Shown one piece after another: positions 1-64,000 of a DNA stretch of 64,000 nt; positions within the stretch are counted from its first letter, which is position 1; each line of letters starts with the position of its first letter. The position numbers were made by a program, and so were the translations under genes. Source of the stretch: Chryseobacterium sp. IHB B 17019 (GTDB lineage: Bacteria; Bacteroidota; Bacteroidia; Flavobacteriales; Weeksellaceae); NCBI RefSeq assembly GCF_001456155.1, contig NZ_CP013293.1, positions 310,001-374,000 on the forward strand, written 5' to 3'. The notes beneath the pieces are model-generated. The model saw only the letters and a program-made list of their open reading frames with translations. It ran no database searches and had not been told where the DNA came from.

Positions 1-349
1 GATGCTCTTTCCAAGTCATTGCAGATAATACACCTCCGCAGGTACAAGTGGCTTTTGTAGGATCTATAAAAATTACATAAAACACATATATTGTAAATAC
101 TAACATTAAGCCCGCTGATAGCCATAATCCATAAACTCTAATAGGTTTTAATATTAATAAAAACGCAGCCAGTAGTTCTATTCCTGGTAGTAAGTAAAAT
201 AATATATCCTGATAGCCACTTGTTGTGGGATTCCAGCTCAGTTGCCTATAAAAGGCTTGGTGGTTTCCCCATTTACTTATTGCAGTATAGACCCATAACA
301 GTACTAATAGCGCAACAATAATTTCTAAAATGATGGTTTTTGCTTTCAT
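1..349 (-). CDS. MauE/DoxX-like redox-associated membrane protein (C-terminus cut by window edge)
   Basis: The frame is open from an ATG at 349 to the left edge, so only the first 116 residues are present. The N-terminus is a membrane segment (KTIILEIIVALLVLLWVYTA), followed by at least two more hydrophobic stretches. Near the edge there is a Cys pair in a TCTCGGVLS motif followed by MTWKEH. This pattern occurs in Bacteroidota MauE/DoxX-type membrane proteins, thought to handle thiol redox at the inner membrane. The small lipoprotein gene at 425-649 lies 75 bp upstream on the same strand. The family call is by resemblance; the substrate is unknown. Confidence 0.7.
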   Translation of the reverse strand, partial: MKAKTIILEIIVALLVLLWVYTAISKWGNHQAFYRQLSWNPTTSGYQDILFYLLPGIELLAAFLLILKPIRVYGLWLSAGLMLVFTIYVFYVIFIDPTKATCTCGGVLSAMTWKEH

Positions 350-424
350 GGTTACTGGTTTTCGTTAGACATTTTTGTTGCTTTAGTTCTATAGCTATCT
401 ACAATAGTTTCCCACGGATATGGT

Positions 425-649
425 TTAATTTCTTAATCTCCACTGTCCTCCGTCCTTTGGTGGCGGGTCTTTCGGTATTAAATCCTTTTCATTTGCTTTT
501 ACACTGTCACTATTTTTTCGGGCGTCTTCATTGAGCGATCCTTTTTTCAGGGCTTGCTTTGTCAAGGGCTGCTCGTCATCCTGTTGCCGACAGGAATTCA
601 AACAGGTCATTCCCGTTATAATTAAAATTGATGAGATAATCGTTTTCAT
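425..649 (-). CDS. Small lipoprotein of unknown function
   Basis: This 74-residue protein starts with a short hydrophobic signal ending in a lipobox (CLNSC, Cys20), so it should be a lipid-anchored envelope protein. The mature part is very hydrophilic and ends in a Pro/Asp/Lys segment, DPPPKDGGQWR. It is upstream of, and in the same direction as, the MauE/DoxX-like gene, which suggests a two-gene unit. I recall similar mini lipoproteins beside MauE-like genes in Sphingobacteriia and Chryseobacterium, but no function. The lipobox and the pairing are the main support. Confidence 0.55.
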   Translation of the reverse strand: MKTIISSILIITGMTCLNSCRQQDDEQPLTKQALKKGSLNEDARKNSDSVKANEKDLIPKDPPPKDGGQWRLRN

Positions 650-764
650 TGTTTTAGTAATTTCAAGATTATCCCGGCCGGGTTTTTTTAAAGAATTCTA
701 ACCCGAAGGTATAGCAGTTCAAGAAGCCATAAAACTGTTGCCTGCGCCAATTAATCAATTAGTA

Positions 765-788
765 CGTGCTAATTCATCAATTAGCACG
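765..788. repeat. Perfect 10-bp inverted repeat upstream of the TPR/AraC regulator
   Basis: CGTGCTAATT at 765-774 and AATTAGCACG at 779-788 are perfect complements around a 4-nt spacer. A further ATTAGTACGTGCTAAT near-palindrome overlaps the left arm. No T-tract follows, so a terminator is unlikely. It lies about 72 bp upstream of the -33 site of the predicted regulator promoter, so a binding site for a dimeric protein is possible. Confidence 0.4.
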
Positions 789-859
789 CTGTTAATAAGC
801 TGGAAACGTATGGTTTAACGGCATTTTGGTGCAAGCTGTAAGTTCAGTCCTCATAACTC

Positions 860-888
860 TTGTACAGGTGAATTTTTTTATAATTTTG
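860..888 (+). promoter_or_regulatory. Predicted Bacteroidota-type promoter for the TPR/AraC regulator
   Basis: TTG at 860-862 and TAATTTTG at 881-888 match the Bacteroidota -33 (TTG) and -7 (TAnnTTTG) elements with an 18-nt spacer. The start codon is at 906, so the leader would be short. The match is by eye. Confidence 0.45.
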
Positions 889-905
889 TATGGAAAACGC
901 TAACC

Positions 906-2627
906 ATGTTAATGACCATCAGGCACAGTCATTATATTTTTATCCTGTTGATAATAATTTCCGAGCCCCTTTTTGCACAAAAGGGAAAATATAGCGATTA
1001 CTATCTTATAAAAAGTAAGTACGAGTTTCTGCCAGAAAATGATCCTGCTGCATTGCCCTTAATAAACCAATATCTAAGCAGAGCTAAAAAAGAGAAGCAA
1101 TATGATAGAATGGTAGAGGGATATCTTGATGGGATAGAATACTCCCGATTCCCTGGAAATAAATTAAAGTATGCCGATAGCGCAGTATGGGCGGCAAAAC
1201 GAACGCATAATGATAGCATATTAAGCCGGGCCTACCTGCAAAAAGGAATCGTTTATTATTTTAATTTTAAAAAATATAAACTGGCACTCAACGAATACCT
1301 GAATGCCTACGCATATTCAAAAAGGACAGCCGATCAATACCATAAGCACCGTCTGGCATACCTGATTGGTGTGGTAAAAAGTTATATTGGTGAGTATGAC
1401 GAAGCACTGCCGATGTTTAAAGAGACGGTAGCTTTTTTTGAATCTGAATCAAAAAAAGAGATGCATCCCAATCTGAAATATGGAATACGAAGGGGATATT
1501 TGAATAGCATTCATCAGATGATCGTTTGTAACCGTAACCTGGGTAGTTATAAATTAGCGGACTCGCTTATTGATATTGGAATATCAACCGCAGTAAACAA
1601 TAAGACTACAACGCAGGAGTATGGATATTTCCTCAAAGAACGTGGAATCCGTGAGTACCGCGAAAAAAAATACACCGCTTCCATCACTTCGCTGAAGAAT
1701 GCAGTTTCGTTAATTGCCGATGTAAACGACTTTGCCTGGACAACAGTTTGTTACTCTTACATCGGCAAAAATTTCTTGCAACTTGATGAAACAGACAATG
1801 AAATCATGTATCTGCAAAAAGTGGATTCTGTATTTCAGAAACATAATTTTATACTGCCTGAACTGCGTAGCGGCTATGAGCTGTTGATTGATTATTATAA
1901 GACTAAAAGTAACACCGAAAAAGAACTGTATTATACTAAGCAACTGTTGAAAGCAGATGAGATACTGTCCAAAGACTTTGCCTATTTATCGTCCAAAATC
2001 CATCGGGAGTATGACACAAAAACCTTGCTTGAAAGTAGGAGCAGACTTGAACGAAGGATTTCGCAGACCATTTGGGTTATTTGGTTGCTTGCAACCTTTA
2101 CGGTAGCCATGTTGGTAATAACTCTTTTACGAATCAGGAATGAGCGTAGGATTCGTGAACAGTATAAACATCTGGAGCAGAAGATCCTGAATAGAGAAAC
2201 CTTGAAGTCTGAGCCTTCCGTTATGCCAATAGCTAATACACTGGGAACAGAACTGGACATGAAGATCGTCGATGACATCTTGCTAAAACTTGCGCGCTTC
2301 GAGCAAAAAGATGAGTTTGTCGAAAGCGGATTAACGCTAAATAAGCTTGCTTCAAAATTCAATACCAACAACTCTTATTTATCACAAATCATAAACGAAT
2401 ATAAAGGGACAAATTTTAACAGGTATCTAAGTGAGCTTCGCATCGCCTACATTACAGATAAGCTGTATAATGACCGAAAGTACCTCCATTATAAAATAGA
2501 AACGTTAGCAGAGGAGTGCGGGATTGCCTCCAGAACAAATTTCTCTAATTTATTTCAGGAGTTTAATGGCATGCGTCCGACCGATTTTATTAAAAAGCGG
2601 TTAGAAAACACTGATAAACACAATTAA
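906..2627 (+). CDS. TPR-containing membrane regulator with C-terminal AraC-type HTH
   Basis: This 573-residue protein has a signal-like N-terminus (cleavage likely near LFAQ), a long periplasmic helical region with TPR-type repeats (about 35-350), one membrane segment near residues 388-410 (IWVIWLLATFTVAMLVI), a short coiled stretch, and a C-terminal AraC-type helix-turn-helix (about 480-570: LASKFNTNNSYLSQIINEY then LAEECGIASRTNFSNLFQEF). The layout implies a one-piece sensor that reads a periplasmic signal and binds DNA in the cytoplasm, common in Chryseobacterium and Pedobacter. It is convergent with the 2638-3516 gene, 10 bp apart. The target is unknown; the genes to its left are the nearest candidates. 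Confidence 0.85.
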   Translation: MLMTIRHSHYIFILLIIISEPLFAQKGKYSDYYLIKSKYEFLPENDPAALPLINQYLSRAKKEKQYDRMVEGYLDGIEYSRFPGNKLKYADSAVWAAKRTHNDSILSRAYLQKGIVYYFNFKKYKLALNEYLNAYAYSKRTADQYHKHRLAYLIGVVKSYIGEYDEALPMFKETVAFFESESKKEMHPNLKYGIRRGYLNSIHQMIVCNRNLGSYKLADSLIDIGISTAVNNKTTTQEYGYFLKERGIREYREKKYTASITSLKNAVSLIADVNDFAWTTVCYSYIGKNFLQLDETDNEIMYLQKVDSVFQKHNFILPELRSGYELLIDYYKTKSNTEKELYYTKQLLKADEILSKDFAYLSSKIHREYDTKTLLESRSRLERRISQTIWVIWLLATFTVAMLVITLLRIRNERRIREQYKHLEQKILNRETLKSEPSVMPIANTLGTELDMKIVDDILLKLARFEQKDEFVESGLTLNKLASKFNTNNSYLSQIINEYKGTNFNRYLSELRIAYITDKLYNDRKYLHYKIETLAEECGIASRTNFSNLFQEFNGMRPTDFIKKRLENTDKHN

Positions 2628-2637
2628 ACTTAAATAA

Positions 2638-3516
2638 TTATATCTTCTCGCGCATTTCAATTCCTTCAATTACCTCTATGCCCAAAAGATTTTTGATGTT
2701 TAAATACTTATCAGGCAGTAATCCTTCCAAAGCTAAAAGAACTCTGCAATTTGGAATCTTATTCTTGGCAATCTGCTCTGCTTCGAGCAGTGATTTATAT
2801 TTAACGCATTGAAAAAGTCCCCTCAGTATGTCATCTGCATTTGAAATCTTCGATTTCGCTTCCACGCCAATCATAAGTTCTCTATCAAAAAACATGATAT
2901 CAACAGTGTCAGCTGATGGGAGTTTATATTCAAGGTCTCCATTTTTTAGACTTGCTTTTAGTCCTAACAGTTCCGGTCTATTAGACACGAATTCTTTAAA
3001 TCTTTTGTGGCTGTCACTTTCGCCTCCACCCCTGAAGTTCTTGGCTTTTTCTAAGTCCTCACTGATGTTTATTGTGAGCGGTTCAAGGCTGAGCTGATCT
3101 AATACCCAGTCCCAGTGCTGATAGGTATAAACCCTGGCAAGTTCACTATCTACGATTATTTTCTGCTGATTTTTAGAAAGTTTACCAAAATCTTTTCTGC
3201 TGATAAACCATCCAACACCTTCCCCCGGCAATTCATTTTGTTTATTGATCACAATACATTGTATCGGCGGAATTTCCGTTTTTGTATGATCGGCCAGCTC
3301 TGTAAGGGCGTTGCCTATTGCTCCTAGGATGTAATTGAAACTTCTGGGATTTTGAATGCCAAGTTCACGAGCCAGATCAGAATAATAGATGGTTTGACCT
3401 GCCTTCGCTTGTCTGACAAGATATGGAAGGGTCAACCTCGCCCTCACTTGGTACAACTTATCGCCGCCAAGAAGACCATACCTAGCAATAGCTGCCGTAA
3501 TTGTTTTTGCCATCAT
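2638..3516 (-). CDS. Stand-alone PD-(D/E)XK nuclease-like protein with N-terminal winged helix
   Basis: This 292-residue protein has two parts. Residues about 28-75 resemble a winged helix (YYSDLARELGIQNPRSFNYI). Residues about 168-250 have the layout of a restriction-endonuclease fold: a helix (SHKRFKEFV), Asp206 in SADTVDIMFF, then Glu219-x-Lys221 in GVEAKSK, then a helix with QCVKYKSLLEAE. D...ExK is the usual metal-binding triad of this superfamily. No methylase or helicase partner is adjacent, so it may act alone, as part of defence, or as a modification-dependent nuclease. Activity is inferred from the motif; I do not recognise the exact family. Confidence 0.65.
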   Translation of the reverse strand: MMAKTITAAIARYGLLGGDKLYQVRARLTLPYLVRQAKAGQTIYYSDLARELGIQNPRSFNYILGAIGNALTELADHTKTEIPPIQCIVINKQNELPGEGVGWFISRKDFGKLSKNQQKIIVDSELARVYTYQHWDWVLDQLSLEPLTINISEDLEKAKNFRGGGESDSHKRFKEFVSNRPELLGLKASLKNGDLEYKLPSADTVDIMFFDRELMIGVEAKSKISNADDILRGLFQCVKYKSLLEAEQIAKNKIPNCRVLLALEGLLPDKYLNIKNLLGIEVIEGIEMREKI

Positions 3517-3802
3517 TATGCTATTTTGGTGTTCTTGCGCTTGCTAATTCTGATTGGTAATGGATATTCTGCCTTAAGGTGCAAAATAGAGAGTTATTTG
3601 TCATGGCATTAATTTTTGTTTGGTACAAGTTACGCTTTTTGCAAAGACCGAAGTTAAAATTTCCGTCGTGAAGAACAATGTCGAAAAGTTAATGTTGTTA
3701 TAGTGAAAACATGCATTAAAAGTCATGCAGTTTACCCGATCTGGTTAAGTTGCTGTGCTTTCAATGGCATTTATTTTGTAGAATAACTAAAAAATCAACG
3801 CT

Positions 3803-3994
3803 ATGGCAGATGATAAATCAAAAAAAGGGAAACAGGACCGTAACCAGGTAAGCGGTTCAGAAAACTACGAAATCCAGTATTTCAAAGAGAAACTGAATGT
3901 AACATCACAGGCAGTAGTCGGTGCAATTAAAGCTACCGGTTCGAATGACCGTAAAACGCTTGAGAAATATCTCAAAGACAAGCACAAGAAGTAA
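3803..3994 (+). CDS. DUF3606 domain protein
   Basis: This 63-residue, highly charged protein contains the pattern of DUF3606: a basic linker, then YEIQYFKEKLNVTSQAVVGAI and a Lys-rich tail (EKYLKDKHKK). The family is small, cytoplasmic and uncharacterised. Length and pattern match the family, and a good terminator follows at 4006, so the gene is likely real and transcribed alone. It lies just upstream of ligD; many Bacteroidota strains carry DUF3606 genes in stress-related or accessory DNA, but no role can be read from the sequence. Confidence 0.75.
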   Translation: MADDKSKKGKQDRNQVSGSENYEIQYFKEKLNVTSQAVVGAIKATGSNDRKTLEKYLKDKHKK

Positions 3995-4005
3995 TGATAT
4001 CTTTC

Positions 4006-4050
4006 TACCCAAGTACCACTCAAAGCAGTGATACTTGGGTATTTTCTTTT
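4006..4050 (+). terminator. Rho-independent terminator after the DUF3606 gene
   Basis: TACCCAAGTA (4006-4015) pairs with TACTTGGGTA (4032-4041); an inner CACT/AGTG pair extends the stem, and a T-rich run (TTTTCTTTTT) follows. It ends the DUF3606 transcript before ligD. Confidence 0.8.
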
Positions 4051-4107
4051 TAGTATAGACGAATACACTGATAATAGCTTTCTCCCTCAACCAAAAACCT
4101 AAACATT

Positions 4108-6810
4108 ATGGGCTTATCTAAATATCGTGAGAAACGATCACAAGAAAAGACGCCTGAACCTTTTGGAGGCGAACCCTCAGGAAAAGAGTTACGATTTGTA
4201 GTACAAAAGCACGACGCCTCGCACCTGCATTACGATTTCAGGCTTGAGATGGATGGAGTGCTGAAAAGCTGGGCAGTCCCCAAGGGACCATCGTTAGATC
4301 CTGAGATCAAACGGCTGGCTATGATGGTTGAAGACCATCCCTATGATTACAGGGATTTTGAGGGAATTATTCCTAAAGGGCAATATGGTGGTGGTACAGT
4401 TATCGTATGGGATGAAGGAACCTACGAACCCGCGGAGCCCGTGGATGGCGATTTGAAAAAACAGGAGAAACACCTGTTGCATCAGTTGTATTCGGGTAAG
4501 ATAAAGATACTGATGAAAGGTAAAAAGCTCAAAGGCGAGTTTGCCCTGGTTAAGGCACATGGGCGGGGAGAGAATGGATGGCTGTTAATGAAACTCGATG
4601 ATAAATATGCCAGTAAAGATGATGTCACCCTAAAAGATAAATCTGTAATATCCAGAAAAACCATTGAACAGATGGAAAAAGCACCCGACAATGTTTATGG
4701 CCGTAATATCATGAAAAAAAATACCACTGTTAAGGATAAAAAGGCAACTGCCAGAAAAGCTGTTGAGGTAATTGATTCACAACTGGCAGCGGAGCCGGAA
4801 ACTCAAGTAGCGAAACAGCCAAAATTAACAAACCTTCTGAAAGGAACAACCAAGGAGAAATTTTATGACAGTGTGCAGCCTATGTTGGCAACGCTTGTTG
4901 ATGAGCCATTTGACAGTAATGATTGGCTTTATGAAATAAAATGGGATGGATATCGTGCAGTTGCCTTTATGGAAGGGAAAAAAATAGAACTGAAATCCCG
5001 CAACGATAAAAGTTTTGCCGAAAAATTTTACCCTATATATGATGAGCTGACAAACCTGAAACTGGACGCTGTACTCGACGGGGAAATTGTTGTTCTTGGG
5101 GAACATGGCAAAGCAAACTTCGGCTCGCTTCAGAACTGGCGTAGTGAAGCAGATGGCGATCTGGTGTACTATGTTTTCGATATTTTGTGGTATAAGGGAA
5201 TGGATCTGAAAGGACTTACTTTGGTAGAGAGAAAAGCCATTCTCGCACAGGTGCTGCCGGAAAGCAAGACTATTCTCCTCAGCAAGGAATTTGATACCTC
5301 TGGGTTAGAATTTTTAGAAGCGGCAACAAAGATGGGCCTTGAGGGTATTATGGCGAAACGTAAAGGCAGTATATATCACACTCACAATCGCACCAAAGAC
5401 TGGCTCAAAATTAAGGCGAATAAACGGCAGGAGGTTGTTATTGGCGGTTTTACCCGTAATGATGACACCAATAAACAGTTCAGCAGTCTACTTGTCGGGG
5501 TCTACGAAGGTAAAAAGTTGATTTACACAGGAAAAGTGGGAACGGGTTTCAACGATAAGATGCAGAAAGAAATGATGGAACAGTTCAAACCGCTGTTCAC
5601 GGATAAACCACCTTTTTCCGAAGAGCCTGATGTAAATAAACCATCGCGCTTCCGTCCCAATCCACCGCATGCGACTGTAACTTGGCTTAAACCGGAACTG
5701 ATCGGTGAGGTGAGCTACACGGAACTCACCAGCGACGGGGTCATGCGGCATCCTTCATTCAAAGGCATGCGGTCAGATAAAAGTGCAAAAAAGGTAGTGC
5801 TTGAACGAGAAAGGAACACAGAAGACGTTTTATCGGATGAAAAAGATACCATTGTGAATCCGCGAGGTAAGCAAGGGAGGAAAACGCTTTTAAATCCAAC
5901 AGAAAAAACGCAGGTAAAAAAAATAAACAGGCACGAACTGAAATTTACCAACCTCGATAAAATTTTCTGGCCGGATGAAAAAATTACAAAGCGGGACCTG
6001 ATCAATTATTATTATCAGATTGCACCGTATATTTTACCTTACCTGAAAGACCGCCCGCAGAGCATGAACCGGTTTCCTGACGGTATTAAAGGCGGGGGGT
6101 TCTACTTCAAGGATGTGACCGGAAAGGCACCAGACTGGATTGAAAGATATAGTTACACCAGCGATTCTGATCATCGCGAAAGGCAGTATCTTGTGGGAAG
6201 TGATGAAGCTACGTTACTTTATATGGCTAACCTCGCCTGTATTGAGATGAATCCGTGGAATAGCACAATTAAAAAAACCGATCATCCGACCTACTGTATT
6301 ATTGATCTTGATCCAGATAAAAATTCTTTTGACCAGGTAATTGAAACAGCACTAGTTGCCAAGCAGATTCTTGATGATATGGGTGTGCCGAGTTACTGTA
6401 AGACCAGCGGATCAACGGGGCTTCACATTTATATACCGCTTGGCAATAAATACACCTATGAGCAAAGCAAGGAATTTGCAAGGGTGATCGTGACGCTAAT
6501 ACATCGCGAACTTCCGAAGTTTACAACAATCGAAAGGGCTATTTCTGACCGCAAAGGAAAGATGTACCTTGATTTCCTTCAGAACCGCCCACATGCGACC
6601 ATTGCCTCAGTATACTCATTAAGACCAAAGCCTGGAGCAACTGTTTCAATGCCTTTGCAATGGGACGAGGTAAAACAAGGCTTAAAAATGAAAGATTTTA
6701 ATATTTTCAATGCGATGGAAAGGCTTGAAAGTTTGGGCGATATTTTTAAGCCTGTTCTGGGAAAAGGGATTAACATGGAAAAGATTATATCGGATGCATC
6801 AAATGGTTAA
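4108..6810 (+). CDS. ligD: DNA ligase D (phosphoesterase-ligase-polymerase)
   Basis: This is a multifunctional end-joining enzyme of 900 residues with domains in the order PE, LIG, POL. PE (about 25-165): His35, His41, Asp43, Arg45 and His77 sit in the QKHDASHLHYDFRLE and VEDHPYDY motifs that form the 3'-phosphoesterase site. LIG (about 255-560): Lys278 in the KWDGYR motif is the expected AMP-accepting lysine. POL (about 620-890): Asp733 and Asp735 in IIDLDPD are the likely metal ligands of the primase-like polymerase. The length fits full LigD. Its usual partner Ku is not in this window. It repairs double-strand breaks by non-homologous end joining; carriage on a mobile element is notable. 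Confidence 0.95.
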   Translation: MGLSKYREKRSQEKTPEPFGGEPSGKELRFVVQKHDASHLHYDFRLEMDGVLKSWAVPKGPSLDPEIKRLAMMVEDHPYDYRDFEGIIPKGQYGGGTVIVWDEGTYEPAEPVDGDLKKQEKHLLHQLYSGKIKILMKGKKLKGEFALVKAHGRGENGWLLMKLDDKYASKDDVTLKDKSVISRKTIEQMEKAPDNVYGRNIMKKNTTVKDKKATARKAVEVIDSQLAAEPETQVAKQPKLTNLLKGTTKEKFYDSVQPMLATLVDEPFDSNDWLYEIKWDGYRAVAFMEGKKIELKSRNDKSFAEKFYPIYDELTNLKLDAVLDGEIVVLGEHGKANFGSLQNWRSEADGDLVYYVFDILWYKGMDLKGLTLVERKAILAQVLPESKTILLSKEFDTSGLEFLEAATKMGLEGIMAKRKGSIYHTHNRTKDWLKIKANKRQEVVIGGFTRNDDTNKQFSSLLVGVYEGKKLIYTGKVGTGFNDKMQKEMMEQFKPLFTDKPPFSEEPDVNKPSRFRPNPPHATVTWLKPELIGEVSYTELTSDGVMRHPSFKGMRSDKSAKKVVLERERNTEDVLSDEKDTIVNPRGKQGRKTLLNPTEKTQVKKINRHELKFTNLDKIFWPDEKITKRDLINYYYQIAPYILPYLKDRPQSMNRFPDGIKGGGFYFKDVTGKAPDWIERYSYTSDSDHRERQYLVGSDEATLLYMANLACIEMNPWNSTIKKTDHPTYCIIDLDPDKNSFDQVIETALVAKQILDDMGVPSYCKTSGSTGLHIYIPLGNKYTYEQSKEFARVIVTLIHRELPKFTTIERAISDRKGKMYLDFLQNRPHATIASVYSLRPKPGATVSMPLQWDEVKQGLKMKDFNIFNAMERLESLGDIFKPVLGKGINMEKIISDASNG

Positions 6811-6843
6811 GAAATATATAACAATACTTTAGTTGAACAAACA

Positions 6844-7647
6844 TTACTTTTCGATCAATCGTGGGTTAGGTATATAGTATAGGTGGCCGCTTGCATTTTT
6901 ACCGTCAATGTCTACAGGGGTAGCGGTAACAAACCATTTGATATTGTTCACTGGCTGTGCTGTCCTTATACTGTAAGCAAGTTCAGCAGGACGATAAATA
7001 TTTATCACTTTCAATTTTGTGTTATTAGTAGGGTGTTTGACATAGATGTCATCACCGAATACATTCATTCTTCTAAACGGAATTAAACTGTTGTTACTAT
7101 TATTCAACTTTTTGTTTACAATTTGATCCGCCATAACATTTCGGCTATCGTACGCCATATTTGTAAGGGCAGCAATCGATGTTTTGATATCCTTCACATA
7201 AATGTCGATTTTTGTAAAATCGGAGGGTTTTACTGCCATCAAATTAATGCTTCCAAAATCGTTTTCTATTGAATAGCCTAAAAGCAAAGATTCGATCGGA
7301 GTGTAAGTCGGAGCATCACTTGGCTCGTCAAGGCTTATGTCTAGGGCTTTTTTCTCATCATAGATTATGCTCAGTATTCTAAAATTGATAACCACCCCAT
7401 CAGCTCTATATAGTTTGGCATAGACTTTTAGTGAGAACACATCATCGCATTTAAAAAATCTTCGGGAAGCCAATTGATCATTAATTGACCAGTCATGCAT
7501 AACCATTGTGTTGGCTTCAATGACATACTGCGAGGTAGCTTTTAATGTGTCGGCTGTTTTTTCTAGCAGTTTTGAATTTGTTTTAGCATTCTGCCTGCAA
7601 GCCGCAAGCAAGAGAATACTCAGAAGAATTAGTGTAAGATTTTTCAT
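6844..7647 (-). CDS. Lipoprotein of unknown function
   Basis: This 267-residue protein has a lipoprotein signal with lipobox LLAAC (Cys17), so it should be attached to the inner or outer membrane. The mature part has no transmembrane segment, and a mixed alpha/beta composition. I do not recognise a domain. It is convergent with ligD, with 33 bp between the stop codons, and no gene follows it upstream for about 280 bp, so it is probably a single-gene unit. Being intact with a clean signal, it is likely expressed. Confidence 0.7.
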   Translation of the reverse strand: MKNLTLILLSILLLAACRQNAKTNSKLLEKTADTLKATSQYVIEANTMVMHDWSINDQLASRRFFKCDDVFSLKVYAKLYRADGVVINFRILSIIYDEKKALDISLDEPSDAPTYTPIESLLLGYSIENDFGSINLMAVKPSDFTKIDIYVKDIKTSIAALTNMAYDSRNVMADQIVNKKLNNSNNSLIPFRRMNVFGDDIYVKHPTNNTKLKVINIYRPAELAYSIRTAQPVNNIKWFVTATPVDIDGKNASGHLYYIPNPRLIEK

Positions 7648-7860
7648 GGTTAGTTTGTTTTTGCCTTGAAAAGATACGATTTTTGATTTAAATGCCTGAT
7701 ATTATCCGCTAAGCTTTCGATTATATATTATCATAGTAGTGCGATCAACTAGATCGCAACAAATGACACGTAAGGCGATCCGAAGTTCAGGAATTTTTGC
7801 GGGGGAAATGTTGTTTGGAAAAAATGACGGAATTACGGATCAGCTTACACCGATTTTTCC

Positions 7861-7919
7861 GCGCAAAGACACCCACGAGCTTAGCGAGTGCCTGTCTTTG
7901 CGCCGCCCGATATTTCGGG
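7861..7919. terminator. Hairpins at the 3' end of the PRTRC operon
   Basis: GCGCAAAGACA (7861-7871) pairs perfectly with TGTCTTTGCGC (7893-7903), and a second short hairpin follows (GCCCGATATTTCGGGC, 7904-7919). They sit just past the stop of the leftward ThiF gene at 7930, where a terminator is expected, though no long U-tract is seen. The 7650-7929 stretch holds nothing else I can support. Confidence 0.4.
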
Positions 7920-7929
7920 CTTGGCATGA

Positions 7930-8733
7930 TTAAACCTTGATTGGCTGAGAACGGAAATCTTTAAGGTTCATAAAAAATCCTCTGTTTTCGGTGATTCCGT
8001 TGCGGAACAGATTCCACAATAAAGAACAGCCCATTTGAGCCAATACCGAATTAATATATAAATCCTGTTTTTCCAGTGCTTCTGCCAGTGAACAGCTTGG
8101 TGTGTTATCTTCGCTTTCAGATTGCTTGAGTATATCCCCAAATTCTTCTGTTACCAAAGGTAGGTCCGAAACGGTTTCGTATTTTTCAGAACTCGGCTGC
8201 CTGATTGCTCCAATCGTGGAAAGTACTACCTGTCCCGTATGTTTATTGTTTCCAAAATCCATCCAGTATTTGGTTTGGTTTCGTAAAAATTTTCCACCGT
8301 TTAATTCCTTGAGTATGTCTGCAATTTCGAAACGGGCTTTTACCGTATCGACACAGGAAATCATTATGGTGGCAGATGCATTTTCTGGCAATTTTCCAAT
8401 TGCATTACGTGCGAATTTTACCGTTTCAGCTTTCCAGTTGGTTCCTGCCCATCTGTTGGCGCGGTTTATCAATGCTACTGATTTATACAGTCCTGTTTCA
8501 CATTCGGCAAAACGCTGTCTGCTTAGATTGGCACTGGTTACTATATCATCATCCCAAAGGCGGATGGACAATCCTGCGTGTCCGAGTTCGGTGAGCGAAT
8601 GGTTCATTTCCATAAGAGCGGTCAAAACCTTAGAACCTGTGCCACCTGCTCCGATCAGGTTGATTTCAACAGGATTGGTCGGGTTGATCAGGTAGCCGTC
8701 CGTAAAATGCATTTTTATTTTTTGGGTATTCAT
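7930..8733 (-). CDS. PRTRC system ThiF family protein
   Basis: This 267-residue E1-like protein starts with the ThiF/MoeB nucleotide-binding loop GAGGTGSKVL (about residues 29-38), followed by RLWDDDIVTSANLSRQRF, which carries the conserved Asp and the LxRQ signature. ThiF folds adenylate the C-terminus of small proteins. In the PRTRC cassette (ParB-Related, ThiF-Related) a ThiF homologue co-occurs with proteins A-F on plasmids and conjugative elements. Here it is the last gene of the leftward operon and overlaps protein B by 4 nt. The modified partner is not known. Confidence 0.9.
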   Translation of the reverse strand: MNTQKIKMHFTDGYLINPTNPVEINLIGAGGTGSKVLTALMEMNHSLTELGHAGLSIRLWDDDIVTSANLSRQRFAECETGLYKSVALINRANRWAGTNWKAETVKFARNAIGKLPENASATIMISCVDTVKARFEIADILKELNGGKFLRNQTKYWMDFGNNKHTGQVVLSTIGAIRQPSSEKYETVSDLPLVTEEFGDILKQSESEDNTPSCSLAEALEKQDLYINSVLAQMGCSLLWNLFRNGITENRGFFMNLKDFRSQPIKV

Positions 8734-9467
8734 GTCAGTAAATTTTTAAGTGTGAGCCCTGTTTTTTTCAGCGATTCTTTTGGAAATATTTCACCAGCGT
8801 TAACCAGTTTTTTCCACAGCATTACACAGTTGCCTTTTACGGGGTTGTGTTCATTCATCAGGTGGCTGAAATAGCTGTTAAAGAAATAATTTTCCCAAGC
8901 CGTGATAAATGTTTCGAGTGATGCTGATTTTTTGATTTCAACATTTACCGTTCCCATACAAACCGCACCATCCTTATAGACATTAAAAAATGGGGCGTGA
9001 TAGAGTAGTGTTTTTTCTGTCGGTCTGCTTTGTGATTTAAGCGCATAGACTGATAACTGGTTGCGGTTGGCAACCCAGATCATAGAGGGAACGCCCGCCA
9101 TTCCATTGGGGATGCCCAAGTTCTCAACGAAGAAAAGATTCCTGTTTGTTGCTTTTGTAAACCATATCACCCGACCGTTATCGGTGGGATTCACCTGTAA
9201 AATATGGCTTCCCAAAATTCCCTGTGATTTTAGGAATGACTTTTTTTCGGTTTCGGCAGTCTGAAGGGACTTAGACAAAGCATTGGCTTCCCTAACGGTT
9301 AAAGGGTGGGCATTGATAAGGTTACCGTTTTTGTCCATATCGAAATGTTCAACGTAAATATCTGTGTCGTCATTTTTACCTGCATAAATGATCAATGCAC
9401 TTTTCGGATGATAAAGGTTTGCGAAGTTTTCTGTCAGGTCAATTAGATTTTCCATAATAATCATCAT
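8730..9467 (-). CDS. PRTRC system protein B
   Basis: This 245-residue protein lies directly upstream of the ThiF gene with a 4-nt ATGA overlap, as expected for PRTRC protein B. It contains the family-like segments HPLTVREANAL, LPLM-type beta stretches, YHAPFFNVYKDGAVCMGTV, and a C-terminal helical part mentioning FSHLMNEHNPVKG. The N-terminus has alternative starts; ATG at 9455 (MENLIDL) is as good as 9467. It overlaps the end of the 399-aa gene upstream, so translation is likely coupled. Biochemical function is unknown. Confidence 0.85.
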   Translation of the reverse strand: MMIIMENLIDLTENFANLYHPKSALIIYAGKNDDTDIYVEHFDMDKNGNLINAHPLTVREANALSKSLQTAETEKKSFLKSQGILGSHILQVNPTDNGRVIWFTKATNRNLFFVENLGIPNGMAGVPSMIWVANRNQLSVYALKSQSRPTEKTLLYHAPFFNVYKDGAVCMGTVNVEIKKSASLETFITAWENYFFNSYFSHLMNEHNPVKGNCVMLWKKLVNAGEIFPKESLKKTGLTLKNLLT

Positions 9468-10638
9468 TGTATTTATTTAAAAGATAGATCAGGTTATCGA
9501 TAATGTCGAACAACTGTTCTTCAAAATCAAGATTTCTGTTAGTTAATGAACTGCCGTCAAAAACCTTGAAAACCGTTGGCTCTTCGATCTTTCCCATTTC
9601 TCCAAAATTCATGTTCAAGGTGTCATACAGGTTTTCTGATAACCTGCCTCTGCTGTGCGCATAAAATGAAACATACATATTCATTTCGACCACATTGTTC
9701 TCCTCATAATCATCCATTTCTTCATCATCCAGTCGGGAGTGATCGATATGGGCATTTCTTGAATATTTTTCGTTAGGATACTGCGTATGCAGTCGGAAAG
9801 CACTTAAAGCAAGGTCAATACATTCTTTTTGAAAACTATTGTTAGCATTGAATTTTTGCAGACGGTTTTCAAAAAAATCAAGATTTTTAAGGTTATAGAG
9901 TTTCTTCTCTATCCAGTCCCCAATACTGCCCGCTAACGTGAATTCTTTTAAATAACTTTCCTGAAAGTCAAATTCATCATCTGTCTCCATCCACTCTCTC
10001 AGCATTTCATACTGCCAGTATAGGTAAGAGCCTTCTTGCCTGTAATAGGGGATATCGGCAATATGGTAAAGGTAGGAGCAGACCGAGAGTAAGATATGGG
10101 CAGTTCTTTTGTAATACTTGTCCTTCAACATCAGAAAGAGCGGAATGATTGGGATATAATATAATGTTGCTCCGGTCGAAAACCGTTCTTCAGTGATCAG
10201 AAAAGTCTTTGTCTTGTCCTGCACGATTTTTAGATCATTCCAGTATCTCACGTTGCACTTCAAAAAGTTTTTGGTTTCGGACAGCGAGAAGGAAATATTA
10301 TAAGGATAGGCTAACAAGGGGTCTTCGCTGGGCGTAAATCCTTGATAGTGCTTCGCTAATGTTAAAAGGGACTGATAAAAATCTTTTTGCAGCTTAGCTG
10401 TTTTATCAACATGTATTTTACTTTCTGCCCGTAACTTCGGCAAAATTTTAGTTCTTAGAAAACCATTGGCAACTGGCTCAATGGTACGGATTTCCGCCTG
10501 TCCTTTTGTATTTCTGACGCATCTTTGGGTCTTTTCATCCATGACGCGAACTCGGCTACTTGTAGGTGCAGTTTCCTTTGTTTTTTTTCTGCGGGTGTTT
10601 TTATACATCCCGATACTATATGTTGGTGCATAATCCAT
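9439..10638 (-). CDS. Probable PRTRC system protein F
   Basis: This 399-residue, mostly helical protein has an acidic stretch (HIDHSRLDDEEMDDYEENN) near residues 300-320. It sits between PRTRC protein C and protein B in a tightly packed operon, overlapping B by 29 nt. Protein F is the most variable member of the cassette and has a similar length in proteobacteria, so position and size point to F, but I cannot confirm it from motifs. No catalytic motif is visible. It may be structural or DNA-associated, given its basic N-terminus (KNTRRKKTKE). Confidence 0.55.
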   Translation of the reverse strand: MDYAPTYSIGMYKNTRRKKTKETAPTSSRVRVMDEKTQRCVRNTKGQAEIRTIEPVANGFLRTKILPKLRAESKIHVDKTAKLQKDFYQSLLTLAKHYQGFTPSEDPLLAYPYNISFSLSETKNFLKCNVRYWNDLKIVQDKTKTFLITEERFSTGATLYYIPIIPLFLMLKDKYYKRTAHILLSVCSYLYHIADIPYYRQEGSYLYWQYEMLREWMETDDEFDFQESYLKEFTLAGSIGDWIEKKLYNLKNLDFFENRLQKFNANNSFQKECIDLALSAFRLHTQYPNEKYSRNAHIDHSRLDDEEMDDYEENNVVEMNMYVSFYAHSRGRLSENLYDTLNMNFGEMGKIEEPTVFKVFDGSSLTNRNLDFEEQLFDIIDNLIYLLNKYNDDYYGKSN

Positions 10639-10655
10639 TTTTTTGGTTTTTATAG

Positions 10656-10874
10656 TTAACCCTTTGTTCCCATTACACTCTCAAAGGAGTACTTGACTTT
10701 GTCATCTTCAATCTTGGGATGAGAAATTTTGGCTGTCGTCAAAATCGGATAGGTGTTTGCGTAAAAGTTAAGTACAGCATCCACACTCCATTTTGGTTCG
10801 GGATCGGTCAAAACGATTTCGTGACCTTTATCTGTGAATTTGAAAATTCTTTCAAGTTGCGTTGCTAATAACAT
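10656..10874 (-). CDS. PRTRC system protein C
   Basis: This 72-residue protein matches the very short protein C of the cassette: RIFKFTDKGHEIVLTDPEP, then LNFYANTYPILTTAKI and a C-terminal VKYSFESVMGTKG. Ubiquitin-like-sized proteins encoded next to ThiF enzymes are sometimes their substrates; the C-terminal GTKG is not a clean di-glycine, so this remains speculation. It is 17 bp upstream of the probable F gene and 20 bp downstream of E, within one operon. Confidence 0.85.
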   Translation of the reverse strand: MLLATQLERIFKFTDKGHEIVLTDPEPKWSVDAVLNFYANTYPILTTAKISHPKIEDDKVKYSFESVMGTKG

Positions 10875-10894
10875 GATGATTGTTTTTAAGTTAA

Positions 10895-11425
10895 TTATTC
10901 GGTAGGTTCCCCAAAAAGGCTAGGGGCTAAAAATTTTTCAAGTTCCGACATTCGTTTACGGATAGCTTCCGCATGATCAGGGTAGTCGGCAATTTTTGGT
11001 AAAGCCGTCCAAGATTCCTTGTACTTCCTTTCTTTTTCAAGGTTGGCGGATTTCGACATGGCGTCCAGAAATTTCTTATCTTTTCCCTCGACAAGTTTTT
11101 TCTCCCTTTCGCTGTTCTGCTTTACCATTGCAGACTGTTTTTCGGCTTCCTCCACCTGTTTCAAAAAGGCTTCCATATTGGTCATCAGTCCCGACACCCG
11201 TTCCAATGGTGAGGTGATTGTTTCAAAAAAGTCTTCGTCCAGTTCTTCGGCTGTACCTTTTAAGGTACAGGGGACAATCAGGTTTTTCGCACGGTCTCCG
11301 CAGTTGTCGTTTTGAAGCAGTACCGACACTACCCAATTATTTTCTGTGCCCTGCCTAATGGTGATATTCAAATCACCAGTAATATTCATTTGGGCTATCT
11401 GAGTAAAAAAATTAATCGTTGCCAT
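10895..11425 (-). CDS. PRTRC system protein E
   Basis: This 176-residue protein starts at ATG 11425 (MATINFFTQIAQ); an in-frame ATG at 11443 would add six residues and overlap the previous gene more. The N-terminal half is beta-rich (MNITGDLNITI, WVVSVLLQND) with LIVPCTLKGTAEELDEDFF, typical of protein E. The C-terminal half is a Lys/Glu-rich coiled coil (about 95-150). It overlaps the upstream 121-aa gene by 14 nt, suggesting coupled translation. Function unknown beyond association with the cassette. Confidence 0.85.
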   Translation of the reverse strand: MATINFFTQIAQMNITGDLNITIRQGTENNWVVSVLLQNDNCGDRAKNLIVPCTLKGTAEELDEDFFETITSPLERVSGLMTNMEAFLKQVEEAEKQSAMVKQNSEREKKLVEGKDKKFLDAMSKSANLEKERKYKESWTALPKIADYPDHAEAIRKRMSELEKFLAPSLFGEPTE

Positions 11426-11777
11426 AGTTGTATCTTTTTTCAATTAATAATGCTGTTATTGTTTCTTCGCCCAAGTCCATTTCACGGAGCATGTTTTCAT
11501 AATCAGCCATTGCTTTTTCAAATTCCCGTTGCCATTCTTCTCCTAAAAGTTGAAGCTTGTTTGCTGTACCGTTCTTATGGGCTTTCTGAATGGTTTTCAG
11601 GAGCTTGTCGGCATAGCATTTCTGTTTGCTTAACCTGCGATCGGCGAGTGCTTTCAGGATATACTGGTTCAATACATCGTAAAACGACATTGCCCGCATC
11701 GCATCGCTTTTCCGCAGGGCTTCGACATACCTGTTATAGAGCCATTCCGCGAATTCATTATTATTTCCGTAAGTCAT
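11412..11777 (-). CDS. Hypothetical helical protein in the ssb-PRTRC operon
   Basis: This 121-residue, almost entirely helical protein (YNRYVEALRKSDAMRAMSFYDVL, then Lys-rich helices) has no known motif. It overlaps both neighbours (14 nt with PRTRC E and 17 nt with the 77-aa gene), which is strong support that it is real and translated with them. I recall homologues in Bacteroidota conjugative elements only by context. It could be a DNA-binding or scaffolding protein; nothing in the sequence decides this. Confidence 0.7.
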   Translation of the reverse strand: MTYGNNNEFAEWLYNRYVEALRKSDAMRAMSFYDVLNQYILKALADRRLSKQKCYADKLLKTIQKAHKNGTANKLQLLGEEWQREFEKAMADYENMLREMDLGEETITALLIEKRYNYGND

Positions 11778-11994
11778 GTTTATGATTTTTTAAAAGTGGT
11801 TTGTTACTGTTACGGTCATAGTTGACCTGATATCCACTTGTTTCAATGATTCCCTGCAAGAGATTCCTCGCCTGACAGGCATCCCAATCATCAGCTTTTG
11901 TCATATCCAAATAGTGAAGCCTTTCAAATTCCTTGACCATTCGGGCTATGATGCTCAAAGCCCTGTACTCTGTTTTATCTGCCAAATTGCTCAT
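11761..11994 (-). CDS. Small hypothetical protein in the ssb-PRTRC operon
   Basis: This 77-residue protein has one helix-rich body (TEYRALSIIARMVKEFERLHYL) and a conserved-looking DDWDACQARNLLQGII segment. It overlaps its downstream neighbour by 17 nt and its upstream neighbour by 20 nt. The overlaps and consistent direction support it. No domain is recognised, and no signal or membrane segment is present, so it should be cytoplasmic. Confidence 0.65.
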   Translation of the reverse strand: MSNLADKTEYRALSIIARMVKEFERLHYLDMTKADDWDACQARNLLQGIIETSGYQVNYDRNSNKPLLKNHKHDLRK

Positions 11995-12175
11995 GATGTT
12001 TTTGGTTTTTGAGCTTTAATAATTTTTCATAGAAATCTTTCCAGTACGCCTGTCGTTCCTGATCGCTGGGAACGGGTGGGGTATGGTGCAGGTCTTTAAA
12101 AACCTTTGCCTGCTTGATAGCTTCTTTAAGGTTGGTCACCTCAATCTCGAAGCCGTTTAGATCATTAATTTTCAT
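11975..12175 (-). CDS. Small hypothetical protein in the ssb-PRTRC operon
   Basis: This 66-residue protein opens with LNGFEIEVTNLKEAIKQA and continues with HHTPPVPSDQERQAYWKDFYEKL. The pattern of a short beta stretch followed by two helices is seen in small proteins of Bacteroidota mobile elements near ssb. It overlaps the next gene by 20 nt and lies 23 bp after the 138-aa gene. Function unknown. Operon position and composition support it being real. Confidence 0.65.
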   Translation of the reverse strand: MKINDLNGFEIEVTNLKEAIKQAKVFKDLHHTPPVPSDQERQAYWKDFYEKLLKLKNQKHHEQFGR

Positions 12176-12198
12176 ATAATAGGTTACTGTGGCATCAG

Positions 12199-12615
12199 TT
12201 AGCCATGATTGTTATTGTTTACTATTGTTAAAATCAATGGCTCGTCCCCAAAAAAGAAGTGTATTCCCTGTTTTAATTTGAGGTTGCATTCCTCTTTTGC
12301 TGAATACTCGACAAGGCAATAGATGGTGAATAATGCATCGTAACCATCAAATAACTGGTCGGCAAACCAACGGTGGTTTTTATGCAGTCTGCTCCCGCAA
12401 TTTTTGATGGACTTATCAATATTCCTGACCAATGTGAACCAAAATTCCGCTGTTACCAATGTTCCTTTCCAGTTCGATCTGATCTCAGTTTCATTGTGTA
12501 AAAAAGTTGTGGTTTGCTGTTCGATGTATTGCACAATATTGGATAGTTCTTCGGGCAGTAGATGAGCCAGTAATCTTCCTTTTTCTACGTTGCCCATTTT
12601 TTCTAATGTTTTCAT
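12199..12615 (-). CDS. Hypothetical protein in the ssb-PRTRC operon
   Basis: I place the start at ATG 12615 (MKTLEKMGNVEKG), giving 138 residues; an upstream ATG at 12678 would overlap the DUF932 gene and add an uncharacteristic 21-residue leader. The protein is alpha/beta with aromatic-rich segments (TAEFWFTLVRNIDK, HRWFADQLFDGYDALFTIY). I recall this type as a frequent neighbour of DUF932 genes in Bacteroidota elements. No catalytic motif is visible. It is the third gene counted from ssb. Confidence 0.7.
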   Translation of the reverse strand: MKTLEKMGNVEKGRLLAHLLPEELSNIVQYIEQQTTTFLHNETEIRSNWKGTLVTAEFWFTLVRNIDKSIKNCGSRLHKNHRWFADQLFDGYDALFTIYCLVEYSAKEECNLKLKQGIHFFFGDEPLILTIVNNNNHG

Positions 12616-12665
12616 ATTATTGGATTTAAAGGCAACCGCCAAAAGGCGGTCGCCAATGGTTAATA

Positions 12666-13739
12666 CTAGTTGAAGCAAAGGGCATCACTTCCGATTTTTG
12701 AGAATGAGGTACACAGTTCAAATGCTTTTTGTGCTTTTCCCTGAGCTGTACCGCCCATTACGATAGATTGTAATTTGGCTTCGCTATCTTTGTACTTCCG
12801 TACATTTTGATAGTAGCCTGTCACAGCGTTGTACGCCCCGAACAGTGTGCCTTTGGTGGTTTCCATTTGCTGGGTATCGCTCGTCATAGCGTAGGCAAAG
12901 GCATCCTCCACGGTATTTTTGAAGACTGTTGAAATATCATCTTCATTGCCATTTTGCAGATGTGCCAGTGTTTCTTTGTTCGGGCATAGTGCCAACTGGA
13001 TCAGTTCTTTAACCTCCCTGTCATTCACCTTCACTTTTGCCCACTCGTTAAAAATCCCCTCTAGTTGGGTTGCCATTCTGTTCGCCAGTCCCATGACTTT
13101 GTGGGCATCTTCCAAACGCTGTTTAGCACCTGCTGTATGTTTGATACGCACCACATTGGACATATTGCTGAATGCAGCGTTAAGGGTGTTCTGGCAAACA
13201 ATCCTTACGGGGGTAAATGCAGCCGTGATACTTCCGCTACCATCGTGCGAGGTGGTCAGGAAAATATATTTTTCAGTTACATCGTCACCGTTTCCCACCC
13301 TGATATAATCGGGCAGTTTGGCGGTGATAAAGATGCGTTCCCCATTACCCAATGCTCCTGCGGTCTCGTACAGAATCCCGTCACCACAGCCTACAATGGC
13401 ATCAAAAAATGCAAAGGCTTCGCGGTTCTGTACAATCTGATAATCTTTGCCCACTACACCCAATGCAGTATTGTTGTCCGTGCGGAGTGTTGCAAAATTG
13501 TTGGGAAGCAGAATATGATCAGGTTCTACGATTTCGCCCTCGTTTCCGATGGTTATTGATCTGCCCTGCGTAAATAAGGGTGCTTTGATCACGTCATAGT
13601 CCAATCCTGCGTGCTTAATGGCTTCTTCGCTTGTCGGAAAATCTTCTACAATCTGCCCTAAGCCGTGCCAAGCTTTTTCTTTAACACTAAAAAATGAGTA
13701 TTTGCCTGTGTTTTCGTTGAAATTTAAATTATGTGCCAT
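12666..13739 (-). CDS. DUF932 domain protein (phage/plasmid-like)
   Basis: This 357-residue protein shows the DUF932 pattern: an N-terminal KEKAWHGLGQIVEDFPTSEEA, then NTALGVVGKDYQIVQNREAFAFFD, a middle FLTTSHDGSGSITAAFTPVRIVCQNTL (read here in parts), and a helical C-terminus. DUF932 proteins are almost always carried by phages, plasmids and conjugative elements, often beside ssb; some lie in leader regions that enter the recipient first. Their activity is unknown. Length is typical. It is second in the leftward operon, 58 bp after ssb. Confidence 0.9.
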   Translation of the reverse strand: MAHNLNFNENTGKYSFFSVKEKAWHGLGQIVEDFPTSEEAIKHAGLDYDVIKAPLFTQGRSITIGNEGEIVEPDHILLPNNFATLRTDNNTALGVVGKDYQIVQNREAFAFFDAIVGCGDGILYETAGALGNGERIFITAKLPDYIRVGNGDDVTEKYIFLTTSHDGSGSITAAFTPVRIVCQNTLNAAFSNMSNVVRIKHTAGAKQRLEDAHKVMGLANRMATQLEGIFNEWAKVKVNDREVKELIQLALCPNKETLAHLQNGNEDDISTVFKNTVEDAFAYAMTSDTQQMETTKGTLFGAYNAVTGYYQNVRKYKDSEAKLQSIVMGGTAQGKAQKAFELCTSFSKIGSDALCFN

Positions 13740-13797
13740 GATTGAAATTTTTAAGTTGTTAATTGTTTTGTTATGTGCTGTACTTTACTGGTGTTGG

Positions 13798-14196
13798 CTA
13801 AAATGGGAGATCGTCGTCCTCACTGCCGTTTGCAGTTTTGCTGTCCTTACCCTCTTTGGATGCAGTAGCTTTAGCACCATGCGTTTTTGTGCCACCTCCG
13901 TACACCGTGATTTCTGAAGTATGGAAATTGAGCCCTGCGTGTGCCTGTCCGTCACTTCCTAGCCACGATCTTACCGATGCCCTGCCCGAAAGCTCGACCA
14001 AAGTTCCTTTGGTCAGGATTTTAGCAACGTTGGTGCTGATCCAATATGCGCAGTCGAAATACGTTGTCTGCTCTATGCGTTCGCCCTGCTTGTTTTTGTA
14101 GCTGTAATTTGAAGCCACTGAGAAGTTCACTACCTGTTTGTCCTGCGACACTGTGCGTACCTGCGCATCGCGTGTCAATCGTCCGATGATGTTCAT
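13798..14196 (-). CDS. ssb: Single-stranded DNA-binding protein
   Basis: This 132-residue protein carries the OB-fold pattern of SSB: start MNIIGRLTRDAQVRTV, then VVNFSVASNYSY, TTYFDCAYW, LVELSGRASVRSW and LNFHTSEITVYGG. The acidic C-terminal tip ends in DDDLPF, the standard site for binding partner proteins. It coats single-stranded DNA during transfer or replication. Because it heads an operon with DUF932 and PRTRC genes on a mobile element, it is most likely the element's own SSB rather than the chromosomal one. The structured region at 14372-14535 lies about 180 nt upstream. Confidence 0.95.
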   Translation of the reverse strand: MNIIGRLTRDAQVRTVSQDKQVVNFSVASNYSYKNKQGERIEQTTYFDCAYWISTNVAKILTKGTLVELSGRASVRSWLGSDGQAHAGLNFHTSEITVYGGGTKTHGAKATASKEGKDSKTANGSEDDDLPF

Positions 14197-14371
14197 GTCC
14201 TTAAATTTTTGTAGGTTGTTGTACTTGTTGTTTCACTGCCCTGCCATGAATTTTTTTTGATTTATTCGGTATGAGATGGAGGAGCTGTTTCTTTTCACTC
14301 TGTTACCATTTCCAATGCTGTAGTTTTTCATAGCTGACATTTTTTTTATTCGTCTAAGAGCCGGAGTATGC

Positions 14372-14535
14372 TTTGTTTCTTTTCACGAGCAAAAAAGGTT
14401 AGTGTTTAGCAGGAGCAAGTTTTTGGCAAACAAATACTACCCGCAGGGTGGAGATTTTTTGCCAAATCCTGCAAGGACCCAACTTGCTGCTGCGTTAAGA
14501 ACACGTTGTTACCTTTGCTCTTGAACTGAAACAAA
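14372..14535. promoter_or_regulatory. Nested 164-nt foldback element upstream of ssb
   Basis: The arms pair in order from outside in: TTTGTTTC (14372-14379) with GAAACAAA (14528-14535); GAGCAAA (14387-14393) with TTTGCTC (14514-14520); GTGT (14402-14405) with ACAC (14501-14504); GCAG (14409-14412) with CTGC (14490-14493); GCAAGTT (14415-14421) with AACTTGC (14481-14487); TTTGGCAAA (14422-14430) with TTTGCCAAA (14458-14466). Two small hairpins sit inside: CTACCC/GGGTGG (14437-14451) and TCCT/AGGA (14467-14477). Such multi-stem conservation suggests selection on structure, as RNA, as a promoter formed on single-stranded DNA, or as an origin. No ORF explains it. Confidence 0.6.
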
Positions 14536-14998
14536 AACAGCATCCCGGGTCTGACCTGTAAAAGACCAAAGTGGAAGTGATGAAAAACAGCATTAAGGAA
14601 ATGGTCGAATGTGATGGGAACCAGTACATCAGTTATTACCGATAACTTTTAAAATATCTATAATCCAAAAGTCCTTGGTCTTATGCAATAAGTTATCCCG
14701 TACATGTGGGAGGGGTTTTAGGCAGAAAGGATAATTAAAGCTAAACTTCTTTATGATGGGCGTGCATATGAGATCATTACGCTATTTTTTATGAAGCACC
14801 TGTTGTGTTGAGAACCGCAATTGTCTAGTATTAATTTATTGATCCAATTGTGAAGCAAAGTGGGAGCTTAGAGGCTTCCTGGGCCGAGAGTAGTATCTGG
14901 TAGTTATTTGCCATATGCAACGCTCAAAACAAGTTTTTTTATAAAAAAAATAAAAAAAATCGGTACATTAGTCTTATTGATAACCAAATACTTAACCT

Positions 14999-15433
14999 AT
15001 GAAAAAAATCATTTTGACCGCGTGTATGATTGTTGCTTTTACATATACGAAGGGAAGCATTGGAAGCCCAATTTCATTGGGAGGCCCCACGAAAAGTAAA
15101 ACAATTAGTTTAAAATCTGCAAAAATTGACCTGAGTGCCTTTAAGTTTTTAGGTAACGGCTGGTATTCAGCCACCATTGATGGGATAACACTTACCTATT
15201 ATGATGCTGACGCTTTTCTTAAAATGACTTGGGACGAGCCTTGGGAGGTTGTTTTTTTAAACGATGGAATTTTTTGGCAACAGAGTCCTTTGGGTAGTGG
15301 TATCGAGTACGGTCCTTACAAATTGTTTAATAACACCAACTATATCTTTACATTTCGAAGAGCGGGGGTGAGTGATAAAACAGTTGTCTTTCCGGTAACA
15401 TATTGGGAACCGGAGATTCCACCGACAAACTAA
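14999..15433 (+). CDS. Secreted protein of unknown function (paralogue of 16021-16425)
   Basis: This 144-residue protein starts with a signal peptide (MKKIILTACMIVAFTYTKG), then a mature part of about 120 residues rich in beta stretches and aromatic residues (ITLTYYDADAFLKMTWDEPW). A segment IEYGPYKLFNNTNYIFTFRR near the C-terminus aligns by eye with VEWGPYHLYSGDHVRVRFR in the protein encoded at 16021-16425, so the two look like diverged paralogues. A strong terminator follows at 15489. The fold resembles small beta-sandwich proteins; no function is known to me. A putative Bacteroidota promoter was not clear upstream. Confidence 0.75.
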   Translation: MKKIILTACMIVAFTYTKGSIGSPISLGGPTKSKTISLKSAKIDLSAFKFLGNGWYSATIDGITLTYYDADAFLKMTWDEPWEVVFLNDGIFWQQSPLGSGIEYGPYKLFNNTNYIFTFRRAGVSDKTVVFPVTYWEPEIPPTN

Positions 15434-15488
15434 AGTTTATGGCGTTTCAGTTAGGAATTAGTACCCTAAGAATACAACATCAACAAAG

Positions 15489-15515
15489 ACCAGAGAACTT
15501 ATCTCTGGTTTTTTT
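15489..15515 (+). terminator. Rho-independent terminator after the first secreted paralogue
   Basis: ACCAGAGA (15489-15496) pairs perfectly with TCTCTGGT (15502-15509) around a 5-nt loop, followed directly by six T. It ends the transcript of the gene at 14999-15433. Confidence 0.85.
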
Positions 15516-15637
15516 ATCTTCGATAAAAAGTATCGGTATTTTTTGATATCCCTAAGGTTTTATGTCCGTTGACAACTTTAAAGGATTATAAAGTGTCTAA
15601 AGAAAAACTTAATTTAGATGAATAAAAGTAGAATGCT

Positions 15638-15820
15638 ATGGCGGATAATTCAATCAAAATAAAGGAAATGCTAGATCGTTATTTAAATGGAAAATGTACC
15701 GAAGCTGAAATTGCTTTAATAGAATCTTCATATCTAAGCTATTCCGCTGATGCAGTCCCTTTAAATGAGGATCAAATTCGTGAAGATCTGGAGAGTATCC
15801 GCTCTAAGTTGCCTAAATAA
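15638..15820 (+). CDS. Mini protein resembling the N-terminus of FecR-type anti-sigma factors
   Basis: This 60-residue protein contains IKEMLDRYLNGKCTEAEIAL followed by an SSYL segment, which is the pattern that opens Bacteroidota FecR-family anti-sigma factors (the part that contacts the ECF sigma factor). The membrane segment and the FecR body are absent, and no sigma gene is adjacent. Either it is a stand-alone sigma-binding mini protein, or a relic. The reading frame is clean, the start codon ATG is well placed, and similar short proteins occur in Pedobacter, as I recall. Confidence 0.55.
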   Translation: MADNSIKIKEMLDRYLNGKCTEAEIALIESSYLSYSADAVPLNEDQIREDLESIRSKLPK

Positions 15821-16020
15821 GTCCTGATGATGCACAAACCAAATACCATTACCTACATCTAGTAATGACTATAGGCGTTGATATTATTCCTGCATGCACA
15901 AGGCACAACGGCAAGTTAGTTATGTATTATTAATGTTACGCGGAGCGTCTAGTAAATTGTGTTTTGGTGGCGAAAAGTTTTATAAATTTAATTCACTGGA
16001 ATATTTCAAACTAAATCCTT

Positions 16021-16425
16021 ATGAAAAAAATAATCTTTGTACTAACTCTCTTTGTGTCGTTTTTTGTTGTTCAGTCACACGCTTCAACACCGTTAAATAA
16101 AGGCATCACTTACAAGAATGTGCTTCTCAAGCCACAGCGCGACCCATATATCTTTTCGGAAGTATCCAATGGTATCCGTCTTTATTACGATCCTGGAGAA
16201 TATATATTAAGACTAACCTTTGATGCACCAAGCGGTGATCCAAACTATGACTTGGTAGACGTAGAAGTTAATGACACAGCAGGTACTTCGAGCCTGACCA
16301 ATTACAGTTCGGTTGAATGGGGCCCCTATCATTTATATTCTGGAGATCACGTTCGGGTCAGATTCAGGAATTCAATGACCCAACTGTCTAGTTTATGGGG
16401 TGATTTTATTGTAGTCTACCAATAA
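16021..16425 (+). CDS. Secreted protein of unknown function (paralogue of 14999-15433)
   Basis: This 134-residue protein has a clear signal peptide (MKKIIFVLTLFVSFFVVQSHA) and a beta-rich mature domain with GIRLYYDPGEYILRLTFDAP and a C-terminal VEWGPYHLYSGDHVRVRFR segment. It resembles its neighbour at 14999 in length, signal and C-terminal motif, which points to an old local duplication. Both lie between the element's ssb region and the defence island. The role is unknown; secretion is predicted. A terminator follows at 16482. Confidence 0.75.
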   Translation: MKKIIFVLTLFVSFFVVQSHASTPLNKGITYKNVLLKPQRDPYIFSEVSNGIRLYYDPGEYILRLTFDAPSGDPNYDLVDVEVNDTAGTSSLTNYSSVEWGPYHLYSGDHVRVRFRNSMTQLSSLWGDFIVVYQ

Positions 16426-16481
16426 CTGAATCAATTAAAAATTTTAAGTTTTCATTAAATTCATCAAAATATTCCGGAAAG

Positions 16482-16513
16482 AAGCCTGAACGTGAACCGA
16501 TTCAGGCTTTGTT
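16482..16513 (+). terminator. Terminator after the second secreted paralogue
   Basis: AAGCCTGAA (16482-16490) pairs with TTCAGGCTT (16501-16509) around a 10-nt loop and is followed by a short T-rich run. The 450 bp from here to 16963 has no gene that I can support. Confidence 0.65.
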
Positions 16514-16963
16514 ATTTATATAACCTCAAATTAACTAGGCTTATTAAATGAACAATTAGTGCGCTCAATAGCAATAAACAAAATAGAATATTGGAAGGGT
16601 GCCCTTTAGGGAAGTAGTCCGTTATGCCGTAGTCTTTTGGTGGGATGAGCACAAAGGCTGGCCGCATTACCTTGGCTGCCTTTTTATCTGTTTCTTGCTG
16701 AAAAACTCCTTTGATAAATTATTGAGTGCAACCGATTTCGAAAGTAGCAAAGCTTATAATAAGCGAGTTTAGAAGAGGATGGTTTCTAAGAACCTGCAAA
16801 TATAAGGTAGAACCTGAATGACCTAAAATACCGAAATATCTTCAAAAATTCCATTAGAGATGACAAAAAATAGGAATAAAATATTTTTTTTATATTTAAC
16901 GAAAGAATAATCTTTAATTAATGCCTCCTAATGTGATAAACCGAACAACAATATTTCACATCT

Positions 16964-17734
16964 ATGTTTAGTAATCTAGATGTAATTTCAAATGATAAAT
17001 CAGTCCTACATTTTATTAGTATAGAAAACTACAGCGCTGAATTAATTGAACGAATTTGCGCAGAAGTTGGAAAAATATGGAACGGCGATTTAGATGGCGA
17101 AGATGATTTAGATTTGATCAAAGCTGAGCTGCGTGAGTTATTCGATGGAAAAAGCGATAAACAGAAGCATGGTCTTGTATCCGAATTCATTTGTCATTTA
17201 TATCTTAGATCCTCTGGATATGAGCAACATTTTCTATTCCGTAACCTGGAAGAAAAGGGAATGAAAAAAGGTTTTGATGGTTTGTATATACTGGATGACT
17301 ATTATTGGCTTTATGAAAGTAAGTCTACTCTGCCGACAACGGCAGGGGCCTCTCATAATGCGAATATCAGTGAAGCATATAATGATCTGAAGAAAAAAGT
17401 TGAAGGTACGTACGATGAAACCAAAAAGAATAATCCTTGGAAAAATGCTTATAGCCATGCTGCTAATAGAGCTATCAAGGAGAATGCGACCTTATCTCAA
17501 ACGTTAAAATCTTTTTCCAGTGATTATACATTAGGAAAGTATTATAACATATCGAACTTCAATGTAATACCAAGTTCAACGATTTATATGGACGCTGGCT
17601 GGACCGCTATTGATAGCGATGATTTGGGAGAAAAAATATTAGGATTGATAGACCGATATACTTGCAGGCAAATAGCAGTAATATGTCTGAATAAGAAAAC
17701 TGTTGACGACTTTATCACTTTTATAAATGGATAA
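16964..17734 (+). CDS. HamA-like PD-(D/E)XK nuclease of a Hachiman-like system
   Basis: This 256-residue protein has the motif order of HamA/DUF1837 nucleases: a helix with Glu74 (GLVSEFICHLYL), then Asp105 in KGFDGLYI, then Glu118-x-Lys120 in YWLYESKS, then ISEAYNDLKKK. Its stop codon overlaps the start of the helicase gene by 8 nt, so the pair is co-translated. In Hachiman the HamA nuclease is held by the HamB helicase and released to cut DNA when phage-related DNA damage is sensed. The assignment rests on motif spacing and the partner; other nuclease/helicase pairs are possible. Confidence 0.7.
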   Translation: MFSNLDVISNDKSVLHFISIENYSAELIERICAEVGKIWNGDLDGEDDLDLIKAELRELFDGKSDKQKHGLVSEFICHLYLRSSGYEQHFLFRNLEEKGMKKGFDGLYILDDYYWLYESKSTLPTTAGASHNANISEAYNDLKKKVEGTYDETKKNNPWKNAYSHAANRAIKENATLSQTLKSFSSDYTLGKYYNISNFNVIPSSTIYMDAGWTAIDSDDLGEKILGLIDRYTCRQIAVICLNKKTVDDFITFING

Positions 17735-20189
17735 GAAACAATCCGGTTCTGAGAAAAAGCAACTAACTTCGTTAGGAAATAATGGTGAATTTATGACGGT
17801 CTTCGCGAAACTTGTTACTGATAACAATCAAATTTCCGAAAGCGAGCAAGAGTTTATATTGTCCTGTGCTGTACTATTTTTTCGCCATTACGACTTGGAT
17901 AATAGGTATTTAAGTTACTTTAAAATAGGGTATTATATCGTTTTAAAATATGCCTTGCTATTTAATGATTATCGACCTCTATACGACATTAGTCTTCAGA
18001 TTGGTTTTTACTCTATATCAGATTTCCTGCTTAATAAAAAAATAATTACCCCCGAAAGTCTAGATGAGGGAATGCTTAACCGATCCATAAAGAAACGCTA
18101 TGTATCTGCCGAGAATTATGTCGAGACATTGGAGCAGAACTCATCTTCCGTATCTATATTGGAAAACTTGGACAAAAATATAGCCTACATTGCCCCAACT
18201 TCATATGGTAAGAGTTCCATCATTAGAGATGTAATTCAGAAAAACAATTTTTATAGAATCGGAATAGTTGTTCCGACTAAATCATTGTTGATACAAACTT
18301 ATAATGATATAAGGGTACTTAATCTGGACTACAAGCTTATATTGCATGATGATATGTATGCACAAAACGAAAGGTTTATAGGTATCTTAACGCAAGAACG
18401 CGCTACTAGATTAATTGTTAAACATGGAGCGAATTTTGATGTATTGTTCATCGATGAAGCGCATAGTTTATTAGAACGGGATTCGAGGTCTTTTATCTTA
18501 TCTCGCTTGATACAATTGAATGAAAAGAGAAATCCGCAGCAAAGGGTTGTCTATTTGTCTCCCCTAATTGATGAACCCGATAATATTAAATTAATTCAGA
18601 CTACGGAGGCTAACATCTATAAAAGAAAAATTAAGCATGATTTCAAAGTAGCAGATGTCTATTTGTTTGAAGATGACAATAGTTTTATCTATGATAAGTT
18701 TACGGGAAATATATACAATCTAGATAGGCCACTTCAGTTCTTTTCATATATAGTATCAAATTCTAGGACAAAGAACTTTGTTTATCATAATCGGCCTAAA
18801 AAAATTGAAGAACTTTCCATAGGCTTAGCCAATCATCTGCCAGATATCAACTTGACTGAAGAGCTCAGAAGGATGATTAAGACTTTGAGGGACGAAGTTC
18901 ATACATCCTTTTATCTGGTATCTCTACTTGAAAAGGGAATAGTTTACCTGCACGGTAAGATCCCTAATGTTGTAAAGGAATACCTCGAATACAAGTTCAA
19001 AACCATAACTCCGTTAAATTATATTGTTGCCAATAATGTAATATTAGAGGGTATTAACTTGCCCATAGACTGCCTTTTTATTACTTCTTCGTATGGCCTT
19101 GGCGGAAAGGAACTAACAAATCTTATCGGACGTGTCAATCGACTGAACTATGTTTTCAAGCACGAAAATCTAGAGCTTTTGTTGTCAAAGATTCACTTCA
19201 TGAATAGTGCGGAATTCCATGGGAATAATGATATTAAAAATAAGATGAGGCTTCTGAGGGATCATAGTTTTGAGGACGAAATTAAGAATCCTTTGCTCGT
19301 TAAATATGACGTCGATAAATTAGGACTAAGCCCGGAAATGAAAGATAAACGAATTTTGGAAAACACCAAAATTGTAGCAGCGACAAATACAATACTAGCA
19401 GAAATTGGTGAGGATCCACGACTGTATTTGAAGAAGTATCTTGTAGAGAATTCAATAGACGATTTTTATAAAGATATAGATCTTGCAGTAGACGCTATCT
19501 ACGAAAGACTGTCCAATTATCAATTTGCCGAAGGTCAAAAAGTAGTTGATATTGTCAGTTACATCTTTATTATAAGTAGTGAAAATAATATAAAGGATTT
19601 TGAAATTGAACGTCTTAAAAACCAAAAGGCTGTTAATTATTATAATAACTTTCTAGAAATCACTCAAAAACAGTCCTTAAAAGAAAAAATCAATCATACG
19701 TTCAATTATTTCAAAATTAAAGCTGCAACTAATGATCCACAACTATTTATAGGATCGTCATACGGAGAAGAAATTAGGTACAGCGAACAGTATAAACATG
19801 CAGAATATACTAGGCCAGTTTATGTCAACCTAAGCCAGAAGGACGATCAGAAATTAATTAATCTAGCGATAGTAAAGATTAAAATAGAGGAAGATTTTGT
19901 TAGTTTTAAATTAAACAAGTTGATCATTTTTCTGTTTGATTTTGAATTGATCCCAGAGGAATATTATTTGAATTATGTTTACGGTACTAATGATCCAAGA
20001 CTTATAGAATTGATTCGATTTGGGTTAAATGTAAGTATTGTAAAAAAATTAAGTACGGATCAACAACGGGAAAATTTGGGTTTTGATCAGAATGGCAATC
20101 TTGTGTGCAATGCTAATTTTAGGCACTACCTTTCTACGCAATCCGAACTATTTCAGTTTGAATTAAATAAGTATTTAGGGGTTAACTAA
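17727..20189 (+). CDS. HamB-like superfamily 2 helicase of a Hachiman-like system
   Basis: This 820-residue SF2 helicase has motif I in APTSYGKSS (Lys162), motif II DEAH at residues 243-246, a motif III-like YLSP stretch, and a motif VI-like LIGRVNRLN late in the second RecA domain. The N-terminal 150 residues are helical with no known fold, and the last 250 residues form a long C-terminal extension. The upstream nuclease gene overlaps it, as in Hachiman. It probably translocates on DNA and controls the nuclease. Base composition is A+T-rich, like other defence genes here and unlike the ssb operon. Confidence 0.75.
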   Translation: MDKKQSGSEKKQLTSLGNNGEFMTVFAKLVTDNNQISESEQEFILSCAVLFFRHYDLDNRYLSYFKIGYYIVLKYALLFNDYRPLYDISLQIGFYSISDFLLNKKIITPESLDEGMLNRSIKKRYVSAENYVETLEQNSSSVSILENLDKNIAYIAPTSYGKSSIIRDVIQKNNFYRIGIVVPTKSLLIQTYNDIRVLNLDYKLILHDDMYAQNERFIGILTQERATRLIVKHGANFDVLFIDEAHSLLERDSRSFILSRLIQLNEKRNPQQRVVYLSPLIDEPDNIKLIQTTEANIYKRKIKHDFKVADVYLFEDDNSFIYDKFTGNIYNLDRPLQFFSYIVSNSRTKNFVYHNRPKKIEELSIGLANHLPDINLTEELRRMIKTLRDEVHTSFYLVSLLEKGIVYLHGKIPNVVKEYLEYKFKTITPLNYIVANNVILEGINLPIDCLFITSSYGLGGKELTNLIGRVNRLNYVFKHENLELLLSKIHFMNSAEFHGNNDIKNKMRLLRDHSFEDEIKNPLLVKYDVDKLGLSPEMKDKRILENTKIVAATNTILAEIGEDPRLYLKKYLVENSIDDFYKDIDLAVDAIYERLSNYQFAEGQKVVDIVSYIFIISSENNIKDFEIERLKNQKAVNYYNNFLEITQKQSLKEKINHTFNYFKIKAATNDPQLFIGSSYGEEIRYSEQYKHAEYTRPVYVNLSQKDDQKLINLAIVKIKIEEDFVSFKLNKLIIFLFDFELIPEEYYLNYVYGTNDPRLIELIRFGLNVSIVKKLSTDQQRENLGFDQNGNLVCNANFRHYLSTQSELFQFELNKYLGVN

Positions 20190-20296
20190 GTATTATTCAA
20201 ACATGTCACAGTTCCTCTCGTTTAAACGAAACTTTAATCTAATAAGATCTTTAAGCGCTGCTTATAATAGTGGCGCCGCATAATTTTGGAATCTTG

Positions 20297-20331
20297 CTAG
20301 GTATTAACACTATTACGATATCAATACCTAG
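20297..20331. repeat. 9-bp inverted repeat downstream of the helicase gene
   Basis: CTAGGTATT (20297-20305) pairs perfectly with AATACCTAG (20323-20331). There is no T-tract, so it may be a weak terminator or a binding site between two convergent units. The 20190-20453 gap holds no ORF. Confidence 0.3.
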
Positions 20332-20453
20332 AGCGAGTATAAATGAATAAAAAAGCATGTCTACCGAAAGTCACTTAGAAAGAAGTTTTTGGGGATAAAA
20401 GTGGAGGAAATTTTTCCCTGCTATCGATCTCAGCAATTTCATGTTATCTTTTT

Positions 20454-21473
20454 TCATATTCCATCAGGAGGGCTGATAGAGGCTCGCCTTTCGTATTGCA
20501 CGCCATCGGCACCTAGGCTGAAGGCTTTTGTTGGACTCAATTGAATACGTTGTACTAATCTATCTCTTTTCCTAAAAGCATTGTTTGTTCCCACAATTTT
20601 TCCATCCTGTGTAATTAAATAGCTAAATTCCCATTTGTCTTTAGTATTTAAAAAAAAGTAGATTTCAACTATTTCCAATTGCAGTTGTAAATTCATGATT
20701 TTTTTATGAACTCTAAACAAATTTGCTGCGCTGAGACCTTTTTCAATTTTAGTTGGATCATCTGATTTGATCTGTAGCTCTATATATGGAGTTCCTGGAA
20801 TTTCAAATATTGTAGTCAAGACTTTGTTTTTTGGAATCATTTCTCCTCTTATTAATCGAACAGATTCAGAAAGTTTTTTCTTAACAACCTTAAAATTGGA
20901 TTTACACGTATTATAAAGGTCGTCAGCTATATCTTCTGCGATTTTCTCTCCCATTTTTGATAAAAAAGGTTTCAATAAAGGATAAAGAATAAACGCATAA
21001 TTAGCCAGTGTAACTATAACTTGTGGATCTGGAATAAGATTCTTGCGGGTGTTAAGTTGGAGAGATACTTCTTCTTCGTACAGTTTTACTAATTTTTTAC
21101 CAGTTTCATGGAGAGCAGCCATGCTGGGGAAATTGTTTTTATCAACTGCAATACGGAAGTTATCTTTCTTTTCATGTCCAATAAAAGAAACTGGTATACT
21201 AGTCTCTTCCATAAACAATTTATTGTCCCATGGTATAACAGTTCTATTCTTGTATAATATAGGTTCCACGAGGACATGATGAATGCCCTCCTTCTCTCGA
21301 ATTTCAGCGTTATCAAAGTAGCCAATTGGCGGAATGTCCCTACGATGGTTAGCTAAGTACCGCATCTTGGTGTTTCCGTTGATTGCAACAACATAATCTT
21401 GCAACATTTTCAATGGAATATAGTCACCATGAAGATCAATAGTTGCCGATCTAATAATTACTTTTTCTGACAT
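20454..21473 (-). CDS. Unknown 339-aa protein in the defence island
   Basis: I do not recognise this protein. It starts with a beta-like stretch containing LHGDYIPLKMLQDYVVAING, has one hydrophobic segment near residues 150-170 (VIVTLANYAFILYPLLKPF) followed by an amphipathic helix, then beta-rich sequence (FEIPGTPYIELQIK) to the end. The centre could insert in or touch the membrane. It lies convergent to the Hachiman-like pair and upstream of a broken gene, so it may be a separate defence unit. No nuclease, kinase or helicase motif is visible. Confidence 0.6.
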   Translation of the reverse strand: MSEKVIIRSATIDLHGDYIPLKMLQDYVVAINGNTKMRYLANHRRDIPPIGYFDNAEIREKEGIHHVLVEPILYKNRTVIPWDNKLFMEETSIPVSFIGHEKKDNFRIAVDKNNFPSMAALHETGKKLVKLYEEEVSLQLNTRKNLIPDPQVIVTLANYAFILYPLLKPFLSKMGEKIAEDIADDLYNTCKSNFKVVKKKLSESVRLIRGEMIPKNKVLTTIFEIPGTPYIELQIKSDDPTKIEKGLSAANLFRVHKKIMNLQLQLEIVEIYFFLNTKDKWEFSYLITQDGKIVGTNNAFRKRDRLVQRIQLSPTKAFSLGADGVQYERRASISPPDGI

Positions 21474-21620
21474 TTTAGGCTTTTTCTGGAATTATATAAG
21501 AAAGTTTGTCACAGAGTAAATTTACGAAAAATCAAGATAGATTCGGTTGCTCCTTGTACTATTGATAGTCAAATCGTACTTTTCTATTTACAGAAGATAA
21601 CACAATTAGCAACAGATATT

Positions 21621-21790
21621 ATGAATGCTGTTGGTAAAACCCAAGAAGAAAATGATGCAATATTACAGAAGTTTTTGGATAACGCCCCTAATCCAAATGC
21701 ATCAGATTTGTTTTTTCTATGGAATATGAAGATTTAACAGCAGAAGAAATGATTGAAAAGGCTCTTTCTTATAAGCCTATTCATTTATAA
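21621..21790 (+). pseudogene. Frameshifted small gene remnant
   Basis: Frame one reads MNAVGKTQEENDAILQKFL and then DNAPNPNASDLFF before running into a stop at 21737; the frame shifted at the T-run 21711-21716 continues as MEYEDLTAEEMIEKALSYK and PIHL to a stop at 21788-21790. Both halves look like one acidic helical protein of about 56 residues. Adding one T restores the frame. I do not know the family. A sequencing error in the homopolymer would also explain this. Confidence 0.45.
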
Positions 21791-21870
21791 CTTGGTGGGT
21801 ACATAGTTAATATTATCATTGGCTTCTTGAAATATAAAGCTGATTAACCATTTCTTCCTATCTTTGCATT

Positions 21871-22077
21871 ATGGAAGAACTGGAACGAAAAATATTAGAA
21901 ATTGTGAAAGAAAAACAAAAGAGAACCGGGGGAAATAACGGTAATTTCTTCGGCGATTTTGACCATCTACTAAACTTATCGATCCCAGAGCGGAATGCGT
22001 TTCTTGAACGCCTGGCAGCACAGAAAAAAATAGTCATCCGTGAGGGTTCAAATCAGCGTATGATTATGCTGCCTTAA
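21871..22077 (+). CDS. Small hypothetical protein
   Basis: This 68-residue protein is a helical Glu/Lys-rich N-terminus (LERKILEIVKEKQKRTGG) followed by DHLLNLSIPERNAFLERLA and a short beta hairpin IVIREGSNQRMIML. The second half looks like a small winged-helix fold, so DNA binding is possible. A TATCTTTG box at 21859-21866 matches the Bacteroidota -7 element but would leave almost no leader. It is a clean frame in an otherwise decayed stretch, and similar proteins exist in Pedobacter, as I recall. Confidence 0.5.
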   Translation: MEELERKILEIVKEKQKRTGGNNGNFFGDFDHLLNLSIPERNAFLERLAAQKKIVIREGSNQRMIMLP

Positions 22078-22156
22078 TCTGTACAAACCATAGAAATTAA
22101 ATATTTCCTGTTGACTTTGTTTTTGCTGCTCAAAATACTCTTGAAAAACGATCGAT

Positions 22157-22883
22157 ATGAGCTTTCAAACATTTCGTGAAAAATTTACCGCACTGGCCAA
22201 AAAATTTAAATTCTTCTTACTAGCCGACCACAGAAAAGCCGTAGGTTAAAATTGCTGAACTAACGCTGATATTGCCTGCTTTAGGCCTGTTTTTATCTTT
22301 GGGAGTACTTTAACCAATTTGGAATAATATACTTTCTTTACTTTGATTTGAAGGACGCTGTTTTCAGCGCTTTACCCAGGGCAGATGCCGGTGATTTAAA
22401 TTAGTGTTATCCTATCTCTGCTGGTTACAATCCTAATTCCTGATCTGTTCCGCAGGCGTGAAGGTGGAGATGCATCCGTTGAGTGGAGCTGGTGAAAGCG
22501 GACGAAATGGATTTTCCATACTTGCCATTATTATCATTACCATTTTTGTGCTGATGGGTTTTTATGTCCTGCTGAAAGCTTACGGATTTCCGACCACCGT
22601 CACCTTGATATTTTTAATTTTTGCAGGACTCTCTGGTTACTTCTATTTGTTTGTGCATTAGAACCTTGGATTCGGCATTGGTATATTGTTGGCCAATACA
22701 TACATGTTTTTCGCAGCAAAAAAAGGTGCCAGCTATACTGCTACGGTTAAGCTCAGGTTCGATATTGTACTAAGCAAACATTCGGATGTGCCAATACTTT
22801 CTGAGAAAGATACTTGTAAATACCTCATATATAATAGCCAATTCCATGATCTTATATGTATTTTAAGTCTGGAGATAAGCTAA
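22157..22883 (+). pseudogene. Decayed membrane protein region
   Basis: Several frames carry pieces that look like one broken membrane protein. They include IAELTLILPALGLFLSLGVL ending in a stop near 22312, the fragment LIPDLFRRREGGDASVEW, an open 67-codon piece at 22458-22661 with two hydrophobic segments (FSILAIIIITIFVLMGFYVL and LIFLIFAGLSGYFYLF), and a last piece reading LANTYMFFAAKKGAS up to 22883. Stops and frame changes separate them. I cannot name the parent family, so this is a loose call. Confidence 0.35.
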
Positions 22884-22969
22884 CGTTGTTGCGGTTTTTC
22901 AATGATTAACGATCATCACATTTTTTAGTTAAAAAAAAAATAATATTTTAGAAGATACATTAAATCACT

Positions 22970-23413
22970 ATGATTTTGAGAACACGACGTGAAAAACTAA
23001 TTAATGAGTTTTGTGCCAATGGCAATTTAGAGACGTACCGCGTTATCCTGACCAAAATTCTTGACGAATTTCAAGCTAGTGGTGTCAAAATATCAGCACG
23101 TTACGATGTTGATTTTTCCAATTTTGAGGATTATAGTACAGACAATCACACACGAATTCGTATAAGTCTAAGGAACGTAGTAGAACCATTAGAAGTATTT
23201 TGGATACTTTTTCATGAGTATGGGCATTTTCAGTCACCTAAAAGAAAAGCACAAGACAATGAGGTGCTGAGGGAGGAGATGGCTTGGCAATATGCAAGCA
23301 GCACACTAAAAAATTATCCCGAATTGGCTAAGTATAAAGAGAGTTACGATGCATGTAGAAAACGCTGTCTCAATAGTTATTACCATAAGCACGGATTACC
23401 TTTAATTCAGTAA
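22970..23413 (+). CDS. HEYGH zinc-metallopeptidase-like protein
   Basis: This 147-residue protein carries an HExxH motif, HEYGH at residues 82-86 within FWILFHEYGHFQ, and a downstream EEMAWQYASS whose Glu can serve as the third zinc ligand. The arrangement resembles ImmA/IrrE-type minimal metallopeptidases, which cleave repressors to switch on mobile elements or stress genes. It is encoded alone, convergent with the Gabija-like pair, 51 bp from the helicase gene's end. No helix-turn-helix domain or partner repressor is visible. It may regulate one of the flanking defence units, but this is inference. Confidence 0.7.
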   Translation: MILRTRREKLINEFCANGNLETYRVILTKILDEFQASGVKISARYDVDFSNFEDYSTDNHTRIRISLRNVVEPLEVFWILFHEYGHFQSPKRKAQDNEVLREEMAWQYASSTLKNYPELAKYKESYDACRKRCLNSYYHKHGLPLIQ

Positions 23414-23464
23414 CTAACGGAGAGATTTACTTACAGCATTAAGGATAATAAACAAAAATTTTTT

Positions 23465-24622
23465 CTAATTATATTTTCTTATACCTTCTATAAAAATTTC
23501 ATCAGTGTAATCATATATAATCCCTACACTATATCTAGCTCTCGTAAGTGCTACGTATAGTTTTGCAATATCGAATGCATTTTTAACCCTCGTTTTGCCG
23601 GACTTATCCTTTACGGTTTTCGTTAAAAGCCCATCTTTTAGATACTGAATAATAGGTTCAGTTGGATGTATCAGTACCCGGTCAAAGCCGAGACCTTTAC
23701 AATTTCCATAATTCCATTCTGGTTCAATGGCTGAATGATATTTTAGTATAGTGGGAGAATATTTTCCGATATACTCTTTAATTTGGTTTTTTTTAACTAG
23801 AAAAATACCGCTGTGATCATTAACTGCATTTCTGCATTCAATACAATCGCATGGCATACTTGGAGGCAAATCGGGATATAACTTGGAGGAAAAATCACAT
23901 ATTTCAGCACTGTTCCTATGAGAATATTGTAATGTTAGTTCATCAACAACACAGTCCCTTTTGCATTTATCGAGTATGAATTGTTTAATCTTACCATCTT
24001 TATACTGATTGTTCTTTTTCTCATTGTGTGTTAGGTAAGTAACTTGACGCGGGTCTCCAACTAATGTGGTCTTAATCTTTGTTTTAAAAAATAACCTTAA
24101 TAGTTCAAGATCGTTACCAGCAAGATCCTGAACTTCATCGATGAATAAATGGTCATATATTTTTGCGAGCCTATTAACCACCATTCCATTCGATTTTTCA
24201 TTACATCTGATAACAAATTTTGAAAGCTTATCAGAATAAATCTTGCCGCTGGTAGTAAAATAATGCTTGAGAAAATCTTTCTCTTCTGTAAACGGCACTG
24301 ATATCCCTTTACTATTTCGATAGTTGATTCCTGAGGACGCGTTGACCAACAACATACCGTTAATATTGCCATCAAACAAAGTGCCCTGATAAGGTTTGAC
24401 CCCATGTTGTATAAGGAACGAAAACCAGGTCTGTATTGTTATATTGGCGGGTATGGAGCCATTAATTTCGTAAAATTTTTTCCTTATCTCTTTCTCGTTC
24501 GCTTCTGTATATGTGGTGATTACGACAGTTTCATACAAAATTTCTAATGCTTGGCGTACCAGATAAGTGGTTTTGCCAGATCCGGCTACCGAAATGATCA
24601 GTTTATTATTTGGCAATTGCAT
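23465..24622 (-). CDS. GajB-like UvrD/Rep-type helicase of a Gabija-like system
   Basis: This 385-residue superfamily 1 helicase starts at ATG 24622; the TTG just before it is a less likely start. Motif I is VAGSGKTTYL near the N-terminus, motif II is LFIDEVQDLAG, motif III-like LVGDPRQVTYLTH, and motif VI-like YVALTRARYSVG near the end. GajB proteins are usually about 500 residues, so this one is short and probably lacks accessory insertions. Its start overlaps the end of the OLD nuclease gene. In Gabija, GajB helps activate GajA when phage DNA processing is sensed. Confidence 0.75.
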   Translation of the reverse strand: MQLPNNKLIISVAGSGKTTYLVRQALEILYETVVITTYTEANEKEIRKKFYEINGSIPANITIQTWFSFLIQHGVKPYQGTLFDGNINGMLLVNASSGINYRNSKGISVPFTEEKDFLKHYFTTSGKIYSDKLSKFVIRCNEKSNGMVVNRLAKIYDHLFIDEVQDLAGNDLELLRLFFKTKIKTTLVGDPRQVTYLTHNEKKNNQYKDGKIKQFILDKCKRDCVVDELTLQYSHRNSAEICDFSSKLYPDLPPSMPCDCIECRNAVNDHSGIFLVKKNQIKEYIGKYSPTILKYHSAIEPEWNYGNCKGLGFDRVLIHPTEPIIQYLKDGLLTKTVKDKSGKTRVKNAFDIAKLYVALTRARYSVGIIYDYTDEIFIEGIRKYN

Positions 24623-26249
24623 CAAGGATATATTTTGGAAATTCTAATTCTTCGCTGGATTTAAAAATTTTCAATGCACAAGCTGTTTTATTTGAGTGCA
24701 TATAAAGATGCAATTCTTCTTCAGTCTTGTTAACCCCAAGTATCTTATTAATTTTGGCTACTCCATTCGCTTTTAGAAATTTAGGTTCCAAAGTATTGTA
24801 ATTAAATGACTTTTGACCGATGAACAGCTGTCCCGAATCAACAACTTCGTCAAAACATATTTTGATAAAAGATTTAATGTTAGCACCTAAATAGTCTTTA
24901 TATTTTTCCTTAATGGCATCAACTTTACCATCACTGTCAGTCACTACGCAGACCGGTTTCTCAATTTTACTAGCAATCTGTAGAAAGCGTAAGAAACTTG
25001 TTCCAACAGAAATAACATCTATCTGATCTTGGATTGGGAGTCTTCCGTTGTTTTGATCCATATATGCACGCTGTACTAAAAGTTCATCGCAATCTCCCTC
25101 GACTAAAATCGCCTTTTTGCAAAGTATTAATCTAAGAGTATCATAGCCGGGCAATTTTTCAAAAAACTCCTCTGTATCGTGCGGTAGATCGGATAAGACG
25201 ACTGGAATCTTATTGTCAATTATTATAAGATTTTCGAGCCCAAGTTTGTTGGCTACAAAACTGCTATGCGTAGAAATGAGAATTTGCTTCTCAATACATT
25301 TGTCATGAATATCCTGGATCAGTTGATTTAGTTTCGAGTGGGATAGATGGTTTTCTGGTTCCTCAAGAAGTATAATATTGGCTTCTTTGGATTTTTTATG
25401 CTCGAGAGCTAATTTGGTCTTTATGACAGCCTGCTCACCCTTTCCAATGTGTTGAAACGGAATGTCTTCAACCGCAGTCAGGAAGCTTGATTCCCAAGCA
25501 TCCTTAGAGGAAAGGTCTATAGTTAACTTCAATTTCTTTTCTACTGATCCATCGACTGCTATTCCGTTAATTATCTCATTTACCTTTTTTACTGAAAAAT
25601 CATTGACAAACGCACTCTGTAGGCGCCGATGGGCATGAGCAAGACCATTCCTGTCTTTTTCATCAAGATGATTGCGTAATATATGAGATATATAGACATC
25701 AGAACCATTCTTATATCTGCTTGAGCTAGAATCGATCAGAGCGGACTTAACTGGTATCTTTCTAGGAGTAATAGGTTCTCTAGCACAGGTTGTCCAATTT
25801 ACTTCGTAAAACTCTATGGGCAGTGCAGAGATATTTCCTTCTGACACATATTCATTGTACTCTGATCTGTATTTTTCAGCTAACGCAATTTTAAAACAGA
25901 TGCCGCACTCGTTCTTTTTAGTACTATTTCCATCACCTTCAAAAAAGGGTAGATCATCACCAGCGATAAAAATCTCAATGCTTATTTCTGGCGGCGGTAA
26001 TGGCTTAAGTGTATTTAAACTTAGAAGATACTCTTGTACTGATTGATAATTAAAATAATATTCTGAAAGATCGTTTATAAAATATCTTCCATTTGAAAGA
26101 CCTGATAAAGCAAGATGGATCGCTTCAAGTATAGTCGATTTTCCAGTTTCATTATTTCCTACAAGGATATTTAGTCCTTTTTTTAATTCAAGGCTAAACG
26201 TGTCGCGATATGATTTGAAATTCTTTATAATTACTTTACTGATATGCAT
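24606..26249 (-). CDS. GajA-like OLD-family ATPase-TOPRIM nuclease of a Gabija-like system
   Basis: This 547-residue protein has an ABC/RecF-type ATPase: Walker A GNNETGKST at residues 31-39, a signature-like GKGEQAVIK, Walker B IILLEEPENHLS and an H-loop LISTHSS. The C-terminal TOPRIM domain carries Glu384 in ILVEGDCDELLV and a VVTDSDGKVD acidic stretch for metal binding. OLD proteins of this layout next to a UvrD helicase define Gabija. GajA is a sequence-specific nicking nuclease held inactive by nucleotides. The pair shares 17 nt. The length is close to known GajA. Confidence 0.85.
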   Translation of the reverse strand: MHISKVIIKNFKSYRDTFSLELKKGLNILVGNNETGKSTILEAIHLALSGLSNGRYFINDLSEYYFNYQSVQEYLLSLNTLKPLPPPEISIEIFIAGDDLPFFEGDGNSTKKNECGICFKIALAEKYRSEYNEYVSEGNISALPIEFYEVNWTTCAREPITPRKIPVKSALIDSSSSRYKNGSDVYISHILRNHLDEKDRNGLAHAHRRLQSAFVNDFSVKKVNEIINGIAVDGSVEKKLKLTIDLSSKDAWESSFLTAVEDIPFQHIGKGEQAVIKTKLALEHKKSKEANIILLEEPENHLSHSKLNQLIQDIHDKCIEKQILISTHSSFVANKLGLENLIIIDNKIPVVLSDLPHDTEEFFEKLPGYDTLRLILCKKAILVEGDCDELLVQRAYMDQNNGRLPIQDQIDVISVGTSFLRFLQIASKIEKPVCVVTDSDGKVDAIKEKYKDYLGANIKSFIKICFDEVVDSGQLFIGQKSFNYNTLEPKFLKANGVAKINKILGVNKTEEELHLYMHSNKTACALKIFKSSEELEFPKYILDAIAK

Positions 26250-26294
26250 AGCTAAGAATTTAATGGTGGTTTATATTTTGGTCGGCCATGCGAT

Positions 26295-26687
26295 TTAATT
26301 ATTATCCTCAAAGCATAAGTATCTGTCAAAAGGTTTTGCTAGTTCGGAATCTGGAACCCAAGGAAATGTACGATCATAACTTTTGCCCTCATAAGATTGT
26401 AAATGTTGAACAATGTCATTTCCAAATAAATAGTAAGCTTTTTGGGCGTATGGAGCGATATCGTCCCACTCCAAACACATTCTGGTTGCTCCCAAACTTT
26501 CTGGTCCGGTGGTTTTCCATAGTTCCTCAAAATCTTGCAAAAACTGATACCGTCTATCAAAAAGATCATCCTTTCTTTTCCTAATCTGTAGCTTGTAATT
26601 TTTTATTCCAATATAAATTCCTATAATGGCAACTGTAGGTGTTAGAAAGGCAGCGGATATAGTAATTATATTTTTTATGAGTTCCAT
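26295..26687 (-). CDS. Small membrane-anchored protein, unknown
   Basis: This 130-residue protein has one N-terminal membrane segment (IITISAAFLTPTVAIIGIYIG), a basic coiled stretch (YKLQIRKRKDDLFDRRYQFL) and an aromatic-rich cytoplasmic tail. It lies 45 bp upstream of the Gabija-like nuclease on the same strand, so it could share a transcript. Proteins of this layout are frequent and unassigned around bacterial defence genes. No enzymatic motif is visible. The ATG has no competing start. Confidence 0.6.
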   Translation of the reverse strand: MELIKNIITISAAFLTPTVAIIGIYIGIKNYKLQIRKRKDDLFDRRYQFLQDFEELWKTTGPESLGATRMCLEWDDIAPYAQKAYYLFGNDIVQHLQSYEGKSYDRTFPWVPDSELAKPFDRYLCFEDNN

Positions 26688-26726
26688 TTTTATTTAGAAT
26701 TTGTAGAGGTTAATTTTTCCTTTTTT

Positions 26727-26867
26727 TTAAAAAAAAGCGCCTAATATTTCGGCATCTTCCGATGAAATCTGTAGGTTTTTGCCTAAAAAAGATTTAGATG
26801 TCTTTATTAACATCAACAGGATGTCTTGGGTTATATGTTGTTGGTGTTGCGATAAAACAGAGGTCAC
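26727..26867 (-). pseudogene. C-terminal relic of an unknown protein
   Basis: A minus-strand frame with no good ATG reads SVLSQHQQHITQDILLMLIK then SKSFLGKNLQISSEDAEILG and stops at 26727. The composition looks coding (helical, then a short acidic tail), but the beginning is missing; the frame is closed upstream by a TGA. It is probably the tail of a gene lost by deletion. GTG at 26867 is a possible but weak start. The rest of 26868-27066 shows nothing. Confidence 0.3.
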
Positions 26868-27066
26868 AAGTTGAATTCATGTTTGGGAGAGTTGATTAGT
26901 TTCAGTAAATATATTAAAATTTATTTTCTTACAATTAGCGCTTCTGTCTTATAATCAGAAAATTATATTGTTAATTAAATGTAATGCAGTCATTCTACTA
27001 TTAACGCAAAAGCTATTTTGTTTTTAATATTTTAGCAGCTAATGCTTTGGCGCTTTCTCTAATCAC

Positions 27067-27342
27067 ATGACTCGTTTACTCGACAAAACACACACGATAT
27101 TGTTTGTACTGCTGTTCGCAGCTGATATTACTTTTTATTACTCTAAAGTAATTGATGCAAATGTATTTCTTGGCGCCTGGGTTTCGATAGGTACAATTTA
27201 TTACAGCAATTTAAAACTACGCATAGAGGATGATCTATTTTTCAAAGACCTATTCCGTTCATTCAACGAACGGTATGACAGAGAGATGAATGACCTCATT
27301 AACGAATTTAAGGGCTTTGCTGCAAATAATCCTCAGTATTAA
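27067..27342 (+). CDS. Small membrane protein, unknown
   Basis: This 91-residue protein has two hydrophobic stretches close together (HTILFVLLFAADITFYY and VFLGAWVSIGTIYYS), then a charged amphipathic helix (FFKDLFRSFNERYDREMNDL). A membrane-anchored protein with a cytoplasmic helix is the simplest reading. It is isolated between the Gabija-like unit and the broken putative Abi gene. I do not recognise it. The frame and composition look coding, but a single short ORF gives only moderate support. Confidence 0.5.
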   Translation: MTRLLDKTHTILFVLLFAADITFYYSKVIDANVFLGAWVSIGTIYYSNLKLRIEDDLFFKDLFRSFNERYDREMNDLINEFKGFAANNPQY

Positions 27343-27561
27343 TAGCACCGTGTTCTTTAATATACCAATAAGTATTTGGTAGATTCTCTATTGCTTCTAG
27401 CAAAGGTTGATTTAAATAGACTGCCAATATGAACGTAGCTACGAATATTTATCAGTTCAAATACGTTTTTGATTTGTTCAAGCATATTTGTAATGTTAGA
27501 AATGGTTTTTTATTAATGTGTTTAAACTTAGTCGATTGTATCACCCCACTCAAACATGGGA

Positions 27562-28016
27562 TCACTGCCCGAATTGTGCCTGAATGCTTTCAATCTGGGA
27601 ACGAAAATGTTTGCGGGGTGGTTCGACATGACGAACTCGGTCTACTGGAAGATTATGCAGCATGCGATATTTAGAAAGAAATAAATTAGATTCTTTTTCC
27701 CAATTTTCACCTATGCCGGATATATAATTGTGATAGAGTAAAATCTGCTCGTCGTTGGACATCTGCGCGCGCAGAATTTTTAAATATTCTCTTGACTGTT
27801 TATAGTCAAAAGACCTTGTTTTTCTTTTTTTACAACAAATTTTACTGCGCTGAACAAATGTCGATAGTAATGAGATAATCTCGATTCGTGTCCGGTAAAT
27901 GGAGCATACTTTATATGCAGGTCAATTTTTTTATTATCGATTTTAAAATCTTTTATTCCTCCAAATGTCTCTTTATGTTCTGCCCGGATGCTTTTTAATT
28001 TATCCCTACATTCCAA
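27562..28016 (-). pseudogene. Frameshifted putative phage abortive-infection protein (putAbiC-like)
   Basis: Two frames complement each other. The first (27780-28016, starting only with TTG) carries SRLSHYYRHLFSAVKFVV, typical of the central part of putative Abi proteins. The second (27562-27762 plus upstream codons) reads SREYLKILRAQMSNDEQILL then YHNYISGIG, the expected continuation. They are joined if one base is changed near the A-run around 27817-27840. The usual N-terminal membrane part is missing. The gene is therefore probably inactive by truncation and frameshift; a homopolymer sequencing error is an alternative for the shift only. Confidence 0.5.
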
Positions 28017-28193
28017 TATAAACTTCGGGTGTGGGAGATTTAGCGGAAAGCACGGCCGATAGGGATGCCATAAATAATAATCCTGCTTTCATTCCTTTGC
28101 TCTACATTGATTTATCTGTGAAAGTGTCATCAACAATCCAGCAGGTCCCGTTCCATAGTTAAATCCGGTAATTTTCCTTTTAATGTCCCTCAT
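28006..28193 (-). other. Two short overlapping frames upstream of the broken Abi gene
   Basis: ATG 28193 opens a 34-codon frame (MRDIKRKITGFNYGTG...) ending at TGA 28089, which overlaps by ATGA the start of a 28-codon frame at 28092 (MKAGLLFMASLSAVLS...) ending at 28006. The second frame in turn overlaps the TTG that opens the Abi fragment. They may be remains of the lost N-terminus, or a short coupled leader. I do not recognise either. The 28194-28441 stretch holds nothing more. Confidence 0.25.
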
Positions 28194-28441
28194 AGTGAAA
28201 GGCGATGGTACGGGTATAATAACTGTAACCAAAAATTCGTAACGGAATTTCACCTATGTATCACGTTTTTAGGCCTATATATGTAAAGAAAGACGACGCA
28301 ATTTATTATCGTCTTTAAAAAAGCATATATTTAAAAGTAATAAGTTTTACCTTATATCTAAATTGATTACAATTTAAAATTCAGTTTAATTTAATATTTG
28401 TTATTCAAATCCGCTTACTTTCTACGCATTACTATAAAAAG

Positions 28442-29683
28442 ATGAAATTGCAATTAGGAGTTAATTTTTTTAAAACATCCTATACTTTTTTCTTAGAAAG
28501 TATTGTATTGTTTATTGGATTGATCATATCTATTTACTTCGAAAGTAGGGCCTTTTCAATCGGATTTATTACAGCTATTGTGACAATATTCATTTTGCTC
28601 AGGAAAATTAGATTTACAGCTGGGATTTATTTGTTGATTTTTTCCTTCTTTTTTCTCTTGACACTTTATACAGTTTTTTATGTAAAAACAGGTTCGTCCT
28701 TTGGTAGGATATTTATTTACAAAATCTCATTCAATATTTTTAAGGATAATTGGCTTTTAGGTGTAGGTTTTGGAAAATTTAAAACAACCTATATGTACTA
28801 CCAGGCAAATTATTTTAAACAGGGCAATTACAACACCAGTGAATTTTTGCTTGCGGATAATACATATTTTGCCTTCAATGATTATTTCCAATTTATTATT
28901 GAGACAGGTTTAGTGGGTATTTCTTTTATCATACTCATGATGATTGGCTTAATTAAATTCATTAAAACTCTTACAGCCTGCTATGATTCACCAATAGTAT
29001 TAACTGCAGTGGGGGTCATAATTGCCATTTCTGTTGCTGCTTTTTTTACTTATGTATTTAATAAACTATTTTTTCAGGTTGTTTATGTTGTTTGTTTTAG
29101 TGTTTGCTTTTTGTTTGCATATGATAAGAGGCAAAGAGGGCTTACAATTATACCCATTGGGTCAGTCTTTTTATTTCTGGTAATAGGGGCTTCCTACAAT
29201 TTTAATTCAAAGAATCTTTTTGCTTCGCAGAAACTGAAGCATGTTAGACAATTAGCACAAGCTGGTTATAAAACGGAAGCAAATAAAATTTTAAATGATA
29301 TCGCAGGAGAAATCAGTCATGATGCGGAATATCTCGAATTGAGTTCATATATGAAAGTAAGCGGCATGGATTTGACCAATGCTGAAAAGGCAACCCTTAA
29401 GTTAATTGATATACGACCGAGCAGTACAGCATTTTTAAGGTTAGGAAATATTTATGAAATCAATCATAGGTTTAAAGAGGCAGAGTTTGCGTATAAACTG
29501 GCTATTGATATGGTGCCAAACAGAGTAATGAGCCGATATAAGCTGTATCAATTTTATGCGTCGACAAAGCAGGTTAAAAATGCAAATAAAACCGCTGTTC
29601 AAATATTAAATATGCCAATAAAAGTTCCATCATTGCTGATCGACCAAATTAAAAATGAATTAACTAAGGATATAAATTTATAA
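28442..29683 (+). CDS. O-antigen ligase/Wzy-like membrane protein with C-terminal TPR region
   Basis: This 413-residue protein has about seven membrane segments in its first 260 residues. The pattern SSFGRIFIYKISFNIFKDNW followed by LLGVGFGKF is the arginine-plus-GxGxGxF region of the Wzy_C/O-antigen ligase family, and YFQFIIETGLVGI follows. The last 150 residues are TPR-like (LRLGNIYEINHRFKEAEFAY). It is shorter than most O-antigen ligases and may lack N-terminal helices. It leads a three-gene unit with a surface lipoprotein and a secreted protein. Whether it joins sugars or handles another polymer is unknown; no glycosyltransferases are nearby. Confidence 0.7.
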   Translation: MKLQLGVNFFKTSYTFFLESIVLFIGLIISIYFESRAFSIGFITAIVTIFILLRKIRFTAGIYLLIFSFFFLLTLYTVFYVKTGSSFGRIFIYKISFNIFKDNWLLGVGFGKFKTTYMYYQANYFKQGNYNTSEFLLADNTYFAFNDYFQFIIETGLVGISFIILMMIGLIKFIKTLTACYDSPIVLTAVGVIIAISVAAFFTYVFNKLFFQVVYVVCFSVCFLFAYDKRQRGLTIIPIGSVFLFLVIGASYNFNSKNLFASQKLKHVRQLAQAGYKTEANKILNDIAGEISHDAEYLELSSYMKVSGMDLTNAEKATLKLIDIRPSSTAFLRLGNIYEINHRFKEAEFAYKLAIDMVPNRVMSRYKLYQFYASTKQVKNANKTAVQILNMPIKVPSLLIDQIKNELTKDINL

Positions 29684-29709
29684 CCAATTTTCAATCTAAA
29701 TTAACAACT

Positions 29710-31296
29710 ATGCGAAAAAAAACACTTCTCAGCATTGCATCAATCTGCATTATTATAATTTTTTCCTGTCGAAAAGATATAATGCAAGATATTAATGATG
29801 AACAAACTAAACCCTTTTTGACAGAGGCGAAAAATTATTACTATCAAGAGATTAAAAAATATGGGATTACTTCTGTAAAAAAAATGGCATTAAATGGAGC
29901 TACCCGTGCATCCGGTGTCAATACAACTATCACACCTCTATGGTATAAAAATTATACTTCCCAAACTGGAACTAATAGTTTTGTCGAAGTACCAATTGCA
30001 GTAGGTATAAAGCAGATTTCTTTATATAACTTTGATAAAAGTATACCGGATAAAAAACAAGATCTGATTAGGGCCAATTCATCATTACAACGGCTGTTGA
30101 TCTACAAGACCAAGACAGGTAAATTACATCAGGCCAGGTTAACATACCTACCCGATTATGATTATTTAGAAAAAAACCATTTTGATGCCAGTGCCACCCA
30201 AATTACGAAGATGGACAATTATAGCGGTTATCTGGAATTTAGCCCGATAAATGGAGGAGGTAAATGGTTTTTACTGCAATTTAGAAACGGCAAAATGATA
30301 AAAAAGAGATACGCGCGGAAGGAAAATAAATCTAGCACCTCGAACATAAAGTCCAATGCACAATTAAGTCGTACAACAGGGCGGATTAGTTTAAGTATAA
30401 AAGACAAACTAGTTTCCGGAGGGTATTATGACTACCAGTGTACTGATGTTATGGGACAAGTTTGTGCAGGTGGCGGCGATCCGTATGTTGAGGAATGCGG
30501 AGAATGGGAAAAAGTAGGAGAAGATTGCCAAGACGTTTGGGTTGAAGTACCAGACCCTGAAAATCCTGATGATCCAGATAATGGAGATCCGTGCTTAGAC
30601 CCTAGCAATTTCTGGATGTGCAATCCAGATAACCCAGATGATCCAGGTACAGAAGAGCCACCCACAAGCGATGAAGATCCTTGTGATAGGGCAGACGCAT
30701 TAGAAAATCATGAGAATTTTAAGATTATGTTAAACGTATTAAAAAACCCCATAATTTTAAATGATAATAGAGAGCATGGGTTCATCTATAAATTTGGCAG
30801 CAACGGCGCATTCAGTCAGTATCCAATCAGTGGGCAGCCCGATCTTGCAGGTATTGACTTCACTTTACCGAATGGTACAGTAGATGGTATAGCACATACT
30901 CATTATGACGATTTGTTATCTGTTTTTTCTCCTGATGACTTAATGGCTATGACTAAAGCCTATGCTGAGGGGAAAATGTCGGACGTTAATACTTTTACTA
31001 TGACACTGGTAACAGCTGATGGAACACAATATATGCTCATGGTTGATGACGTGACTAAATTTTCTGCCTTTGCAACAAGTTTAAATAACTCTAATCTGGA
31101 TAATTTTTCTCTCATTTATGGTGGCATTTACCATATAAGTCCTGATAACACAAATGATCAAAATGAAAAATCTTTTTTAAATTATATAAAGGCAACAAAC
31201 AGTGGTTTAAAGTTATTTAAAGGAAATAGTGATTTTAGTAGCTGGACACCTAAAAAGGTAGAAGATGATAATGTTGTAAATGATCCCTGTAATTAA
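29710..31296 (+). CDS. Surface lipoprotein with acidic Pro/Asp linker and JAMM-like C-terminal domain
   Basis: This 528-residue protein has a lipobox IIIIFSCRKD (Cys20). Residues about 50-260 form an uncharacterised domain. Residues about 265-330 are a Cys-containing linker rich in Pro and Asp (PENPDDPDNGDP, PDNPDDPGTEEPP). The C-terminal domain carries a JAMM/Mov34-like set: Glu355, His396 and His398 in GIAHTHYDD, then Ser407 and Asp410 in FSPDDL. The spacing is HxHx8SxxD, one residue longer than the textbook JAMM motif. It could be a zinc isopeptidase-like enzyme on the cell surface. It lies 26 bp after the O-antigen-ligase-like gene. Confidence 0.7.
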   Translation: MRKKTLLSIASICIIIIFSCRKDIMQDINDEQTKPFLTEAKNYYYQEIKKYGITSVKKMALNGATRASGVNTTITPLWYKNYTSQTGTNSFVEVPIAVGIKQISLYNFDKSIPDKKQDLIRANSSLQRLLIYKTKTGKLHQARLTYLPDYDYLEKNHFDASATQITKMDNYSGYLEFSPINGGGKWFLLQFRNGKMIKKRYARKENKSSTSNIKSNAQLSRTTGRISLSIKDKLVSGGYYDYQCTDVMGQVCAGGGDPYVEECGEWEKVGEDCQDVWVEVPDPENPDDPDNGDPCLDPSNFWMCNPDNPDDPGTEEPPTSDEDPCDRADALENHENFKIMLNVLKNPIILNDNREHGFIYKFGSNGAFSQYPISGQPDLAGIDFTLPNGTVDGIAHTHYDDLLSVFSPDDLMAMTKAYAEGKMSDVNTFTMTLVTADGTQYMLMVDDVTKFSAFATSLNNSNLDNFSLIYGGIYHISPDNTNDQNEKSFLNYIKATNSGLKLFKGNSDFSSWTPKKVEDDNVVNDPCN

Positions 31297-31336
31297 ATTT
31301 AATAATATGAAAAATTCAATAAGAATAAACAGATCA

Positions 31337-31855
31337 ATGAAGAAAATTGTATTTATTGCCTTAGCAGTATTTTATATACCGGTTACATTCGCCCAGGATT
31401 TGCCGAAGAAAGGTTCTAATTTAACCAACCCAAATTTAAATAAATTTAGGGGTAACTGGATTTCGATCAATGGTATAGATACTATTAGAATGAAATTGAA
31501 AATTGAAAATATTTCGATTAAAGATGGGCTTGAGATACGTGCCGATGTTGTTTTGGGTTACATTTCATACAAACATGGTAACCAGCTAATTGTAGACAAC
31601 ATTAAAAACTCCACATCCAGTTATAAAGATAATAAGCATTCAATAATAGCGGGTTTAGACCAAAAAAGGGATACTATAAGTGGTAATTTGGTAGATGAAC
31701 CAAAAAGTAAATTTTTTGATGTTAAAATCATTAAAAAAGACAGTAAAACAATTGAACTTGTCTTAGGCCGTGGCAAGGTATTAAAAGTTGGAACTACACC
31801 AAAAAACGGAAGAACACTTCCAGCAATTATGATTTTCAGGAAGGAAAAAGAATAG
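31337..31855 (+). CDS. Secreted protein, DUF6705-like
   Basis: I place the start at ATG 31337 so that the protein begins with a signal peptide (MKKIVFIALAVFYIPVTFAQ); upstream in-frame starts at 31307 and 31280 add a hydrophilic leader. The mature 150-residue part has LNKFRGNWISINGIDTIRMK, the pattern I recall for DUF6705, a family of small secreted Flavobacteriia proteins. It is beta-rich with no catalytic motif. It is the third gene of the unit starting at 28442, 40 bp after the lipoprotein gene, and may be its partner or substrate. Confidence 0.65.
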   Translation: MKKIVFIALAVFYIPVTFAQDLPKKGSNLTNPNLNKFRGNWISINGIDTIRMKLKIENISIKDGLEIRADVVLGYISYKHGNQLIVDNIKNSTSSYKDNKHSIIAGLDQKRDTISGNLVDEPKSKFFDVKIIKKDSKTIELVLGRGKVLKVGTTPKNGRTLPAIMIFRKEKE

Positions 31856-32050
31856 CTTGTTAAGGTTATCAGAATGAATTACGGGTAACTTATTTTATTT
31901 CATACAAAATGATACGAAATCTGCTATTGAAATAAATCAGAATCATTTTGGTAGTGCAACCATTAAGAACAGGGTTAAGCAAGGTTGGCGATAACTCTAG
32001 CCCTTCAACTTAGTTTTATAACTAATCTCCCTCAAGTTTATTAATTTCCC

Positions 32051-32082
32051 ATATGGGCATAGAGATATGCCCATATTTTTTT
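32051..32082 (+). terminator. Strong terminator after the three-gene envelope unit
   Basis: ATATGGGCAT (32051-32060) pairs with ATGCCCATAT (32067-32076) around 6 nt and is followed by seven T. It could serve the rightward unit ending at 31855; nothing coding lies in between. A weaker role for the leftward gene at 32178 is possible. Confidence 0.75.
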
Positions 32083-32177
32083 GCAGGTAACCGGCTTTGC
32101 TTTCTCTGCCCAGATTTCGACAACCGTAAATTATAGGTTGTTTTCCAGATGCTTTGCATGGCTTAAACTAGTGCAAT

Positions 32178-32921
32178 TCAAACAACTTTTGTATCAGTTT
32201 TTTGTGTTATGGTGTCCATTTGAAATAGTCGTCTAATTGAAGTCAAATGCCCAAATAGAATCACCGGAACGATAAAAGTTGGCAACCAACTAAAGGGAAA
32301 ATGCAATATGGCTATATTTGGCTGGTCGAAACCAAATGTTTGTACTGGTGATGGTGCGGATAAAAAAGCAGTTATAACAATATTTAGCAAAAGTCCTAGG
32401 CAAATAAAATTCCAGATCAATATTATTTTTTTGCTAATTTTTCTTTTAGTTAGCCCGAGATATGCAACTATTGGTGCCGTTATCCCGGCAATAATGTCGA
32501 AGTTTCGTCCGTCGAAGGTCATCAGTTCAGGGATTGCTTTGTTTAGGAAAAGACAAAAGAGCACAAGCTCCAGAGGTACTCTTACTATATTTAGATAGGT
32601 TAAATATATCAAAGGCAAGCTATCTATAAATCGCCGTCCTTTTTGTGTTGAAAACAAACCTGTTATTGTAAGTATTGCAGGTAAAATCCCAAATAATAGG
32701 ATAGTGGGTGGAAAGAAATCTATATTGGCAGTATAAAGATTCTGACACGTTAAAACTGCTTGAACAATAAGCCACAATGTTAAGCCTGTCAAAATTCTAC
32801 TTGCATGTCGTTGTACATTTTGTGAATTTGAATTTTTAATAGCCCAGTAGAATAATATAAGTGTTAAGACTGTTGTCAGTCCGAAAATAAGCGGGATATA
32901 TAAAGGCAGGCTCTCTAACAT
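32178..32921 (-). CDS. Polytopic membrane protein, unknown
   Basis: This 247-residue protein has about seven hydrophobic segments (for example LIFGLTTVLTLILFYWAI and ILPAILTITGLF) and short loops; the tail is charged (DTITQKTDTKVV). The layout is that of a seven-helix inner-membrane protein with no recognised transporter or kinase motif. It is transcribed alone, away from the SDR gene. Similar proteins of unknown role exist in Sphingobacteriia, as I recall. An ATG start after a plausible leader supports the boundaries. Confidence 0.65.
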   Translation of the reverse strand: MLESLPLYIPLIFGLTTVLTLILFYWAIKNSNSQNVQRHASRILTGLTLWLIVQAVLTCQNLYTANIDFFPPTILLFGILPAILTITGLFSTQKGRRFIDSLPLIYLTYLNIVRVPLELVLFCLFLNKAIPELMTFDGRNFDIIAGITAPIVAYLGLTKRKISKKIILIWNFICLGLLLNIVITAFLSAPSPVQTFGFDQPNIAILHFPFSWLPTFIVPVILFGHLTSIRRLFQMDTITQKTDTKVV

Positions 32922-33248
32922 TTTGATTATAAAATTGCAAGTTATAAAGATTCTTCATTAGTCAGCTTTTCATAAGACAAGAAACCTGCATAAACAAATT
33001 ACAGCTTTCTCCGGGGCAAGTGTACTTTTTGTTCAGGGGAAGATTTCTAGGTGGGAGGTAAAACAGGGAACCGTGGTAACCACTAAAAGTGGGGAAGAAG
33101 CGGGTTTATCGGAATACACAGGAGACCACTTGCCGATTATAAAACCGACAAAATATTCCTTTTTACTACAACTTCGCGACTTTTGGATACATCTGCTCAG
33201 AGGCATTGCCCGAACTTTGTATCAACAATCAACAATAGTAAGAATAAT

Positions 33249-34031
33249 ATGGATTTAATGAACAGCACCATCCTGATCACAGGAGGAACCAGCGGTATAG
33301 GGCTGGAACTTGTAAGGCAACTTACCGAGCAGGGATCAACGATCATCGTGACAGGCCGCAAACAAGAGGCCTTAAATGATGCCAAAAGGCGCTTCCCAAG
33401 AATACACGTCTTTCGGAGCGATGTAAGTGATCCGCAAGATATTGAGCACCTGTATAAAGAGGTGACACAACAATTCCCTGATCTGAATATGATTATCAAC
33501 AATGTAGGTGAAATGCGTTTGCTTGACCTTCAGGACGCCAGCAAGGACCTGGAAAACATAGCCCGTGAGATTAATATTAATCTTACGGGAACAATCCGGA
33601 TGGTTCATCAGTTTTTACCGCACCTGATCAAAAAGCGTTCGGCGGCAATTGTAAACGTTTCCTCTGCCATTGCTTTCATGCCTTACTCCACCGCTCCGGT
33701 TTATAGTGCTTCAAAAGCAGGAGTTCATGCTTATTCCCAGGCCCTGCGTTTGCAACTGGACAAAACCAGTGTCAAAGTGTTAGAACTGGTTCCTCCGGGA
33801 GTGAATACCAATCTTCAGAATGATTGGGTGCTGCCACCGAATCCAAGCCAAATGATGGATGTGGATAAACTGGTTGGTGTAGCCATCAAGGGCCTTCTGA
33901 ACGACACGCCCGAGATCAAGCCATTCCTGGTGAAGGTAATAAAATTTTTAAGCAGGCTGATGCCTAACCAATTGATGAAACTAGGACACAGGGAATTCGA
34001 AAAATTTAAAAAATTAAATAATCAACAATAA
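33249..34031 (+). CDS. Short-chain dehydrogenase/reductase
   Basis: I start at ATG 33249 (MDLMNSTILITGG); 22 upstream codons are open but lack family resemblance. The 260-residue protein has the Rossmann TGGTSGIG motif, NNVG after the fourth strand, a catalytic Ser in VNVSSAIAF, and Tyr/Lys in YSASKAG. It resembles the DltE-like group of classical SDRs, which use NAD(P)H on unknown small substrates. It is followed within 10 bp by a DUF2147 gene, suggesting one operon through 35054. The specific substrate cannot be read from the sequence. Confidence 0.9.
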   Translation: MDLMNSTILITGGTSGIGLELVRQLTEQGSTIIVTGRKQEALNDAKRRFPRIHVFRSDVSDPQDIEHLYKEVTQQFPDLNMIINNVGEMRLLDLQDASKDLENIAREININLTGTIRMVHQFLPHLIKKRSAAIVNVSSAIAFMPYSTAPVYSASKAGVHAYSQALRLQLDKTSVKVLELVPPGVNTNLQNDWVLPPNPSQMMDVDKLVGVAIKGLLNDTPEIKPFLVKVIKFLSRLMPNQLMKLGHREFEKFKKLNNQQ

Positions 34032-34041
34032 ACAATCAGAT

Positions 34042-34476
34042 ATGAAAAAATCAATTTTAGCAGTGTTTGCGCTGCTGTTTTCTATGGTATCGTTCGCGCA
34101 GAAACCCTCTAAGGACCAGATTACAGGTGTTTGGAAATGTGATGATTACAAGATCGAGGTGTTCAGGGCAGGCAACACGTACTCGGCCAAGCTCTTATGG
34201 TCGAAAGATATGTTCGAAGCTGATGGAAAAACATCTAAGAAGGATGTTAAAAACCCCAATGAAAAACTCCGGAACAGGTCTGTGCAGGGCCTTACCCATA
34301 TCACCGATCTTGTCTACAAGGACGGCGAATACGTGGACGGTAAGTTGTATAGTGTACAGGATGGAAATACCTATAGCCTGAAAGGGAAACTGACGGGTCC
34401 CAATGACCTTGAAACCCGGGGCTACAAAGGTATACCACTGGTTGGGAAATCATTTAAATGGAAAAGAGTTCAGTAA
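34042..34476 (+). CDS. DUF2147 family secreted protein
   Basis: This 144-residue protein has a signal peptide (MKKSILAVFALLFSMVSFAQ) and the DUF2147 pattern: ITGVWKCDDYKIEVFR, then a Lys-rich middle and GLTHITDLVYKDGEYVDGKL with a C-terminal LETRGYKGIPLVGKSFKWKR. Members are small periplasmic beta-barrel-like (lipocalin-like) proteins of unknown ligand. It follows the SDR gene by 10 bp, so it is likely co-transcribed. Full length for the family. Confidence 0.85.
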   Translation: MKKSILAVFALLFSMVSFAQKPSKDQITGVWKCDDYKIEVFRAGNTYSAKLLWSKDMFEADGKTSKKDVKNPNEKLRNRSVQGLTHITDLVYKDGEYVDGKLYSVQDGNTYSLKGKLTGPNDLETRGYKGIPLVGKSFKWKRVQ

Positions 34477-34496
34477 TTATTATAAAATTAATTCTC

Positions 34497-34694
34497 ATGA
34501 AAGATAATAAAGATCAACTGTCGGGGTTTTGGTTCGTTGTGTCCAATGCCCTTCCCCCTGTAGGCTTCTTCCTTTACTTTAGGCACAGGAAGGCATATCC
34601 AAATAAGGCCGATAGGGCGTTAAGAAGCGCAATAATCGGCGTGCCGATCGCTATACTTGCAGCTTGTATCATGAACACTTTTGTCCTTAATTAA
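34497..34694 (+). CDS. Small two-helix membrane protein
   Basis: The start at ATG 34497 (MKDNKDQLSGFW) gives 65 residues; the longer frame from 34458 would overlap the DUF2147 gene. It has two hydrophobic segments (WFVVSNALPPVGFFLYF and SAIIGVPIAILAACIMNTF) split by a basic loop (RHRKAYPNK). It is squeezed between DUF2147 and the next membrane protein gene, 3 bp away, so it fits the operon. Function unknown; it could be a subunit or a stray membrane peptide. Confidence 0.6.
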   Translation: MKDNKDQLSGFWFVVSNALPPVGFFLYFRHRKAYPNKADRALRSAIIGVPIAILAACIMNTFVLN

Positions 34695-34697
34695 ATT

Positions 34698-35054
34698 ATG
34701 GCAAGAAACATTATTTCGGCAGTACTGCTGCTCATCTCGGTAACGCTCAGTTTTAAACATGCCTGGGATACCTTGTACTACAAAAGTAATCCGGAGTCGC
34801 TAAAGATGATGGAAAGTTTAGGGATCAGTGAAACGTTCATTCCGTACCTGGCTGTGGTAGCCATAGCGGTTGGCATATTTTTGCTCATTCCCAGCACCTT
34901 TTTCCTGGGCAATATGTTAAATGCGGTCCTGATCGTAATGATCATGGGGCTGGCACTGCGGGCCGGAAACTACCGCATCGCATTGATAGAGATTCCTTTT
35001 TTAGTGATGCCACTGGTGATGATATGGCTGAAATATCCGTTCAAATTTAAGTAA
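34698..35054 (+). CDS. DoxX-like four-helix membrane protein
   Basis: This 118-residue protein has four membrane segments (IISAVLLLISVTLSF, FIPYLAVVAIAVGIFLLIP, MLNAVLIVMIMGLAL and IEIPFLVMPLVMIWL), the size and topology of DoxX-like proteins. It follows the 65-aa gene by 3 bp and is followed by an AraC regulator 8 bp later, so the run 33249-35971 is probably one operon. The physiological role of this family is unclear; some members take part in redox or quinone chemistry. Confidence 0.65.
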   Translation: MARNIISAVLLLISVTLSFKHAWDTLYYKSNPESLKMMESLGISETFIPYLAVVAIAVGIFLLIPSTFFLGNMLNAVLIVMIMGLALRAGNYRIALIEIPFLVMPLVMIWLKYPFKFK

Positions 35055-35062
35055 CTTGCAGT

Positions 35063-35971
35063 ATGGCAAACAGTAAACCCTACCGGATAAGTTCCATAAC
35101 GGAAATACACCGTTTGATGGGACTTCCCAAACCTCATCATCCACTGATCAGCATGGTTGACCTGAAAGGTCTGAGAAATGATACGGGTATAGATGCAGTC
35201 ATATTCGACCTGTACGTGATATCTATGAAAAGAGGATGTGACGGCTTGCATTATGGGCAACAGAAATACGATTTTGACGAAGGGCTGATGGCCTTTATGT
35301 CTCCCGGCCAGATACTGCGTGGCGAAGAGAACGGTGTGCCTCCGGACCTGGATGGCTGGATGCTATTCGTACACCCTGACTTTCTCTGGAACACATCACT
35401 TGCTACCAAGATCAGGCGATACGAATACTTTGGTTATGCTACCAGTGAGGCGCTGTTCCTCTCGGATAAGGAGGAGATAGTGATCAATGACCTTGTCAAG
35501 AATATTAAAACTGAATATTATGCCAATATGGATAAGTTCAGCCAGGACATTATTATCTCAAACCTGGAAACCCTGCTGAATTACGCCGAACGTTTTTACC
35601 AGCGCCAGTTCATCACCAGGAAGATTACTAACCATCAGATCTTAAACCAGGTGGAAGAACTCTTAACCACATACCTGAACAACGAAGCGCTGCTTTCCGA
35701 AGGATTGCCAAGCGTGCAATACTTTGCTGACGCATTGAACATATCTGCTAAGTACTTAAGCAGCCTGTTGAAACAACTGACCGGTCAGACGATGCAGCAG
35801 ATCATCCATGAGAAGCTGATCGAGAAGGCCAAGGAAAAGTTGTCTACGACTCGGATGTCTGTAAGTGAGATCGCCTATCAGCTTGGTTTCGAGCATCCCC
35901 AGTCCTTCAATAAGTTATTTAAGAGCAAGACCAAACAAAGCCCGTTGGACTTCCGGCAGTCCTTCAACTGA
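35063..35971 (+). CDS. AraC family transcriptional regulator
   Basis: This 302-residue protein has an N-terminal cupin-like sensing region (GLMAFMSPGQILRGEE, WMLFVHPDFLW) and a C-terminal double helix-turn-helix (about 205-300: YFADALNISAKYLSSLLKQL and VSEIAYQLGFEHPQSFNKLF). The layout is that of one-component activators that bind a small molecule. It is the last gene of the SDR-DUF2147 operon and probably controls it. The ligand is unknown. Confidence 0.9.
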   Translation: MANSKPYRISSITEIHRLMGLPKPHHPLISMVDLKGLRNDTGIDAVIFDLYVISMKRGCDGLHYGQQKYDFDEGLMAFMSPGQILRGEENGVPPDLDGWMLFVHPDFLWNTSLATKIRRYEYFGYATSEALFLSDKEEIVINDLVKNIKTEYYANMDKFSQDIIISNLETLLNYAERFYQRQFITRKITNHQILNQVEELLTTYLNNEALLSEGLPSVQYFADALNISAKYLSSLLKQLTGQTMQQIIHEKLIEKAKEKLSTTRMSVSEIAYQLGFEHPQSFNKLFKSKTKQSPLDFRQSFN

Positions 35972-36046
35972 AATGCCTAGATAATCCTTGAATAAGATGG
36001 AAGGGAAACTCCAACCTGTTTAAAGTATAAACAAATACCAATTGAT

Positions 36047-36054
36047 TAACTTTG
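36047..36054 (+). promoter_or_regulatory. -7 element upstream of the second AraC gene
   Basis: TAACTTTG matches the TAnnTTTG consensus 25 bp before the start codon at 36079. No clear TTG sits at the right distance upstream, so support is partial. Confidence 0.3.
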
Positions 36055-36078
36055 CTTAAATGATAATCGTTAGAAGTT

Positions 36079-36933
36079 ATGCGAAGTAACATTTTTCCTG
36101 AAAATCTGAGTCAAAACAAAGGGCTTTCAATCCGTATTGTTTCCCCGGAATTCGGCCATCTATCGGCCGAGTCCGTAGCCCAATACGGCTCTGCTCAACG
36201 GCTGCCTTATTATTTCTTTCTTTTTGTGCTGCAGGGGAGCAGTCAGGAGGTTATCGACGGGGAAACCATCAAGGTAGGTGAGCATGAGCTTTTATTTGCA
36301 ATGCCCCACCAGCTCAGGCAACTGGCTAAAGCAGGCCATAACGCTGACTATTATAAGCTGGGGTTTGACGATGAGTGCCTTTCGCGATTGCCAAAGAAGT
36401 TACCCTTTTTGCTTAACCCCCTGAATCAGCAAAAAATAAGCTTTCCGCATGATGTGGCACAAAGACTTTGGAATACCTTCAAGATTTTAAATGAACTATT
36501 GCGCAGAGCAGATACGGATCCGGAACTGATCCTGGCGTACCTGAACAGCATGCTTACGGAAATAAACGCCGCTTATTTTGTACTGGATAAAAAGCACAGG
36601 GCAGGGGACCTTGATAAATTTTTAGGGTTCAAGCTATTTGTAGAAGATCATTTTACTGATCAACCTGCCATAACAGAGATCGCAGAAAAGCTGGCCTTAA
36701 GCACGGATTGCCTGTATAGGATTGTAAAACAGCATTCCGGCGTTTCACCTAAAGAATATATCACAGACCGTTTGATCATCGAGGCCAGGCGTAGAATATA
36801 TAATAACCAGCATACGTCGGTAAAGGAACTGGCATATGAGCTTGGCTTTAATGATCCAGGTTATTTTTCGCGTTTGTTTAAGAAAGTGACCGGTAAAACG
36901 GTAGCCGGCTTTTACCGGGATTTGTCCCTTTAA
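36079..36933 (+). CDS. AraC family transcriptional regulator
   Basis: This 284-residue protein has an N-terminal cupin-like domain (YFFLFVLQGSSQEVIDGE, then ELLFAMPHQLRQL) and a C-terminal AraC DNA-binding domain (about 190-284: ITEIAEKLALSTDCLYRIVK and VKELAYELGFNDPGYFSRLF). It differs from the 35063 regulator and is not a recent copy. It sits just upstream of, and in the same direction as, the epimerase gene at 36997, 63 bp away, so it likely regulates that gene. Confidence 0.9.
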   Translation: MRSNIFPENLSQNKGLSIRIVSPEFGHLSAESVAQYGSAQRLPYYFFLFVLQGSSQEVIDGETIKVGEHELLFAMPHQLRQLAKAGHNADYYKLGFDDECLSRLPKKLPFLLNPLNQQKISFPHDVAQRLWNTFKILNELLRRADTDPELILAYLNSMLTEINAAYFVLDKKHRAGDLDKFLGFKLFVEDHFTDQPAITEIAEKLALSTDCLYRIVKQHSGVSPKEYITDRLIIEARRRIYNNQHTSVKELAYELGFNDPGYFSRLFKKVTGKTVAGFYRDLSL

Positions 36934-36996
36934 AAGCGGTTTTTGTCCGGACCATACAATTATATTAGCCCCACCTTTGTCTAAAATAAATAAATT

Positions 36997-37824
36997 ATGG
37001 ACAGACCATTTGGTAAAATATTGGTAACCGGAGCGACCGGTTTAGTGGGTTCAAGGCTTTTGCCCCGCCTTGTTGAAGCAGGATATGATTGTTTCGCACT
37101 GGTACGTGGTAAGGAAGTTGCGGCCGGAGTAACAGCTATAGAAGGCGACTTATTTGACCCTGCAACACTGCACGAAGCGGTGAAAGATGTAAAAGCGATC
37201 ATTCACCTGGCAGCCGTCTTCCGCTCACCTGACACGGACCTGATCTGGAAAAGTAATTTGGAGGGTACGCGCAACCTCATTGCTGCCGCAAAAAACAATG
37301 CCCCGGATGCCCGCTTTATTTTTGCAAGCACCAGTCATGTTTATGATGCAGCCAACCCCCACCCCGGCCGGGAGGACGATGCGCTTAACCCGCAGCATGC
37401 CTATCCTGCCAGCAAAGTTGCTGCGGAAAAGGAGTTGCGTGAAAGCGGATTGAACTGGTCTGTTTTACGTTTTCCATTTGTTTATGGGGATGGTGACGGC
37501 CACCTGGAAGAATTGCCTAAACATGTACTTGCTGCTAAATTTCATCCGGCTATGCGGATGAGTACCATCCACCACCGCGATATTTATACGGCTGTCATCA
37601 TGGCCTTGCAGGGGATCATGGATGGCCGGGTGGTCAATATCGCAGATGAGGCGCCAACCACGCTTTACGAATTACTGCAGCTTGTTGGCGAAACTATGAC
37701 TTCATCCTCAGAACCACTGACGAACCCCTGGTACCTGCATGCTGACGCCTCTCTGGCCCGCGGTTTGGGCTTTCAGGCAACGGTAAGAACCGTGTATCAA
37801 GCGGTAGAGGAAAACCTGCTCTGA
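36997..37824 (+). CDS. NAD-dependent epimerase/dehydratase family protein
   Basis: This 275-residue extended SDR has the nucleotide loop VTGATGLVGSRLL at the N-terminus, IIHLAAVFRSP after strand four, a Ser/Thr-rich FASTSHVYD, and the catalytic Tyr/Lys in HAYPASKVAAE. The C-terminal part is short, as in small atypical extended SDRs acting on sugars or small ketones. It is the probable target of the AraC gene upstream. Substrate unknown. Confidence 0.88.
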   Translation: MDRPFGKILVTGATGLVGSRLLPRLVEAGYDCFALVRGKEVAAGVTAIEGDLFDPATLHEAVKDVKAIIHLAAVFRSPDTDLIWKSNLEGTRNLIAAAKNNAPDARFIFASTSHVYDAANPHPGREDDALNPQHAYPASKVAAEKELRESGLNWSVLRFPFVYGDGDGHLEELPKHVLAAKFHPAMRMSTIHHRDIYTAVIMALQGIMDGRVVNIADEAPTTLYELLQLVGETMTSSSEPLTNPWYLHADASLARGLGFQATVRTVYQAVEENLL

Positions 37825-37950
37825 TAACTTGTCCAATTTGGTTTAATAATAAATCACACATACGAGATATAAATTAAATTATTATATTTACATAGCGGTC
37901 ATAATCATGTTCAAAGTGTTTGAACAAACTTGAATGCAATCGCGCTAACT

Positions 37951-38469
37951 ATGAATAAAATTACATTAAGACCCTTAGCAGGAATTACAATAGGTGAAAA
38001 GGAAATAAACTTTGGTCAAACAAAGCATGACGTTATAGGTTTGCTTGGCAATCCTGACCATGTAGAAGAAAGCCAAATCTTTTATGATAATCTGAACGTA
38101 AGATTTGATCTCGATGAGGATGGTCTACTCGAATTTATCGAATGCCAGGGCCCATATCCCGAAAATTCTATATTCGATATTTACGGTGTAAACCCGTTTA
38201 AACTTAAGGACAATGAACTTGTCGATTTATTGACAGATAAAAATAGCGGGGAAATCGATGGTTTTGAAGCACCATATTGTTATTCTTTTTTAGAAATTTC
38301 AGTCGGTATCTGGAGAGCATCCGTTCCCGCAGATATTGAATCTATTGTTGCCGAAATGAAAAATGAGGGAACCTATGAAGAATCCAAAGGATTAATGGAC
38401 ATGGATTTAGAAAAAACAAAATATTTCTGGACTGTGGCTGTTGGAAAACCAGATTATTATAAAATATAA
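37951..38469 (+). CDS. Possible immunity-type protein, unknown family
   Basis: I start at ATG 37951 (MNKITLRPLAGITIG); the frame opens earlier with TTG. The 172-residue cytoplasmic protein has no signal; it is acidic with FGQTKHDVIGLLGNPDHVEE near the start and a C-terminal ESKGLMDMDLEKTKYFW. Proteins of this acidic, globular kind cluster with polymorphic-toxin immunity genes, and it is the first of a run of five genes with that character. I do not recognise the exact family, so the role is inferred from context. Confidence 0.55.
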   Translation: MNKITLRPLAGITIGEKEINFGQTKHDVIGLLGNPDHVEESQIFYDNLNVRFDLDEDGLLEFIECQGPYPENSIFDIYGVNPFKLKDNELVDLLTDKNSGEIDGFEAPYCYSFLEISVGIWRASVPADIESIVAEMKNEGTYEESKGLMDMDLEKTKYFWTVAVGKPDYYKI

Positions 38470-38474
38470 AAGAT

Positions 38475-39224
38475 ATGCATTTATGGCTTGGAACCTTTGG
38501 TTCAAAAAAGGAGTTTGATAAATATCTGGACCAGAAAAGATACCTGAAATCATGGGCAGTTTACGACCATAAACCACCTACCGGAAACGAAGCAGAAGAT
38601 GCGGAGCCCGTTCCGGAACTCCGTTGTGATTTCTGCAAGGAACTCGACTTAGATACCTATGATGAAGATCTTATCGTCATGAAGTATTATAAAACACCTG
38701 TTGACTATAAAAAGGTTGCCCATGATATTCTTGTTGATGAGCAAGAATTTGCTGCTTTATGTAAAAAATATAAGGTTAGTGCTTTTAATTCAATTATAGC
38801 CTATGAAGACTGCGGCTTAAATGGAAAAGCAGCTTTAGGTTCACAGACGGTAAAATATATCGGAAAACTACCGGCGGCTTCTAATGAAAATTTATCTGGT
38901 GGTTCTTCTTTCCATTATTTATGGGTAGGTGAAAGCAAACTGGATAAAAAAAGTATCCTGGGGCTGGCAGGGATTGACAAGGGCAAAGTTGTAAAGCTTA
39001 CCTATTACCATGCTGCCAAAAGCGGTAAACTGGACGAAATACTGATTCTTCAGGTTGAGGAGTATGGTGTTGCCGAAAAAATGGTACTGAAAGCAGATGA
39101 AATGAAGATTGTTACCGCCAGATCGATGCTTGATCTGGTTGTAAAAGGTAGCCTTAAAGTAGATGGGGAAATTGTAGCTGATGCTTTGGGAATGAAATAC
39201 ATCGGAAAGTTCGGTTCCCACTAA
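38475..39224 (+). CDS. Imm22-like immunity family protein with a second domain
   Basis: This 249-residue protein starts MHLWLGTFGSKKEFDKYLDQ, the pattern of immunity protein 22, and ends its first domain near residue 125. A second half opens with another YLWVGESKLDKKSILGLAGI stretch, which resembles a partial internal repeat or a different immunity module. It begins 5 bp after the preceding gene, so they are co-transcribed. Immunity proteins bind and block a matching toxin; no toxin gene is seen here. Confidence 0.6.
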   Translation: MHLWLGTFGSKKEFDKYLDQKRYLKSWAVYDHKPPTGNEAEDAEPVPELRCDFCKELDLDTYDEDLIVMKYYKTPVDYKKVAHDILVDEQEFAALCKKYKVSAFNSIIAYEDCGLNGKAALGSQTVKYIGKLPAASNENLSGGSSFHYLWVGESKLDKKSILGLAGIDKGKVVKLTYYHAAKSGKLDEILILQVEEYGVAEKMVLKADEMKIVTARSMLDLVVKGSLKVDGEIVADALGMKYIGKFGSH

Positions 39225-39230
39225 AATGCT

Positions 39231-40073
39231 ATGAAAACTATGGAGCACAAGAAAATAATAAACCATTTTAACAAACAGATAAATAAGACCAAAAAAGAAG
39301 GAGTAAGCCGGGGAGAAATTGAACAATATTATGATCTGATTAAGCAAAGCATTGAAGATGATATCAAAGAAGGTTTCAAAGAAACAATTGCACGGAATCT
39401 GACATTGGGAATTGGTGTTCATTCTGGAGAATATCCCAAGCACCTGATTTTGAATGGTGAAACGAACGGATGGAAATACATTACCCGATACCTGTTATGG
39501 CAACAGCACATTTTACAGCAGCTTTTCAACTACAAAGAGGTAACGCCAAGATCAATTGGGCCAATCATCGCACTGGCAGTTCTCTGGGGAATGAGCGAAC
39601 TTGCAAGAAGCTCAAGAAATTATTTTCAATTGTTGTTTGAAGATAACAGAGAGAAATATAAAAAAAGCGAAACGCATCATTTATTTATAGCAATTTTATA
39701 TGATCTGAAAGAAACAAAATCAATCAATCAACAACTGTATTCAGCTTTCCCGGAAGAAAATATTTATAAAAGGTTTTTGGATAATTGGTCGACAGCAGAT
39801 GCAGGGTTGCTAAGTGAACTGCTTTTTGAGCTTTGTGATTTCCATCTCTATAGTGCAATGGATTTAAAGAATAAATTTTCTGAGATTCTCTCGTTGGATT
39901 ATATTCCATACGAGATCAGGTTGATCGAAAAAATCAGGGATGAACAGGGGTTAATCAACGTTAAAATCGATCACCCATTAATGAAAAGCCAGTTGGCAGA
40001 TATTCCTGTATCTGCTTATGGATGGGATTTGTCAAATGATGAAGTGTATCAGTTTTTAATCAGAAGAGAATAA
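39231..40073 (+). CDS. Unknown helical protein in the immunity-like cluster
   Basis: This 280-residue protein is cytoplasmic and mostly helical (IINHFNKQINKTKKEGV, TPRSIGPIIALAVLWGMSEL), without a known motif. It starts 6 bp after the Imm22-like gene. I do not recognise the family, although a helical scaffold of this size is common among immunity proteins. It is full length with a good ATG and no sign of decay. Confidence 0.55.
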   Translation: MKTMEHKKIINHFNKQINKTKKEGVSRGEIEQYYDLIKQSIEDDIKEGFKETIARNLTLGIGVHSGEYPKHLILNGETNGWKYITRYLLWQQHILQQLFNYKEVTPRSIGPIIALAVLWGMSELARSSRNYFQLLFEDNREKYKKSETHHLFIAILYDLKETKSINQQLYSAFPEENIYKRFLDNWSTADAGLLSELLFELCDFHLYSAMDLKNKFSEILSLDYIPYEIRLIEKIRDEQGLINVKIDHPLMKSQLADIPVSAYGWDLSNDEVYQFLIRRE

Positions 40074-40110
40074 TTACGAATAGTTTTACATAATACCAAT
40101 TCTGAGCCGC

Positions 40111-41196
40111 ATGAGAATACTGTATATCATTCCTGTTATCGCAATACTGGTTTTGCTTTACTATGTGGTGTCTAGTAACAGAGCAGGAATTAACGATGAG
40201 CTTCCTAAAAGATTTATACAGTACCACCCTTTGGATAGTTTAAAATCGATTAAGAGTGGAGCCGCCACATTGAATCTGCTGGTTGAAAGCACTGAGGACA
40301 TTGAGTCTTTTTTAACACCAGAAAATAATATTATCCTCTCTATTGTTCCAGATAAAGAAGAAAAATTCTTTTTTAAGCTCAATCCCGAAGGCCAGGTAAT
40401 CGATTCGTTAAAATTAAATTCCGATGCCGGGGATATCGCATTTCTAAAAGGGTTCATTATAAATATGAAGACTCATCGATATCACCTGTGGAGCTTTAAC
40501 GGCAGTAAATTACCGATCAAAATCACCGCTCAAAATGCAGATTTTAAATGGGACATAGAAAAGCAGCGCAAACAGCTTACAGACATAGCCAGAAAATCAA
40601 ATACCGTCCGCGTAGATTATGAAAAAAGTAATACTGCGCCCTATAAACCCGATAGTGAGGGCCTACGGACTGCCCAGGTGGCTACACATTATTCGGTAAT
40701 CACTTACTGTATCAACGATGTCTGCTTTCAGTTCTACACCACTTTAGATGTAAGTAAACAATTCCCCTGGTCTTACAGGGAGAAGATGCTATGGAATAAT
40801 CTCTTTAAACGGATCAATAAAGAGGCGATTTCTGAAGTGGAGATCAGCAAAACACCTTACATCAAATATTGGTATTTTCAAAAGCTCAAGCGGGAAGAGG
40901 TCCAATTTTCAGGCGGGGGCGGCAATGCGCCAGGCTTTAGGGAGATCCTATATCATGGAAATCTATATACCGATGTGGTTTTTAATAAAGATACACTTAG
41001 GCTCAGGGAGTTCATGTACCTCAATGAAGAATCGCACACCTCGGATATAGAAATCGATGGAAAAAATATCGGTGCACTCTCCAAAAATAAAGAACAGCCA
41101 ACCCAGGATATCAGGGGTTACCTGTATTATACCAATGAAAAATTGCACTATGCCCTTTTTACCAATAACGATAAGAAAGTTTACCTGATTAAATAG
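40111..41196 (+). CDS. Membrane-anchored protein of unknown function
   Basis: This 361-residue protein has one N-terminal membrane segment (ILYIIPVIAILVLLYYVV) and a large beta-rich outside domain with YSVITYCINDVCFQFYTTL, so it should face the periplasm. It differs from the cytoplasmic genes before it but is on the same strand 37 bp away. No enzymatic motif is visible. It may be a separate unit that happens to follow the cluster, or a periplasmic immunity protein. Confidence 0.6.
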   Translation: MRILYIIPVIAILVLLYYVVSSNRAGINDELPKRFIQYHPLDSLKSIKSGAATLNLLVESTEDIESFLTPENNIILSIVPDKEEKFFFKLNPEGQVIDSLKLNSDAGDIAFLKGFIINMKTHRYHLWSFNGSKLPIKITAQNADFKWDIEKQRKQLTDIARKSNTVRVDYEKSNTAPYKPDSEGLRTAQVATHYSVITYCINDVCFQFYTTLDVSKQFPWSYREKMLWNNLFKRINKEAISEVEISKTPYIKYWYFQKLKREEVQFSGGGGNAPGFREILYHGNLYTDVVFNKDTLRLREFMYLNEESHTSDIEIDGKNIGALSKNKEQPTQDIRGYLYYTNEKLHYALFTNNDKKVYLIK

Positions 41197-41501
41197 TCGC
41201 CATTCCCCTTTATTGTTGTAATTTGAATTTAGGATAATCTTTTGAAAAAAATTATAAAATAGATTACTTGGTAATGCTCGAAGCTCAACGTTTAGCAGGA
41301 ACTAATGTTGATTTTTGTTTAAGCTTCCAGAAAATGACAGATAATGAAATCACGGTATTAATTGATAAAGCCATAATTAATTACACATACCAGAAGATTG
41401 AGGGTTCAACTGATAAGTTAACACCTGGTTTCTACTCTCATCTATTTATTTCTATTTATTGATTGACCTAATTTAAGTTGGATAAAAACGAATTTAAGAT
41501 T

Positions 41502-41834
41502 ATGAAAATAGATCAAGGAGTGTACCTTCTCAATGACGAAGAGGGAGAGGAAGGTTATTTTAATGGAACATTATTAAAGTATCTATTTATAGTAACGAAC
41601 AAGGATGACCTTTTGATTGCCTTAAAAGACTGGGCAAATGATAGGTTTGCTGCGTGCAAAGTTGCCGATATTAAATTAACCAGATTAGGAAATTATCAAA
41701 TCAAGGTTCAAGTTAAGGATTGGACTGATGACGAAATTCAGGAAATGGAATTGTACTTAATTAGAATTCCAACAGCGTCCGAATGGTCAAAATTGGGTTA
41801 CTGGAACCATCAGCGTTTTTTTAGGATAGAATAA
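41502..41834 (+). CDS. Small cytoplasmic protein, possible immunity type
   Basis: I start at ATG 41502 (MKIDQGVYLLNDEEGEEGYF); an in-frame TTG at 41478 is less likely. The 110-residue acidic protein has LKDWANDRFAACKVADIKLT and VKDWTDDEIQEMELYLIRIP, alternating strands and helices. It has no signal or known motif, like the other genes of the run from 37951. The gene is intact. The short frame 41268-41462 before it is doubtful. Confidence 0.5.
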   Translation: MKIDQGVYLLNDEEGEEGYFNGTLLKYLFIVTNKDDLLIALKDWANDRFAACKVADIKLTRLGNYQIKVQVKDWTDDEIQEMELYLIRIPTASEWSKLGYWNHQRFFRIE

Positions 41835-41878
41835 ATCCTAATTTCGTTGGGGCCAGTAATTCTTAAAAAACGAAAAAT

Positions 41879-42056
41879 ATGAAGGAATATCTATCGGTTT
41901 TAAGCGGATCAATATGGATTTTGGTTATTGTTCTGGCTTTTATCTTTTGGCCACGGAAATAATAATGCCAGTGGAATTATACTATCCTTTATTGTGCTGG
42001 TTATAAAGATTTTCACATTGGCTATTCTCATTTTAATCGTCCAGCAAACTTTTTAG
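41879..42056 (+). pseudogene. Frameshifted two-helix membrane peptide
   Basis: The first frame reads MKEYLSVLSGSIWILVIVLA then FIFWPRK and stops at 41960; the next frame continues NNNASGIILSFIVLVIKIF then TLAILILIVQQTF to a stop at 42054. Together they would be a small protein with two membrane segments. One base change near 41950 joins them. Support is weak. The 42057-42245 gap before the integrase end shows nothing else. Confidence 0.3.
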
Positions 42057-42245
42057 ACAAAGACCAACGTTGTCCTTTAGCGTTTGGAAAGTCGTTTAAT
42101 TGAGAATGCAGAAAAATGAAAAAGGAGCAGAATTAAGTATCATACTCCTTAAATTTTTCAGCAACACTGCTGCTGTAATGCAAGTTCTGACTTGCTATTT
42201 GTTTCATTAACTTATACCTGTAACTAGTGTGGCAGCAAGTTTTAA

Positions 42246-43637
42246 TTAAGCTTTTATTTGGGATTTCAGTGAGACTAGCCTGTTTTCGAACTGCACTAGT
42301 CTTTGTTCTATAGAACTTCCAGAATCGTGAGTTTTTATGGTGCCATTCTTTAAATCATTTAACTCATTTTCCAGCTTTTGAATTAGATCTGATATGCATA
42401 AAGCTTCATTCGTGGTTGCAGGCTTCGTTAATCTTTCAGCTAGTTTTGTCATTTCGTTAGCAACAGCTTCTTGCTCAGTGATCGCGTAATCTTCCGTCTG
42501 TTTCACGGAACTATGTCCCAGCATTTCTTTTACAATGGATATAGGTACACCGTTATTAAGTGTAACAGTACTTGCAAATGTGCGCCTTGCCTTGTGAGTA
42601 TTGAGAGCAGCATCTATATTGCAAAGAGTAGCAATCTCTTTCAAGTAGGCATTCATCTTCTGATTGGATTTTACCGGCAATACTGAGTTGCGTTGAATAC
42701 AAATAGGATGCGACTGATACTTTTCCAGAATCTCCAGCGCTTTTGGCAGTAGCGGTATGTCTGTCCTGGCTTTTGACTTCTGTCTAGAACTCATAATCCA
42801 AAGTCTGCCGTCGTCTCCTTCTTTTATGTCATGTTTTTTAAGTTGGAAGGCATCAATATAGGCCAGACCGGTGTAACATTGAAATACAAAAATGTCCCTA
42901 ATTGTTGCCAATCTTTCATTCTCAAAGCTCTTATCTTCAAGACTTCGTAATTCAGCTCTAGTTAGCGGCTTTTTTTTAGGCTTAGTCATTTTCCCTTTAA
43001 AAAGTTTGAAGGGGTCCTTCGGAAGAATATCTTTGGCTACGGCATCTAGAATAATCTTTTTAAAATTCCGAATGTATTTCAAAGACGTATTGTTGCCGCA
43101 TTTTCTGACTGTTCTCAAATAAAATTCATAGTCCTTAATAAATTCATAATTAAGCTCCCAAAACTCAATATCATCTCTTTGGAATTTGAAAAGAAGGAAT
43201 TCCTGCACATGGGATCTGGCAGTGACATATCTTTTATATGTCCCCTCAGCATATTCGCCAGGCACGAGTAGCTTCATTCTGTCGTTATGTTTCTGAAATT
43301 CTTCTAAAACTTTTAGATTTAACGGGTTTTTACCTTTCACAAAATCAATAATGGATAATGCCGTAATCTTTCTTCCGGCTTTTATCAGTTCTGTTTTGTA
43401 GTTGTTAATCTTGGTTGTTAAAGTTTCGAGGAAATGATTAAGACTTCTCGCGTCTTCTTTGTTTCCCGACGCCTTTTCATGGGCCTGATCCCACCTTGTC
43501 ACATCCCACTTTCGCTTAGTCGACGTTTCCTTTGGTACCCCATCTACGGTTACCCTTACATAAACATATCTGAGATTTTCAGATTTTCCTGATTGGCTCT
43601 TCAAAAAGAAGTTTAGCCCATAACTGTGTTCTAGCAT
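42246..43637 (-). CDS. Tyrosine recombinase (site-specific integrase)
   Basis: This 463-residue phage-type integrase has an N-terminal Arm DNA-binding domain (about 1-90, starting with YGLNFFLKSQSGKS), a SAM-like core-binding domain (about 105-205), and a catalytic domain from about 215. Catalytic residues appear in order: Arg in CYTGLAYIDA context, HKARRTFAS carrying His-x-x-Arg, then a LGHSS His and Tyr in VKQTEDYAI. A C-terminal coiled tail (about 405-463) is typical of Bacteroidota elements. It lies directly beside the tRNA-Ser 3' end, the usual place for the integrase of a conjugative or mobilisable element. Transcription runs into the element. Confidence 0.93.
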   Translation of the reverse strand: MLEHSYGLNFFLKSQSGKSENLRYVYVRVTVDGVPKETSTKRKWDVTRWDQAHEKASGNKEDARSLNHFLETLTTKINNYKTELIKAGRKITALSIIDFVKGKNPLNLKVLEEFQKHNDRMKLLVPGEYAEGTYKRYVTARSHVQEFLLFKFQRDDIEFWELNYEFIKDYEFYLRTVRKCGNNTSLKYIRNFKKIILDAVAKDILPKDPFKLFKGKMTKPKKKPLTRAELRSLEDKSFENERLATIRDIFVFQCYTGLAYIDAFQLKKHDIKEGDDGRLWIMSSRQKSKARTDIPLLPKALEILEKYQSHPICIQRNSVLPVKSNQKMNAYLKEIATLCNIDAALNTHKARRTFASTVTLNNGVPISIVKEMLGHSSVKQTEDYAITEQEAVANEMTKLAERLTKPATTNEALCISDLIQKLENELNDLKNGTIKTHDSGSSIEQRLVQFENRLVSLKSQIKA

Positions 43638-43797
43638 AGTTCAACAATTTTTAGTGTTAATAAAGTTGAATTAATAGCGTTCAGTATTGGATCAAGATGA
43701 ATTCTGTGGCTATTTTTGGCGTCAAAAGGAATAGCCACAGATTTGCCATAAAGATTATAGCAATTTTGAAAATTTTGGCATATTCTCTTAAAAGTAA

Positions 43798-43828
43798 AAG
43801 CCTACAATTTTTGAAAAATTGTAGGCTT
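43798..43828 (-). terminator. Long hairpin terminator downstream of tRNA-Ser
   Basis: AAGCCTACAATTTTT (43798-43812) pairs perfectly with AAAAATTGTAGGCTT (43814-43828). Read on the minus strand a T-rich run (TTTTACTTTT) follows, so it fits as the terminator of the leftward tRNA-Ser transcript. It is also close to the expected att site. Confidence 0.7.
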
Positions 43829-43869
43829 AATAAGCTTTTCTACACTAATAACAGATCTTCTCAGTGTAT

Positions 43870-43895
43870 TTCTGCAGAAAGGAAGGGATTCGAAC
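43870..43895. other. Probable integration site (att) at the tRNA-Ser 3' end
   Basis: The integrase lies about 240 bp from the 3' end of the tRNA gene with no gene in between. Integrases of this kind recombine at the T-arm/acceptor end of tRNA genes and restore the gene, so the crossover should fall within this stretch. The second copy should lie left of the window; I see no other copy inside. Confidence 0.45.
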
Positions 43896-43961
43896 CCTCG
43901 ATACAGTTACCCGTATACTACCTTTCCAGGGTAGCTCCTTCAACCACTCGGACACCTTTCT
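43875..43961 (-). tRNA. tRNA-Ser (anticodon GGA)
   Basis: The minus strand folds as a class II tRNA of 87 nt. The acceptor AGAAAGG pairs with CCTTTCT, the D-arm region reads TCCGAGTGGTTGAAGGA, the anticodon loop is CTGGAAA within TACCCTGGAAAGGTA giving GGA, a long variable arm follows (GTATACGGGTAACTGTATC), and the T-arm is GAGGGTTCGAATCCCTTC. CCA is not encoded, as usual in this phylum. It marks the border between the mobile element (left) and the chromosome (right). Confidence 0.95.
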
Positions 43962-44016
43962 AATTGAGATTGCAAAAATACTCTAATTTCTTGAATTAGC
44001 AAATTTTCTGATGCAA

Positions 44017-45033
44017 TTACTCGGAAATTTCTCCACAAAGACTTTTTGCGAAATGTTCTGCAAAACTTCCTTTATAGCTTGGATTGTCAATCAGGTGCAT
44101 CGCTTTAGTGATCGCACTTTCCGCAGTCATATCTTTCCCGCTGATTGCTCCAATTCTTGAAAAAATATTGCTGTTTTCATATTTTCCAAATGAGATTCCG
44201 CCTGAAATACACTGACTTACCACCACAATTTCAGTCCCGTTATTTCGGATTTCCTGCAGCGTTTTCTGGGTTTTTTCAGTGCTGAAAATCGTTCCCGAAC
44301 CAAAAACCTGAAGGATCAAAACCTTCATTTTTGGGATTTCTTTAAAATGATCCAGCTTCATTCCCGGAAAAATCCTCCAGAACAAAACATCCTCCGAAAT
44401 ATGATCGTCAACATGAAATTCAATATCAGAATTACTGCGGTGAAGATTCTCCTTAATTACATTTAAATGAACTCCGGATTGCCCAAGAATAGGGTAGTTA
44501 GGGCTTGCATAGGCGTCAAAATATTCAGCCGAATATTTCAAAGTGCGATTTCCTCTCAATAATTTATATTCAAAATAAATTGCAACTTCCTGAATCACAG
44601 CTTTATCATTTTCATATAAGCTTGCGTAGTACAAGCTCGTTAGAAGATTTTCCTTTGCATCCGTTCTCAGATCCCCGATAGGTAGCTGTGAGCCTGTTAA
44701 AATTACCGGTTTTTTTAATCCTTTTAACATAAAACTTAAAGCAGAAGCGGTATAAGACATCGTATCTGTTCCGTGAAGAATTAAAAATCCGTCATATTTT
44801 TCATAATTTTTGCGGATATAATGAGCTATAATCTTCCATTCTTCCGGTCCCATATCCGAGGAGTCAAGCGGTTTGGCGAAAGGGTGTACGAAAACCTCAC
44901 ATTCCATTAGCTTCATTTCGGGCATTTTTTCAAAAATATTTCCAAAATCAAAGGCACGAAGGCTTCCGGTTTCGTAATCTTTTTCCATACCAATGGTTCC
45001 ACCGGTATATATCAACAGGACTTTTCGTTTCAT
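44017..45033 (-). CDS. ansA: Type I (cytosolic) L-asparaginase
   Basis: This 338-residue enzyme hydrolyses asparagine to aspartate and ammonia. The first catalytic threonine is in YTGGTIGME near the N-terminus, and the second in ILHGTDTMSYTA; the Asp-Lys pair follows in LTGSQLPIGDLRTDAKENL (read in two parts). No signal peptide is present, so it is the cytosolic type. Length is typical. It is the first chromosomal gene after the tRNA and is divergent from the methylase gene at 45112, about 78 bp apart. Confidence 0.93.
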   Translation of the reverse strand: MKRKVLLIYTGGTIGMEKDYETGSLRAFDFGNIFEKMPEMKLMECEVFVHPFAKPLDSSDMGPEEWKIIAHYIRKNYEKYDGFLILHGTDTMSYTASALSFMLKGLKKPVILTGSQLPIGDLRTDAKENLLTSLYYASLYENDKAVIQEVAIYFEYKLLRGNRTLKYSAEYFDAYASPNYPILGQSGVHLNVIKENLHRSNSDIEFHVDDHISEDVLFWRIFPGMKLDHFKEIPKMKVLILQVFGSGTIFSTEKTQKTLQEIRNNGTEIVVVSQCISGGISFGKYENSNIFSRIGAISGKDMTAESAITKAMHLIDNPSYKGSFAEHFAKSLCGEISE

Positions 45034-45111
45034 ACAGGACTTTTATAGAATTTGATCCCCATTTCAGGATGATTCCTCAAAATTACGTTAATTTGCAAAG
45101 ATTTGAAAATA

Positions 45112-45786
45112 ATGAACGATTTAGCACAAACTTTTGAATATTTAAAACAGTTTTTAACGGAGGAAAGACTGGCGAAAATTGATCATTTTTCTCAGGAAAG
45201 TTCTGATTTCGTGCTTCCTGTGATGGATGACGTGTATCAGTTCAGGAATGCAGCGGCGATCATACGGTCGGTCGAAGCCTGTGCTTTTCACAAAGTAATT
45301 GCGATGGAAGAAGAAAATGTTTTTAATCCGAATCTTACCGTTACAAAAGGCGCTGAAACATGGGTTGAGGTTGAAAAAATGCCGAAAAATTTGGATTCTT
45401 TAAAAAATATTAAAGAAAGAGGTTATAAAATTCTGGCAGTTTCATTGGAGAAAAATGCTGTTATGTTACCGGATTATCAAGTGACGGAGCCGATTGCACT
45501 GGTTTTCGGGACTGAGCTTGAAGGAGTTTCAAAAGAAGTAATTGATTTTGCGGATGAAACATTAGCGATTCCGATGTATGGCTTTACGAAAAGTTATAAT
45601 GTTTCTGTGGCAGCGGGAATTTGTATGTATGAATTGAAACAGAAGTTGTTACGTTCAGATATTAATTATAAATTAAGTGAAGAAAAGCTATTGAAAATGA
45701 AAATCCGATGGGCTGTAAATTCTATGAGAAGCGGGCAGCAGATTTTTGAGAAATATTTAAAGGATCACAATATTGATTTTAATTAA
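45112..45786 (+). CDS. TrmH/SpoU family RNA 2'-O-methyltransferase
   Basis: I start at ATG 45112 (MNDLAQTFEYLKQ); the frame opens with TTG at 45103. The 224-residue protein has the three SpoU motifs: FRNAAAIIRSVEACA, ALVFGTELEGVS, and IPMYGFTKSYNVSVAAGICM. These form the trefoil knot that binds S-adenosylmethionine. It methylates a ribose 2'-OH, most likely guanosine 18 of tRNAs (TrmH), judged from its length and C-terminal helices; rRNA targets remain possible. Confidence 0.88.
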   Translation: MNDLAQTFEYLKQFLTEERLAKIDHFSQESSDFVLPVMDDVYQFRNAAAIIRSVEACAFHKVIAMEEENVFNPNLTVTKGAETWVEVEKMPKNLDSLKNIKERGYKILAVSLEKNAVMLPDYQVTEPIALVFGTELEGVSKEVIDFADETLAIPMYGFTKSYNVSVAAGICMYELKQKLLRSDINYKLSEEKLLKMKIRWAVNSMRSGQQIFEKYLKDHNIDFN

Positions 45787-45811
45787 TATTTTTAACTAAA
45801 AACACGAAACC

Positions 45812-46243
45812 ATGCAAAAATATACGAAATATCTTTTCTTTATTTCCCTATTCCTGTCCTTGTTGTCTTTGTATATCATTGGAAAAGGTGGGAAAGAAAT
45901 TTATCCTTTCTACAGTTGGAAATTATTTACAAGCCCTAGTGGAAGCGAAAAGTTTGAGGAACAATACAGGCTGTACAGGGTTGAGGGAAATGATACGATC
46001 AGAGTTTTGTATCAGGCCACAGAAATTTACGATGAAAATAATTTAGCTTTAATAACAGGTTTTTATGGCAAAAAAATTGAAAAAAATGAAAACCGGGAAG
46101 AAAGTATCAAAAAGATGAAAATTTTCATGAAAAGCTACCGGCCGGAGTATAATAATCTTCTTTTGTATAAAGAAAGCTTCAATCCCTGGGATTTAGGAAA
46201 AGCGTCTTTTAAAATCAATAAAATTTTGATAACCAAACTCTAA
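45812..46243 (+). CDS. Membrane-anchored protein paired with the HTTM gene
   Basis: This 143-residue protein has one N-terminal membrane segment (YLFFISLFLSLLSLYIIG), then a soluble region with FYSWKLFTSPSGSEKFEEQY. Its stop codon overlaps the start of the next gene (TAATG), so the two are translated together. The YPFYSWKLF pattern recurs in small proteins next to HTTM-type genes, as I recall. The function is unknown and probably linked to the partner. Confidence 0.7.
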   Translation: MQKYTKYLFFISLFLSLLSLYIIGKGGKEIYPFYSWKLFTSPSGSEKFEEQYRLYRVEGNDTIRVLYQATEIYDENNLALITGFYGKKIEKNENREESIKKMKIFMKSYRPEYNNLLLYKESFNPWDLGKASFKINKILITKL

Positions 46244-47100
46244 TGAAATATAAGGAACTTACCGTTTTCAATTATAAAATTGCCTATTATGCAATGCGTA
46301 CTTTCGGGTTGTATTGGTTGTTGATGCAATATCTTACATTCAGAAGAATCAGCAAGTGGCCTCAAGAAATTTATGAACCATTTCTTGTGATTCAACGATT
46401 TATTTTCCCGGTATATCCGAGTGAGTTTTTATATGGGAGTATTTTATTGATTTGTGCTTTACTTCTAATAATAACTTTATTTAAGCAAAATTATATTCTT
46501 AATTTTTTAATATTTGTATTAATAGCAATCATTAATTTCCCGATTTCTCTTAATTTCAGTGTGGGGCATCATAATCATTTGATAATTATTGGTTATTTTA
46601 TGGCGATTTTTTTACTGCCTAAAAATTTAATCAAAGAAAATGATTACAAATGGGTACAGTATTTCTATCTGGGAATATTGGCAACTTACAGTATGGCGGG
46701 GATCTCCAAGTTTTTAGGAATTGCGAAAAATGTAATCAAACAAACAGGAAAAATTACATGGCTGGATAAAAACGCAGCCAAAATCAATACGCTGGATAAT
46801 TATTGGATCGCAGATATCAAGGTTCCGGATTGGGTCCTGAGTTTATATGCTTATGAAAACTTCTGGGTTATTACTACCGTCTTTGGAATCGTAGTACAAG
46901 CTTCAAGTTTTTTGGGAGCCTTTAACAGAAAATATCTTACATTCATTATGATTTTCCTGTATATTTTCCATTGGTACACGGATTTTTTCGTATTGGCGGA
47001 TTTTCAGGATGCTAAAAATTTTGTGTTAATAGCTTTGTTTCCGTATCATATTTTTTATCCTTTATATTTGAAATTTAAGTCAAAACCTAGTTATACTTAA
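46243..47100 (+). CDS. HTTM-like polytopic membrane protein
   Basis: This 285-residue protein has at least six membrane segments and a central VGHHNHLIIIGYFMAIFLLP followed by YKWVQYFYLGILATYSMAGI and SKF, which resembles the HTTM (horizontally transferred transmembrane) domain related to vitamin-K-dependent carboxylase. The two adjacent His residues fall in the expected region. It is coupled to the preceding gene by a 1-nt overlap and is convergent with rsmE, with only 3 bp between the two stop codons. The reaction is unknown. Confidence 0.7.
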   Translation: MKYKELTVFNYKIAYYAMRTFGLYWLLMQYLTFRRISKWPQEIYEPFLVIQRFIFPVYPSEFLYGSILLICALLLIITLFKQNYILNFLIFVLIAIINFPISLNFSVGHHNHLIIIGYFMAIFLLPKNLIKENDYKWVQYFYLGILATYSMAGISKFLGIAKNVIKQTGKITWLDKNAAKINTLDNYWIADIKVPDWVLSLYAYENFWVITTVFGIVVQASSFLGAFNRKYLTFIMIFLYIFHWYTDFFVLADFQDAKNFVLIALFPYHIFYPLYLKFKSKPSYT

Positions 47101-47103
47101 TTT

Positions 47104-47793
47104 TTAAAGGAAATAATTCCAGGCTGCAACGAAGATTCCGGCTGTTTCTGTTCTCAATCTTTGGCTTCCAAGTGATACTGCTTTTATTTTATTATTGGCT
47201 AGATGTGAGATTTCTTTCTCTGAAAAATCACCTTCCGGACCAATAAGAAATGTGATTTGTTCCAAATTCGGAATTTCTTTTAAACCTATTCTTTCCAAAT
47301 TTTCATGGCAGTGGGCAACAAAAGTATTTTCCGGATTAATATTTTTAAGGAAATCTGTAAGTTTAGTTAAATCATTAATGACTGGAAAATGGAATCTCAA
47401 GCTTTGTTTTGAAGCTGCTATCGCCTGTTTCCTGATTTTATCAATGTTAATATTTTTACGCTCGGTTTTTTCGGTTTGTAAAAAAGTAATTTCAGAAATA
47501 CCCATTTCTACAGCTTTTTCTACAAAAAATTCAATACGGTCAATATTTTTTGTCGGAGCGATTGCAATATGAAGTTTCGGATTAAAATCCGGATAATCAG
47601 TTTTAATTTCAGCGACTTCAATATTTGCTCTTTTTCCTTCTATCACTAGTTTTCCCGATGCCAGAGTTCCTTTTCCATTCGTCACATGAATTTCCTCACC
47701 ATTCTTCATGCGAAGAACTTTTACGATATGTTGTTGCTCCTCGTCGTTTATTATTACTTTTCCGTTATTGATTTCGCCAAAAAAAAGTTTCAT
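47104..47793 (-). CDS. rsmE: 16S rRNA (uracil(1498)-N3)-methyltransferase
   Basis: This 229-residue SPOUT enzyme methylates N3 of U1498 in 16S rRNA. The N-terminal PUA-like region holds QHIVKVLRMKNGEEIHVTNG; the knot region holds LIGPEGDFSEKEI and VSLGSQRLRTETAG, the S-adenosylmethionine-binding motifs. Length is normal. It is the last gene of the leftward tsaD operon, 43 bp after the 134-aa gene. Confidence 0.93.
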   Translation of the reverse strand: MKLFFGEINNGKVIINDEEQQHIVKVLRMKNGEEIHVTNGKGTLASGKLVIEGKRANIEVAEIKTDYPDFNPKLHIAIAPTKNIDRIEFFVEKAVEMGISEITFLQTEKTERKNINIDKIRKQAIAASKQSLRFHFPVINDLTKLTDFLKNINPENTFVAHCHENLERIGLKEIPNLEQITFLIGPEGDFSEKEISHLANNKIKAVSLGSQRLRTETAGIFVAAWNYFL

Positions 47794-47836
47794 AGATTGA
47801 TATTTAGATCCGCCTGAATTTATTTATAAATGATTA

Positions 47837-48241
47837 TTAAAACGTGATTTCATTATCGCTTAAAAATGCCACACCGGTTTTTATCGTGGTATAAATATCG
47901 CCTTCACAATCTCTATATGAACATGCATAAATTTCTTCGATCCACTTATTATTCATAAAAATTAAATTCAAATATTCGTTTTTTCTTAAATTATTTTTGA
48001 TGGATAAATAATCACCTTCTTTGGGTTCGTAAGTAAAGCTAAACACATTTTCTGAATTGATTTTCTCGATAATTTCTTCCTTTATATTTTGAACATATCC
48101 AATTTCCGAACTGGACGGAAAATAATCTACATAAAGCTCTGATGCATCATTTTTTCCAGTAATTGTTTCTAATATCCAATAATATTTTGAATTCTTTTTA
48201 GAATGTTTTCCCAGTATTTTTTCTTCTAACAGTATTTTCAT
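47837..48241 (-). CDS. Hypothetical protein between tsaD and rsmE
   Basis: This 134-residue cytoplasmic protein is alpha/beta (YYWILETITGKNDASELYVD, VFSFTYEPKEGDYLSIKNN) with no known motif. It overlaps the end of tsaD by 4 nt (ATGA), which strongly supports translation. The operon tsaD - this gene - rsmE groups RNA-modification functions, but I see no sign that this protein modifies RNA. Confidence 0.7.
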   Translation of the reverse strand: MKILLEEKILGKHSKKNSKYYWILETITGKNDASELYVDYFPSSSEIGYVQNIKEEIIEKINSENVFSFTYEPKEGDYLSIKNNLRKNEYLNLIFMNNKWIEEIYACSYRDCEGDIYTTIKTGVAFLSDNEITF

Positions 48242-49254
48242 AAATCATATTTTGCAGTTGCGGAAGTTCTCAGATCCGTAAATTCTCCCCGCTCAAACTT
48301 CAATTGAGCCACCATCGCAATCATTGCAGCGTTATCTGTAGTATATTCAAATTTTGGAATGTAAATATTCCAGCCTAATTTTTCGTGATTATCCTGCATC
48401 GCCTTTCTTAAGGCAGAATTCGCAGAAACTCCACCTGCAATAGCAACTTCTTTTATATCTAAAACCTTGGCTGCTTTTTCAAGTTTGTCTATTAGAATTT
48501 CAATAATTGATTTCTGAACGGAAGCGCAAAGATCATTAATGTTATTTTTTACGAAGTCATTATCTTTTTTAACTTCTTTTTGGATAAAATATAATACAGA
48601 AGTTTTAATCCCACTAAAGGAATAATCATAATTATCCAGTTTTGGCTTATTAAATTTAAAAGCATTAGGGTTACCTTTTTTAGCCAGTTTATCGATAATG
48701 GGGCCAGCCGGATAATCCAGATCGAAGATTTTTCCGATCTTGTCAAATGCTTCTCCTGCCGCATCATCAGTTGTTTTTCCGATGATTTCCATGTCAAAAT
48801 AATCCTTCACAAGAACGATCATTGTATGTCCTCCGCTCACGGTAAGGCATAAAAACGGAAATTTTGGCGGCATAGGATTTGCATCTGCAATGAAATGGGC
48901 TAAAATGTGCGCCTGGAGGTGGTTTACTTCAATTAAAGGAACGTCTAAACTCATTGCCAAAGACTTAGCAAACGAGGTTCCCACAAGAAGTGAGCCTAAA
49001 AGTCCGGGTCCACGTGTAAAACCGATCGCAGAAATTGCATTTTGTTGTATATTTGCTTTAGTTAGAGATTTTTCAACAACGGGGATGATATTTTGCTGAT
49101 GCGCACGCGATGCCAGTTCAGGGACAACACCGCCATATTCTTTATGGATTGCCTGATTTGCAGCGATGTTCGACAAAATAGAATTTCCCTTGATGATAGC
49201 TGCTGATGTGTCGTCGCAAGACGATTCAATACCTAAAATTATAGAGTCGCTCAT
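48238..49254 (-). CDS. tsaD: tRNA N6-adenosine threonylcarbamoyltransferase
   Basis: I start at ATG 49254 (MSDSIILGIESSCDDTS); the frame is open 14 codons further but would overlap the divergent gene. The 338-residue ASKHA-fold enzyme transfers threonylcarbamoyl to A37 of tRNAs reading ANN codons. The metal-binding His pair is in VNHLQAHILAHF, and nucleotide contacts in CLTVSGGHTMIVLV and VAIAGGVSANSALR, with a C-terminal TTDNAAMIAM Asp. Length is typical. Its start lies only 4 bp from the TamB-like start on the other strand. Confidence 0.96.
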   Translation of the reverse strand: MSDSIILGIESSCDDTSAAIIKGNSILSNIAANQAIHKEYGGVVPELASRAHQQNIIPVVEKSLTKANIQQNAISAIGFTRGPGLLGSLLVGTSFAKSLAMSLDVPLIEVNHLQAHILAHFIADANPMPPKFPFLCLTVSGGHTMIVLVKDYFDMEIIGKTTDDAAGEAFDKIGKIFDLDYPAGPIIDKLAKKGNPNAFKFNKPKLDNYDYSFSGIKTSVLYFIQKEVKKDNDFVKNNINDLCASVQKSIIEILIDKLEKAAKVLDIKEVAIAGGVSANSALRKAMQDNHEKLGWNIYIPKFEYTTDNAAMIAMVAQLKFERGEFTDLRTSATAKYDL

Positions 49255-49258
49255 AATA

Positions 49259-52200
49259 ATGGCAAAGTTAGAGAATAATAACGAGAATGAGAACAAAAAA
49301 TCAGTAGCTGAAAACTTAGGGGATCAGGTACAAAAGACTGTTGAGAATGTTGAAGGTGCTGTAAAAGAAACAGTTAAGGAAGCGTCTGAATTAGCATCAG
49401 ATGCGATTCATCATCCCGTAGAAACAGCTGAAGAGTTCGGAAAACAGGCTGTAAAAGACGTTACAAGCTATTCCTGGTGGGCAAGGTTGTTATTGATTCT
49501 GTTTTGGCTTAGTTTGGGACTGGTAGTTGCGGTTTTCATTATTATAAATCTTCCGGTGACCAAAAGATGGGCTGCTAATCAGGCGTTACAAATTGTAAAT
49601 AGAGATTTTAAGGCGCAAATGTCTACAGAAAGTGTTGAGGTGAATTTCTTCGGTAACGTAAAAATCAAAGGCTTAAAAATTAAAGATTATAAAGGCCTGG
49701 ATTTCATCACTTCGAAGGAATTTATTGCCAATTCCGACTGGTTTTCTCTGGCTACCAATATCGGGAAAAATAATTCCCTGAGCTTTAATTCTCTTACGCT
49801 TAAAAATGCCGACGTAAAAGTCATCACCTATAAAGGCGACAGTATTTCAAATTTTATCCGTTTTACGCAATTGTTTGACAGCGGAAAAAAGAAGGATCCG
49901 AGCAAACCACCTTTTCAGCTTAATTCAAGGTTACAAATTCTCGATTCTAAAGTGTCTATCGTTAATCAAAATTCTCCCGGAGAAGCCGGAAAATGGCTCA
50001 CTGCAACGAATTTTAATTTAAAAGCTCCGAACGTAAAAGTAAACGGAGGCAATATTTCAGCCTTAATCAACAATATGTCTTTCGTTACAAAAAGATGGGG
50101 GAAATCTCATTTTGTAGACACTTTTTCTACGGAATTATCGATGACGGAGGACTATCTTTCATTGAAAGACCTTACATTAAATACAGACCACACACTTTTA
50201 CAGGGAAATATTAAATTTAACTTAAATAAAGGTTCGTGGGCAGATTTTGCAGATCGTGTTCGTTGGGATATGAATCTCCAGCAGGGAAGCCAGTTGAGTG
50301 GTTATGACATCAGTTATTTTGTAACAAATTGGGACAATTTTAAGCCTTTCAATGTTTCCGGGAAAATGACCGGTCCTTTAAATAAATTCTATCTTGAAAA
50401 TTTCCTGATCCGGAATCCTGATGTGAATATTGCCACCAAGACCATGAAGGTTAATAATTTGCTTAAAGGTAATTTTTTAATCGAAACCAATAATCTTTCA
50501 ACGGATTTTACATATAAAGATTTGAAAGCGATGATGCCTTCATTTATTTCTAAAAAAATGAAAAACTTCGCTGATGATTTTGGAAGGTTAAAATACAATG
50601 GTGCAGCAAAGGTAAACCCTGATCAGGTGTATGTTTCCAGTGGAAATCTAATGACGGGAATAGGGCAGGCAAAAATTACAAAATTTTCACTTACAGGTTA
50701 CAGCACTGCAATGCCGAAATATTCCGGAATTGCCGAGGTGAAAGACCTTAATACTTCGGTGATTACTAAAAATAAATCGGTTGGTTTGATTTCTGGAAGA
50801 TTTGATGTCAACGGGCAAAGTTTTGATGTCAATACGATGAGACTTACGACAAAATCCCAGATTTCAAGCATCGAAATCATGAATAAAGAGATCAATAATC
50901 TTTATCTGGACGGATTATTGGATCATAAAAAATATAATGGTTTAATTACTGTTAATGACGAACAGGCCAAAGCTACTATAAAAGGGTTAATTGATTTCAG
51001 CACCTCAAGAATTTCTATGAATGTGGATGCTGATGTTAATTATTTAAACATGAATTATTTTACCAATAAACCTGGAAACCAGATTGTAAGCGGAAAGGTA
51101 AACGGTAAAATGGCCATGTCTTCGATTAATGACCTTACTTTAGATGTTGAGGCTAATAATATTAATTTCGCAACAGCTACACAAAAATATTCAATACCGA
51201 ATGCTAAGCTTAAAACTTTTATTGAAAATGGCGGACGTGTCATTGATGTAGATGCTCCGGGTGCCGCAAACGGTAAAATATCCGGCAGATATAATCTTGG
51301 TGACTTAGCGGGAATGGTAGAAAACGGGTTAAATAAAATTTTAGTTGGTCCTCCTCCGAGAAAATTATACCGAGGTCAGAATTTTACAATGAACTTCGAT
51401 GTTCAGCAAGGTTTGGTTAGTTATTTTCTGCCCGATCTTAAAATTCCTCAGGGCGCAAAAGTGGAAGGTCAATATGATGGTAATTCAAATAATTTAATTC
51501 TGAATGTTGATGCTGCTTCCCTAAAATATATCATGACCAAAGAACAGGAAATCACAGAGGCTGATAAAGCTTTGGCGGCTGCCAATCCTGAGTACAAAAT
51601 CAATGAAAGAGATAAAATCACCAGGGACAGCGCAATGGTTGACAGTGTTATGGTGAGAATCAATACAGCCAATTTAGATGAGCAGATTTTTGCAAGAATA
51701 AGCCGTGTAGAATACAACAAAAATATCCTTAAAGATGTTACTTTAAGCGGAAGAAACGAAAACAATACAATTCTTCATTTAGCAACAAAATTCAAGCACG
51801 GAAGCCCGGAAGATGAATTGGCAGATCAATTGAAAGAATATGCTATCAATGTAAACCAGTCCACAAATACAGCAGGAGATTTTGTATTCAGATTTGAGCC
51901 TACGGAAGTGAAGTTTAATGAAGTGACCTGGGCCATTGATACAAGTCCGGAGCTCAATCATTCTATTACCTATCGCAAAAAAGAAGGTGATTTTGATGTC
52001 AGGAATCTGAGGATTTATTCTGATAACAGTGCTTTATTTATAAAAGAGGGACAATTCAAATCTGCTAAAGATTTTTATGTGGATGCTGAAGTTGACAATT
52101 TTGCGATTGAGAAGCTTCTGGAGATGCAATCCGGAGGAAATTCAATGGATATTAAAGGTCTTGCCAACGGAAGTGTAAAGATCAGGATGGATAAAAGTAC

Positions 52201-54052
52201 ACTTCAGCCTTTAGTGGATATGACCATTGATGATATCATGATGAATGGAAATGATATGGGAGATATCACCATTTCTGCAACAAATGGTTTTTCACTGAAT
52301 GTGTATGATGTAGATATTAAAGTAAATTCTGCGGGTGTTATCGGAAACAACAGCCTTCATGTGACCGGAACAGTTAATAATAACAATGCTTCGCCAACTA
52401 TTGATCTTACGGCGGAAATGCGGGATTTTGATGTAGCTTTTGCCCAACAGTTTGTAAAGACAATTTTCGGAAATCTTCGTGGAAAAGCCACGGGAGACCT
52501 TAAGGTGACAGGAAAGTTCAGTGATCTGGATTATAGTGGAGATATTGCACTGAAAGATTTTGGTTTAAAACTTTTATTTACAGGTGTTGATTATTCATTC
52601 GGTGATACGGTGATTCCTTTAACGAAGGGCTTGGCGATTCTTAACAATATTGAGGTTCATGACGGAAGAACAAATTCTAAAGGAAATATTTCGGGTGCAA
52701 TTCAGTTTGAGACCATTTCTTCAATGGGGGTCAACCTCGTAATGAGAGCTGATAATTTATTAATGTTGAATACCACTCAGAAGGATTATGACCTTTTCTG
52801 GGGAAGGATTTATGGGCAAGGCGATCTTTATGTCGATGGTCCGGTTTCAGGGTTAAGCATTACAACTCCCAATATGAAAGCATTGAGTGGTAGTACATTT
52901 ACTTTCAATTCGGGGTCTACTTCCAATGTGGAAGAATTTAAAATGTTGAGGTTCTTAAAAGAAGGAAAAGACGGATTGGTAACCCTTGAAGAAAAGAAAA
53001 AAACCGGAGCAAACATGAATATTGACTTCTCGCTGGATGTAGATAAAGGAACTACGGTGAATGTCTTGATCGGTGATGATGTCGGAAATATTATGGTAAA
53101 AGGAGCTGCAGAGAAATTACGCTTCCAGATGAGCAGACAGGGAAATATTGCGATGAACGGTACCTATAAAGTAGATAATGGAACGTTTGTTTCTAAAGCT
53201 ATTTTAAATAAAACATTCCAGATTGAAAAAGGAAGCAGCATCCGTTGGGATGGTGATGCGATGAAGCCGGCTCTTGATATCACGGCGAACTATGTGAGAA
53301 TGGTTTCCAATGCCGGGGAATATTTGAATATGGGAAGTATACAGCCGATCAGTATTTTACTTCAGGCCAATATTACACAGTCTCTTATTGATCCTAAAGT
53401 GGATCTGAATGTGACGGCACTGGATGTTTCCAGCCAGGTAAGGGAAACGTTGGCGGCAAAAATGAGTCAGGATGGGGAAAAGGTTCTCCAGTTTGGTTCG
53501 GTTCTGTTGTTGAGCAGCTTTAATGTTTCAAATACGGGTGGAGTAGATGTGGACGTTGCAGGAGTAGCACAATCTTCCGGTTATAATATGCTTTTAAAGC
53601 AATTGGGGTCTGTTCTCAACACGATGAGTAATGAGTTCCAGATTGACCTTAATTATGTAAAAGGAGACCAGTATTCCAATACGGGAGACCGTGCGAATGC
53701 AGGGGTAAGTTTTGCCCTTTCACCGAGGATTAAAGTAAAAACAGGACTTGGGATTCCTTTATCTAAAACTGAAAATACGGAGGCCAATTATCTGTCAGGA
53801 GAAGGTACTATTGAATATGATATCTCTAAAAAGAACGACGGCAGCTTGATTTTAAGAGGATATTCCAAACCATCCAACATCGGAATGGTAAATGGAGCCG
53901 GATCAAACGGAACTGCTAATCAAGCCTATGGTGGAGGTATCGTTTGGAGTAAGAGCTTTAATTCTTTATTCAAAAAAGGTAAAAAAGATAAAAAAGTTCA
54001 AGATCCTAAAAGGGAAATAAAAACAGATTCTACAAAATCAGGACCTAAATAA
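49259..54052 (+). CDS. TamB-like translocation/assembly protein with DUF490-type C-terminus
   Basis: I start at ATG 49259 (MAKLENNNENENKKS), giving 1597 residues. An N-terminal amphipathic, Ala/Lys/Glu-rich region (about 25-75: VQKTVENVEGAVKETVKEAS) precedes one membrane helix (about 78-100: LLLILFWLSLGLVVAVFIII). A very long beta-rich periplasmic part follows, then the C-terminal domain of TamB proteins (about 1150-1560, with GNIAMNGTYKVDNGTFVS and LAAKMSQDGEKVLQFGSVLL). TamB-type proteins bridge inner and outer membranes and may move lipids. Its basic tail (KKGKKDKKVQ) is unusual. Confidence 0.9.
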   Translation: MAKLENNNENENKKSVAENLGDQVQKTVENVEGAVKETVKEASELASDAIHHPVETAEEFGKQAVKDVTSYSWWARLLLILFWLSLGLVVAVFIIINLPVTKRWAANQALQIVNRDFKAQMSTESVEVNFFGNVKIKGLKIKDYKGLDFITSKEFIANSDWFSLATNIGKNNSLSFNSLTLKNADVKVITYKGDSISNFIRFTQLFDSGKKKDPSKPPFQLNSRLQILDSKVSIVNQNSPGEAGKWLTATNFNLKAPNVKVNGGNISALINNMSFVTKRWGKSHFVDTFSTELSMTEDYLSLKDLTLNTDHTLLQGNIKFNLNKGSWADFADRVRWDMNLQQGSQLSGYDISYFVTNWDNFKPFNVSGKMTGPLNKFYLENFLIRNPDVNIATKTMKVNNLLKGNFLIETNNLSTDFTYKDLKAMMPSFISKKMKNFADDFGRLKYNGAAKVNPDQVYVSSGNLMTGIGQAKITKFSLTGYSTAMPKYSGIAEVKDLNTSVITKNKSVGLISGRFDVNGQSFDVNTMRLTTKSQISSIEIMNKEINNLYLDGLLDHKKYNGLITVNDEQAKATIKGLIDFSTSRISMNVDADVNYLNMNYFTNKPGNQIVSGKVNGKMAMSSINDLTLDVEANNINFATATQKYSIPNAKLKTFIENGGRVIDVDAPGAANGKISGRYNLGDLAGMVENGLNKILVGPPPRKLYRGQNFTMNFDVQQGLVSYFLPDLKIPQGAKVEGQYDGNSNNLILNVDAASLKYIMTKEQEITEADKALAAANPEYKINERDKITRDSAMVDSVMVRINTANLDEQIFARISRVEYNKNILKDVTLSGRNENNTILHLATKFKHGSPEDELADQLKEYAINVNQSTNTAGDFVFRFEPTEVKFNEVTWAIDTSPELNHSITYRKKEGDFDVRNLRIYSDNSALFIKEGQFKSAKDFYVDAEVDNFAIEKLLEMQSGGNSMDIKGLANGSVKIRMDKSTLQPLVDMTIDDIMMNGNDMGDITISATNGFSLNVYDVDIKVNSAGVIGNNSLHVTGTVNNNNASPTIDLTAEMRDFDVAFAQQFVKTIFGNLRGKATGDLKVTGKFSDLDYSGDIALKDFGLKLLFTGVDYSFGDTVIPLTKGLAILNNIEVHDGRTNSKGNISGAIQFETISSMGVNLVMRADNLLMLNTTQKDYDLFWGRIYGQGDLYVDGPVSGLSITTPNMKALSGSTFTFNSGSTSNVEEFKMLRFLKEGKDGLVTLEEKKKTGANMNIDFSLDVDKGTTVNVLIGDDVGNIMVKGAAEKLRFQMSRQGNIAMNGTYKVDNGTFVSKAILNKTFQIEKGSSIRWDGDAMKPALDITANYVRMVSNAGEYLNMGSIQPISILLQANITQSLIDPKVDLNVTALDVSSQVRETLAAKMSQDGEKVLQFGSVLLLSSFNVSNTGGVDVDVAGVAQSSGYNMLLKQLGSVLNTMSNEFQIDLNYVKGDQYSNTGDRANAGVSFALSPRIKVKTGLGIPLSKTENTEANYLSGEGTIEYDISKKNDGSLILRGYSKPSNIGMVNGAGSNGTANQAYGGGIVWSKSFNSLFKKGKKDKKVQDPKREIKTDSTKSGPK

Positions 54053-54111
54053 TTGTAAAAGTTTAATGATTTTTATCATCCGTGTTAATTATTGTTAATG
54101 TTTGATATAAT

Positions 54112-54142
54112 TTTCATGGTTAAATTATTTTTCATAAATTTG
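54112..54142 (+). promoter_or_regulatory. Predicted promoter for the Lrp/AsnC gene
   Basis: TTG at 54112-54114 and TAAATTTG at 54135-54142 match the Bacteroidota -33 and -7 elements with a 20-nt spacer. The start codon is 45 bp downstream at 54187. Confidence 0.5.
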
Positions 54143-54186
54143 CAAAAAATACATAGATTTTTTAAAAAAATTGTAATTTAACTAAT

Positions 54187-54657
54187 ATGAATTATCAACT
54201 GGACGAAATAGACAAGAAGATTCTTGATTTCTTAGTAGAAAACACAAGAATGCCTTTTACTGAAATTGCAAAACAGATGGATGTGTCTGCAGGTACAATT
54301 CACGTAAGAGTGAAAAAGATGGAAGATGCGGGTATTATTTTGGGATCATCTCTTAATATCGACTACGGAAAGCTAGACTATCATTTTACAGCTTTTATCG
54401 GAATTTTATTAACAAAATCTAACAGAACTCAGGAAGTTTTGAAAGAGTTGTCAACTATTCCTAATGTAATCGAAGCTAGTGTAATTTCCGGAAAATATAA
54501 TATTTTCTGTAAAGTACGCGCTAAGAATACTGACGATGCAAAGAGAATTATCTATCAAATAGACGATATTCAAGATGTAATGAGAACGGAAAGTATGATT
54601 TCTATGGAAGAATACCTAAGTGACAAAAACAGATTGATCAACGCTATTTCTATATAA
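54187..54657 (+). CDS. Lrp/AsnC family transcriptional regulator
   Basis: This 156-residue protein has an N-terminal helix-turn-helix (about 5-55: IDKKILDFLVENTRMPFTEI and QMDVSAGTIHVRVKKM) and a C-terminal RAM ligand-binding domain (about 65-150: HFTAFIGILLTKSNRTQEVL, VIEASVISGKYNIFCKVRAK). Members form octamers and sense amino acids. It is a single-gene unit with its own promoter and a terminator directly after it. The sequence is full length. Confidence 0.93.
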   Translation: MNYQLDEIDKKILDFLVENTRMPFTEIAKQMDVSAGTIHVRVKKMEDAGIILGSSLNIDYGKLDYHFTAFIGILLTKSNRTQEVLKELSTIPNVIEASVISGKYNIFCKVRAKNTDDAKRIIYQIDDIQDVMRTESMISMEEYLSDKNRLINAISI

Positions 54658-54681
54658 TCAAATTTTAAACGAATTATATAA

Positions 54682-54718
54682 AAGAACTTATGAAATTTCT
54701 CGTAAGTTCTTTATTTTT
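54682..54718 (+). terminator. Terminator of the Lrp gene overlapping the next -7 element
   Basis: AAGAACTTA (54682-54690) pairs perfectly with TAAGTTCTT (54703-54711) around 12 nt, followed by TATTTTT. The T-run also forms a TATTTTTG box at 54712-54719, 5 bp before the ATG at 54725, so terminator and promoter elements may share bases. Confidence 0.6.
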
Positions 54719-54724
54719 GTACCT

Positions 54725-55102
54725 ATGGAAGAATACAGCTATTTTGATGAAGATCCGAAGAAAGGATGGGGATTTATCCTGGCTTTTGCAGCCTTACTGT
54801 TATTTACGATAATGGGATTCGGTATTGATCTGGACGAATACCTTCAACATGAATATCTTAATATTCCGAGATGGTATTTCTTTGTCATTTTCGCAATTGA
54901 CGCTTTAATGGTAATCAGTCTCATTCTGATGTTTTTTTACAAAAAAATAGGGATTTTCACTTTTCCGGCATTATTGGTTCTGCATTTTTTTATGCATAAT
55001 TACTATCTGTCTACTTTCCTGTACACGGATGTTACAAATCTTTTCTTATTTACTGGTTTTGGGATGTTGGCGATTATTCCGAAATGGAAGTTTTTTAAGT
55101 AA
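54725..55102 (+). CDS. Small polytopic membrane protein
   Basis: This 125-residue protein has four hydrophobic segments (GFILAFAALLLFTIMGFGI, WYFFVIFAIDALMVISLIL, IGIFTFPALLVLHFFMH and TNLFLFTGFGMLAIIP) and an acidic N-terminus (YSYFDEDPKKGW). It is a typical unassigned Chryseobacterium inner-membrane protein. It stands alone between the Lrp gene and the peptide cluster, convergent with the SPASM gene about 45 bp away. Confidence 0.7.
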   Translation: MEEYSYFDEDPKKGWGFILAFAALLLFTIMGFGIDLDEYLQHEYLNIPRWYFFVIFAIDALMVISLILMFFYKKIGIFTFPALLVLHFFMHNYYLSTFLYTDVTNLFLFTGFGMLAIIPKWKFFK

Positions 55103-55146
55103 ATTTTTTATTTTATAAAATAAAAATTCTCAAAATTCTGAGGGTC

Positions 55147-56247
55147 TTATTTTTTGATTAAATTTTCCATTCCGTAATGCTGAATTGCTTTTTGTTTTAA
55201 AGGATTTGTACTCCATTCTTCCCATTCTCCTGTGTAAGGATCGTAACCACATTTAAGAGGTTTTGATGTATCAAGACCTTCTTTGTTTGTGTGAGATTGT
55301 TCTGTATAAGCTCGACAGTCTGTACATACATGACGAAATTCACAATCTTTGCAAATTTCAATTTCATTTTTAGTTAGGTTCCAATACTTTTTAAAGGCCT
55401 CATGATTAATAGCTTCCTCTAAAGCTATGTCTTTAGTATTTCCAAAACTTTGAGACATTGCGGGACAGTTTTTAATGTTTCCATTTATATCTATTCCTAA
55501 TTTTTTATGAAGACATGAGTTATGGTTAACCGCTTCCAGATATTTATTCAAATTAACATTAAAATAATCAGCGGATACTCCACCACAAAATTTAAAATTA
55601 GTGATACTTTTTGTTAAGAAAACTACATCCATTAAAATGTTATTATTCCATAAAATAACTTTTTCAAAGGGTGATTGGAAGATTGTAAGTCTTGTTAATT
55701 TATTAAATTCTTTACTTAGCTTTTCAAGAAAAAGATTATTAATAAAATTGTCAAATAGATTTATTATTTCAATATTTTCTACAATTGATTCTTCAAAAAA
55801 AGAATTTAGAAGTAAATAATCATTCATTTCTAAATTTTCATAAAACACTAAACAAACATTTCTACAAAGTAAAAGGTTAAGGGAGTTTATATATTCTTTT
55901 AACCGAAAAATTTCGTCTTTTTTGATTTCAATTACTATGTTTGTAATATGAGAAGGAGTTTTAAAACTTTCATTTAACGCTGAAAATCTTTTTATATCCT
56001 CATTATCACAATAAAAGCCTAAATCTTTTCTTTCTAAAAAGTCTATATATTCCTTAATCGTTTCTTTATTCTCATCACCATATTCTGCATATATTGTATT
56101 AATGGGAATATTTGAATTTAACTCGACAATCACTTCTGCCATAGAATTAGGAATGAATTCAGAAGTACCTCGTTGTAGATCGCTTATCAAAGAACGTGTA
56201 AATCCTCTAGTAACAGTACAATTCGAGAAAATTTTAAAATATTTCAT
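55147..56247 (-). CDS. gwsS: Grasp-with-spasm system SPASM-domain peptide maturase
   Basis: This 366-residue protein has a C-terminal SPASM-like Cys set (about 265-350): CLHKKLGIDINGNIKNCPAM, then CKDCEFRHVCTDCRAYTE and a late Cys in KPLKCGYDP. These hold iron-sulphur clusters in peptide-modifying enzymes. I see no CxxxCxxC radical-SAM motif in the N-terminal part, although the domain looks like a partial TIM barrel. It is encoded with an ATP-grasp ligase and a precursor peptide, which defines the grasp-with-spasm type. It overlaps the 66-aa gene by 4 nt. Confidence 0.85.
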   Translation of the reverse strand: MKYFKIFSNCTVTRGFTRSLISDLQRGTSEFIPNSMAEVIVELNSNIPINTIYAEYGDENKETIKEYIDFLERKDLGFYCDNEDIKRFSALNESFKTPSHITNIVIEIKKDEIFRLKEYINSLNLLLCRNVCLVFYENLEMNDYLLLNSFFEESIVENIEIINLFDNFINNLFLEKLSKEFNKLTRLTIFQSPFEKVILWNNNILMDVVFLTKSITNFKFCGGVSADYFNVNLNKYLEAVNHNSCLHKKLGIDINGNIKNCPAMSQSFGNTKDIALEEAINHEAFKKYWNLTKNEIEICKDCEFRHVCTDCRAYTEQSHTNKEGLDTSKPLKCGYDPYTGEWEEWSTNPLKQKAIQHYGMENLIKK

Positions 56248-56444
56248 AGTCTAACTATATCTTTGTAAAATCGTTCAACTATGCAGTATTTACTGTTAAA
56301 AAAGTTAGAATTGAATATCTTGTTTATTGTAATATTATTATCATCTACTACCAATTTTGTGGCTTTTAAATCTTTAAAATAGTAGGGTAGCTTATTTCTG
56401 TTTTCTTTAAAAAATTGTTCAAAAGATTCAGTCTTTTTTTCCAT
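56244..56444 (-). CDS. 66-aa protein in the grasp-with-spasm cluster
   Basis: This short cytoplasmic protein (FEQFFKENRNKLPYYFKDLK, then KYCIVERFYKDIV) overlaps its upstream neighbour by 17 nt and its downstream neighbour by 4 nt, so it is translated within the operon. It does not look like a precursor peptide: no double-glycine and no Thr/Ser-rich core. It might be a peptide-recognition element or chaperone, but this is a guess from position. Confidence 0.6.
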   Translation of the reverse strand: MEKKTESFEQFFKENRNKLPYYFKDLKATKLVVDDNNITINKIFNSNFFNSKYCIVERFYKDIVRL

Positions 56445-57321
56445 TTGTGAAATAGTTTATAATTTCTTTTTCTATGTAATAATTGCAAGGATTTGATATC
56501 ATTCCGAATTGACCAACAGGATTAATCTCTAAAAAATAATAATTATTTTTGAGATTAACAATCAAATCGATAGCTCCCGATTTCAAATTAAAATTTTTCA
56601 TCAATAAATCTAATTTGTTTTCAATCTCAACGGGGAGTTTAAATGGGACTGTCCTATTTGGGAAATTATGGTTGTAATTTCTATAGTCTAAGGAGGTTTG
56701 GGATGCTTTTTGAGAAAAAATAGCCATTGAAAAAAATAATCCATTTAGATAAAATACTCTAATCTCATATTTTTTCTCAATTTTTTCTTGAAATAAGGTT
56801 GGAGAAAAACTATATGTACTTTCTGTTTCTTTGTACTCTTGGGTTAATGTACTTAAAATAGAATTATCATAACTATCATATATTGCAGCTTGTTCATTAA
56901 TTGTTTTATAAATTTTAAAGCCTTCTTTGATTTGCTTAGTGCTAGTAAGTAGCATGAAATTTGGAATCAGTAATCCTATATTTTTTGCTTCTTCTAAAAC
57001 TATTAATTTATTTAGTTCAACATCAAAAAATAAATTCAAATGCTTTTTTTTACTTAGCCTAAATTCAATATACTGAGCTATTTTTTTATTATACTCATAT
57101 AAATACTTTTCCAGTTCATTACTATAAAATACATCAGTCTTTTTAGTAAGCAAACTACCTTTTCTGTACCAATATGCAGTAAATTCATCTACATTTATAT
57201 CATAAATATCTATTTCTTCGTCTAAATTATATCTGACAAAATCTATACTGAAATATTGTAGCCATTTTATGACTTTATTTGTTGTATAATCATTTGATGT
57301 TGATAGGATTAAAACTTTCAT
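56428..57321 (-). CDS. gwsG: Grasp-with-spasm system ATP-grasp peptide maturase
   Basis: This 297-residue ligase shows the MvdD/graspetide-type pattern: an N-terminal MKVLILSTSNDYTTNKVIKW, AYWYRKGS, a central FQEKIEKKYEIRVFYLNG, and the metal/ATP site in GAIDLIVN followed by YFLEINPVGQFG. Enzymes of this type use ATP to join side chains of Asp or Glu to Thr, Ser or Lys in a precursor peptide, making cyclic esters or amides. It starts exactly at the end of the secreted TPR gene (1-nt overlap). Length is normal. Confidence 0.88.
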   Translation of the reverse strand: MKVLILSTSNDYTTNKVIKWLQYFSIDFVRYNLDEEIDIYDINVDEFTAYWYRKGSLLTKKTDVFYSNELEKYLYEYNKKIAQYIEFRLSKKKHLNLFFDVELNKLIVLEEAKNIGLLIPNFMLLTSTKQIKEGFKIYKTINEQAAIYDSYDNSILSTLTQEYKETESTYSFSPTLFQEKIEKKYEIRVFYLNGLFFSMAIFSQKASQTSLDYRNYNHNFPNRTVPFKLPVEIENKLDLLMKNFNLKSGAIDLIVNLKNNYYFLEINPVGQFGMISNPCNYYIEKEIINYFTNGKKD

Positions 57322-58250
57322 TACTTTTGATACATTTCTCTTAATACCTGTTCAAAGTTTTTTGTGCTTTCCTCATCAACAAAATTTTGGAATCTAAAAA
57401 TTGGATAATAAAAAGAAAATTCTGCAAAATTTTTATTTTTATAAGCAGTTTTAGTTACTTTAAAAAAATGAACGAAATCGGTCCTATATTCTTGAGGTAG
57501 AAAATCTTCTTTCAAGAAATATAATTTGTTTTGATACTCTAATATTGGCATTAAGTTATAATCAATGCTGTTATAATAGAATACTCTTTCTAATTGATTA
57601 TTTTTTACTTTTTCATTAAAAAAGCCGTTCTGTTTATGAGATTGATAGCTATGTCTATATAGCACTGCATATTTTGGTCTAAAAGAATAAATGGTATCAT
57701 TTTCAATATTTACTCCCGTAATTTCTTCATTAAAATATCCATATGCTTTCTCTAAAGCAAATAGTTTCTTATCTATTTTTTCTGTTAAGCTGAAGGCATC
57801 AATTGTTGGATTTTCTTTCAATTTAATAAAGAGTTGTTGATCAGTATTGGTAAGAGAATCTAAACTTTTTACTAAGTCTTTATTTACTTTATTTTCAATC
57901 TTTAATTCATTAAGTTTTCTCCAGTAATTTGTTTTCCTAAAATCCTTAAATTTTGTTTGGTTAAAAAATGAAACATCAACACCTTTTGAAATAAATAATT
58001 TTGCCCAATTATAAAGCTCATCCCAATTTTTTAATTTATTACTACAAATGATTGCATTGTAAATATCCCTGCTAAAAACATAATTTTGATTTTTCAAATC
58101 ATTATAATTAAGTAAAGCCCTATCATATTGTTTTTCAATAATTGCTTCCTCTGCATTATTACTTATATTGCTATACGTTTGGATGTTTTGGGCTTTTACA
58201 TAAGTCAAAAAAAATAAGTATATAACGCTGATTATAATTTTTTTATTCAT
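57321..58250 (-). CDS. Secreted TPR-like protein in the grasp-with-spasm cluster
   Basis: This 309-residue protein begins with a signal peptide (MNKKIIISVIYLFFLTYVKAQ) and continues with TPR-like helices (about 30-100: NNAEEAIIEKQYDRALLNYN), a Lys-rich middle and an aromatic-rich end. It lies between the precursor gene and the ATP-grasp gene on the same strand and joins the latter with a 1-nt overlap. Its job may be periplasmic handling of the peptide; no protease motif is visible. Confidence 0.75.
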   Translation of the reverse strand: MNKKIIISVIYLFFLTYVKAQNIQTYSNISNNAEEAIIEKQYDRALLNYNDLKNQNYVFSRDIYNAIICSNKLKNWDELYNWAKLFISKGVDVSFFNQTKFKDFRKTNYWRKLNELKIENKVNKDLVKSLDSLTNTDQQLFIKLKENPTIDAFSLTEKIDKKLFALEKAYGYFNEEITGVNIENDTIYSFRPKYAVLYRHSYQSHKQNGFFNEKVKNNQLERVFYYNSIDYNLMPILEYQNKLYFLKEDFLPQEYRTDFVHFFKVTKTAYKNKNFAEFSFYYPIFRFQNFVDEESTKNFEQVLREMYQK

Positions 58251-58298
58251 CTTAATTCTTGATTTTCAGCATTGGCTGAGGTCTGGAAATGTATTACT

Positions 58299-58345
58299 AA
58301 AAAGTAAAAACACAATCAAATTCGTCTTGATTGCGTTTTTTGCTT
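58299..58345 (-). terminator. Terminator or attenuator between precursor and maturation genes
   Basis: On the minus strand ACGCAATCAA (58327-58336) pairs with TTGATTGTGT (58310-58319) with one G-U pair and a 7-nt loop, then TTTTACTTTTT follows. In the plus direction the same pair would be an A-C mismatch, so the structure favours leftward RNA. It sits 13 nt after the precursor stop and before the maturation genes. Confidence 0.7.
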
Positions 58346-58357
58346 TTTATAAAATAG

Positions 58358-58582
58358 TTAGTATATACAAGTTACGGGCTTAATAGAGGTTTTTCCACCT
58401 TGGAATACATAGATTCCATTATCTACTGTGTCAGATTGCCAGGAAAATGTATAAGCAGTACAAGTGGTCCAATTATATTGTGTGCTGAATCCTCCTCCTG
58501 TACATTCTTCTCCTCCTGCTTTAATTTGACCTAAAGCTGCTGTATTAAGAGATTTTTCTCTAAGTTTTTCTAATTTTTTCAT
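58358..58582 (-). CDS. Grasp-with-spasm precursor peptide (graspetide-type RiPP)
   Basis: This 74-residue peptide has a helical leader (MKKLEKLREKSLNTAALGQI) ending in a double glycine (KAGG, residues 21-24), the common Bacteroidota leader for Gly-Gly processing. The 50-residue core has three Cys (ECTGG, TTCTAY, VTCIY) and is rich in Thr, Ser, Asp and Lys, which suit ATP-grasp cross-linking. No exporter or leader peptidase is encoded nearby, so these may be elsewhere. A TAGTTTTG box (58613-58620, minus strand) lies 30 nt upstream. Confidence 0.88.
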   Translation of the reverse strand: MKKLEKLREKSLNTAALGQIKAGGEECTGGGFSTQYNWTTCTAYTFSWQSDTVDNGIYVFQGGKTSIKPVTCIY

Positions 58583-58612
58583 ACATTGATTTTTATCACT
58601 ATTAATGTCGCC

Positions 58613-58620
58613 AAAACTAA
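58613..58620 (-). promoter_or_regulatory. -7 element upstream of the precursor gene
   Basis: Read on the minus strand this is TAGTTTTG, a full match to TAnnTTTG, 30 nt before the precursor ATG at 58582. No TTG is at the usual distance. The region 58621-58820 is very A+T-rich with no gene. Confidence 0.4.
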
Positions 58621-58824
58621 TAATATATTTGTTAGAATAGTACTTTTTAATAAATTTTAACTTTTTTGATTCTATAAATTTTAATAACTTAATTAGATTA
58701 TTGTATTAATTATTTTAATATTTAGTTAAAAATAATTATATATTTAACATAATTGTTGTTTTATTTTTAATTGTAAATATTTATTTGATTTAATTTTTTT
58801 GTACTATATTTTATTTCATTATAC

Positions 58825-58853
58825 AAAAAAAGCATCCAAAACTGGATGCTTTT
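58825..58853 (-). terminator. Terminator of the transketolase unit
   Basis: AGCATCCA (58831-58838) pairs with TGGATGCT (58843-58850) around 4 nt; on the minus strand a run of seven T follows. It lies just after the stop of the leftward transketolase gene at 58873. Confidence 0.85.
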
Positions 58854-58872
58854 CATTTATATCTAAAAGAAA

Positions 58873-59820
58873 TTATTTCTCTAAAATCCTCTTCACCGCT
58901 TCTTTCACAGCAGTAGAATCAATCTTATATTTCTTCATCAATTCAGCCGGTGTTGCAGATTCCCCAAAAGTATCGTTTACCGCAACGAATTCCTGTCTTG
59001 TAGGTCTTCTTCTTGCCAACATTCCCGCAACAGATTCTCCCAAACCACCAAGGTAGTTGTGCTCTTCAGCTGTTACGATTTTCCCTGTTTTTTCAACTGA
59101 TTTTAAGATGATTTCCTCGTCCAAAGGCTTAATCGTGTGGATATTGATTACCTCACAAGAAATACCTTCTTTTTCAAGCTCATCGGCAGCTACAAGAGAT
59201 TCCCAAACAAGGTGACCTGTTGCAACAATCGTTACATCAGTTCCTTCCTGAAGCATAATTCCTTTTCCGATTTCGAAAGGCATATCTTCCGGAATGAAAA
59301 CCGGAACAGTTGGTCTCCCGAATCTTAAATATACAGGGCCTTTATGGTCAGCAATAGCGATCGTAGCCGCTTTTGTCTGGTTGTAGTCGCAAGGGTTGAT
59401 TACCGTCATTCCCGGAAGCATTTTCATCATACCGATGTCTTCCAAAACCTGGTGGGTTGCACCGTCTTCCCCCAAAGTAAGACCTGCGTGAGAAGCACAG
59501 ATTTTTACATTTTTATCTGAATAGGCGATAGACTGACGGATCTGGTCATACACTCTCGAAGTAGAAAAGTTCGCGAAAGTTCCCGTAAAAGGAATTTTCC
59601 CTGTGATGCTAAGACCTGCAGCAAGTCCCATCATATTGGCTTCAGCGATACCTACCTGGAAGAATCTTTCAGGAGCTTTTTCAATGAATTTTTCCATTTT
59701 CAAAGATCCGATAAGGTCTGCACATAGGGCTACAACATTAGGATTTTTATCAGCAAGCTCAGCTAATCCGGCTCCGAATCCTGAACGTGTATCCTTTTTT
59801 TCTGTATATGTATATTTCAT
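58873..59820 (-). CDS. Transketolase, C-terminal part (pyrimidine-binding and C-terminal domains)
   Basis: This 315-residue chain holds the two domains that are fused at the C-terminal side in classical transketolase. The catalytic Glu for thiamine diphosphate is in FFQVGIAEANMMGLAAGLS; the loop CASHAGLTLGEDGATHQVLE and the C-terminal EEHNYLGGLGES follow. It pairs with the N-terminal subunit encoded at 61026-61877 to transfer two-carbon units in the pentose phosphate pathway. Separate chains are normal in many Bacteroidota. A secreted-protein gene lies between the two. Confidence 0.93.
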   Translation of the reverse strand: MKYTYTEKKDTRSGFGAGLAELADKNPNVVALCADLIGSLKMEKFIEKAPERFFQVGIAEANMMGLAAGLSITGKIPFTGTFANFSTSRVYDQIRQSIAYSDKNVKICASHAGLTLGEDGATHQVLEDIGMMKMLPGMTVINPCDYNQTKAATIAIADHKGPVYLRFGRPTVPVFIPEDMPFEIGKGIMLQEGTDVTIVATGHLVWESLVAADELEKEGISCEVINIHTIKPLDEEIILKSVEKTGKIVTAEEHNYLGGLGESVAGMLARRRPTRQEFVAVNDTFGESATPAELMKKYKIDSTAVKEAVKRILEK

Positions 59821-59830
59821 TTTTATTTTT

Positions 59831-60997
59831 TTAATCTAGATTTTTTAAATAAGTATTTAATTTCTTTTTATCAGATGGATCAAGTTTATCCTGAATTTCG
59901 CTGAGGTACAAAACTTCACGTCTTATTTCGTCTAAAGTGATTTTAATTCCCACAGTATGGTTGGTTGTCTGCGTAAGATACATATCACAAACCTGTCCTA
60001 CATAATTTTTCAAATGACCTTTCAGTTCTTTATTATTAAAAGCAGGAATGTCTTTTTCTAAATTTTTGCAGTGTTTCGGAAGTCCTTTCCAAAGAGTTTC
60101 GTTCGGGAGATTAGCAATTGCCAGGCTTCCGTCTTCAGAGTTATTCTTTTTATATTCAGAAACATAATCCGGAATATAATAAACTTCTTCGCCATAAGGT
60201 GCTATAGAAGGAGGATAAGTGGCATCTGCCACAACCGCAGCAGAATCAGAAGGCGCATAAACAGAATCCATTTTAGCATATTCTTCTTCCTCTTTTTTAT
60301 AAGCGATTGCGATAGAATCATGTTTTCTTTGCTGTTCAACCATAGCTTTTTTATGATCGAAATACACAAATTCTTTAGAATCTTTCATTGAAGTAGCTAC
60401 AAAATAATCTTTGTCATATGATTTTTCCGGGCCGCCTTTTAGAATAAAACCTTTTAAGTCTGAATTTTTAAAGATTGTTTTCCTGTCAAAAAATTTTATT
60501 AAACCCTTCAAAACAGGAAGGTTATTATACCCTGATTTTTCATCAATACAAACTTTAAAAGCTTCTTTATCCTTTCTTTCATCATCTTTTAATTTAAAAT
60601 TAATTAAATAATGAGAACAAGGAACTCCTAAAATTGTTTCTTTGGTGCCCAGTTTTTTACTTTCAAGAACATATTCCTCTTTCGCATCGTTGTATCCATA
60701 ATTACCAACTCCAAACATAGACGCAAATAAAGCGTTGGATCCGTCAAGACGATTATTCATTTCCAGACCTACCGCAGACGTTCCCAATGCATCCGTAAAA
60801 AAGTACATCGGAAAACTTTTAATATTCACTTTAGTTAAAAATTCGCCTGTATTGCTGGCAAAAGTTTTCAGAAAAACATCAGTTTTATTTTTATCAATTA
60901 TTTTATAATTAATTTCTTTTTCGAAAGAAATTTTCTTTTCCTGAGAAATTCCCAGTATAAAATTGAATAATAAACAGATGAGCAAAAACTTTTTCAT
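59831..60997 (-). CDS. Secreted protein between the transketolase subunits
   Basis: I start at ATG 60997 (MKKFLLICLLFNFILGISQ); the preceding codons open with TTG. The 388-residue protein has a signal peptide, a beta-rich N-terminal domain (FEKEINYKIIDKNKTDVFLK, ETILGVPCSHYLINF), a coiled KHDSIAIAYKKEEEEYAKMD, and a helical end. I recall similar uncharacterised secreted proteins in Chryseobacterium. It is 10 bp upstream of the C-terminal transketolase gene, so it must be co-transcribed; the combination has no obvious metabolic logic. Confidence 0.75.
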   Translation of the reverse strand: MKKFLLICLLFNFILGISQEKKISFEKEINYKIIDKNKTDVFLKTFASNTGEFLTKVNIKSFPMYFFTDALGTSAVGLEMNNRLDGSNALFASMFGVGNYGYNDAKEEYVLESKKLGTKETILGVPCSHYLINFKLKDDERKDKEAFKVCIDEKSGYNNLPVLKGLIKFFDRKTIFKNSDLKGFILKGGPEKSYDKDYFVATSMKDSKEFVYFDHKKAMVEQQRKHDSIAIAYKKEEEEYAKMDSVYAPSDSAAVVADATYPPSIAPYGEEVYYIPDYVSEYKKNNSEDGSLAIANLPNETLWKGLPKHCKNLEKDIPAFNNKELKGHLKNYVGQVCDMYLTQTTNHTVGIKITLDEIRREVLYLSEIQDKLDPSDKKKLNTYLKNLD

Positions 60998-61025
60998 GGT
61001 CAACTTGATTTTTGATAAAAAGATA

Positions 61026-61877
61026 TTAGTAATCAGAAGGAGCTTCTAAATATAATTGTTTGAAAGCCGTATCCAATTGCTCGTCGTTAGGAGCTTTTCC
61101 ATGCCAAGAGTGAGTTCCCATCATGTAATCTACCCCGAATCCCATTTCTGTATGAAGGATGATAACAACAGGTTTTCCTTTTCCGGTTTCCGTTTTTGCT
61201 TTCTCCAAAATAGCGATTACAGCTTCAAGATCATTACCGTTTTTCTCATTCAAAACAGTCCATCCGAACGCCTCCAATTTTGCATGAAGATTTCCTAAGC
61301 TCAATACATCATCCGTATCACCATCAATCTGACGACCGTTATAGTCGATTGTAGAAATGATATTATCAACCTTTTTTGCAGCAGCATACATTAATGCTTC
61401 CCAAACCTGTCCTTCCTGCAATTCACCGTCTCCGTGAAGAGTGTAAACAAGAGAGTTATCTCCATCTAATTTTTTACCTTCAGCTACACCAAGCGCTACA
61501 GAAAGCCCTTGTCCAAGAGAACCAGAAGCAATTCTTACTCCCGGAAGACCCTCGTGAGTCGTTGGGTGACCCTGCAATCTTGAATCTAATTTTCTGAAAG
61601 TTCTCAGTTCATCCACCGGAAAAAAGCCAAATCTAGCTAAAGTAGAATAGAATACCGGAGAAATGTGTCCGTTTGAAAGATAGAAATGATCTTCATTTTT
61701 ACCTTCCATTGTGAAAGGAAGATTATAGTTCATTACCTTTCCGTAAAGTGCTGTGAAGTATTCGGTGCAACCTAAACTTCCTCCCGGGTGACCGGAATTT
61801 ACAGCATGAACCATTCTTAAAATGTCTCTTCTGATTTGCGTAGTAAGAGATTTTAACTCTTCGATGCTTTTACTCAT
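61026..61877 (-). CDS. Transketolase, N-terminal (thiamine diphosphate-binding) part
   Basis: This 283-residue chain has the transketolase N-terminal signature: VNSGHPGGSLGCTEYFTALY near the start, DHFYLSNGHISPVFYS, and the thiamine diphosphate motif LHGDGELQEGQVWEAL with Asn in IDYNGRQIDG. The last residues carry the MMGTHSWHGKAP loop. Together with the 58873 gene it forms one active enzyme. The stop is 28 bp before the secreted-protein gene start, so the run 61877-58873 is one operon. Confidence 0.93.
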   Translation of the reverse strand: MSKSIEELKSLTTQIRRDILRMVHAVNSGHPGGSLGCTEYFTALYGKVMNYNLPFTMEGKNEDHFYLSNGHISPVFYSTLARFGFFPVDELRTFRKLDSRLQGHPTTHEGLPGVRIASGSLGQGLSVALGVAEGKKLDGDNSLVYTLHGDGELQEGQVWEALMYAAAKKVDNIISTIDYNGRQIDGDTDDVLSLGNLHAKLEAFGWTVLNEKNGNDLEAVIAILEKAKTETGKGKPVVIILHTEMGFGVDYMMGTHSWHGKAPNDEQLDTAFKQLYLEAPSDY

Positions 61878-61933
61878 TATATAAGATTTATTTGCACGCG
61901 AATTTACAATTTTTTACTGGCTTACGGAAATAC

Positions 61934-61961
61934 AAAAATCCGGGCATAAAGTCCGGATTTT
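61934..61961 (-). terminator. Terminator downstream of the 61986 gene
   Basis: AAAATCCGG (61935-61943) pairs with CCGGATTTT (61953-61961); on the minus strand a T-rich run follows. It separates the gene at 61986-62501 from the transketolase operon. Confidence 0.75.
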
Positions 61962-61985
61962 GAATTGTTTAAAATATTTTAATAT

Positions 61986-62501
61986 TTAGCAGCCTTCGTT
62001 AATGAAAACCTGCATCTCTGTCACGATATTGTTTACGATGGTGAAAGTAAGTGTAGTTCCTGCATCCAAATCATTTAAAACAAAATTGCTGGAATTGTTT
62101 TGTTTGTTTCCTTTATCATCATAGCTTGGGTAAACGCTGTAGCTAGGATAATTTTTATAGGCATTAATCACATCATCTTTTGTGCTTCCAATGCCGATTC
62201 CGCTTTTGGTTTTGAACTTTTTACTCTTTGTGGAAAGTCCCTGAATTACCATTTTACTGGTTTCTTTTCCCTGGTCGTCATAATCCTGGGTGGTAGCAAT
62301 CAAAATAGTTTCACCGTTGTATTTCACGGCATTTTTTAATTCATAATTGGATTGCTTTAATTTTGTTCCGAATTGATCCGCTTCATCATTTTTCATGAAG
62401 ATTTTGTAAGGACCGATTCTTAGTGTTGAAATCTCAAATTCCTGAGCCGACAGATAACTTACAGCAAATACAAGCAGGAATAACTGAATAATTTTTTTCA
62501 T
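61986..62501 (-). CDS. Secreted protein of unknown function
   Basis: I start at ATG 62501 so that a signal peptide opens the protein (MKKIIQLFLLVFAVSYLSAQ); the frame is open 15 codons further upstream inside the symporter gene. The 171-residue protein has TLRIGPYKIFMKNDEADQFG, then IGIGSTKDDVINAYKNYPSY, a pattern of SmpA/BLIP-like or DUF-type periplasmic repeats. It overlaps the end of the symporter gene by 4 nt, so they are co-transcribed. Function unknown. Confidence 0.75.
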   Translation of the reverse strand: MKKIIQLFLLVFAVSYLSAQEFEISTLRIGPYKIFMKNDEADQFGTKLKQSNYELKNAVKYNGETILIATTQDYDDQGKETSKMVIQGLSTKSKKFKTKSGIGIGSTKDDVINAYKNYPSYSVYPSYDDKGNKQNNSSNFVLNDLDAGTTLTFTIVNNIVTEMQVFINEGC

Positions 62502-64000
62502 GGTTTTACTATTTTTAAGGATGTTTTTTTGTTTCTCACCAGCCACAGCCCGATGAATGTCAATAAACCGTTCAGAATAATTAATTCCACACCAATTCTG
62601 TAATCCGTATAAAGCGTCACTATTTGATTAATAAAATAAGTTATAAACGGAGCTAAAATGGTCACGGCAAGAATCGAATATTTTTTTGAAATATAAGATT
62701 TGGTGAAAATCCCGAATGCAAAAAGTCCTAAAAGCGGCCCGTACGTATAGCCTGCGATTTCCATGATAAGATAAACAATTGACTTGTCATTCATGGCTTT
62801 GAAAACCATAATCAATATAAAGAAAACGACCGTAAAAGTCAAATGAACTTTCATACGAAGGTGTTTTTTTTCTTTTTCCGTTTTTGTTTTATCTTCGTTA
62901 AGATTTAGTAAATCAACACAATATGAGCTTGTTACAGCTGTTAAAGCTCCATCCGCAGAAGGAAACAGCGCTGAAATCAATCCAATAATAAAAATCACAG
63001 AAATAACCATCGGGAAATGTCCCTGAAGTGATAAAGCCGGGAATAAGTCATCCCCCATAATATTTTTAATCTGTCCCGCAGAATCTTTGAATCCGAAAAT
63101 ATTGGTAACGGTTTCACCTTTTATCTGTTCATATTCCGCGCCGTTCTGCAATGCAAAAAGATAGAGCAAACCTCCTAAAAATAAAAATGCAAGATTTACA
63201 AAAAGCAATGTTCCTGCAAAAGTCAGCATGTTTTTCTTTGAATTCTTAAGATTGTCAACGGAAATATTTTTCTGCATCATTTCCTGGTCAAGCCCCGTCA
63301 TTGCAATGGTAATGAAGATTCCCCCTAAAATTGTTTTAAGGAAAAATGTCTTGGAATTAGGATCAAAATTAATAAAATGGGTATAATTTTTCTGTTCCAA
63401 AATGGTATAAGCTTCACCAAAAGACAGATTCAGATTTGATAAAATATAAATAATACAGGCTATCAAACTGATAATCATGAAAGAAGTTTGCAAGGTATCG
63501 GTAATCACGATCGTTTTCACGCCGCCCTCAAAAGTGTATAAAAGTACCATCAACAGAAGGACAAGCGCCGTTAACCAAAACGGAACTCCCAAGCCTTCCA
63601 GCAAAAAGATCTGTAAAACATTTACCACAAGATAAAGCCTTGCCGTAGCACCGATTGCCCGTGAAATAATAAAAAAAGTAGACCCGATTTTATGAGCTTC
63701 TACATTAAATCTTTTGCCGAGATAAGTATAAATCGACGTAAGATTCATCTTATAATATAGAGGAAGCAAAATAGCAGCGACAATAAAATATCCGATGAAA
63801 AACCCGATTACCATCATATAATATTCAAAACCGCCGAAAATGTATTCGGTTCCGGTCATTTTTCCGACAGTTCCCGGTACTGAAATGAAGGTGACACCGC
63901 TTAAGCTTGTACCGATCATCCCAAATGCTACAAGCCACCATTTACTTTTTTTATTACCGATAAAAAAAGACTGATTATCAGAATTTCGGCTCGTAAAATA
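62498..64000 (-). CDS. Sodium:solute symporter (N-terminus cut by window edge)
   Basis: The frame runs from the right edge to the stop at 62498; 501 codons are present including the stop. At least eleven membrane segments are seen. Near the edge the motif SDNQSFFIGNKKSKWWLVAF then SLSGVTFISVPG is the start of the SSS family fold, and later YFIVAAILLPLYY and TLQTSFMIISLIACIIYIL agree. The family moves sugars, amino acids, nucleosides or other solutes with sodium. The substrate cannot be told from the sequence. The gene for a secreted protein overlaps its end. Confidence 0.92.
   Translation of the reverse strand, partial: YFTSRNSDNQSFFIGNKKSKWWLVAFGMIGTSLSGVTFISVPGTVGKMTGTEYIFGGFEYYMMVIGFFIGYFIVAAILLPLYYKMNLTSIYTYLGKRFNVEAHKIGSTFFIISRAIGATARLYLVVNVLQIFLLEGLGVPFWLTALVLLLMVLLYTFEGGVKTIVITDTLQTSFMIISLIACIIYILSNLNLSFGEAYTILEQKNYTHFINFDPNSKTFFLKTILGGIFITIAMTGLDQEMMQKNISVDNLKNSKKNMLTFAGTLLFVNLAFLFLGGLLYLFALQNGAEYEQIKGETVTNIFGFKDSAGQIKNIMGDDLFPALSLQGHFPMVISVIFIIGLISALFPSADGALTAVTSSYCVDLLNLNEDKTKTEKEKKHLRMKVHLTFTVVFFILIMVFKAMNDKSIVYLIMEIAGYTYGPLLGLFAFGIFTKSYISKKYSILAVTILAPFITYFINQIVTLYTDYRIGVELIILNGLLTFIGLWLVRNKKTSLKIVKP

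Follow-up and report, generated by a model that had tools for sequence, protein, structure and literature searches.

The early promoters of coliphage N4 are DNA hairpins of 5 to 7 bp that are used on entry by an injected phage RNA polymerase. The single-strand origins of rolling-circle plasmids and ICEs consist of a folded single strand that is recognised by the host RNA polymerase, where only primers are made. The closest described system to the locus considered here is Frpo of the F plasmid: the transferred strand folds there so that promoter boxes are restored, and ssb and other genes are expressed from it until the DNA has become double-stranded (PMC9849209). It has been described as both a promoter and a priming site (Masai and Arai 1997, as cited in PMC9849209). 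Where the same source turns to the ssi promoters of the IncI1 plasmid ColIb-P9, it presents them as single-stranded promoters before ssb, psiB and ardA that are active on entry and need secondary structure for their activity (PMC9849209).

The locus lies in a window of 64,000 nucleotides from Chryseobacterium sp. IHB B 17019, by which we mean the whole stretch of DNA that was analysed (310001–374000 on its contig), and which holds the right part of an integrative element. The initial annotation had placed a foldback upstream of an ssb/DUF932/PRTRC operon on a mobile element. This setting is borne out by the integrase and, to the left of the window, by a MobB-like relaxase, a MipZ-like ATPase and tra genes of the same element. 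The genes concerned are as follows.

13798–14196, minus strand: ssb, first gene of the proposed operon (PF00436, E 7.7e-18)
12666–13739, minus strand: gene of a DUF932 protein (PF06067, E 7e-70)
7930–11443, minus strand: PRTRC genes, whole span, within the proposed operon
10895–11443, minus strand: PRTRC_E
10656–10874, minus strand: Prok_Ub
8730–9467, minus strand: Prok-E2_D
7930–8733, minus strand: ThiF
42246–43637, minus strand: tyrosine integrase, adjoining tRNA-Ser (43874–43961), at the right end of the element

The element also seems to carry DNA repair cargo, with a LigD-like ligase and DinB- and DnaE2-like polymerases (sequence judged by eye); these genes lie at 4108–6810 within the window and at −20068 to −15842 beyond its left edge.

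With DNA parameters, positions 14372–14535 folded at −41.3 kcal/mol, compared to a mean of −19.1 kcal/mol for 200 dinucleotide shuffles (z −7.6), none of which was as low. RNA parameters gave −64.8 kcal/mol (z −6.9), and again no shuffle was equally low. The earlier suggestion that pairing of this order is unlikely to arise by chance was upheld by this comparison, and the nested arms described for this stretch are present. They form a single long interrupted stem, which is in fact longer, as the arms keep pairing outwards to give a complete foldback of about 200 bases at 14352–14555. It had also been stated that no ORF accounts for the foldback, and indeed it contains no coding ORF of at least 60 aa; to the left, ssb is the first gene encountered. 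Searches of Rfam returned no relevant family for the window at the gathering score or for the flank at a relaxed score, and nothing came near the gathering score. The parts of the foldback and of its left flank are listed below.

14352–14555, plus strand: complete foldback, on the proposed transferred strand (basis: fold, covariation and the folding of the plus strand rather than its complement)
14357–14431, plus strand: 5′ arm, proposed template of the folded promoter (basis: fold, conserved left-side sequence and genes)
14416–14419, plus strand: CAAG, partner of the −33 element (alignment columns 91–95, 97–100% conserved)
14433–14458, plus strand: apical hairpin AATACTACCCGCAGGGTGGAGATTTT, near-invariant (basis: invariant columns in the alignment)
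14460–14555, plus strand: 3′ arm, proposed non-template strand with the promoter boxes
14483–14486, plus strand: CTTG, proposed −33 element, pairing with CAAG (T247 and T248 99–100%, G249 84%, alignment A3)
14510–14517, plus strand: TACCTTTG, matching TAnnTTTG, proposed −7 element, adjoining an internal loop
14380–14386, minus strand: predicted start of the leftward RNA, taken from the base opposite 14524 (pair 14524–14383)
14336–14354, minus strand: conserved block GACGAATAAAAAAAATGTC, within the predicted initially transcribed region

The predicted start was placed using the distance between the −7 box and the start in the Bacteroidota consensus (PMC9723704).

Relatives found by blastn came from Prevotella plasmids and other Bacteroidota. 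Searching genome contigs with the apical motif as pattern retrieved at least 118 stretches, nearly all Bacteroidota by title among the matches listed, with Flavobacterium, Bacteroides, Prevotella, Sphingobacterium and Cytophagales represented among these; as the motif itself served as the search pattern, the conservation of the apex in this set is partly due to selection. A covariance model had matches in 21 of 395 Bacteroidota genomes, with seven per genome at most. Across 49 non-redundant relatives, the folding z calculated with DNA parameters had a mean of −6.3 and was below −3 in 46. Compensatory changes were observed at 24 of the 46 consensus pairs in an alignment based on sequence only and at 37 of the 46 in an alignment of 105 model matches, where 93.6% of cells were paired. 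The latter alignment is biased towards the model, and the sequence-only alignment is therefore the independent one. For the model matches, the covariation score was 0.437 versus 0.124 for shuffled data (reached in 0 of 500), and sliding the partners by one base destroyed the signal. Conservation and covariation of the arms in relatives, which the initial annotation had named as the deciding check, were thus found.

Outside the fold, sequence identity was 74% and then 51% in the left flank, and in the right flank it was at the level of shuffled sequence past 50 nt. The block GACGNATAAAAAAAATGTC (minus strand, 14336–14354) was shared by relatives ranging from Flavobacterium to Prevotella; a single base varied, and an A-run differed slightly in length. 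A conserved leader peptide was considered for this block and rejected, as its ATG opens ORFs of 6 to 91 codons among the relatives.

The family also contains departures from the single hairpin. Tandem hairpins, about 320–400 nt apart and in the same orientation, stood before DUF6943 (loci L034, L084, L131, L066 and L027), and a second, diverged hairpin was seen in Prevotella nigrescens F0103 (L014, 3042–3209, minus strand) beside integrase, DUF1896 and helix-turn-helix genes. At some loci the 5′ arm was swapped for unrelated sequence, with the 3′ arm and the boxes retained (L192 8915–9038, L198 2975–3098, L209 449–572 and L082 7171–7294). These copies look like products of recombination within the hairpin. 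In the three copies with a replaced 5′ arm that lie on viral contigs, it was the complement that folded better.

Mismatches in the stem are informative about the strand on which it folds. On the plus strand, 182 G·T versus 52 A·C mismatches were counted (3.5:1) when columns with T·G as the rule were excluded, and the sequence-only alignment gave 34 versus 9. With RNA energies, the plus strand was the more stable at 97 of 98 loci, its mean advantage over the complement being 12.6 kcal/mol, and with DNA energies it was so at 45 of 49. The G·T excess together with the higher stability of the plus strand shows that the structure was selected on this strand, either as DNA or as RNA. A bias in the same direction was obtained for the region upstream of ssb in the F plasmid, which served as positive control of the strand rule and folded at −115.8 on the transferred strand and at −108.0 on the complement.

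Promoters of Bacteroidota have the consensus TAnnTTTG at −7 and TTTG at −33 (PMC2483708, PMC9723704). TAnnTTTG was present on the 3′ arm at 73 of 94 loci chosen by the apex and, in reversed form, on the 5′ arm at none of them; about one fifth of the loci do not have an exact TAnnTTTG. It gave the single box peak within 500 bases on either strand (41 of 52 non-redundant loci), which indicates that the genes on the left have no conserved ordinary promoter and that there is none for a plus-strand RNA. When the apex was excluded, the most conserved positions of the arms were CCTTG and TANCTTTGC, which correspond to the promoter boxes on the 3′ arm, and CTTG paired with CAAG of the 5′ arm in nearly all relatives. 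On the 3′ arm, CTTG and the −7 box were separated by anywhere between 17 and 40 nt, but the 5′ arm kept this spacing nearly constant; at loci with 37–40 nt on the 3′ arm, the template arm still had 16–17. The additional bases of the 3′ arm are looped out and the spacing in the duplex is preserved, as a promoter would require.

The orientation of the boxes depends on the form of the DNA: on the duplex they point rightward, away from ssb, and on the folded plus strand leftward, into ssb. Genes for SSB (47 of 47), DUF932 (42 of 42), PcfK (34 of 34) and DUF6943 (30 of 30) were all found on the left and on the minus strand and never on the right, related loci being included in these counts. The first gene differed between loci (SSB, PcfK or DUF6943, which are mutually unrelated), with side and strand constant. 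As four unrelated gene families are always on the left and on the minus strand, we consider the leftward direction to be the relevant one.

Thirteen elements have an intact mobB on the contig of the hairpin; they are related and do not represent independent events. In all of them, the hairpin was on the upstream side of mobB and folded on the strand opposite mobB. The arrangement in Prevotella F0103 agrees with this, and one element with a degenerate mobB fragment had the opposite arrangement. Relaxase genes are typically the last to enter the recipient (PMC11541004), and the folding strand, being opposite mobB, is therefore the one expected to be transferred. By this relaxase rule, we infer that the plus strand is the transferred strand. 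The hairpin is located beyond the tra genes in the window element and in Prevotella F0103, and its distance to mobB is about 72 kb in the window element and 14–35 kb in the relatives. A distance of some 72 kb places the hairpin outside the very first DNA to enter.

We attribute to the foldback, with a probability of about 0.74, the role of a single-stranded DNA promoter whose mode of action resembles that of Frpo in the F plasmid and which is built for the Bacteroidota sigma factor. The features on which this sequence-based attribution is founded were seen directly, namely the fold, its conservation and covariation, the strand that folds, the position and orientation of the boxes and the orientation of the genes. 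A Frpo-type promoter on folded single-stranded DNA had already been suggested in the initial annotation; covariation, strand-specific folding and the −7/−33 boxes on the 3′ arm lend support to it, as do the side on which the genes lie, the conservation of the predicted transcribed side only and the fixed strand relative to the relaxase gene. During conjugation the plus strand would be transferred and would fold back at 14352–14555. The 3′ arm would then be the non-template strand, with CTTG near −33 and TAnnTTTG at −7, beside a bulge and an internal loop, and the 5′ arm would be the template. We infer that host RNA polymerase would use this fold by initiating near 14383, leaving via the base of the stem and reading the single-stranded 5′ flank, with an mRNA of the ssb, DUF932 and PRTRC genes as the product in the new host. 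Once the complementary strand had been made, the promoter on the duplex would face the other way and the operon would be switched off. Promoter boxes do not account for the near-invariance of the apical hairpin, a point that counts against this reading.

With Frpo1 and Frpo2 of F, the locus shares a non-coding position upstream of ssb and early genes of a conjugative element and a long interrupted hairpin that restores promoter boxes aimed at these genes (PMC9849209), and as in F one strand folds stably, here with the fold under selection. In F the transferred strand serves as template for the early genes (PMC9849209), and we propose the same here. In the F plasmid, too, a DUF932 gene lies on the side of ssb that faces oriT, and the same region includes an antirestriction gene. 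The locus differs from Frpo in its Bacteroidota −7/−33 boxes in place of −10/−35, in the added near-invariant apical hairpin, in a greater distance from the relaxase and in the occurrence of copies on viral contigs and in islands. Frpo and ssi sites belong to the first-entering DNA close to oriT, whereas the present hairpins are 14–72 kb from mobB, and the model R1 found no match in the leading region of F at E values up to 1. Because of this distance from oriT and the lack of sequence similarity, we call the hairpin Frpo-like in its working and not a Frpo. The likeness to the ssi promoters is drawn from their description; ColIb-P9 is an enterobacterial plasmid. Compared to the N4 promoters, the stem is long and has host sigma boxes, and unlike the single-strand origins of rolling-circle plasmids and ICEs, the hairpin is linked to a one-sided set of early genes.

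Part of this evidence would equally be expected if the foldback were mainly a single-strand origin, where RNA made by RNA polymerase or primase on the folded plus strand primes the complementary strand and expression is secondary or absent. Priming would use the same fold, strand and boxes, and it would help to account for the copies in phages and islands. It would, however, demand neither that SSB, DUF932, PcfK and DUF6943 are always on the left and on the minus strand nor that sequence conservation is confined to the left, and we consider this explanation unlikely. The copies that precede ArdA- or ArdC-like genes in a tailed phage and on further viral contigs, as well as copies in islands of genomes with no MobB match, would also suit a hairpin promoter that is extruded from supercoiled double-stranded DNA, in the manner of the early promoters of coliphage N4, and is active after duplex entry too. 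Extrusion of a stem of about 80 pairs with loops is costly by established physics, and the strand asymmetry and the fixed strand with respect to mobB are better suited to a single strand, so that we assign only a small chance to this possibility.

The G·T pairs on the plus strand are likewise expected of a structured small RNA made from that strand, to which we give a slight chance at best: the plus strand has no box peak to the left of the fold, the internal box would, on the duplex, start transcription past most of the fold, and there was no match in Rfam. A structured 5′ leader of the ssb mRNA, acting as riboswitch or attenuator, would be well placed, as the fold lies in the path of the ssb transcript, 150–190 nt ahead of the gene. 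Such a leader would be made of the minus strand, which folds worse at 97 of the 98 loci and would carry A·C mismatches; moreover, there is no minus-strand box peak on the right and the first genes are mutually unrelated. A leader of a minus-strand mRNA was rejected on the G·T versus A·C bias and the weaker folding of this strand and is very unlikely. Finally, a single-strand fold on a mobile element, which in islands lies beside variable cargo, could be an oriT, an alternative raised in the initial annotation, or a folded single-strand recombination site of the attC type. An oriT would be next to the relaxase operon, but in all elements with an intact mobB the hairpin is too distant from the relaxase gene (14–72 kb). 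There are, in addition, several copies per genome, and the promoter boxes would be left unaccounted for; this last explanation is very unlikely.

The hairpin was also detected outside conjugative elements. Among 24 viral contigs with the apex, three resembled ICEs in having SSB or PcfK to the left of the hairpin; the 5′ arm was replaced in three. On several others, an ArdA or ArdC-N gene was to the left of the hairpin (L200, L187, L189, L191, L202 and L207). One viral contig has a tape-measure gene and is that of a tailed phage; for the remaining ones, the phage label was taken from the collection and from terminase-like genes judged by eye. In two genomes of the Flavobacterium order with no MobB match (G057 and G084), copies adjoined DUF6943, and the islands around them also contained TIR, DISARM and type I restriction genes; Rfam searches of the island loci returned a tRNA only. 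These loci (L175–L180), viewed from about 3 kb on the left to 5 kb on the right, have a fixed frame of a 252-aa protein, DUF5675, DUF6943, the hairpin and about 1 kb of conserved DNA. The cargo within it changes (TIR, DISARM DrmA/DrmB, type I restriction, metal ATPase), and up to four hairpin copies occur per genome. The islands look like a cargo or defence hotspot.

Conjugation alone does not account for the copies in phages and islands, as no conjugative single strands are expected there. There are two ways to explain them: a single-stranded stage of these DNAs too, or a hairpin able to act when extruded. We tentatively suggest, at somewhat less than even odds, a phylum-wide class of fold-back promoters serving ICEs, tailed phages and cargo islands. 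The hairpin would form a portable cassette with anti-restriction, SSB or DUF6943 genes and its activity would be limited to times when the plus strand is in single or extruded form, with protective genes on at entry or replication and silent in the resident duplex.

Our literature search, which was thin on subscription papers, found no earlier report of single-stranded promoters in Bacteroidota. A large survey of leading regions relied on known Frpo sequences and sigma-70 boxes and names neither Bacteroides nor Bacteroidota in the main text (PMC11541004); a search of this kind would miss the Bacteroidota type.

In summary, the fold probably activates protective genes at the single-stranded stage of the incoming DNA, a trick known before from enterobacterial F-type plasmids. 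If the portable cassette exists as suggested, DUF6943, DUF932, PRTRC and PcfK/PcfJ would become candidate establishment or counter-defence genes. If the Frpo-like reading is true, mobile elements of Bacteroidota, which are major carriers of resistance genes in the gut, would use the Frpo trick with different boxes, and the hairpin would provide a searchable mark, in sequence and structure, of the genes expressed first: SSB, ArdA, ArdC and several families of unknown function.
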